A stretch of DNA of 21,218 nucleotides from a virus, in the IMG/VR virus record IMGVR_UViG_3300043409_000247, positions 1-21,218 of that record. One strand, given 5' to 3'. The notes beneath the pieces are model-generated. The model saw only the letters and a program-made list of their open reading frames with translations. It made no database searches and was not told the DNA's origin. Both the position numbers and the translations under genes were made by a program. Position 1 is the first letter of the stretch, and every line of letters starts with the position of its first letter. This document shows, piece after piece, positions 1 through 21,218 of this stretch.

Positions 1-94
1 ACCGAGCAAGCAGATATGTGTATCGTGTAATGATGACAGGTTATTACATGATGGTCAGTATTTGGTATGTGCTATTTGCCATTGCAGGCAATAG
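1..94 (+). CDS. Small zinc-ribbon protein, 5' truncated by window edge (variant A)
   Basis: Reading from base 2 gives about 30 residues ending in TAG at 92-94. They contain a CVSC pair, the shared stretch NDDRLLHDGQYLVC, and a second CxxC (CAIC) followed by HCRQ. This is clearly the C-terminal half of the same family as the complete 54-aa protein at 15194-15358, which ends in CSQCDCRQ. Two CxxC pairs suggest one bound zinc; the function is unknown. It sits just before another zinc-ribbon gene. In the other variant a nuclease-like gene lies between the two. Confidence 0.7.
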   Translation, partial: PSKQICVSCNDDRLLHDGQYLVCAICHCRQ

Positions 95-109
95 GAAAGA
101 TACCACAAA

Positions 110-346
110 ATGACTAAGTTTAGATGTAACTTCTGTTCAGCCAATTCAGATTTTATATGGCTGGATGGTTATCCTGCATCTGATGGTTTTAAGGTATTCC
201 AATGCCTAAAATGCTGCGCTATTGGCACAAAGAACTTAGCTGAGGCAACCGATACCCAAGAGCCTGTAATCCGCTGTGATCAATGCGGTGCTTGGAAGTT
301 TGTCGATAAACCTTGCCATACTTGTGCTTTGATTGAAGCAAAATGA
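110..346 (+). CDS. Double zinc-ribbon protein, 78 aa (variant A)
   Basis: Four CxxC pairs are visible: C6/C9, C32/C35, then RCDQC and PCHTC near the end. This suggests two zinc-ribbon modules, as in proteins that contact DNA, RNA or another protein. It is homologous over its whole length to the 79-aa protein at 15774-16013 (about half the residues identical by eye, ending in CHTCALI.AK). That divergence under conserved cysteines shows a selected gene. The start is ATG 110, about 10 bases after a GAAAG stretch. The end overlaps the methyltransferase start as ATGA (343-346), so the two are probably translationally coupled. Biochemical role is unknown. Confidence 0.75.
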   Translation: MTKFRCNFCSANSDFIWLDGYPASDGFKVFQCLKCCAIGTKNLAEATDTQEPVIRCDQCGAWKFVDKPCHTCALIEAK

Positions 347-1284
347 AAATTGGATCATTATGCACTGGTTATGGTGGATTAGATATGGCAGTTGAAGCAT
401 ATTTTGATGCTGAAATGGTTTGGTGTGCTGAGAATGATAAATATGCATCAAAACTTATTAAGGAAAGATTTAACAAACCCAACTTGGGTGATATTAAACA
501 AATAGATTGGGCTTTAGTTGAGCCAATAGATATTCTTACAGCTGGCTATCCATGTCAGCCTTTTAGCCATGCAGGACAAAGAAAAGGTGATAATGATGAA
601 AGACATATTTGGCCGCACATACTTAAAGCAATTAGCGTTTTATGCCCCAAGTTTATCATCTTGGAAAATGTTAGAGGGCATCTCTCGCTCGGATTTAAGG
701 AAGTTCTCGGCGACCTTACCCAAAATGGGTATGATGCAAGATGGCGTATTGTCCGAGCTAGTGATGTTGGCGCGCCCCATCAAAGAGCAAGATTATTCAT
801 TATTGCCTACTCCAATGGCGCGAGATTACAAAGGCAAATCAACCAGAAACATACAACTTCCCAATGCAGTAACTTTGTTGCCAACCCCAACAGCGATGCA
901 TGTGAGAAACCACGACGAACCAATCGAGAAATATCGACAAAGAGTGGAGGATTTCAATCAAGGCAAAACACTAGGGAAACCGGGCGCAAGCACAGGTGTA
1001 GCTGTGAGATTGATAGCCACGCCAACAACAAATATCAGTCATACAACGGGCAAATGTCGGGATTGGGGCGCAGATTTGCTTCACGATGTGAAATGTCTAT
1101 GCAGACCATACCGAATACATTGGTCGATGGAAAATTAAACGCTAAATTTGTCGAATATATGATGGGCTTACCTCTTGGGTGGGTAACTGATTTAGACTTA
1201 TCTCGATCCCAACAATTAAAAATGCTGGGTAATGGCGTAGTGCCACAACAGGCTTATTATGCATTGGAGTTATTACATGAGTGA
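343..1284 (+). CDS. DNA (cytosine-5) methyltransferase
   Basis: A 313-aa C5 methyltransferase, which transfers a methyl group from SAM to cytosine in DNA. Motif I is GSLCTGYGGLD (4-14), motif IV GYPCQPFSHAG with catalytic C71, motif VI ENVRG (108-112), motif VIII HQRARLFI (146-153), and motif X MLGNGVVPQQ (about 294-303). KLNAKFVEYMMGLPLGW is the usual segment before motif X. The core looks complete. The variable target-recognition region (about 160-260) is rich in R, S, T, N and Q. No partner restriction gene is adjacent, so a solitary phage methyltransferase protecting phage DNA is the likely role; specificity cannot be read. The stop overlaps the next start (ATGA, 1277). The gene is present only in the left variant; a SpeD-like gene takes its place at 16010. 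A second long frame overlaps it at 569-1138. Confidence 0.93.
   Translation: MKIGSLCTGYGGLDMAVEAYFDAEMVWCAENDKYASKLIKERFNKPNLGDIKQIDWALVEPIDILTAGYPCQPFSHAGQRKGDNDERHIWPHILKAISVLCPKFIILENVRGHLSLGFKEVLGDLTQNGYDARWRIVRASDVGAPHQRARLFIIAYSNGARLQRQINQKHTTSQCSNFVANPNSDACEKPRRTNREISTKSGGFQSRQNTRETGRKHRCSCEIDSHANNKYQSYNGQMSGLGRRFASRCEMSMQTIPNTLVDGKLNAKFVEYMMGLPLGWVTDLDLSRSQQLKMLGNGVVPQQAYYALELLHE
569..1138 (+). CDS. Possible overprinted frame inside the methyltransferase gene (189 aa)
   Basis: This frame is offset from the methyltransferase frame and open from the stop at 527-529 to TAA 1136-1138. Its translation looks like a real protein: SSWKMLEG, then FSATLPKMGMMQDG, then LLPTPMARDYKG, LLPTPTAMHVRNHDEP and KPGASTGVAVRLIATPTT. 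From memory, series such as SWKT..FSATWPRSGMM..LLPTPTA.D.KG occur in phage proteins annotated near or within cytosine methyltransferases; I cannot confirm this here. FSATLPKMGMMQDG is encoded by the same bases as methyltransferase VLGDLTQNGYDAR, and LLPTPMARDYKG by those of IAYSNGARLQR, so both frames carry family-like signal. No clear Shine-Dalgarno precedes ATG 569. It could be a true overlapping gene or a sequence-level shadow that databases have annotated elsewhere. Confidence 0.35.
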   Translation: MQDKEKVIMMKDIFGRTYLKQLAFYAPSLSSWKMLEGISRSDLRKFSATLPKMGMMQDGVLSELVMLARPIKEQDYSLLPTPMARDYKGKSTRNIQLPNAVTLLPTPTAMHVRNHDEPIEKYRQRVEDFNQGKTLGKPGASTGVAVRLIATPTTNISHTTGKCRDWGADLLHDVKCLCRPYRIHWSMEN

Positions 1285-1366
1285 TGGCGGTTATGCAGAA
1301 ACTTGGTTAGAGACCGATGATTTACGCATTACGACTTGCCGTCTGACCTGCGGTTATGTTAATTGA
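1277..1366 (+). CDS. 29-aa conserved mini-protein (copy 1)
   Basis: The ATG at 1277 overlaps the methyltransferase stop (ATGA); translation gives 29 residues starting MSDGGYAETWLETDDL and ending CRLTCGYVN, with stop TGA 1364-1366. The copy at 16390-16479 differs by one replaced codon (ACC to GAG, T13 to E) and two silent third-base changes (CGC/CGA, ACT/ACA). The length and frame are kept although completely different genes precede it in the two variants, which supports a translated gene. It has two cysteines spaced CxxxC. Function is unknown. Confidence 0.6.
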   Translation: MSDGGYAETWLETDDLRITTCRLTCGYVN

Positions 1367-1385
1367 TTTGGAGGCATAGTGTAAC

Positions 1386-1796
1386 ATGGACAGAAAGCGT
1401 TCGATCTTAAATCGAAAAGCTGAGCCGCCAACGGCTAGGCTCGGAAGGCGCAGAGTTTGGGCGATCCTATTGCTAATTGCATTTAGCCTTTGCTTTTCAA
1501 AAGATTATTCCGTTGCTTATAGTCAATACAAAACACAGCATTATAAGCAATATACATTCATAGAATTAAATGATTTAGATCAGTATTACTGTATTGAGGA
1601 GCTGTGGCACAAGGAAAGCAGATGGTCGCCAACAGCTAAGAATGCAAGGTCATCAGCATTTGGAATACCACAAATTCTAAAGATGAAAGAACCTAACCCA
1701 TTCAAGCAAATAGATAGAGGCTTACGCTATATTGAGCACAAACATGGAACACCATGCAAGGCATTACAGTTCCATAATCGTAAAGGATATTATTGA
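1386..1796 (+). CDS. Membrane-anchored lysozyme/transglycosylase-like protein
   Basis: A 136-aa protein with a basic N-terminus, one hydrophobic segment (about 24-37, WAILLLIAFSLCF) acting as signal or anchor, then a small SLT/goose-lysozyme-like domain. The motif LWHKESRWSPTA carries the likely catalytic E77, followed by SSAFGIPQIL and a GLRYIEHKHGTPCKA segment. Similar domains in actinobacterial secreted lytic transglycosylases have the same order. C69 and C124 could form a disulphide outside the membrane. It probably cleaves peptidoglycan glycan strands, during either entry or lysis. The start is ATG 1386, preceded by GGAGG at 1370-1374. Its TGA overlaps the HNH start (TGATG). A separate peptidase-type endolysin lies at 12080, so this phage carries two wall enzymes. 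Confidence 0.8.
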   Translation: MDRKRSILNRKAEPPTARLGRRRVWAILLLIAFSLCFSKDYSVAYSQYKTQHYKQYTFIELNDLDQYYCIEELWHKESRWSPTAKNARSSAFGIPQILKMKEPNPFKQIDRGLRYIEHKHGTPCKALQFHNRKGYY

Positions 1797-2101
1797 TGAG
1801 TAGCAGTGCATTACGATCTACTGGTTCAACGCATAGATGGCGACAGATACGGAGTCGTATCCTGCGCAGAGATCAATTCATTTGTCAGTATTGCAACCAA
1901 GAAGCTACAACAGTTGATCATGTGATACCAAGAAGGCTTGGTGGTTTAGATAGTGATGATAATTTAGTTGCAAGTTGTCGTAGATGTAATTTAGCGAAAG
2001 GTGGGCGTTTTTTTGTGAGCGCACCGACACCACCGACCCCCCGTTCCTTTTCTAACCCACAAAACACCTCGATCAGCCACGATCAGACTGGATCAGATTG
2101 A
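1796..2101 (+). CDS. HNH endonuclease
   Basis: A 101-aa HNH nuclease. Two zinc pairs (C30xxC33 and C61xxC64) enclose the core: DHVIPRRLGG with catalytic H42, and the DNLVASCRRCN segment with N56. In HK97-type phages an HNH protein next to the large terminase helps cut the concatemer at cos during packaging, and that job fits here since no recognisable small terminase is present. I chose ATG 1796 (TGATG overlap with the lysozyme stop) over the in-frame TTG at 1793. The last 25 or so residues (APTPPTPRS onward) are proline-rich and unlike a folded domain. The DNA there holds a C-rich tract and three GATCAG repeats that may be a packaging site. Confidence 0.92.
   Translation: MSSSALRSTGSTHRWRQIRSRILRRDQFICQYCNQEATTVDHVIPRRLGGLDSDDNLVASCRRCNLAKGGRFFVSAPTPPTPRSFSNPQNTSISHDQTGSD
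2037..2096 (+). promoter_or_regulatory. Candidate packaging (cos-like) region: C-tract plus three phased GATCAG repeats
   Basis: A run of six C (2037-2042) stands out in this A+T-rich genome. Downstream, GATCAG occurs at 2071, 2081 and 2091, exactly 10 bp apart, about one helical turn, ending just before the terminase TTG. Phased repeats beside an HNH/terminase pair are where terminase-binding and cos cleavage sites can lie. The repeats are inside the HNH 3' coding end. The function is inferred from position and spacing only. Confidence 0.35.
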
Positions 2102-3573
2102 TTAACCTTAAAACTGGTGAGATAAGCGTAGATCACGCTCAATCGACATTAGGAGGTGTGCAAACACCGCGTATTCACTCAAAACTCAATGATTTGCCGT
2201 CTAAAGGTCAAGAGATGATTGATTTTGCAACCGAACTTGGAATCAATCTTATGGAATGGCAAAAATTCGTGTGCATTCATGCTCATAAAATTAAAGAAGA
2301 TAATCGGTGGGCAACCGCCGAATTGGGGTTGTGCCTTAGTCGCCAGAATGGAAAGAGCACCTTGATGATGCTTCGAATTCTGACCGGCATGTTTGTGTGG
2401 GGCGAAGGATTACAACTTGCATCAGCTCACAGACTTACTACATCACTTGAAACATTTAGACAGATTGTTGGCTTGATTGAAACACATCCGGCACTTGAGA
2501 AGGAAGTAAAGAAAATCAGGTGGCAACATGGCGCGGAGGAAATAGAATTATTTGGCAACAGGCGGTTTGTCGTGAAGGCTGCTAACAATGCAGCTAGAGG
2601 TTTAAGCAAACCTGAAACAATTCACATGGATGAGTTGCGAGAATACAAAGATGAGGATGCTTGGTCATCAATGCGTTATTCAATGATGAGTGCTAAAAAT
2701 CCGCAAGTATGGGTTTATTCTTCAGCAGGTGATCAGCATTCAGTTATACTTAATAAATTACGCGAGCGGGCATTGGCATCAGCTACGACCAATGACCCAA
2801 TAGGTTGGTTTGAGTGGAGTGCTGAACCTGATGCTCCTATCTTGCTTCCGTCAGGCGAGATTAACTGGAGTGCATTTGCTCAAGCCAACCCATCTTTAGG
2901 AATTACAATTCACCCAGACAACATTAAAGCTGCAATCAATGATCCACCGGATATTGTTAGGACTGAGTTACTCACACAATGGGTTGATACAATAAACAGC
3001 GCAATTGATCCGCAAAAGTGGGCTTTGTGTCAAATAGATCCAATACCATTAGATCCTGAGCAACCTACTTGGCTTGGCTTGGATTTGTCGCCTGATAGAA
3101 AGTTTGGCGCATTAGTAGCTGCTCAACGATTATCGGGGGAAAGATTTTATGTGCAATTGTTACACACTTGGTCAAATGATTACAGCTTAAACGATTTAGC
3201 AGTTGCCAACGATATTGCGCCTTATGTTAGAAAATACAATACGCAAACTGTGGCTTATAGCAAAAGGACAAGTCAGGCAGTTGCCAGTCGCCTAAGTTCT
3301 GCCGGCATTCAAACAACCGACATGGATGGGGCTTTATATGCGGAAAGTTGCGATAGATGGCTTGGAGCAATTAACTCACACAGGTTGCAACATTCTGGGC
3401 AAGCGGAATTGACCCAGCAAGTGTTATCAGCTGCAAAATTGCCTTATGGTGATGGCAGTTGGATTATTGGAAGGCGAGCAAGTCGGGTGGCGGTTTGTGC
3501 ATCTGTGGCAACGGCATTGGTAACTTATTTTGCGACACAACCTGAAACGGAAATAGACATACAAATCGCATAA
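2098..3573 (+). CDS. Terminase large subunit
   Basis: A 491-aa packaging motor, the ATPase/nuclease that drives DNA into the prohead and cuts it. The Walker A-like motif is SRQNGKST (81-88), Walker B IHMDE with D178/E179, and a likely coupling motif YSSAGD (207-212). The C-terminal RNase-H-like nuclease starts at WLGLDLSPDRKFGALVAA with D329; later acidic residues (DGALYAESCD) may complete the site. Length fits the family. The start is TTG 2098, overlapping the HNH stop as TTGA. The family-typical GVQTPRI segment begins only 20 residues in, which argues against later starts. GTG 2158 has AGGAGG directly before it, but only one base away. Position and partner suggest cos-type packaging with the HNH protein. 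Confidence 0.95.
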   Translation: MINLKTGEISVDHAQSTLGGVQTPRIHSKLNDLPSKGQEMIDFATELGINLMEWQKFVCIHAHKIKEDNRWATAELGLCLSRQNGKSTLMMLRILTGMFVWGEGLQLASAHRLTTSLETFRQIVGLIETHPALEKEVKKIRWQHGAEEIELFGNRRFVVKAANNAARGLSKPETIHMDELREYKDEDAWSSMRYSMMSAKNPQVWVYSSAGDQHSVILNKLRERALASATTNDPIGWFEWSAEPDAPILLPSGEINWSAFAQANPSLGITIHPDNIKAAINDPPDIVRTELLTQWVDTINSAIDPQKWALCQIDPIPLDPEQPTWLGLDLSPDRKFGALVAAQRLSGERFYVQLLHTWSNDYSLNDLAVANDIAPYVRKYNTQTVAYSKRTSQAVASRLSSAGIQTTDMDGALYAESCDRWLGAINSHRLQHSGQAELTQQVLSAAKLPYGDGSWIIGRRASRVAVCASVATALVTYFATQPETEIDIQIA

Positions 3574-3583
3574 ACAGGACTTT

Positions 3584-4708
3584 ATGGTATATTATGGTCT
3601 AATGGGATTATTTGATCGATTTTTGACAAATCAAACACCAACAATTCAAACCGATGTTGCTGCCGCTAATACGCCTTACAATTTACAATCAGCTGTTGGC
3701 GGATTATTTTATGGAGCACAAACCGCAACACGCGAACAAGCAATGTCAGTTCCAAGTTGCGCCAGAGCAAGAAATATAATTTGCTCAACAATTGGATCAC
3801 TACCTTTAGAAACATATAATCATTTTACAAAAGAACATTTAGATCCAAATAGAGTAATTATGCAACCAGATCCAAGAGTTGCAGGTTCAGCAATTTATGC
3901 TTGGATCGCTGAGGATTTATTATTTCATGGTGTCGCTTATGGACAAGTTTTGGATGCTTATGCTGCATCAGATAACAGTCGAGTTCGTGCTTGGACAAGA
4001 GTTGCACCTGATCGAGTTACTTACAACTTAAATGCAAATCAAACTGAAATTACTTCATACATGGTTGATGGAATGCATGTTCCGGCATCAGGCATTGGAT
4101 CTTTAATTGTATTTAGTGGATTAGATGAAGGTGTGCTTAATCGCGCAGGTCGCACAATAAGAGCTGCTCAGGAATTAGAAAAGGCTGCTGAATTATACGC
4201 TAAAGAGCCAGTTCCCACAATGGTATTAAAATCAAATGGCACAAATCTTGCACCAGAGAGAATTACAAAACTTCTTGAAAGTTGGAAAGTTGCTAGAAAC
4301 ACAAGAGCAACTGCATTCTTAAATGCTGATGTTGAATTAACAGCTCTTGGATTTGATCCACAAAAATTACAATTAAATGAAGCACGCCAATACCTTGCAA
4401 CAGAGATTGCAAGAGCAGTTGGCATTCCGGCAAGTTTTGTATCTGCTGAAACTACTAGCATGACTTATAGCACGACTGTTATGGAACGCAAAGCACTTAT
4501 TGATTTCAGTTTAAGAAATATTCTTACACCAATAGAGCAAAGATTATCAATGGCTGATTTTGTTCCAAATGGTGTCGAGGTTCGATTTGACATTGATGAT
4601 TTCTTGAGAGGTTCTGCTTTAGAGCGTGCTCAAGTCTATGAAATCCTAAACCGCATTGGCGCAATGAGCGTTGAACAAATCCAAGAGGAGGAGGACTTGA
4701 TCCGATGA
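3584..4708 (+). CDS. Portal protein (HK97 family)
   Basis: A 374-aa portal, the dodecameric ring at the capsid vertex through which DNA passes and to which the tail attaches. HK97-portal features are visible: SVPSCARARNIICSTIGSLP near 60-75, AWIAEDLLFHGVAYG, EIARAVGIPASFVS, and SFDLRN-like SLRNILTPIEQRLS near the C-terminus. The start at ATG 3584 has an AGGA four bases upstream. The in-frame ATG 3602 (MGLFDRF) also matches usual portal N-termini but has no ribosome site. A GAGGAGGAGG stretch at the 3' end (4685-4694) serves as ribosome binding site for the next gene, whose ATG overlaps the stop (ATGA, 4705). Confidence 0.93.
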   Translation: MVYYGLMGLFDRFLTNQTPTIQTDVAAANTPYNLQSAVGGLFYGAQTATREQAMSVPSCARARNIICSTIGSLPLETYNHFTKEHLDPNRVIMQPDPRVAGSAIYAWIAEDLLFHGVAYGQVLDAYAASDNSRVRAWTRVAPDRVTYNLNANQTEITSYMVDGMHVPASGIGSLIVFSGLDEGVLNRAGRTIRAAQELEKAAELYAKEPVPTMVLKSNGTNLAPERITKLLESWKVARNTRATAFLNADVELTALGFDPQKLQLNEARQYLATEIARAVGIPASFVSAETTSMTYSTTVMERKALIDFSLRNILTPIEQRLSMADFVPNGVEVRFDIDDFLRGSALERAQVYEILNRIGAMSVEQIQEEEDLIR

Positions 4709-6252
4709 AGATCAATTTCCCAATAACAATAACCGCAGCTGATACAAACAAGCGAACAATAAGTGGAACAATTGTAAGCTGGAATGAAAAAGGTATGACC
4801 TCAGCAGGTGCTACTGTTTTTGCAAAAGACAGTATTGATTTCGCAAAACCAGTAAAATTATTGCTCGAGCATGACAAAACACGACCTTTAGGAAAACTTG
4901 TCGATATAACTGCTAATGATAAAGGTTTAGAAGGCACATTCAAATTAGCCAAAACTTTTGCAGCTGATGATGCGCTTGAGGAAGCAGCAACCGGATTACG
5001 CGATGGATTTTCTGTCGGAGTAATGGTTGATGCTTGGGATAACAAAGATGGCGCAATGGTCATTTCAAAAAGTTCTTTACAGGAAGTCAGTTTGGTGTCT
5101 GACCCAGCAATTGCCTCAGCAAAAGTTGAAAGCGTAGTTGCAACAAATACACCGGCAGAGAATTCCGAAGCAACCGCTGAGGATACAACAACACAGGAGG
5201 ACAAAGTGTCTGATATAACTTCAGATGCTCCTATCGCAACCGAAGCGGTAGAAGCTGCAAAGTCTGAGCCTGTGGCAGTAGTAGCAGCGCAGTCAGTTGC
5301 TTACACAAAGCCACGCTCACCAATTATCAACAAAGCAACATACCTAGAGCATTCAGTTCGTGCTGCACTAGGAAACGATGAGAGCCGTCAGTATGTAATG
5401 GCTGCTGATACAACCAGCAACAATTCTGGCTTAATTCCAACACCACAATCAACAGAAGTTATCAACGGCATTTCAAATGCAGATCGTGGATCAATTGATG
5501 CAATTTCTCGTGGCGTATTGCCAGCATCAGGCATGACTTTTGAAATTCCAAAGATTACAACTGCTCCAACAGTTGGTGAGGAAGCAGAAGCAGCAACAAT
5601 TGATACAACCGATATGGCATCATCTTTCGTAACAGTAAATGTTAAGAAATTTGCCGGCGGACAAACATTCTCAGTTGAGTTGCTAGATCGTTCATCACCA
5701 GCATTCTTTGATGAGTTAGTTCGTCAAATGGAATTCGCTTATGCAAAAGAAACAGATAAGTTTGTCACTAATGGCATTATCTCATCTGGCTTAATTGCTA
5801 CAACAGCACAGGACAACACAAACACAGGACTTCTTGCTTATGTTGCACAAGCTGCTCAATTGGTTTATTCAAACTCATTGGGATTTGCTCGCAGCCTTGT
5901 GGTATCTCCAGAACAATGGGGTAACATCATGGGTTATAACGATGGTGGTCGTCCAATCTACAATGCTTCGAACCCACAAAACTCAGGTGGAGTAGTAGGA
6001 CCTCAATCACTTCGTGGAAATGTTGCTGGACTTGATCTTTATGTATCTCGTTCATTATCAGCATTAACATACACAACTGGTGATGGATCAATGTTTGTAA
6101 TCAATCCAGAAAGTTACACATGGTATGAGAGCCCACGCTTACAACTTCGTTCAGACATCACAGCAACAGGTCAAGTATCTGTCGCTTACTACGGCTATGG
6201 CGCACTTGCAACAAAGATCGCCAACGGATCAGTTCATTTCAACAAGAACTAA
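4705..6252 (+). CDS. Fused prohead protease and major capsid protein
   Basis: A 515-aa two-part protein. Residues 1-140 form an HK97-type capsid maturation protease: likely catalytic H56 (LLLEHDKT), S103 (DGFSVGV), then LQEVSLVSDPA (125-135). Residues 141-200 are a charged, Ala/Glu-rich linker or scaffold (delta-like) segment. From about 235 there is an HK97-fold capsid: NNSGLIPTPQSTEVI, SRGVLPASGMTFEIPKI, then the P-domain-like end. Fusion of these two genes is known from small actinophages. The protein should assemble the prohead and cleave its own linker on maturation. An internal ribosome site and GTG at 5206 could give capsid without protease. A hairpin follows the stop. Confidence 0.92.
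   Translation: MKINFPITITAADTNKRTISGTIVSWNEKGMTSAGATVFAKDSIDFAKPVKLLLEHDKTRPLGKLVDITANDKGLEGTFKLAKTFAADDALEEAATGLRDGFSVGVMVDAWDNKDGAMVISKSSLQEVSLVSDPAIASAKVESVVATNTPAENSEATAEDTTTQEDKVSDITSDAPIATEAVEAAKSEPVAVVAAQSVAYTKPRSPIINKATYLEHSVRAALGNDESRQYVMAADTTSNNSGLIPTPQSTEVINGISNADRGSIDAISRGVLPASGMTFEIPKITTAPTVGEEAEAATIDTTDMASSFVTVNVKKFAGGQTFSVELLDRSSPAFFDELVRQMEFAYAKETDKFVTNGIISSGLIATTAQDNTNTGLLAYVAQAAQLVYSNSLGFARSLVVSPEQWGNIMGYNDGGRPIYNASNPQNSGGVVGPQSLRGNVAGLDLYVSRSLSALTYTTGDGSMFVINPESYTWYESPRLQLRSDITATGQVSVAYYGYGALATKIANGSVHFNKN
5195..5208 (+). promoter_or_regulatory. Internal ribosome binding site and in-frame GTG for free capsid protein
   Basis: AGGAGG at 5195-5200 is a full Shine-Dalgarno, five bases before GTG 5206-5208. 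This GTG is codon 168 of the protease-capsid gene, in frame, placed after the protease domain and before the capsid domain. Starting here would give a 348-residue scaffold-plus-capsid protein lacking protease. The sequence elements are seen directly; their use is inferred. Confidence 0.6.
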
Positions 6253-6264
6253 CTAAGCCCGTAA

Positions 6265-6292
6265 TGCCTACTGGTGCTCCCGCTGGTAGGCA
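6265..6292 (+). terminator. Hairpin after the capsid gene (attenuator or RNA-stabilising stem)
   Basis: TGCCTAC (6265-6271) and GTAGGCA (6286-6292) form a perfect 7-bp stem, extendable by wobble pairs toward a GC-rich loop. It starts 13 bases after the capsid stop in the longest gap of the structural block. There is no T-tract behind it, so it is not a textbook intrinsic terminator. It may partly terminate or protect the capsid message. Confidence 0.4.
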
Positions 6293-6326
6293 GCTAGAAA
6301 TGGGAGTATAGAGAGGAAGGTGCGTT

Positions 6327-6899
6327 TTGCCTACAATTATTACTGCTAGTCAGTTAAGAAGTGTGCTTGGCGTATCTTCTTCTCTTTATGATGACACTTA
6401 CTTAAACCAAATTATTGAAACCGCAGAAACAGTCATATTGCCAATGCTTGTTACATTCAAAGCACCAATACAAGCTGTATCGCTGTCAGACAATGTTGCT
6501 ACATTTACGACATTGGGAATACATGAATTTACGGAAGGACAATCAGTTGTCATCACAGGATGCGGATCGCCTTACAACGGAACAAGAACAGTTTTGGCAG
6601 ACGATCTTGGACAATACACCTTTACGGCTGCAATCGTTAATGCCGATATACAAGAGGCTAATGTCATCCCATCCGGAACTGCTACCTTATCTGGTGCATC
6701 AACTTATGTTGGAAACGCAGCTGTTCAATCAGCCGTCTATACAGTTTCAGTCGAAGTCTTCCAAGCCAGACTTGCAGGAGGCGGACAAATTGAAGGAGTA
6801 GATTTTACAGCTACACCTTTCAAAATGGGTCGATCATTATTTAACAAATGCGTTGGATTACTTGGCTCATACATGGATACCGAAAGCATGTGTCAATAA
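6327..6899 (+). CDS. Head-tail adaptor (connector) with an inserted Ig-like domain
   Basis: A 190-aa protein following the capsid gene, where HK97-type phages encode the DNA-packaging adaptor. Residues 1-45 (TASQLRSVLGVSSSLYDDTYLNQIIETAETVI) and the last 65 or so look like the helical adaptor. Between them (about 50-125) lies a beta-rich insert, VATFTTLGIHEFTEGQSV followed by ITGCGSPYNGT and YTFTAAI. It resembles the Ig-like HGF.VGD.V.V.G modules often found in phage tail and head decorations. The start is TTG 6327, supported by AGGAAGG at 6314-6320, six bases upstream. The next gene begins directly after the stop. The adaptor call rests on position and helical pattern. Confidence 0.65.
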   Translation: MPTIITASQLRSVLGVSSSLYDDTYLNQIIETAETVILPMLVTFKAPIQAVSLSDNVATFTTLGIHEFTEGQSVVITGCGSPYNGTRTVLADDLGQYTFTAAIVNADIQEANVIPSGTATLSGASTYVGNAAVQSAVYTVSVEVFQARLAGGGQIEGVDFTATPFKMGRSLFNKCVGLLGSYMDTESMCQ

Positions 6900-7289
6900 A
6901 TGCCTAATCAGACAATCCTTGAACAAATTCGCACACCTTTAGCAACCGCATTAAGTAGCGTTGCAGGAAATGTTTATGCATTTGTGCCTGAAACAGTAAT
7001 ACCGCCAGCCGTTGTGGTTGTGCCAGATAGCCCATACCTAGAATTTGAAACAATAAATAAAAGCAACATTAGAGCAAAAGTTAATTTTACTATCTCAGTT
7101 GCAGTCGCATATAACAGCAACCCAGCATCGCTCGACAACATCGAGCAGTTAATAATAAGTGTTCTGGCAGTAATTCCAGCAGGATATATTGTCAGCTCGG
7201 TCGAAAGACCAACAGTTACCACAGTCGGAGCATCGACTTTGCTTATCGCAGATGTTCGAGTATCTACCTACTACACACGCACAGTCTAA
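6900..7289 (+). CDS. Probable tail terminator/tail completion protein
   Basis: A 129-aa protein with no gap from the adaptor (TAA then ATG) and just before the major tail protein, the usual slot of the tail terminator that caps the tail tube. An N-terminal helix (QTILEQIRTPLATALSSV) is followed by strands (AVVVVPDSPYLEFE, AKVNFTISVAVAYNSN), a helix (SLDNIEQLIISVLAVI) and final strands ending VSTYYTRTV. This alternation fits the lambda gpU/HK97 terminator fold. No diagnostic motif was recognised, so the call is mostly from position and predicted fold. Confidence 0.6.
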   Translation: MPNQTILEQIRTPLATALSSVAGNVYAFVPETVIPPAVVVVPDSPYLEFETINKSNIRAKVNFTISVAVAYNSNPASLDNIEQLIISVLAVIPAGYIVSSVERPTVTTVGASTLLIADVRVSTYYTRTV

Positions 7290-7298
7290 GGAGAAATC

Positions 7299-7706
7299 AT
7301 GGCAACCACAGTAATAACCGGTCGCGATATTTCGTTGTCTTTCACAGGTGGAACAGACATCGAAGCACAAGCAACCAGCGCAATTTTAACAAAGGTCAAT
7401 GAGCGTCAAACATATCAAACATTAGATGGTGAAGCATATAAAACCACTAATTTATCTGGCACATTTGAATTACAAATGCTAGCTGACTGGGGTAAGACAA
7501 GCTCAGTCTGTGAAGCAATTTGGGCAGCAGCAGAAAGTGCTCCAGATACAGCAATCCAAATTACACTAACATCAGCAACAGGCGCACAATTTGTGTTTGG
7601 AGTATTTCCAGAATTTCCAACAGCAGGTGGCGCAGGCGTTGATGCACAAACAGTAACTTTCAATTTCAAAGTTGATAAAGGTGCAGTAACAGAAACATTT
7701 AGTTAA
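7299..7706 (+). CDS. Major tail tube protein
   Basis: A 135-aa beta-rich protein (SLSFTGGTDIEAQAT, NLSGTFELQML, AIQITLTSATGAQFVFGVF, QTVTFNFKV) with a strong ribosome site AAGGAG just before ATG 7299. It lies directly before the tail assembly chaperone, the standard position of the tube subunit that stacks to form the tail. It is short for a tube protein but similar in size to those of other minimal siphoviruses. Assigned from size, strand pattern and context. Confidence 0.7.
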   Translation: MATTVITGRDISLSFTGGTDIEAQATSAILTKVNERQTYQTLDGEAYKTTNLSGTFELQMLADWGKTSSVCEAIWAAAESAPDTAIQITLTSATGAQFVFGVFPEFPTAGGAGVDAQTVTFNFKVDKGAVTETFS

Positions 7707-7729
7707 GAAATAGAAACGGGAGCAAAAAA

Positions 7730-8005
7730 ATGAAGTTACCAATTACAATTGAATATAGCTCAGGCGAGCAAGCAACATATATTGCCCAACCGCCTGAGTG
7801 GGCTAAATGGGAAAAGACAACTGGCAACACTATAAGCCAAGCGAAAGAAAAACTTGGCATGTGGGATCTGATGTTTTTAGCATATAACGCACACAAGCGT
7901 GAAGCTGCTGGAAAGCCAGTTAAACCATTTGATGCATGGATGGAAACAGTCAGCGATGTAATAGTCGGTGATGCAAACCCAAAAGCCACGCAGCAGGAAG
8001 CCTAA
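7730..8005 (+). CDS. Tail assembly chaperone, short (G-like) product
   Basis: A 91-aa protein made by normal decoding, ending at TAA 8003-8005. Contains PPEWAKWEKTTGNTIS and FLAYNAHKREAAGKPVKPFDAWME, typical of short actinophage tail chaperones that hold the tape measure before tube assembly. GGGAGC precedes ATG 7730. A slippery heptamer six codons before the stop lets some ribosomes continue in the -1 frame (see 7730-8118). Place between tube protein and tape measure is canonical. Confidence 0.8.
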   Translation: MKLPITIEYSSGEQATYIAQPPEWAKWEKTTGNTISQAKEKLGMWDLMFLAYNAHKREAAGKPVKPFDAWMETVSDVIVGDANPKATQQEA

Positions 8006-8118
8006 GCAGATTATTGGTTGAGTTGGCAATAGCCACCAACATACCAATGAGTGAATGGGTTGATGCAGACGACATTTTGACAGCGATAGAAGTATTGGAG
8101 GCGAGGTATGGCAAGTGA
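7730..8118 (+). CDS. Tail assembly chaperone, -1 frameshift (GT-like) product
   Basis: Slippage on C CCA AAA at 7978-7984 moves ribosomes to the -1 frame after residue 85. They then read AGC at 7984 on to TGA 8116-8118, adding 44 residues: SHAAGSLSRLLVELAIATN, then IPMSEWVDADDILTAIEVL, then EARYGK. The extension looks like a proper T domain (LLVELAIAT.IP...W.DAD...A.E.L), which has no start of its own. The G:GT ratio controls tail assembly in lambda-like phages. The fused product is 129 aa and its end overlaps the next gene's start. Confidence 0.85.
7978..7984 (+). promoter_or_regulatory. Programmed -1 ribosomal frameshift site CCCAAAA
   Basis: The zero frame reads AAC CCA AAA GCC, so the heptamer has the X XXY YYZ form (C CCA AAA) that allows both tRNAs to re-pair one base back. 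The -1 frame stays open for 44 codons and gives a T-domain-like sequence. No clear stimulatory pseudoknot was worked out downstream. Confidence 0.85.
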
Positions 8119-8569
8119 AACAATTGCTTACAATCGCAATGACATACGCGATATTCTCAAGGCTTTCAAAGTTATGGATGCGCAAGCGACTGAAGAGGCA
8201 AGAGTTCAGTCTAATCTTTTGGCGACTTATGCAGCTGAAGAAATTAAAACGGCAGCTAGAGGCAGAACAAAATCAGGCAAGGTTGCGCAGAGAGTTGCAG
8301 ACGGAGTTAGCATTTCAAAAACAAGCAAAATCGGTGAGTTCAAATATGGTTTCGCACGACAGAAATTTTCAGGTGGGGCTAACACGCAAACCTTATGGGG
8401 TGGTGTTGAGTTTGGATCTAATAAGTTCAAACAGTTTCCTTCATATTCAGGACGGGAAGGCAGAGGTTCGCGTGGCTGGTTTATTTACCCAACGCTTCGC
8501 AGAATTCAGCCTGAATTGATTAACCGATGGGAAGCTGCATACAATCGCATTTTGGATAAGTGGTCATAA
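8108..8569 (+). CDS. HK97 gp10-like head-tail/tail completion protein
   Basis: A 153-aa protein. The N-terminal part is helical (NDIRDILKAFKVMDAQATEEARVQSNLLATYAAEEIKTAA). The C-terminal half carries GGVEFGSNKFKQFP, GRGSRGWFIYPTLR and IQPELINRWEAAY, the pattern of HK97 gp10-type proteins (VEFG, FP, G.GWF.YPTLR). These usually sit in the head-tail interface and are encoded before the major tail protein. Here the gene lies after the chaperone and before the tape measure. GAGGCGAGGT precedes ATG 8108, and the start overlaps the chaperone frameshift product by 11 bases. Confidence 0.65.
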   Translation: MASETIAYNRNDIRDILKAFKVMDAQATEEARVQSNLLATYAAEEIKTAARGRTKSGKVAQRVADGVSISKTSKIGEFKYGFARQKFSGGANTQTLWGGVEFGSNKFKQFPSYSGREGRGSRGWFIYPTLRRIQPELINRWEAAYNRILDKWS

Positions 8570-9744
8570 TGGCAAGAGATAGTAGAACCTTATCGCTCAA
8601 GATCCTTGCGGATATTGATGACTTAAAAAAGAAATTAGATCAAGCCGACAATGCCGTTGAAAGCAATAGTCAAAAAATAGCGGCATTTGGAAAAAAGGCT
8701 GCTGCTGCATTTGCCGTTGCTGCTGCTGCTGCCGTTGCCTATGGCACTAAATTAGCCGTTGATGGGGTTAAGGCTGCGATAGAAGATGAGGCTGCACAAC
8801 TTAGGTTAGCCAATGCATTACGGGCTGCCACAGGTGCTACTGATGCCCAAATAAAAGCAACAGAGGACATGATCCTTAAAACATCACTTGCCACAGGTGT
8901 TGCCGACGATCAGCTTAGACCGGCATTACAAAGATTGGCTGTATCTACTAAAGATACTGAAGAAGCACAAAAGTTATTAAGCCTTGCACTAGACATAAGC
9001 AAAGGATCAGGTAAAGATTTAGAGCAGGTCGCTAATGCACTTGGTAAGGCGCAGGATGGCAACACAACTGCACTTGGCAGATTAGGACTTGGATTATCTA
9101 AAACCGAACTTTCAACTTTATCTTTCACAGAAGTTCAAGCCAAACTTGCAGAACTCTATGGTGGTGCAGCTGCTACAAACGCAGAAACATTTCAAGGCAA
9201 GATTGATCGATTAACTGTTGCATTTGATGAGGCTAAGGAAAGTTTAGGATCTGCATTGTTGCCATTTGTCGAGCGATTTATCACTTTCTTGAACGACAAA
9301 GGCATTCCAACACTAAATGGATTTATTGCAGGACTTACAGGCGATGCAGGATTAAATGCAGCATTGACAGAAACTCAACAAAACGCTGCAAGTTTTGGCA
9401 GGACTATTGCAAGTATTTCAGGCATCATTTCAGGATTTATTACATTCTTAAGAGAAGCAATTGGCTTAGTTGTATCACTTGCAAATGAACTTATCCGCGT
9501 AGTTAATATAATTCCCGGAGTTAATATCGGTGCATTACCTAACCCAGCACCATCAGCAGGTAGATCATCATTGCCATCAGTTCCTAAAGGCGGATCTAAC
9601 TTTACTTATGGCTCAGGCAATCCAGTTAATATCACTGTTAATGCAATCGATGGTGAAGGTGCTGCAAGAGCTGTCGCAAGTGTGTTAAATACGAGCGCAG
9701 CAAGATCAGCAGGATTATTAGTCGGTGGAACAGTAGGTAGATAA
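8569..9744 (+). CDS. Tape measure protein (short)
   Basis: A 391-aa tape measure that sets tail length and passes through the tail tube. I chose ATG 8569 (TAATG overlap with the previous stop), not GTG 8560. After a short coiled-coil start (ADIDDLKKKLDQADNAV) comes an Ala-rich hydrophobic stretch (about 45-60) encoded by repeated GCT codons. Long amphipathic helices follow (ALRAATGATDAQIKA, LALDISKGSGKDLEQVANAL), then a hydrophobic region (SISGIISGFITFLREAIGLV) near 280-310 and a glycine-rich tail. At the usual 1.5 Å per residue the tail would be near 60 nm, very short for a siphovirus, in keeping with the small genome. Confidence 0.9.
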   Translation: MARDSRTLSLKILADIDDLKKKLDQADNAVESNSQKIAAFGKKAAAAFAVAAAAAVAYGTKLAVDGVKAAIEDEAAQLRLANALRAATGATDAQIKATEDMILKTSLATGVADDQLRPALQRLAVSTKDTEEAQKLLSLALDISKGSGKDLEQVANALGKAQDGNTTALGRLGLGLSKTELSTLSFTEVQAKLAELYGGAAATNAETFQGKIDRLTVAFDEAKESLGSALLPFVERFITFLNDKGIPTLNGFIAGLTGDAGLNAALTETQQNAASFGRTIASISGIISGFITFLREAIGLVVSLANELIRVVNIIPGVNIGALPNPAPSAGRSSLPSVPKGGSNFTYGSGNPVNITVNAIDGEGAARAVASVLNTSAARSAGLLVGGTVGR

Positions 9745-10991
9745 TGACCGCATGGTCACCAGATTGGAAACTTACGGTTGCCGGTGTTGATTACACCGAC
9801 ATAGCGATTAGCGATATTCAACATCAAGCAGGTCGAACAGATATTTACCAGCAACCAAATCCATCTTATTTGCAAATTACATTTGTGGCGTTGTCTGGTC
9901 AAACTTTACCATTTGACATTAACGATAGTTTAAGTCTGCAAGTTAAAGATACATCAGCCGCTTATGTCAATATATTTGGTGGGGACATTACAGATATAAC
10001 TGTGAGTGTTGGCGCGACTGGTGCAGTTGCAACTGTTATTGAATACACAGTTCTTGCAATGGGATCACTTGTCAAATTAGCAAAAGAAATTTACAACGGC
10101 ACAATCTCACAAGATGAAGATGGCAATCAAATTTATGATCTATTGTCTAGCGTATTACTTGGAACTTGGAACGATGTGCCAGCAGCTGAAACATGGGCGG
10201 GTTATGATGCAACTACAACATGGGCTAATGCTGAAAATCTAGGACTTGGTGAGATAGATCAACCGGGCTTATACACAATGGAAAATAGAGCAGCCGAACC
10301 AGACACGATTTACAACATTGCAAGCCTTATCGCTAACTCGGCATTTGGTTATTTGTTTGAAGATAATGAAGGAAATATTGGTTATGCTGATGCTGATCAC
10401 AGGCAAAACTATCTGCTAACAAACGGATATGTTGATCTAAGTGCTAATCATGCATTAGGTCAAGGACTTAGCACCATTTTAAGATCAGGTGATATTCGCA
10501 ATGATGTGTATATCAATTATGGCAATAATTTTGGATCACAGGAAACTGCAACATCGGCAAGTTCTATTGCAACTTATGGTTACAAAGCAGAAAGCATAAA
10601 CTCGGTTCTTCATTCAGCCATTGATGCTCAAGCTGTGGCAGATCGATATATTGCTCAACGAGCATTCCCACAACCAGCATTCCAGAGCATTACCTTCCCA
10701 ATCACAAATCCAGAGATTGACAATAGTGATCGAGATAATCTGCTAGGTGTATTTATGGGGCAACCGCTTAACCTGCAAAACCTACCTGCTCAAATCTCAT
10801 CAGGTGAGTTTGAAGGATATGTTGAAGGTTGGTCATGGAGCACTAGGTTCAACGAATTATTCCTAACAATTAATTTGTCGCCTGTGGCATATAGCCAAGT
10901 GGCGATGAGATGGAATACAACACCAATCACAGAGGCATGGAACACTTTAAGCCCAACATTGACATGGGAATACGCTACAATCGTAGCCTGA
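9744..10991 (+). CDS. Minor tail protein (distal tail/baseplate hub-like)
   Basis: A 415-aa protein starting at ATG 9744 within the tape measure stop (TAATG). It begins WSPDWKLTVAGVDYTD, a common opening for actinophage minor tail proteins, and ends with a Trp-rich segment (WNTTPITEAWNTLSP). The middle has mixed strands and a NYGNNFGSQETATS-type stretch. Position right after the tape measure, where Dit and Tal-type hub proteins are encoded, indicates a tail-tip component. Only one such gene lies between tape measure and fibre, so it may combine Dit and hub functions. No enzymatic motif was seen. Confidence 0.75.
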   Translation: MTAWSPDWKLTVAGVDYTDIAISDIQHQAGRTDIYQQPNPSYLQITFVALSGQTLPFDINDSLSLQVKDTSAAYVNIFGGDITDITVSVGATGAVATVIEYTVLAMGSLVKLAKEIYNGTISQDEDGNQIYDLLSSVLLGTWNDVPAAETWAGYDATTTWANAENLGLGEIDQPGLYTMENRAAEPDTIYNIASLIANSAFGYLFEDNEGNIGYADADHRQNYLLTNGYVDLSANHALGQGLSTILRSGDIRNDVYINYGNNFGSQETATSASSIATYGYKAESINSVLHSAIDAQAVADRYIAQRAFPQPAFQSITFPITNPEIDNSDRDNLLGVFMGQPLNLQNLPAQISSGEFEGYVEGWSWSTRFNELFLTINLSPVAYSQVAMRWNTTPITEAWNTLSPTLTWEYATIVA

Positions 10992-11004
10992 GATAAAGGA
11001 CAAT

Positions 11005-11871
11005 ATGGCAACCACTACCAATTATGGCTGGACTACACCAGACGACACCGCTCTGGTTAAAGATGGCGCAGCTGCTATTCGCACGCTTGGATCATCTGTT
11101 GATACAACAACAAAAGCATTAAACCCATCAACAACTCTTGGTGATATTGAATATCGTTCATCGACTGCAAACACAAACACTAGACTTGGAATTGGAAGTA
11201 GTGGTCAAGCACTAACAGTTGTTGCTGGAGCACCATCTTGGGCTGCTAGTTCAACATCTGTTTTAACAACTACTGGCGACACACTTTATGCTTCTGCTGC
11301 AAATACTTTGGCTCGACTTGGAATTGGTAGCACAGGAAATGTGCTTACTGTTGCTGGTGGAGTGCCAAGTTGGGTTGCACCTGCTTCAGGCAGTTTAACT
11401 TTATTATCTACAACTACATTATCAGGCGCATCAACTACAATTTCAAGCATTGACCAAACCTACCAATCATTATATGTTTTAATAAATGGTGTTACTAATT
11501 CAACCAATGATGCTGATTTTAACTGTTTGCCAAACAATGTCAATAACTTAGTTAGTATGGGTGGTTTTGATCAAGGCTCAATATTTGGTGGTATTTATGC
11601 CAGTTATATCCGATTAACTGGAACTAATGTTGAATATAAAAGAAGTGATGCTAACAATGTTTGGACAATAAGATTTGATAATTATGCCTCCACAACTGCT
11701 ATGAAGCCTTTTATTGCTAACTCAAGTTTTATTGAACCAAGTTACAGCGATTCGCGAGCAGTATTTTTAGCAGGTACTTTCCGTTCAAATACAGCAATTT
11801 CTTCTTTAGTTTTTGATGTAGAAGGTGAAACTTTTTCAACTGGCACAGTAAAAATATATGGGGTGAAATAA
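11005..11871 (+). CDS. Tail fibre / receptor-binding protein with tandem repeats
   Basis: A 288-aa fibre-like protein, AAAGGA ribosome site before ATG 11005. It opens with YGWTTPDDTALVKDGAAAIRTLG, a phage fibre N-terminal motif that probably docks to the tail. Two imperfect repeats follow at residues 44-80 and 89-124, sharing GD..Y.S.A.T..RLGIGS.G..LTV..G.PSW. Such repeats build trimeric beta shafts in tail fibres of aquatic phages. The C-terminal domain (about 130-288) has beta pattern and ends DVEGETFSTGTVKIYGVK; it is the likely receptor-binding head and thus the part expected to vary between strains. Confidence 0.8.
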   Translation: MATTTNYGWTTPDDTALVKDGAAAIRTLGSSVDTTTKALNPSTTLGDIEYRSSTANTNTRLGIGSSGQALTVVAGAPSWAASSTSVLTTTGDTLYASAANTLARLGIGSTGNVLTVAGGVPSWVAPASGSLTLLSTTTLSGASTTISSIDQTYQSLYVLINGVTNSTNDADFNCLPNNVNNLVSMGGFDQGSIFGGIYASYIRLTGTNVEYKRSDANNVWTIRFDNYASTTAMKPFIANSSFIEPSYSDSRAVFLAGTFRSNTAISSLVFDVEGETFSTGTVKIYGVK

Positions 11872-12080
11872 TGACTAGACCAATGATAAGAATACATAAT
11901 ACAGAAACAGATGAAATTATTGATCGCGAAATGACTGCTGCCGAATTTAAGATTTATGAAGCAGATCAAGCAGCAAGAAAAATTCGTAAAGCCGAAGCCG
12001 AAGCAAAAGCACAAGCCAAAGCAGAAATTCTTGATCGCATTGGTTTAACTGCTGATGAATTAAAAACGATACTTGGCTAA
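11871..12080 (+). CDS. Small coiled-coil protein following the tail fibre
   Basis: A 69-aa protein whose ATG overlaps the fibre stop (TAATG). The N-terminus is polar (IRIHNTETDEIIDREMTAAEF), followed by a long Ala/Lys/Glu-rich helix (about 28-52) and an end IGLTADELKTILG. Small proteins of this pattern occur downstream of fibres in actinophages and aquatic phages. A fibre chaperone or tail accessory role is plausible but not shown. Confidence 0.65.
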   Translation: MTRPMIRIHNTETDEIIDREMTAAEFKIYEADQAARKIRKAEAEAKAQAKAEILDRIGLTADELKTILG

Positions 12081-12493
12081 TGAAGGCTTGGTTATCTAAA
12101 GCTGCTGTTCAACTGCGTGAGCAGATTGACGACAGTTTTGCCGATAGATCCCGCAAGTCTGATGGTTGGATCGGGGATCAAAAGCACCAAAGCACTAAAA
12201 GCGATCACAATCCGTTGCCTAAAACTGGTGAAGTTTGTGCTATCGATGTCGATGCCAAATTATGCGATCAGCCTGAAATGAGCATTTACTTAGCCGAGCA
12301 AATTAGAGTTGCTGCAAAAACCGACAAACGGATTAGTTACATAATCCATTGTGGCAAGATTGCTAGTGCTAAATCATTTTGGCGTTTTGTCAAATATCGA
12401 GGCATTAACCCACATACCAAACATATTCATATCTCATTCAAACCAAATCAAAAAGGCGAGTTCTTTAACATCCCACTACTAGGAGGCAAGTAA
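12080..12493 (+). CDS. Endolysin, M15-type (D-Ala/L-Ala-D-Glu) peptidase
   Basis: A 137-aa zinc peptidase-like protein. The signature elements are STKSDHNPLP with H43, AIDVDA with D56/D58, and HTKHIHISF with H115/H117, matching the SxH...AxD...HxH arrangement of M15 peptidases. These cut the peptide side of peptidoglycan. Its gene is followed directly by two membrane-protein genes, forming a lysis cassette; each start overlaps the previous stop. No cell-wall binding domain is visible, so this is a bare catalytic domain. The other wall enzyme, at 1386, has a different fold. Confidence 0.85.
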   Translation: MKAWLSKAAVQLREQIDDSFADRSRKSDGWIGDQKHQSTKSDHNPLPKTGEVCAIDVDAKLCDQPEMSIYLAEQIRVAAKTDKRISYIIHCGKIASAKSFWRFVKYRGINPHTKHIHISFKPNQKGEFFNIPLLGGK

Positions 12494-12696
12494 TGAAACT
12501 GACCAACAAACACAAAGCAGCAATCAAGTCATATCTAAGAGCTGTTGCAGCTTCCGGTATTACTGTCCTGTTAGCAATTGCAGCAGACATTCGACCAGAG
12601 TATGCAATTCTGCTTGGTTCAATAGTTGCACCGCTTGCTAAAGCAATAGATCCAAGTTCAGGTAAAGAAGCAGATTATGGCGTTAATGCGAAATGA
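12493..12696 (+). CDS. Holin-like membrane protein 1
   Basis: A 67-aa protein with a basic N-terminus (KLTNKHKAAIKSYLR) and two hydrophobic stretches, ASGITVLLAIAAD (about 20-32) and YAILLGSIVAPLAKAI (about 37-52). That fits a small two-segment holin. It overlaps the endolysin stop (TAATG), the standard place for a holin that releases or activates the endolysin. Called from topology and position. Confidence 0.65.
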   Translation: MKLTNKHKAAIKSYLRAVAASGITVLLAIAADIRPEYAILLGSIVAPLAKAIDPSSGKEADYGVNAK

Positions 12697-12887
12697 CCGC
12701 ACAAGAATGGGTTGGTATAGCCGTTGGCGTAACCGCCATATTTACAAGTTTATTGCTGGGTCTGCGCTGGGTTATTAAATCTTACCTGCAAGAACTTAAG
12801 CCTAATGGTGGCTCGAGCATGAAGGATCAATTAAACAGACTTGAACAGCGTGTCGATGATCTGTTCGTGTTAATCAGTAAGCGATAA
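12693..12887 (+). CDS. Holin-like membrane protein 2 (one TM plus coiled coil)
   Basis: A 64-aa protein with a single N-terminal membrane span (VGIAVGVTAIFTSLLLGLRWVI, about 7-28) and a C-terminal soluble coiled coil containing LKPNGGSSMKDQLNRLEQRV. Actinophages often encode such a second membrane protein beside the holin; it could be a holin, antiholin or spanin-like partner. The ATG overlaps the preceding stop (ATGA). Confidence 0.6.
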   Translation: MTAQEWVGIAVGVTAIFTSLLLGLRWVIKSYLQELKPNGGSSMKDQLNRLEQRVDDLFVLISKR

Positions 12888-12894
12888 TTTTGTT

Positions 12895-13152
12895 ATGGCG
12901 AACACACGAAAACCTATCAAACGCAAAAAGATCAATCGTCGCGTAGTTCGCCAAACCCGTGAAACGACCAAATTAGATACTCATTTCATTGCATTGCATG
13001 AAGCATTTATAGCTGCAAGGCGTGCTGGGTTTAGTAAAGAAATGGCGTTTTGGATTATGCAAGAGCCAAATGCTTTACCTGATTGGATCGCCAACACCAA
13101 ATCCGATGCGATAATTCCACGCATAGATCCTGACGATGAGGATGACGATTAA
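12895..13152 (+). CDS. Small protein of unknown function, basic head and acidic tail
   Basis: An 85-aa protein starting at ATG 12895, seven bases after the previous stop, without a clear ribosome site. The first 25 residues are strongly basic (RKPIKRKKINRRVVRQTR), the middle is helical (FIALHEAFIAARRAGFSKEMAFWIM), and the end is acidic (DPDDEDDD). This could mean nucleic-acid contact by the N-terminus, but I recognise no family. It overlaps the metallophosphoesterase start by 17 bases. Confidence 0.6.
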   Translation: MANTRKPIKRKKINRRVVRQTRETTKLDTHFIALHEAFIAARRAGFSKEMAFWIMQEPNALPDWIANTKSDAIIPRIDPDDEDDD

Positions 13153-13894
13153 GCGCATCGCTTTTGTGAGCGATTTACAAGTGCCATTCTTTGATGAATT
13201 GGCAGTCAAGTCAGTAGGCAAGTTTTTAACCAAATGGAAACCTCATCGCACTATATGCATTGGTGATGAAATAGATCTTCCGCAGCTTGGTGGTTTTAAC
13301 GCTGGAAGTATTGATGAGATGGTCGGCAACATACATGAGGACAGATTACAAACTCAACAAGTTTTAACTTATTTAGGTGTTACTGATGTGCTTGGTAGCA
13401 ATCATGGCATCAGGCTTTACAAATCGATCAAGAGGCGTTTGCCCAGCTTCTTAAATTTGCCTGAGATGCAATACGAAAAGTTTTTAGGTTATGACAAACT
13501 TGACATTAAATTCCATCCTTACGGCTTAGACTGGGCGCATGGCTGGACTGCCGTTCATGGTGATGCGTTTCCGCTGAGCCAAGTGCCGGGTCAAACAGCC
13601 TTAAACGGGGCTAGGAGGCTAGGAAAGAGCGTGGTGTGTGGTCACACCCATAGATTGGGTCAATCAGCCTTTACAGAGGCTTCCAGAGGTCAATTAGGCA
13701 GGACTGTGTGGGGCGTTGAGGTTGGCAATTTGGTAGATTTAAGCAGTTCAGGCATGGCATACACAAGAGGCTATGCAAACTGGCAAACTGGCTTCGCTGT
13801 GGCTTATGTTCAAGATCGTAAAGTGCAAGTAATTACCATCCCAATCAATGCTGATGGCAGCTTTATATTTGAAGGCAAGGTATATGGGGCTTGA
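13136..13894 (+). CDS. Calcineurin-like metallophosphoesterase
   Basis: A 252-aa phosphoesterase with the ordered metal motifs of the family: SDLQVP (D13), IGDEID (D44), GSNHG (N89/H90), VHGD (H141) and VCGHTHR (H170/H172). The first motif is D-x-Q where cellular members usually have D-x-H, a change I believe is common in the phage branch. The substrate is unknown; phage relatives may act on nucleotides or nucleic-acid ends. ATG 13136 and in-frame ATG 13142 are both possible starts; both overlap the preceding gene. C-terminal residues end FIFEGKVYGA, with a small gene overlapping. Confidence 0.88.
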   Translation: MRMTIKRIAFVSDLQVPFFDELAVKSVGKFLTKWKPHRTICIGDEIDLPQLGGFNAGSIDEMVGNIHEDRLQTQQVLTYLGVTDVLGSNHGIRLYKSIKRRLPSFLNLPEMQYEKFLGYDKLDIKFHPYGLDWAHGWTAVHGDAFPLSQVPGQTALNGARRLGKSVVCGHTHRLGQSAFTEASRGQLGRTVWGVEVGNLVDLSSSGMAYTRGYANWQTGFAVAYVQDRKVQVITIPINADGSFIFEGKVYGA

Positions 13895-13961
13895 AACAGA
13901 CTATAAGCACCGCACGATTGATGACCATATCGATGATTTTGAGGATATTAGCGTTATCTAA
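13884..13961 (+). CDS. Possible 25-aa acidic mini-protein
   Basis: ATG 13884 lies 11 bases inside the metallophosphoesterase end, with AAGG three bases upstream. It reads 25 residues (MGLETDYKHRTIDDHIDDFE then DISVI) to TAA 13959-13961. The overlap style matches neighbouring genes. Evidence is weak: no homologue or conserved motif recognised. Confidence 0.35.
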   Translation: MGLETDYKHRTIDDHIDDFEDISVI

Positions 13962-14059
13962 TCGTTATACAACACGCCGAAAGTAACTAAGCGAAGGTCA
14001 TTGCTTTAGGTCATACTTTATGCATACCACAGATGGACTGTGGATATGTTGGGAGCGAC

Positions 14060-14257
14060 ATGATAGAAACAACAACCCCGTGGATATGGCTTTATTGCAT
14101 GTTGGGGATAGTAATAGGTTATGGCATAGTAATTACAATGAAAGAAAACGCCTTTCAGTCAGGTTACTGGAAAGGTCGTAAAGACGGCTATGACATGCAC
14201 CGTAGGATTACAGATACCAAGCGAGATCAAGTATTTAATTATGACAACAACAACTGA
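14060..14257 (+). CDS. Small single-pass membrane protein with GRKDGY motif
   Basis: A 65-aa protein from ATG 14060, which has GGGAG four bases upstream; an in-frame ATG at 14033 would add nine residues but has no ribosome site. One membrane span (WIWLYCMLGIVIGYGIVITM, about 8-27) is followed by FQSGYWKGRKDGYDMHRRI, a Gly/Arg/Tyr motif I associate with small actinophage membrane proteins. Function unknown. Its end overlaps the next gene by 17 bases. Confidence 0.6.
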   Translation: MIETTTPWIWLYCMLGIVIGYGIVITMKENAFQSGYWKGRKDGYDMHRRITDTKRDQVFNYDNNN

Positions 14258-14537
14258 GAGCCTCTTTGATAATGTCATCAAAACTATTCATGCGAGAGGT
14301 GTCAGCTATGGGCATCCAATTACAAACCACAAAAGGATTGCCGAACTGTGGAGTGCATATCTTGGTTATCCAATCCAACCAAATGAAGTGGCAATTTGTA
14401 TGGCATTGGTCAAGATCAGCCGGCAAGCTGAAGATCCTGCGAAACTTGACAATTACGAAGATTGCCTTGCCTACATCTCAATTGCCAAAAGCATCACAGA
14501 TGCCATGCAAGACGACAGCGATGATTGGAAAGACTAA
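14241..14537 (+). CDS. MazG-like/DUF6378-type protein
   Basis: A 98-aa helical protein. The segment YGHPITNHKRIAELWSAYLG, then PNEVAICMALVKISRQAED, then KLDNYEDCLAYISIA fits phage DUF6378-type proteins, which resemble all-alpha NTP pyrophosphohydrolases (MazG-like: E..K..R and the D..EDCLAY part). It could clean or adjust the nucleotide pool. ATG 14241 was chosen because it begins MTTTTESLFDNV; an in-frame ATG at 14190 lies deep in the preceding gene. The end overlaps the following start (TAATG). Confidence 0.6.
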   Translation: MTTTTESLFDNVIKTIHARGVSYGHPITNHKRIAELWSAYLGYPIQPNEVAICMALVKISRQAEDPAKLDNYEDCLAYISIAKSITDAMQDDSDDWKD

Positions 14538-15193
14538 TGGCATTTAACTTAGCGGAGTATGAGGATGTTGCCACGCTTAACAAATGGTTCATCCAAAACT
14601 TCCCATCGGGCAGATCTGACATATCTGTAATCAGCCATGATGCAGTCAATGGTTATATCTTGGTGCAAGCGACTTTGTGGCGAGATAGCAAAGATACATC
14701 ACCGGCAGTTAGCAACATTGCATTTGGCGCAAGAGAAAGTTATATCCAAAACATGAAAAAGTTTTATGTTGAGGATACAGCTACAAGCGCATTAGGTAGA
14801 GCAATTATTCTACTCAAAGGATCTGACAAAACTGCTACAAAAGATGATATGAGGAAAGTTGATGAGTTTGTTCCTAAGTATTCTGCTGCTGGTTCTCGTG
14901 CTCGTGCTATGGAGCAAGCACTTTATATTGTCGATCAGAAAGAAAAGAATGCGGCAACGACAGATCCACAAGCTGTTGTCTGGAGCGTTGGTGATGTTGT
15001 TGATGCAATCGGCTCAACAAAACCTAAGGCACAAGAGTGCAAGCATGGAGTTATGATATTAAAAGAAGGAACTGCTAAAACTGGCAAGCCATATCATGGC
15101 TATGTTTGCAGCGCACCTAAAGGTGAGCAATGCAATGCTAAGTGGGCAGTTACAGCTGCTAATGGCAGTTGGTTCTTCAGAGAGGAGGAATAA
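14537..15193 (+). CDS. ERF/Rad52-like ssDNA-binding protein with C-terminal zinc finger
   Basis: A 218-aa protein; ATG 14537 overlaps the preceding stop, and TTG 14525 is rejected. The N-terminal domain has YILVQATLWRDS and the late motif VEDTATSALGRAIILLKG, like the ENCETSAVGRALA.LG signature of phage ERF-type annealing proteins. Such proteins bind ssDNA and promote recombination, and this is the only replication/recombination gene in sight. The C-terminus holds C168, H170, C191 and C199 in KHGVMILKEGTAKTGKPY then HGYVCSAPKGEQC, a zinc-binding finger found on many phage versions. Confidence 0.72.
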   Translation: MAFNLAEYEDVATLNKWFIQNFPSGRSDISVISHDAVNGYILVQATLWRDSKDTSPAVSNIAFGARESYIQNMKKFYVEDTATSALGRAIILLKGSDKTATKDDMRKVDEFVPKYSAAGSRARAMEQALYIVDQKEKNAATTDPQAVVWSVGDVVDAIGSTKPKAQECKHGVMILKEGTAKTGKPYHGYVCSAPKGEQCNAKWAVTAANGSWFFREEE

Positions 15194-15358
15194 ATGGGAT
15201 ATGTTGAAATAATAGATGGCAGTCATTACCTTGCCCGCCTAGAAAACGACAAGGTAACGATTGAACCAACGATGGATCGATGTGTAAGCTGTAATGACGA
15301 CAGATTATTACATGATGGTCAGTATTTGGTTTGCAGCCAATGTGATTGCAGGCAGTAG
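15194..15358 (+). CDS. Small zinc-ribbon protein, 54 aa (variant B, complete)
   Basis: ATG 15194 directly follows the ERF-like stop, with GAGGAGG upstream at 15182-15188. Fifty-four residues: a beta-like start (MGYVEIIDGSHYLARLENDK) then C30xxC33 and C47xxC50 flanking NDDRLLHDGQYLV. One zinc ribbon is expected. The same family is truncated at the left edge of the window, where the following genes differ. This marks it as the left border of the variable cassette. Function unknown; recombination-region neighbours suggest nucleic-acid contact. Confidence 0.72.
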   Translation: MGYVEIIDGSHYLARLENDKVTIEPTMDRCVSCNDDRLLHDGQYLVCSQCDCRQ

Positions 15359-15361
15359 TAT

Positions 15362-15793
15362 ATGCCAATTTATGATGAGAATGGCGTTAGACAGCGCGAA
15401 GCAAAAGAGTGGCGAGATGAGTGGATTTCTGAACGCCATCGAACTTGGGGTTATGAACTGCCAGCGACCGATATTGATTTTATGTTACTTGAATATTCAG
15501 GCAGCAAGCCAATTGCATTGATCGAATACAAAACAATCGGAAGCATGAAATATGTCGGAACTGACAAAGTAATGCGAGGTCATGCACCAGTTAGTAATTT
15601 AGCTGATATGGCAAATCTGCCATCATTTATAGTTGCTTATGATATTAACGCAATTAAATTTTGGGTGTGGGCTACAAACAACCATGCTGAATTAGAGGTC
15701 TTAGGCGATAATTATGAAGCGATCAGCGAGAGCAAATTTGTGTCATTTCTAAAAAGATTGAGAGGTTTGCCAAATGAGTTTATTCAAGTGTAA
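15362..15793 (+). CDS. PD-(D/E)XK nuclease-like protein (variant B only)
   Basis: A 143-aa protein with the core pattern of the PD-(D/E)XK fold: TDIDFMLLEY (D37/D39) then PIALIEYK (E55, K57), i.e. a D ... E-x-K triad on adjacent strands. It is followed by a helix (SNLADMANLPSFIVAYD) and a final strand (IKFWVWATNN). Such proteins cut DNA in repair, recombination or host takeover. The motif fit is by eye. It starts three bases after the zinc-ribbon stop and overlaps the next gene by 20 bases. This gene is absent from the left variant, where the two zinc-ribbon genes are adjacent. Confidence 0.6.
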   Translation: MPIYDENGVRQREAKEWRDEWISERHRTWGYELPATDIDFMLLEYSGSKPIALIEYKTIGSMKYVGTDKVMRGHAPVSNLADMANLPSFIVAYDINAIKFWVWATNNHAELEVLGDNYEAISESKFVSFLKRLRGLPNEFIQV

Positions 15794-16013
15794 TGGTTGC
15801 AGTCGCAAGACTGAGTTTTTATGGCTCGAGCAGCTAGATACGCCGGAAGGTTTTAAGGCTTATCAGTGTATGGACTGTGGCTGTGTTGGCGTTAAGAATA
15901 TAGCTGAGGCGTTATCTATTCCAGACAGCATAATTAGTCGATGCGATCAATGTGGATGTTGGCAGTTTAAAGATTTGCCTTGTCATACTTGTGCTTTGAT
16001 TGGAGCAAAATGA
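15774..16013 (+). CDS. Double zinc-ribbon protein, 79 aa (variant B)
   Basis: Counterpart of the gene at 110-346. Cysteine pairs are at 6/9, 32/35, 57/60 and 70/73 (approximate), with the end RCDQCG, W.F.D.PCHTCALI.AK kept in both. About half of the residues differ, so the two strains' versions have been apart for some time. The start has GAGG about ten bases upstream and lies inside the nuclease-like gene. The stop overlaps the SpeD-like start (ATGA, 16010). Confidence 0.75.
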   Translation: MSLFKCNGCSRKTEFLWLEQLDTPEGFKAYQCMDCGCVGVKNIAEALSIPDSIISRCDQCGCWQFKDLPCHTCALIGAK

Positions 16014-16393
16014 GTTTGTATCATAAACACTTACTTATTAACGCCAATATCGATAAACCTTTTATGAGTGCTTATCAAGGTATTGACTTTCTCAAAGAAT
16101 TAGTCAATAAGATCGATATGAAAATAATACAAGGTCCTTATGCATCCTATGTCAATAAAATTGGCAACAGAGGTCTAACAGCTGTGGTAATGATTGAAAC
16201 CAGCCATATCGCCTTCCATATCTGGGATGAGAAAAAACCAGCCTTAATACAGTTTGATTTATATACCTGCGGATCACTTAAGGTGCAAAAAGTGTTAGAT
16301 GTATTTATCGATACTTTTGAGGTAGATACTATGGATTGGGTGCTATTTGATCGAGAAAATGGGTTTGTCAAAGAACAGGAAGGTCGCTTATGA
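16010..16393 (+). CDS. speD: SpeD-like pyruvoyl decarboxylase (AdoMet decarboxylase family)
   Basis: A 127-aa protein of the small bacterial/archaeal SpeD class. The key elements are SHIAFHIWDE with pyruvoyl-forming S65, H66 and H70, and FDLYTCG with C87; these match the Ser/His/Cys of known AdoMet decarboxylases (S63, H68, C83 in Thermotoga). The enzyme self-cleaves before the Ser and decarboxylates SAM for spermidine synthesis. Here Thr64 stands before the Ser instead of the usual Glu, so specificity may differ; some SpeD homologues, phage ones included, are reported to act on arginine or ornithine. ATG 16010 overlaps the zinc-ribbon stop; an earlier in-frame start at 15980 is inside that gene. 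No other polyamine gene is present. It takes the place of the methyltransferase of variant A. Confidence 0.82.
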   Translation: MSLYHKHLLINANIDKPFMSAYQGIDFLKELVNKIDMKIIQGPYASYVNKIGNRGLTAVVMIETSHIAFHIWDEKKPALIQFDLYTCGSLKVQKVLDVFIDTFEVDTMDWVLFDRENGFVKEQEGRL

Positions 16394-16479
16394 GTGATGG
16401 CGGTTATGCAGAAACTTGGTTAGAGGAGGATGATTTACGAATTACGACATGCCGTCTGACCTGCGGTTATGTTAATTGA
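16390..16479 (+). CDS. 29-aa conserved mini-protein (copy 2)
   Basis: Starts in the SpeD-like stop (ATGA) and ends TGA 16477-16479. It matches the first copy except E13 for T13 and two silent changes. After its codon for T20 the two copies become identical at 16450, so the end of the variable cassette lies inside this gene. Confidence 0.6.
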   Translation: MSDGGYAETWLEEDDLRITTCRLTCGYVN

Positions 16480-16498
16480 TTTGGAGGCATAGTGTAAC

Positions 16499-16909
16499 AT
16501 GGACAGAAAGCGTTCGATCTTAAATCGAAAAGCTGAGCCGCCAACGGCTAGGCTCGGAAGGCGCAGAGTTTGGGCGATCCTATTGCTAATTGCATTTAGC
16601 CTTTGCTTTTCAAAAGATTATTCCGTTGCTTATAGTCAATACAAAACACAGCATTATAAGCAATATACATTCATAGAATTAAATGATTTAGATCAGTATT
16701 ACTGTATTGAGGAGCTGTGGCACAAGGAAAGCAGATGGTCGCCAACAGCTAAGAATGCAAGGTCATCAGCATTTGGAATACCACAAATTCTAAAGATGAA
16801 AGAACCTAACCCATTCAAGCAAATAGATAGAGGCTTACGCTATATTGAGCACAAACATGGAACACCATGCAAGGCATTACAGTTCCATAATCGTAAAGGA
16901 TATTATTGA
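16499..16909 (+). CDS. Lysozyme/transglycosylase-like protein (second reading)
   Basis: Residue-for-residue the same as the protein at 1386-1796: N-terminal membrane segment, HKES with catalytic E77, C69/C124. In this copy it follows the SpeD-like cassette, so its upstream context is variant B. See the first copy for the annotation. Confidence 0.8.
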   Translation: MDRKRSILNRKAEPPTARLGRRRVWAILLLIAFSLCFSKDYSVAYSQYKTQHYKQYTFIELNDLDQYYCIEELWHKESRWSPTAKNARSSAFGIPQILKMKEPNPFKQIDRGLRYIEHKHGTPCKALQFHNRKGYY

Positions 16910-17214
16910 TGAGTAGCAGTGCATTACGATCTACTGGTTCAACGCATAGATGGCGACAGATACGGAGTCGTATCCTGCGCAGAGATCAATTCATTTGTCA
17001 GTATTGCAACCAAGAAGCTACAACAGTTGATCATGTGATACCAAGAAGGCTTGGTGGTTTAGATAGTGATGATAATTTAGTTGCAAGTTGTCGTAGATGT
17101 AATTTAGCGAAAGGTGGGCGTTTTTTTGTGAGCGCACCGACACCACCGACCCCCCGTTCCTTTTCTAACCCACAAAACACCTCGATCAGCCACGATCAGA
17201 CTGGATCAGATTGA
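16909..17214 (+). CDS. HNH endonuclease (second reading)
   Basis: Same 101-aa protein as at 1796-2101, with ATG 16909 overlapping the lysozyme-like stop. The C-tract and GATCAG repeats are present again, at 17150-17209. Confidence 0.92.
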   Translation: MSSSALRSTGSTHRWRQIRSRILRRDQFICQYCNQEATTVDHVIPRRLGGLDSDDNLVASCRRCNLAKGGRFFVSAPTPPTPRSFSNPQNTSISHDQTGSD

Positions 17215-18686
17215 TTAACCTTAAAACTGGTGAGATAAGCGTAGATCACGCTCAATCGACATTAGGAGGTGTGCAAACACCGCGTATTCACTCAAAACTC
17301 AATGATTTGCCGTCTAAAGGTCAAGAGATGATTGATTTTGCAACCGAACTTGGAATCAATCTTATGGAATGGCAAAAATTCGTGTGCATTCATGCTCATA
17401 AAATTAAAGAAGATAATCGGTGGGCAACCGCCGAATTGGGGTTGTGCCTTAGTCGCCAGAATGGAAAGAGCACCTTGATGATGCTTCGAATTCTGACCGG
17501 CATGTTTGTGTGGGGCGAAGGATTACAACTTGCATCAGCTCACAGACTTACTACATCACTTGAAACATTTAGACAGATTGTTGGCTTGATTGAAACACAT
17601 CCGGCACTTGAGAAGGAAGTAAAGAAAATCAGGTGGCAACATGGCGCGGAGGAAATAGAATTATTTGGCAACAGGCGGTTTGTCGTGAAGGCTGCTAACA
17701 ATGCAGCTAGAGGTTTAAGCAAACCTGAAACAATTCACATGGATGAGTTGCGAGAATACAAAGATGAGGATGCTTGGTCATCAATGCGTTATTCAATGAT
17801 GAGTGCTAAAAATCCGCAAGTATGGGTTTATTCTTCAGCAGGTGATCAGCATTCAGTTATACTTAATAAATTACGCGAGCGGGCATTGGCATCAGCTACG
17901 ACCAATGACCCAATAGGTTGGTTTGAGTGGAGTGCTGAACCTGATGCTCCTATCTTGCTTCCGTCAGGCGAGATTAACTGGAGTGCATTTGCTCAAGCCA
18001 ACCCATCTTTAGGAATTACAATTCACCCAGACAACATTAAAGCTGCAATCAATGATCCACCGGATATTGTTAGGACTGAGTTACTCACACAATGGGTTGA
18101 TACAATAAACAGCGCAATTGATCCGCAAAAGTGGGCTTTGTGTCAAATAGATCCAATACCATTAGATCCTGAGCAACCTACTTGGCTTGGCTTGGATTTG
18201 TCGCCTGATAGAAAGTTTGGCGCATTAGTAGCTGCTCAACGATTATCGGGGGAAAGATTTTATGTGCAATTGTTACACACTTGGTCAAATGATTACAGCT
18301 TAAACGATTTAGCAGTTGCCAACGATATTGCGCCTTATGTTAGAAAATACAATACGCAAACTGTGGCTTATAGCAAAAGGACAAGTCAGGCAGTTGCCAG
18401 TCGCCTAAGTTCTGCCGGCATTCAAACAACCGACATGGATGGGGCTTTATATGCGGAAAGTTGCGATAGATGGCTTGGAGCAATTAACTCACACAGGTTG
18501 CAACATTCTGGGCAAGCGGAATTGACCCAGCAAGTGTTATCAGCTGCAAAATTGCCTTATGGTGATGGCAGTTGGATTATTGGAAGGCGAGCAAGTCGGG
18601 TGGCGGTTTGTGCATCTGTGGCAACGGCATTGGTAACTTATTTTGCGACACAACCTGAAACGGAAATAGACATACAAATCGCATAA
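17211..18686 (+). CDS. Terminase large subunit (second reading)
   Basis: Identical 491-aa protein to 2098-3573, TTG start overlapping the HNH stop. Walker A SRQNGKST, Walker B IHMDE and the nuclease Asp are unchanged. Confidence 0.95.
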   Translation: MINLKTGEISVDHAQSTLGGVQTPRIHSKLNDLPSKGQEMIDFATELGINLMEWQKFVCIHAHKIKEDNRWATAELGLCLSRQNGKSTLMMLRILTGMFVWGEGLQLASAHRLTTSLETFRQIVGLIETHPALEKEVKKIRWQHGAEEIELFGNRRFVVKAANNAARGLSKPETIHMDELREYKDEDAWSSMRYSMMSAKNPQVWVYSSAGDQHSVILNKLRERALASATTNDPIGWFEWSAEPDAPILLPSGEINWSAFAQANPSLGITIHPDNIKAAINDPPDIVRTELLTQWVDTINSAIDPQKWALCQIDPIPLDPEQPTWLGLDLSPDRKFGALVAAQRLSGERFYVQLLHTWSNDYSLNDLAVANDIAPYVRKYNTQTVAYSKRTSQAVASRLSSAGIQTTDMDGALYAESCDRWLGAINSHRLQHSGQAELTQQVLSAAKLPYGDGSWIIGRRASRVAVCASVATALVTYFATQPETEIDIQIA

Positions 18687-18696
18687 ACAGGACTTT

Positions 18697-19821
18697 ATGG
18701 TATATTATGGTCTAATGGGATTATTTGATCGATTTTTGACAAATCAAACACCAACAATTCAAACCGATGTTGCTGCCGCTAATACGCCTTACAATTTACA
18801 ATCAGCTGTTGGCGGATTATTTTATGGAGCACAAACCGCAACACGCGAACAAGCAATGTCAGTTCCAAGTTGCGCCAGAGCAAGAAATATAATTTGCTCA
18901 ACAATTGGATCACTACCTTTAGAAACATATAATCATTTTACAAAAGAACATTTAGATCCAAATAGAGTAATTATGCAACCAGATCCAAGAGTTGCAGGTT
19001 CAGCAATTTATGCTTGGATCGCTGAGGATTTATTATTTCATGGTGTCGCTTATGGACAAGTTTTGGATGCTTATGCTGCATCAGATAACAGTCGAGTTCG
19101 TGCTTGGACAAGAGTTGCACCTGATCGAGTTACTTACAACTTAAATGCAAATCAAACTGAAATTACTTCATACATGGTTGATGGAATGCATGTTCCGGCA
19201 TCAGGCATTGGATCTTTAATTGTATTTAGTGGATTAGATGAAGGTGTGCTTAATCGCGCAGGTCGCACAATAAGAGCTGCTCAGGAATTAGAAAAGGCTG
19301 CTGAATTATACGCTAAAGAGCCAGTTCCCACAATGGTATTAAAATCAAATGGCACAAATCTTGCACCAGAGAGAATTACAAAACTTCTTGAAAGTTGGAA
19401 AGTTGCTAGAAACACAAGAGCAACTGCATTCTTAAATGCTGATGTTGAATTAACAGCTCTTGGATTTGATCCACAAAAATTACAATTAAATGAAGCACGC
19501 CAATACCTTGCAACAGAGATTGCAAGAGCAGTTGGCATTCCGGCAAGTTTTGTATCTGCTGAAACTACTAGCATGACTTATAGCACGACTGTTATGGAAC
19601 GCAAAGCACTTATTGATTTCAGTTTAAGAAATATTCTTACACCAATAGAGCAAAGATTATCAATGGCTGATTTTGTTCCAAATGGTGTCGAGGTTCGATT
19701 TGACATTGATGATTTCTTGAGAGGTTCTGCTTTAGAGCGTGCTCAAGTCTATGAAATCCTAAACCGCATTGGCGCAATGAGCGTTGAACAAATCCAAGAG
19801 GAGGAGGACTTGATCCGATGA
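18697..19821 (+). CDS. Portal protein (second reading)
   Basis: Identical 374-aa protein to 3584-4708, with the same AGGA ribosome site and the same ATGA overlap with the next gene. Confidence 0.93.
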   Translation: MVYYGLMGLFDRFLTNQTPTIQTDVAAANTPYNLQSAVGGLFYGAQTATREQAMSVPSCARARNIICSTIGSLPLETYNHFTKEHLDPNRVIMQPDPRVAGSAIYAWIAEDLLFHGVAYGQVLDAYAASDNSRVRAWTRVAPDRVTYNLNANQTEITSYMVDGMHVPASGIGSLIVFSGLDEGVLNRAGRTIRAAQELEKAAELYAKEPVPTMVLKSNGTNLAPERITKLLESWKVARNTRATAFLNADVELTALGFDPQKLQLNEARQYLATEIARAVGIPASFVSAETTSMTYSTTVMERKALIDFSLRNILTPIEQRLSMADFVPNGVEVRFDIDDFLRGSALERAQVYEILNRIGAMSVEQIQEEEDLIR

Positions 19822-21218
19822 AGATCAATTTCCCAATAACAATAACCGCAGCTGATACAAACAAGCGAACAATAAGTGGAACAATTGTAAGCTGGAATGA
19901 AAAAGGTATGACCTCAGCAGGTGCTACTGTTTTTGCAAAAGACAGTATTGATTTCGCAAAACCAGTAAAATTATTGCTCGAGCATGACAAAACACGACCT
20001 TTAGGAAAACTTGTCGATATAACTGCTAATGATAAAGGTTTAGAAGGCACATTCAAATTAGCCAAAACTTTTGCAGCTGATGATGCGCTTGAGGAAGCAG
20101 CAACCGGATTACGCGATGGATTTTCTGTCGGAGTAATGGTTGATGCTTGGGATAACAAAGATGGCGCAATGGTCATTTCAAAAAGTTCTTTACAGGAAGT
20201 CAGTTTGGTGTCTGACCCAGCAATTGCCTCAGCAAAAGTTGAAAGCGTAGTTGCAACAAATACACCGGCAGAGAATTCCGAAGCAACCGCTGAGGATACA
20301 ACAACACAGGAGGACAAAGTGTCTGATATAACTTCAGATGCTCCTATCGCAACCGAAGCGGTAGAAGCTGCAAAGTCTGAGCCTGTGGCAGTAGTAGCAG
20401 CGCAGTCAGTTGCTTACACAAAGCCACGCTCACCAATTATCAACAAAGCAACATACCTAGAGCATTCAGTTCGTGCTGCACTAGGAAACGATGAGAGCCG
20501 TCAGTATGTAATGGCTGCTGATACAACCAGCAACAATTCTGGCTTAATTCCAACACCACAATCAACAGAAGTTATCAACGGCATTTCAAATGCAGATCGT
20601 GGATCAATTGATGCAATTTCTCGTGGCGTATTGCCAGCATCAGGCATGACTTTTGAAATTCCAAAGATTACAACTGCTCCAACAGTTGGTGAGGAAGCAG
20701 AAGCAGCAACAATTGATACAACCGATATGGCATCATCTTTCGTAACAGTAAATGTTAAGAAATTTGCCGGCGGACAAACATTCTCAGTTGAGTTGCTAGA
20801 TCGTTCATCACCAGCATTCTTTGATGAGTTAGTTCGTCAAATGGAATTCGCTTATGCAAAAGAAACAGATAAGTTTGTCACTAATGGCATTATCTCATCT
20901 GGCTTAATTGCTACAACAGCACAGGACAACACAAACACAGGACTTCTTGCTTATGTTGCACAAGCTGCTCAATTGGTTTATTCAAACTCATTGGGATTTG
21001 CTCGCAGCCTTGTGGTATCTCCAGAACAATGGGGTAACATCATGGGTTATAACGATGGTGGTCGTCCAATCTACAATGCTTCGAACCCACAAAACTCAGG
21101 TGGAGTAGTAGGACCTCAATCACTTCGTGGAAATGTTGCTGGACTTGATCTTTATGTATCTCGTTCATTATCAGCATTAACATACACAACTGGTGATGGA
21201 TCAATGTTTGTAATCAAC
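19818..21218 (+). CDS. Fused prohead protease-major capsid protein, 3' truncated by window end
   Basis: The first 467 codons of the 515-codon gene seen at 4705-6252; the last 48 residues are cut off by the window edge. The internal AGGAGG/GTG start is repeated at 20308-20321. The only difference noticed is the last base (21218), silent. Confidence 0.92.
   Translation, partial: MKINFPITITAADTNKRTISGTIVSWNEKGMTSAGATVFAKDSIDFAKPVKLLLEHDKTRPLGKLVDITANDKGLEGTFKLAKTFAADDALEEAATGLRDGFSVGVMVDAWDNKDGAMVISKSSLQEVSLVSDPAIASAKVESVVATNTPAENSEATAEDTTTQEDKVSDITSDAPIATEAVEAAKSEPVAVVAAQSVAYTKPRSPIINKATYLEHSVRAALGNDESRQYVMAADTTSNNSGLIPTPQSTEVINGISNADRGSIDAISRGVLPASGMTFEIPKITTAPTVGEEAEAATIDTTDMASSFVTVNVKKFAGGQTFSVELLDRSSPAFFDELVRQMEFAYAKETDKFVTNGIISSGLIATTAQDNTNTGLLAYVAQAAQLVYSNSLGFARSLVVSPEQWGNIMGYNDGGRPIYNASNPQNSGGVVGPQSLRGNVAGLDLYVSRSLSALTYTTGDGSMFVIN

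Follow-up and report, generated by a model that had tools for sequence, protein, structure and literature searches.

The multispecific C5 methyltransferases of Bacillus phages (SPbeta/phi3T type) carry several exchangeable recognition modules on one catalytic domain. In M.EcoHK31I, the gene for the larger of two polypeptides contains, in another frame, the coding sequence of the smaller one. M.EcoHK31I (YGGCCR) is described in PMC3404938, which cites Nucleic Acids Res 1995 23:103, as a C5 methyltransferase needing two polypeptides; the same paper assigns motifs I-VIII and X and the predicted TRD to the larger chain and only motif IX to the smaller. It also describes M.AquI (CYCGRG) as a split C5 methyltransferase, one polypeptide having the catalytic motifs and the other the distal half with the recognition part. 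The split of M.AquI lies in the variable region and leaves motifs IX-X in the smaller chain. The literature searched for overlapping phage methyltransferase genes, which included few subscription journals, gave only this M.EcoHK31I and M.AquI background. A methyltransferase family with an inner LPTP gene is not described in the portions consulted of two frameshift surveys (PMC3711429, PMC5009743), and the PRFect paper (PMC10885494) mentions methyltransferases only in passing among genes known to contain frameshifts.

The sequence studied here is an IMG/VR virus record (G000) of 21,218 bases, the whole of which we call the window. It carries a gene for a 313-residue C5 methyltransferase (343-1284, + strand; alpha), whose +1 phase contains an open reading frame of 189 aa at 569-1138, also on the + strand. 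We consider it likely, from sequence comparison, that the two overlapping genes specify a two-polypeptide C5-cytosine DNA methyltransferase in which alpha is catalytic and the inner product, beta, serves target recognition. The likeness to M.EcoHK31I, namely two polypeptides with the smaller in an alternative frame inside the larger, is drawn here from sequence and selection. The layout with motif IX in the smaller and X in the larger chain is not that of the window, where both lie in alpha and beta ends immediately ahead of IX, but it is found in 80 IMG/VR loci (type II, below). Since the smaller chain lacks motif IX, we regard the window, compared by published layout, as a variant of the M.EcoHK31I type. 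In addition, the published account puts the predicted TRD in the larger subunit, whereas evolutionary rates here locate the recognition region within the inner frame. M.AquI is closest to our type III; the window differs from it in that IX-X remain in alpha and the genes overlap extensively.

Alpha contains motifs I, IV (PCQ), VI (ENV), VIII, IX and X in order, all in one frame, and has an M.HhaI-like fold, as expected of a PF00145 member (PF00145, E=5.7e-45; TIGR00675, 5.3e-36); it also matches phrog_363 ('DNA methyltransferase') at 4e-66. The AF2 model, built with 47 sequences, aligns with M.HhaI at Z 22.4 over 218 of 327 residues. It is ordered through most of residues 1-165 and again from about residue 240, with pLDDT about 30 between, and shows a further dip at residues 71-90 within the catalytic domain. 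The catalytic domain with motifs I-VIII (343-810, +; PCQ 550-558, ENV 664-672, GAPHQRARLF 769-798) has pLDDT mostly about 90 and evolves in frame 0, position 3 being fastest. Motifs IX (KFVEYMMGLPLGW) and X (MLGNGVVPQQA), at 1129-1275 (+), reach pLDDT about 90-95, and frame-0 selection is back there (position 3, 0.32; 4-fold divergence, 0.40). Between them, at 811-1128 (+), lies frame 0 of what we call the LPTP region. pLDDT is about 30 over residues 167-233, and residues 167-239 are mostly below 50 and carry no frame-0 selection, the +1 frame being selected over the same stretch. Judging from the model, alpha seems to have no folded TRD.

An earlier note on this DNA, made from the letters alone, had pointed to the second frame, to certain peptides within it, to the retention of motifs VI and VIII in the methyltransferase frame, and to an R/S/T/N-rich, overprinted look of that frame past residue 165. 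All of these are found: the peptides are present as quoted, the R/S/T/N-rich composition is seen in the translation past about residue 160, and alpha motifs VI-VIII span the dual-coding stretch at 593-799 (+). The suggestion of overprinting was if anything too cautious, since past residue 165 the +1 frame is the selected one. The note had also listed the inner frame from 569 on. The frame stands; the start probably does not. An ATG at 593 or 596 is conserved in 71/71 non-redundant relatives, synonymous constraint sets in at the 593 codon and neither at 569 nor at the upstream stop, and ATG 569, missing in several relatives, was rejected. GTG 587 and ATG 596 are other possible starts. A Shine-Dalgarno-like AAAAGG lies at 582-587 (+), and an SD-like sequence precedes the inner ATG in 70/71 non-redundant relatives against a background of 24%, although it is partly forced by the conserved alpha residues R-K-G. 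Thus, beta probably begins at ATG 593 behind AAAAGG and would comprise 181 aa (593-1138, +).

The +1 ORF is, by its sequence conservation, an overlapping gene maintained within the C5 methyltransferase. Both frames are open in 36/36 non-redundant relatives; stops in the inner frame of homologous methyltransferase genes, named beforehand as the outcome that would speak against dual coding, are thus absent. When synonymous codons are shuffled given alpha, the +1 frame stays open over codons 84-165 with a probability of about 6e-4 (0.06%) per sequence, and when the synonymous codons of beta are randomised, the chance that alpha has no stop in the LPTP zone is about 1.6% per sequence. Among relatives picked up through the methyltransferase frame alone whose gene is complete, the +1 frame has no stop between about codon 62 and a point shortly ahead of motif IX, independently of the length of the alpha gene (260-355 aa).

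Synonymous-site divergence follows the inner gene. Among 31 independent pairs, 4-fold divergence in the alpha frame is 0.345 over codons 5-60 and 0.304 over codons 62-83, falls to 0.234 (codons 84-115) and 0.192 (codons 116-165) in the dual-coding part, drops to 0.038 over the LPTP codons 168-258 and recovers to 0.401 over codons 268-308. The same change of frame appears in the differences of close pairs at codon positions 1/2/3, which are 0.100/0.026/0.211 over codons 1-60 and 0.063/0.011/0.215 past codon 268, and 0.286/0.056/0.032 over codons 166-225. There, the free base is position 1 of the alpha codon, which is the third position in beta. Distant pairs, in which synonymous sites should be saturated, have an inner-frame similarity over codons 86-156 above the synonymous null (median z 4.3 over 66 pairs, 60/66 above 2; z 2.4-6.6 for pairs including the window). 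Type II loci, compared in 17 pairs, repeat the +1 pattern in their LPTP and IX zones. From about codon 157 to codon 262, protein-like evolution is confined to the +1 frame, and the methyltransferase frame is a passive unstructured bridge.

A chance origin of the open +1 frame, through codon usage or strong methyltransferase conservation, is hardly credible: amino-acid constraints are partly shared, as in the R-K-G residues that yield the SD, but the open-frame, position-rate, 4-fold and distant-pair tests, and the comparison of layout types, all contradict it, and ordinary C5 methyltransferases have no open +1 beta. A control set drawn from 80 Actinomycetota genomes comprised 33 PF00145 loci. 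Beta is absent from 28 of them; the five that have it are all near the alpha subfamily, always with a shift of +1 and an overlap of about 210-220 nt. Dual coding, as the earlier note had proposed it, is strongly supported by the open-frame counts, the synonymous constraint and the database matches.

Residues 1-144 of the inner ORF match phrog_1008 'DNA methyltransferase' (E=1.2e-17), and beta proteins in general match it at 1e-17 to 3e-93; this fits the note's remark on the origin of LPTP proteins in databases. The C-terminus of alpha (residues 250-311) matches another part of phrog_1008 than the inner ORF does, which suggested that the two belong to one family whose frames stand in different register elsewhere. 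PHROG 1008 and PHROG 363 are both named DNA methyltransferase in the catalogue, and no statement that they form an overlapping pair was found. Neither Pfam nor NCBIfam has a model matching the inner-frame proteins.

Loci were collected from IMG/VR by the methyltransferase frame alone (54 loci), by the inner frame (77) and by profile (200, of which 80 were kept). Layouts were classed by the location of motifs IX and X; some loci are near duplicates. Type I, which includes the window, has both IX and X in alpha (recognised by pattern in 51/58 loci, the others being partly unassigned), and beta ends before IX. In type II, the +1 frame holds IX and alpha holds X (67/80 loci, the others again partly unassigned), with beta in +1 in 80/80. 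In type III (19 loci), IX, and X where it was found, are in the +1 frame. No stop interrupts alpha within the LPTP zone in types I (58/58 loci) and II (80/80), and the alpha frame has 1-14 stops there in 19/19 type III loci. This pattern, open in types I and II and stopped in type III, means that alpha is kept open through the zone only where needed motifs lie downstream.

These layouts bear on the idea that a programmed frameshift leads the ribosome from alpha into +1 past motif VIII (and, in the window type, back before IX), giving one chain with an in-line LPTP domain. Selection does pass from one frame to the other where motif VIII ends and once more ahead of IX, and the recombined pieces would make a standard C5 methyltransferase. 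Yet the window type would require two shifts of opposite sense, and the +1 constraint starts at the inner start, 70 codons ahead of the end of motif VIII. In a programmed frameshift the upstream frame is expected to be closed past the shift site; in types I and II alpha is open throughout the zone (138/138), which frameshifting leaves unexplained, as it does the conserved start codon with its SD. We therefore think frameshifting very unlikely: an alpha that is open only when needed, together with a conserved inner start, argues for two separate chains.

Beta consists of a constant N-terminal domain followed by LPTP modules. The dual-coding stretch (593-799) encodes alpha motifs VI-VIII over this N-terminal SWK...GMM domain (DIFG...SWKM...FSATLPKMGMMQDGVLSEL), in which L14, W24, P43, G46, G51 and L53 are invariant (numbering of alignment A1). 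In the window, module 1 (LLPTPMARDYKGKSTRNIQLPNAVT; 800-874, +) belongs to cluster M3 (21 members) and module 2 (LLPTPTAMHVRNHDEP...GVAVR; 875-1009, +) to cluster M0 (41 members); module 3 (LIATPTTN...HDVKC) and the constant C-terminus (YRIHW) follow at 1010-1135 (+; alignment A1). The 157 betas compared have 1-5 LPTP modules each in 63 distinct orders, and sorting of their 216 internal modules (median 27 aa) gives 48 clusters, one of which, M1, is common to types I and II. From their sequences, the modules look like recombining specificity cassettes and may read DNA. The SPbeta/phi3T-type enzymes likewise have exchangeable modules in a phage enzyme; there the modules stand in line in one chain, whereas here the LPTP units, of about 20-45 aa and varying in number and order, sit in a separate overprinted protein.

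The recognition role is suggested by the position of beta, by its modularity and by an alpha without a folded TRD. It does not come from the structure of beta: AF2 of beta alone (54 relatives) gave a low-confidence model (pLDDT 52), and Foldseek with this model returned nothing below E 0.8 and no solved fold. The missing confident fold, like the lack of a named domain in Pfam and NCBIfam, would also suit a real inner gene with another role, as a regulator, a counter-defence protein or an inhibitor. We hold such a role to be unlikely, since the LPTP array sits at the place of the TRD (VIII to IX), alpha appears to lack a folded TRD of its own, IX, or IX and X, belong to beta in types II and III, and beta occurs with the alpha subfamily and not with ordinary C5 methyltransferases.

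The preferred two-chain enzyme would then work as follows. Alpha would provide the AdoMet-binding and catalytic motifs I-VIII as well as IX-X. Beta (about 593-1138, +1), started from its own Shine-Dalgarno sequence and ATG, would probably dock on alpha through its constant N-terminal domain and present the LPTP module array as the target-recognition part, and alpha over the LPTP region would be a mere flexible bridge to motifs IX-X. This supposes that alpha and beta are both translated and that beta binds alpha; the enzyme may protect phage DNA against host restriction. An alpha with both IX and X could in principle act alone. We also count against the two-chain reading that the M.EcoHK31I predicted TRD is put in the larger subunit in PMC3404938, that the SD is partly set by the alpha residues R-K-G, and that alpha of one locus (L114) has an early stop. 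Somewhat better than even, in our estimate, are the chances of a broader proposal: that these loci represent a widespread class of phage C5 methyltransferases in which recognition has moved to an overprinted gene with a shuffled LPTP array, the alpha stretch being a passive bridge that is open only to reach IX/X, and that the TRD predicted in the larger chain of M.EcoHK31I may be such a bridge.

New here, against the literature searched, are a beta without IX and X, LPTP modules selected in the inner frame only, the rule that alpha is open only when needed, the modular array and the spread of the system. The conserved inner start, the three IX/X layouts, the shuffled modules and the M.EcoHK31I precedent go beyond what the earlier note had foreseen. 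Bacteria and dsDNA phages rarely have long same-strand overlapping genes whose products are both conserved over large distances; in the present case catalysis and target choice of one enzyme appear to share bases, and the three layouts serve as mutual controls. The records inspected often omit beta, annotate part of it or label it as another methyltransferase, and many specificity predictions for phage C5 methyltransferases may rest on the wrong frame. Should the modules be recognition units, they could be used to read off specificity.

By sequence, beta overlaps relatives in numerous phages, many of them unrelated, and in prophages and plasmids; the shift, where the frame was compared, is always +1. 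A tblastn search with the inner frame matched 146 phage records. The window layout is repeated in Rhodococcus phage ReT1v-2 (L003) and in a Kitasatospora genome (L139), the latter being the only locus given by a profile search of genome contigs with beta, in which short degenerate patterns were strict. In the records of the Mycobacterium phages Alma and Camperdownii, motifs I-VIII belong to one gene labelled 'DNA methyltransferase', and SWK/LPTP and IX-X to a second of that name, which overlaps it. In Acinetobacter phage ABMM1, motif IX is in +1 and motif X in the methyltransferase frame, and a Manatee Spring phage also has motif IX in +1. The shift is also +1 in a Leptospira plasmid and a Paenibacillus phage; further tblastn matches, by similarity alone, are in records named as Pseudomonas, Salmonella, Escherichia, Arthrobacter and Bacteroides phages. 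No clear candidate for an EcoHK31I-like R-M locus emerged from a search of plasmids.

Several of these loci have peculiarities of their own. The Kitasatospora genome (G001) contains two separate alpha/beta pairs (L139/L306 and L307) besides ordinary C5 methyltransferases. The ReT1v-2 record calls the inner frame a hypothetical protein; its methyltransferase annotation covers just the C-terminal end of alpha and leaves the catalytic N-terminus unannotated. Four loci are large variants (L004, 1233-2618, of Gordonia phage Gudmit; L351, L352 and L356) in which alpha is open for 240-282 codons to IX and the +1 frame is stopped; in Gudmit the LPTP modules lie first in +1 and later in the alpha frame, possibly a half-way fusion. 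The early stop in L114 (1442-1798) truncates alpha, through decay or a sequencing error.

Within the window, a 4.8-kb stretch occurs twice, at 1277-6104 and 16390-21217, with 99.9% identity and 15,113 bases apart, so that the window runs beyond one genome length (about 15.1 kb); it probably joins two strain variants. At the second copy, the methyltransferase pair (343-1284) is replaced by an S-adenosylmethionine decarboxylase-like gene (15980-16393; PF02675, 5.7e-14) directly 5' of the shared stretch, one AdoMet-using gene thus being exchanged for another at the same locus. An ORF of 143 aa with no Pfam match (15362-15793) is present in the decarboxylase variant only.

Follow-up and report, generated by a model that had tools for sequence, protein, structure and literature searches.

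For hundreds of sequenced phages, the annotated product is solely a fusion of protease and capsid protein, an arrangement that would force one protease on every capsid subunit, and a prohead would presumably need fewer proteases than capsid subunits. Such a gene lies in the stretch of 21,218 nucleotides analyzed here (the window; IMG/VR record IMGVR_UViG_3300043409_000247), and the question that it raises is how free capsid protein could be obtained from a single reading frame. We confirmed for the window's gene that an S78 prohead protease, a linker and a major capsid protein of the HK97 fold lie within one frame of 515 codons (4705..6252, plus strand). Pfam placed Peptidase_S78 at residues 12-144 (4738..5136, plus strand) and Phage_capsid at residues 243-504, while residues 11-504 were matched by PHROG 2263, "major head protein". 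His56 and Ser103 were invariant in an alignment of 40 sequences and are probably the catalytic His and Ser of the protease. In the AlphaFold model (mean pLDDT 73), the protease fold extended to about residue 145 and the capsid began at about residue 210, with a low-confidence and presumably disordered linker at residues 148-203 (pLDDT < 50; 5146..5313, plus strand). The capsid fold matched HK97-type capsids and heads in Foldseek; the sequence search gave no close solved structures of the fusion protein.

According to PHROG assignments, the gene order was terminase (2098-3573), portal (3584-4708) and fusion. The ATG of the fusion gene overlapped the portal stop (ATGA, 4705-4708), as it did in the annotation tables of most small-phage reference records outside Gordonia, and this overlap suggests that translation of the fusion may be coupled to that of the portal. 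A 226-codon antisense open reading frame (4524-5204, minus strand) overlaps the protease half of the gene; it starts beside the internal Shine-Dalgarno sequence (SD) described below and does not cover the GTG. The contig holds 4,770 bases twice (1336-6105 and 16449-21218, period 15,113). The copies differ at two end bases only, and the 1,335 bases preceding each copy differ from each other. The contig exceeds one unit of a genome of roughly 15 kb, and two variants of a variable region were probably joined in its assembly. The spacing of 15,113 bases between the copies fits the 14-18 kb class of small siphoviruses with fusions.

A preliminary description of this DNA had proposed an internal start, AGGAGG followed five bases later by an in-frame GTG, situated between the two domains. 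The site was found exactly so: AGGAGG at 5195..5200 (plus strand), predicted to be unpaired, the spacer ACAAA of 5 nt, and GTG at 5206..5208 (plus strand), which is codon 168 of 515, in frame with 4705-6252. Its position between protease and capsid also held, since it falls between the two Pfam domains and within linker 148-203 of the AlphaFold model. This SD is independent of the overlap with the portal stop. Sharing frame and stop with the full-length gene, the nested frame (5206..6252, plus strand; 348 codons) would give a free capsid protein of 36.8 kDa, the predicted full-length product being 515 residues and 54.4 kDa. The pattern AGGAGG-N5-RTG occurred 3 times in the window versus 0.27 expected; two of these matches are the internal site itself, whose second copy (20308..20321, plus strand) lies in the repeated end of the contig, and the third is at 15183. 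Given the amino acids and the gene's codon usage, an SD and start codon of equal quality would arise by chance with p ~0.014, and the site is only moderately unusual when judged on the window's sequence alone. When SD strengths were compared over the checked starts of the window, the internal site ranked in the top three. That of the fusion was slightly stronger (-11.7 vs. -10.3), a point against the internal start; the two are so similar that the product ratio cannot be read from SD strength. The search for a sigma-70-like promoter of a short transcript in 4600-5300 returned a single match, which lay on the opposite strand and was no better than chance; a separate promoter was rejected on this search, which leaves room for other promoter types. 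Neither a terminator nor a known RNA family was found by search.

The site exceeds chance because it is conserved. Relatives were taken from two viral scans (80 from the first and 80 from the second), and 112 distinct full genes of the window's family were aligned, under the convenience label "freshwater". Codon 168 was aligned in 97 genes, of which 95 had GTG and 2 had TTG, so that all 97 had a start codon; at 19 other columns with valine in at least 80% of genes, GTG accounted for 0-30% (median ~2%). In the TTG cases valine had become leucine and a bacterial start codon was retained. The upstream codons were CAG GAG (AGGAGG) in 42 genes and GAA GGA (AAGGAG) in 55. The SD was thus kept in two codon registers, CAG GAG GAC AAA GTG versus GAA GGA GAA CAA GTG, with different peptides (QEDK vs. 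EGEQ). Among the remaining 15 genes, the L056 type had GAG GAN ACT NTN GTG, that is, GTG after GAGGA; the L069 type had ATG after AAGGAAGGG nearby; and L156 and L157 had GTG after GCGAGG. Start-codon swaps at the site were limited to ATG, GTG and TTG. Over the 112-gene alignment, column 168 was the top column for SD plus start (91% of genes; next 38%), and in relatives the internal SD was often stronger than the fusion's own (-9.3 vs. -3.3 to -6).

Synonymous changes were counted on a tree built without the linker, at fourfold sites with a conserved residue (121 columns). These sites changed 19.7 times each on average, whereas columns 156, 163, 176, 157, 168 and 175 changed 0-3 times, and the lowest counts all fell in codons 156-176; the 2 changes at column 168 came solely from lineages with the start elsewhere. 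Recombination in the linker could depress such counts, yet the nearby valine columns 141, 144 and 182 changed 13-22 times. A codon that varies only among ATG, GTG and TTG behind a conserved SD is most simply a used start.

No lineage with the two domains as separate genes was found among the fetched loci of the window's family. L061 was considered as a split gene and rejected; its frame break, which lies beyond the site and immediately ahead of codon 225, is probably a sequencing error. The unfused capsid genes of L202 and Mycobacterium phage Suarez either are too remote or begin with a longer N-terminal region, and therefore do not fix the position of the start. No relatives of Penoan were found in viral contigs.

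These data bear on the alternative that only the full-length fusion is made, as a polyprotein with one protease per capsid subunit, and that all protease domains are cut off in maturation. Conservation of the protease residues and a presumably disordered, hence cleavable, linker agree with this account; moreover, cleavage needs no internal start and may also run alongside one. However, it does not account for a start codon at position 168 in every aligned gene, for the survival of the SD through changes of both register and amino acids, or for the same layout in unrelated fusions (see below). As the sole explanation we regard it as improbable.

A second alternative is that the DNA is conserved for the sake of an RNA structure, or of ribosome pausing at an SD-like sequence in aid of co-translational folding or cleavage, and that the GTG is incidental. 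Region 5150-5262 folds at -31.2 kcal/mol (z -3.4; z -5.6 in the relative L113). Hairpin H0 (UCC-ga-AGC-aacc-GCU-ga-GGA; 5164..5183, plus strand), upstream of the SD, covaries in a sister group. Hairpin H1 (5205..5229, plus strand) holds the GTG in its stem and has a compensatory change from a U-A to an A-U pair in five relatives, and hairpin H2 (CUAUCGC-aaccgaa-GCGGUAG; 5231..5251, plus strand), after the start, recurs in relatives. No structure emerged from RNAalifold when all lineages were combined; the lineages do not align, so two groups were treated separately. In the 46 group-B sequences, the named structure was paired in 97.3% of cells versus 25-57% when slid, a comparison biased toward the structure, which was read off the same sequences. 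Covariation in this group was 0.150 versus 0.088 in shuffles, and 0 of 500 shuffles, which do not preserve the relatedness of the sequences, reached it. The 27 group-A sequences showed a compensatory change at one H1 pair in five of them. In the window's own fold, the SD was predicted to be open and the GTG to be paired, and the pairing of the GTG counts against its use as a start; RNAalifold on group B also paired the SD with downstream UUCC/CUCC. After the start, codons 175-176 show hardly any synonymous change and read GCUCCU, which is complementary to AGGAG in the SD (window 5195-5235), and pairing of the two may provide an alternative closed state of the site. The covarying hairpins and the synonymous constraint on either side of the site agree with a structure or pause, but neither would limit the codon to ATG, GTG or TTG. 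Moreover, most of the isolated actinophages possess the site in RNA that folds unremarkably (z mostly between -0.6 and 1.7), and the hairpins are therefore a feature of the window's family. We consider it quite improbable that structure or pausing accounts for the site.

In addition, 21 annotated fusions were compared from phages of Arthrobacter, Microbacterium, Curtobacterium, Gordonia and Rhodococcus (identity to the window's protein ~25-40% for those that match). An in-frame start in the protease-capsid linker was present in 19 of the 21, with an SD of -5.5 or lower in 15. Examples of these linker starts are AGGAGGACACCACA-ATG in GMA5, AGGAGGACACCACC-GTG in PensacolaC28, AAGGAGAACAACCTC-ATG in GRU3, AAAGAGGCAGTA-ATG in Decurro, and GAGAGGACACCCCCAAC-ATG in Loca (GAGAGGACACC-ATG in its relative L184). 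The free capsid protein is predicted to begin at M160 (followed by TVEEM) in Decurro and at M265 (followed by NVAAY) in GMA5. The SDs of Yavru, Whytu and Berka were weak (-4.0 to -4.3), and no convincing linker site was found in Emperor and EricDab. In these two Gordonia phages (L188, L195), the protease is preceded by an additional N-terminal segment of ~120 residues, which ends at an SD-preceded ATG (codons 121 and 117). Junction sites picked by eye had a median SD energy of -5.9 versus -2.2 at other internal ATGs (Mann-Whitney p 1e-8). When the linker was instead set beforehand by the end motif of the protease and its best start compared with other windows of the same gene, the combined p was 7e-11 (ATG only) and 6e-6 (ATG and GTG) for a 75-codon linker, and 3e-7 and 4e-4, respectively, for a 50-codon linker. 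Per-codon enrichment in the isolated phages with GTG allowed was not significant (p 0.05-0.12). In GC-rich phages the SD was largely expected from the upstream amino acids (p mostly 0.3-0.9 given the residues); there the argument therefore rests on position and recurrence, and selection would act via the choice of residues. The fusion proteins of Arthrobacter phage Adaia and of Pseudomonas phage Hadban (L082), the latter listed with P. aeruginosa as host, are nearly identical, and the host label of Hadban looks doubtful. The ArV2 proteomics was set aside as a source on fusions, the ArV2 genes not being fused.

A further fusion, the Circum type (AM/AU), has little or no similarity to the small-phage fusion of Maggie, according to Klyczek et al. 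(PMC5513430). In Circum gene 12, ATG165 follows AAGGAG directly behind the protease, and ATG242 follows GGAAGG directly before the capsid. The ATG242 site, aligned in six reference phages (two of Arthrobacter and one each of Gordonia, Streptomyces, Faecalibacterium and Lactococcus), was ATG in four, GTG in one and TTG in one. Over 73 distinct genes of this family, the scaffold-capsid junction had ATG in 67, GTG in 5 and TTG in 1, that is, a start codon in 73/73, with an SD of -5.5 or lower in 72, these counts allowing three residues of alignment slack (89% without it). The residues before the junction start varied (EGAEE, GGNDD, EENPD, EGEST). The Circum-type fusions (L204-L209, L210-L289) thus have two apparent nested starts, the first following the protease and the second the scaffold, and their sequences hint that three products may come from one gene. 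The preliminary description had named absence of the site from relatives as grounds for refutation, and the comparison gave the opposite: across the fused lineages examined, which include this family without close similarity to the window's, the site was kept in nearly every one.

The preliminary description had allowed that the site arose by chance. GAG-rich acidic linkers often yield SD-like triplets beside a start codon, p is ~0.014 for the window alone, the SDs of GC-rich phages are expected from their amino acids, and column 551 of the Circum family scores as high as the junction, with SD and ATG combined in 90% of its genes, a false positive that a conserved protein motif apparently explains. 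Chance is contradicted by the conservation: start codons in 97/97 genes against 0-30% GTG at other valine columns, and in 73/73 genes of an unrelated family, make coincidence very improbable indeed. A programmed frameshift is hardly credible. Some bacterial frameshift signals do combine an SD-like element with hairpins downstream, but CAG GAG GAC AAA GTG TCT (within 5192-5211) holds no in-frame X XXY YYZ heptamer, the frame runs on into the capsid, and the start codon would not be conserved.

We therefore return to nested translation, which the sequences make highly probable: much free capsid protein (37 kDa) and little protease-capsid fusion (54 kDa) would be made from one gene with two starts in the same frame. 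The first, the ATG at 4705, would provide the fusion in minor amount, and the second, GTG 5206 behind the SD at 5195-5200, the free capsid protein, which would begin with a short delta-like arm (residues 168 to about 209). By analogy with HK97 biology, fusion and free capsid protein would co-assemble via their common capsid domains, placing some protease in each prohead, where it would trim the arms and free itself. We infer that both products are made, as well as their ratio and the role of the hairpins. It is possible, and we propose it only tentatively, that phages with fused protease-(scaffold)-capsid genes have repeatedly and independently arrived at nested starts as a general solution and that, in the window's family, the three hairpins around the SD form a dedicated cis-acting RNA element which sets the ratio of fusion to capsid, perhaps being opened by ribosomes coming from the upstream start. 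If the conserved nested start is used, it resolves the puzzle of one protease per subunit, calls for the most abundant virion protein of these phages to be re-annotated and predicts the actual N-terminus of the capsid precursor. Cultured phages of Arthrobacter, Gordonia and Microbacterium carry fusions, so it is directly testable there.

The fusions themselves are already published; the internal start appears to be new within the open-licence literature and annotations. No report of it was found in that literature (an earlier description elsewhere is possible), no annotation mentioning it was found, and the available parts of PMC5513430 and PMC7302621 contain no mention of it. In those parts, the "major capsid and protease fusion protein" found in small actinophages (clusters AN, AX, FE, CW, DM, EE and RRH1) is described and annotated as a single product, and a fused gene is compared with HK97 and lambda fusions (PMC5513430). 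The window's gene is a member of this group, sharing its domain order, small genome and order of terminase, portal and fusion.

In HK97, the gp4 protease and gp5 capsid protein have the same S78 protease and HK97 fold, but they are separate genes, whereas they are fused in the window. The tripartite protease-scaffold-capsid gene of Gifsy-2 also joins protease and capsid in one gene; its protease is ClpP-like in contrast to the S78 protease here, and a single fusion is reportedly made, from which the protease domains are removed at maturation. In herpesviruses, UL26/UL26.5 joins the protease to a C-terminal assembly protein, and the latter is produced by itself as well. As in our proposal, this C-terminal part is in excess of the protease form; unlike in the window, it comes from separate overlapping transcripts, and the excess product is a scaffold. 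In lambda C/Nu3, one frame with one stop has an internal start that yields the abundant C-terminal part, and the full-length product carries the protease. The comparison with C/Nu3 in the preliminary description is borne out as regards the conserved internal start in the same frame, the common stop and the protease on the full-length product. It does not extend to the nested product, which in lambda is the scaffold, whereas here the nested frame encodes the major capsid protein, preceded by no more than a short arm. The window's gene would work like lambda C/Nu3 and lies outside that family, its nested part holding the Phage_capsid domain.
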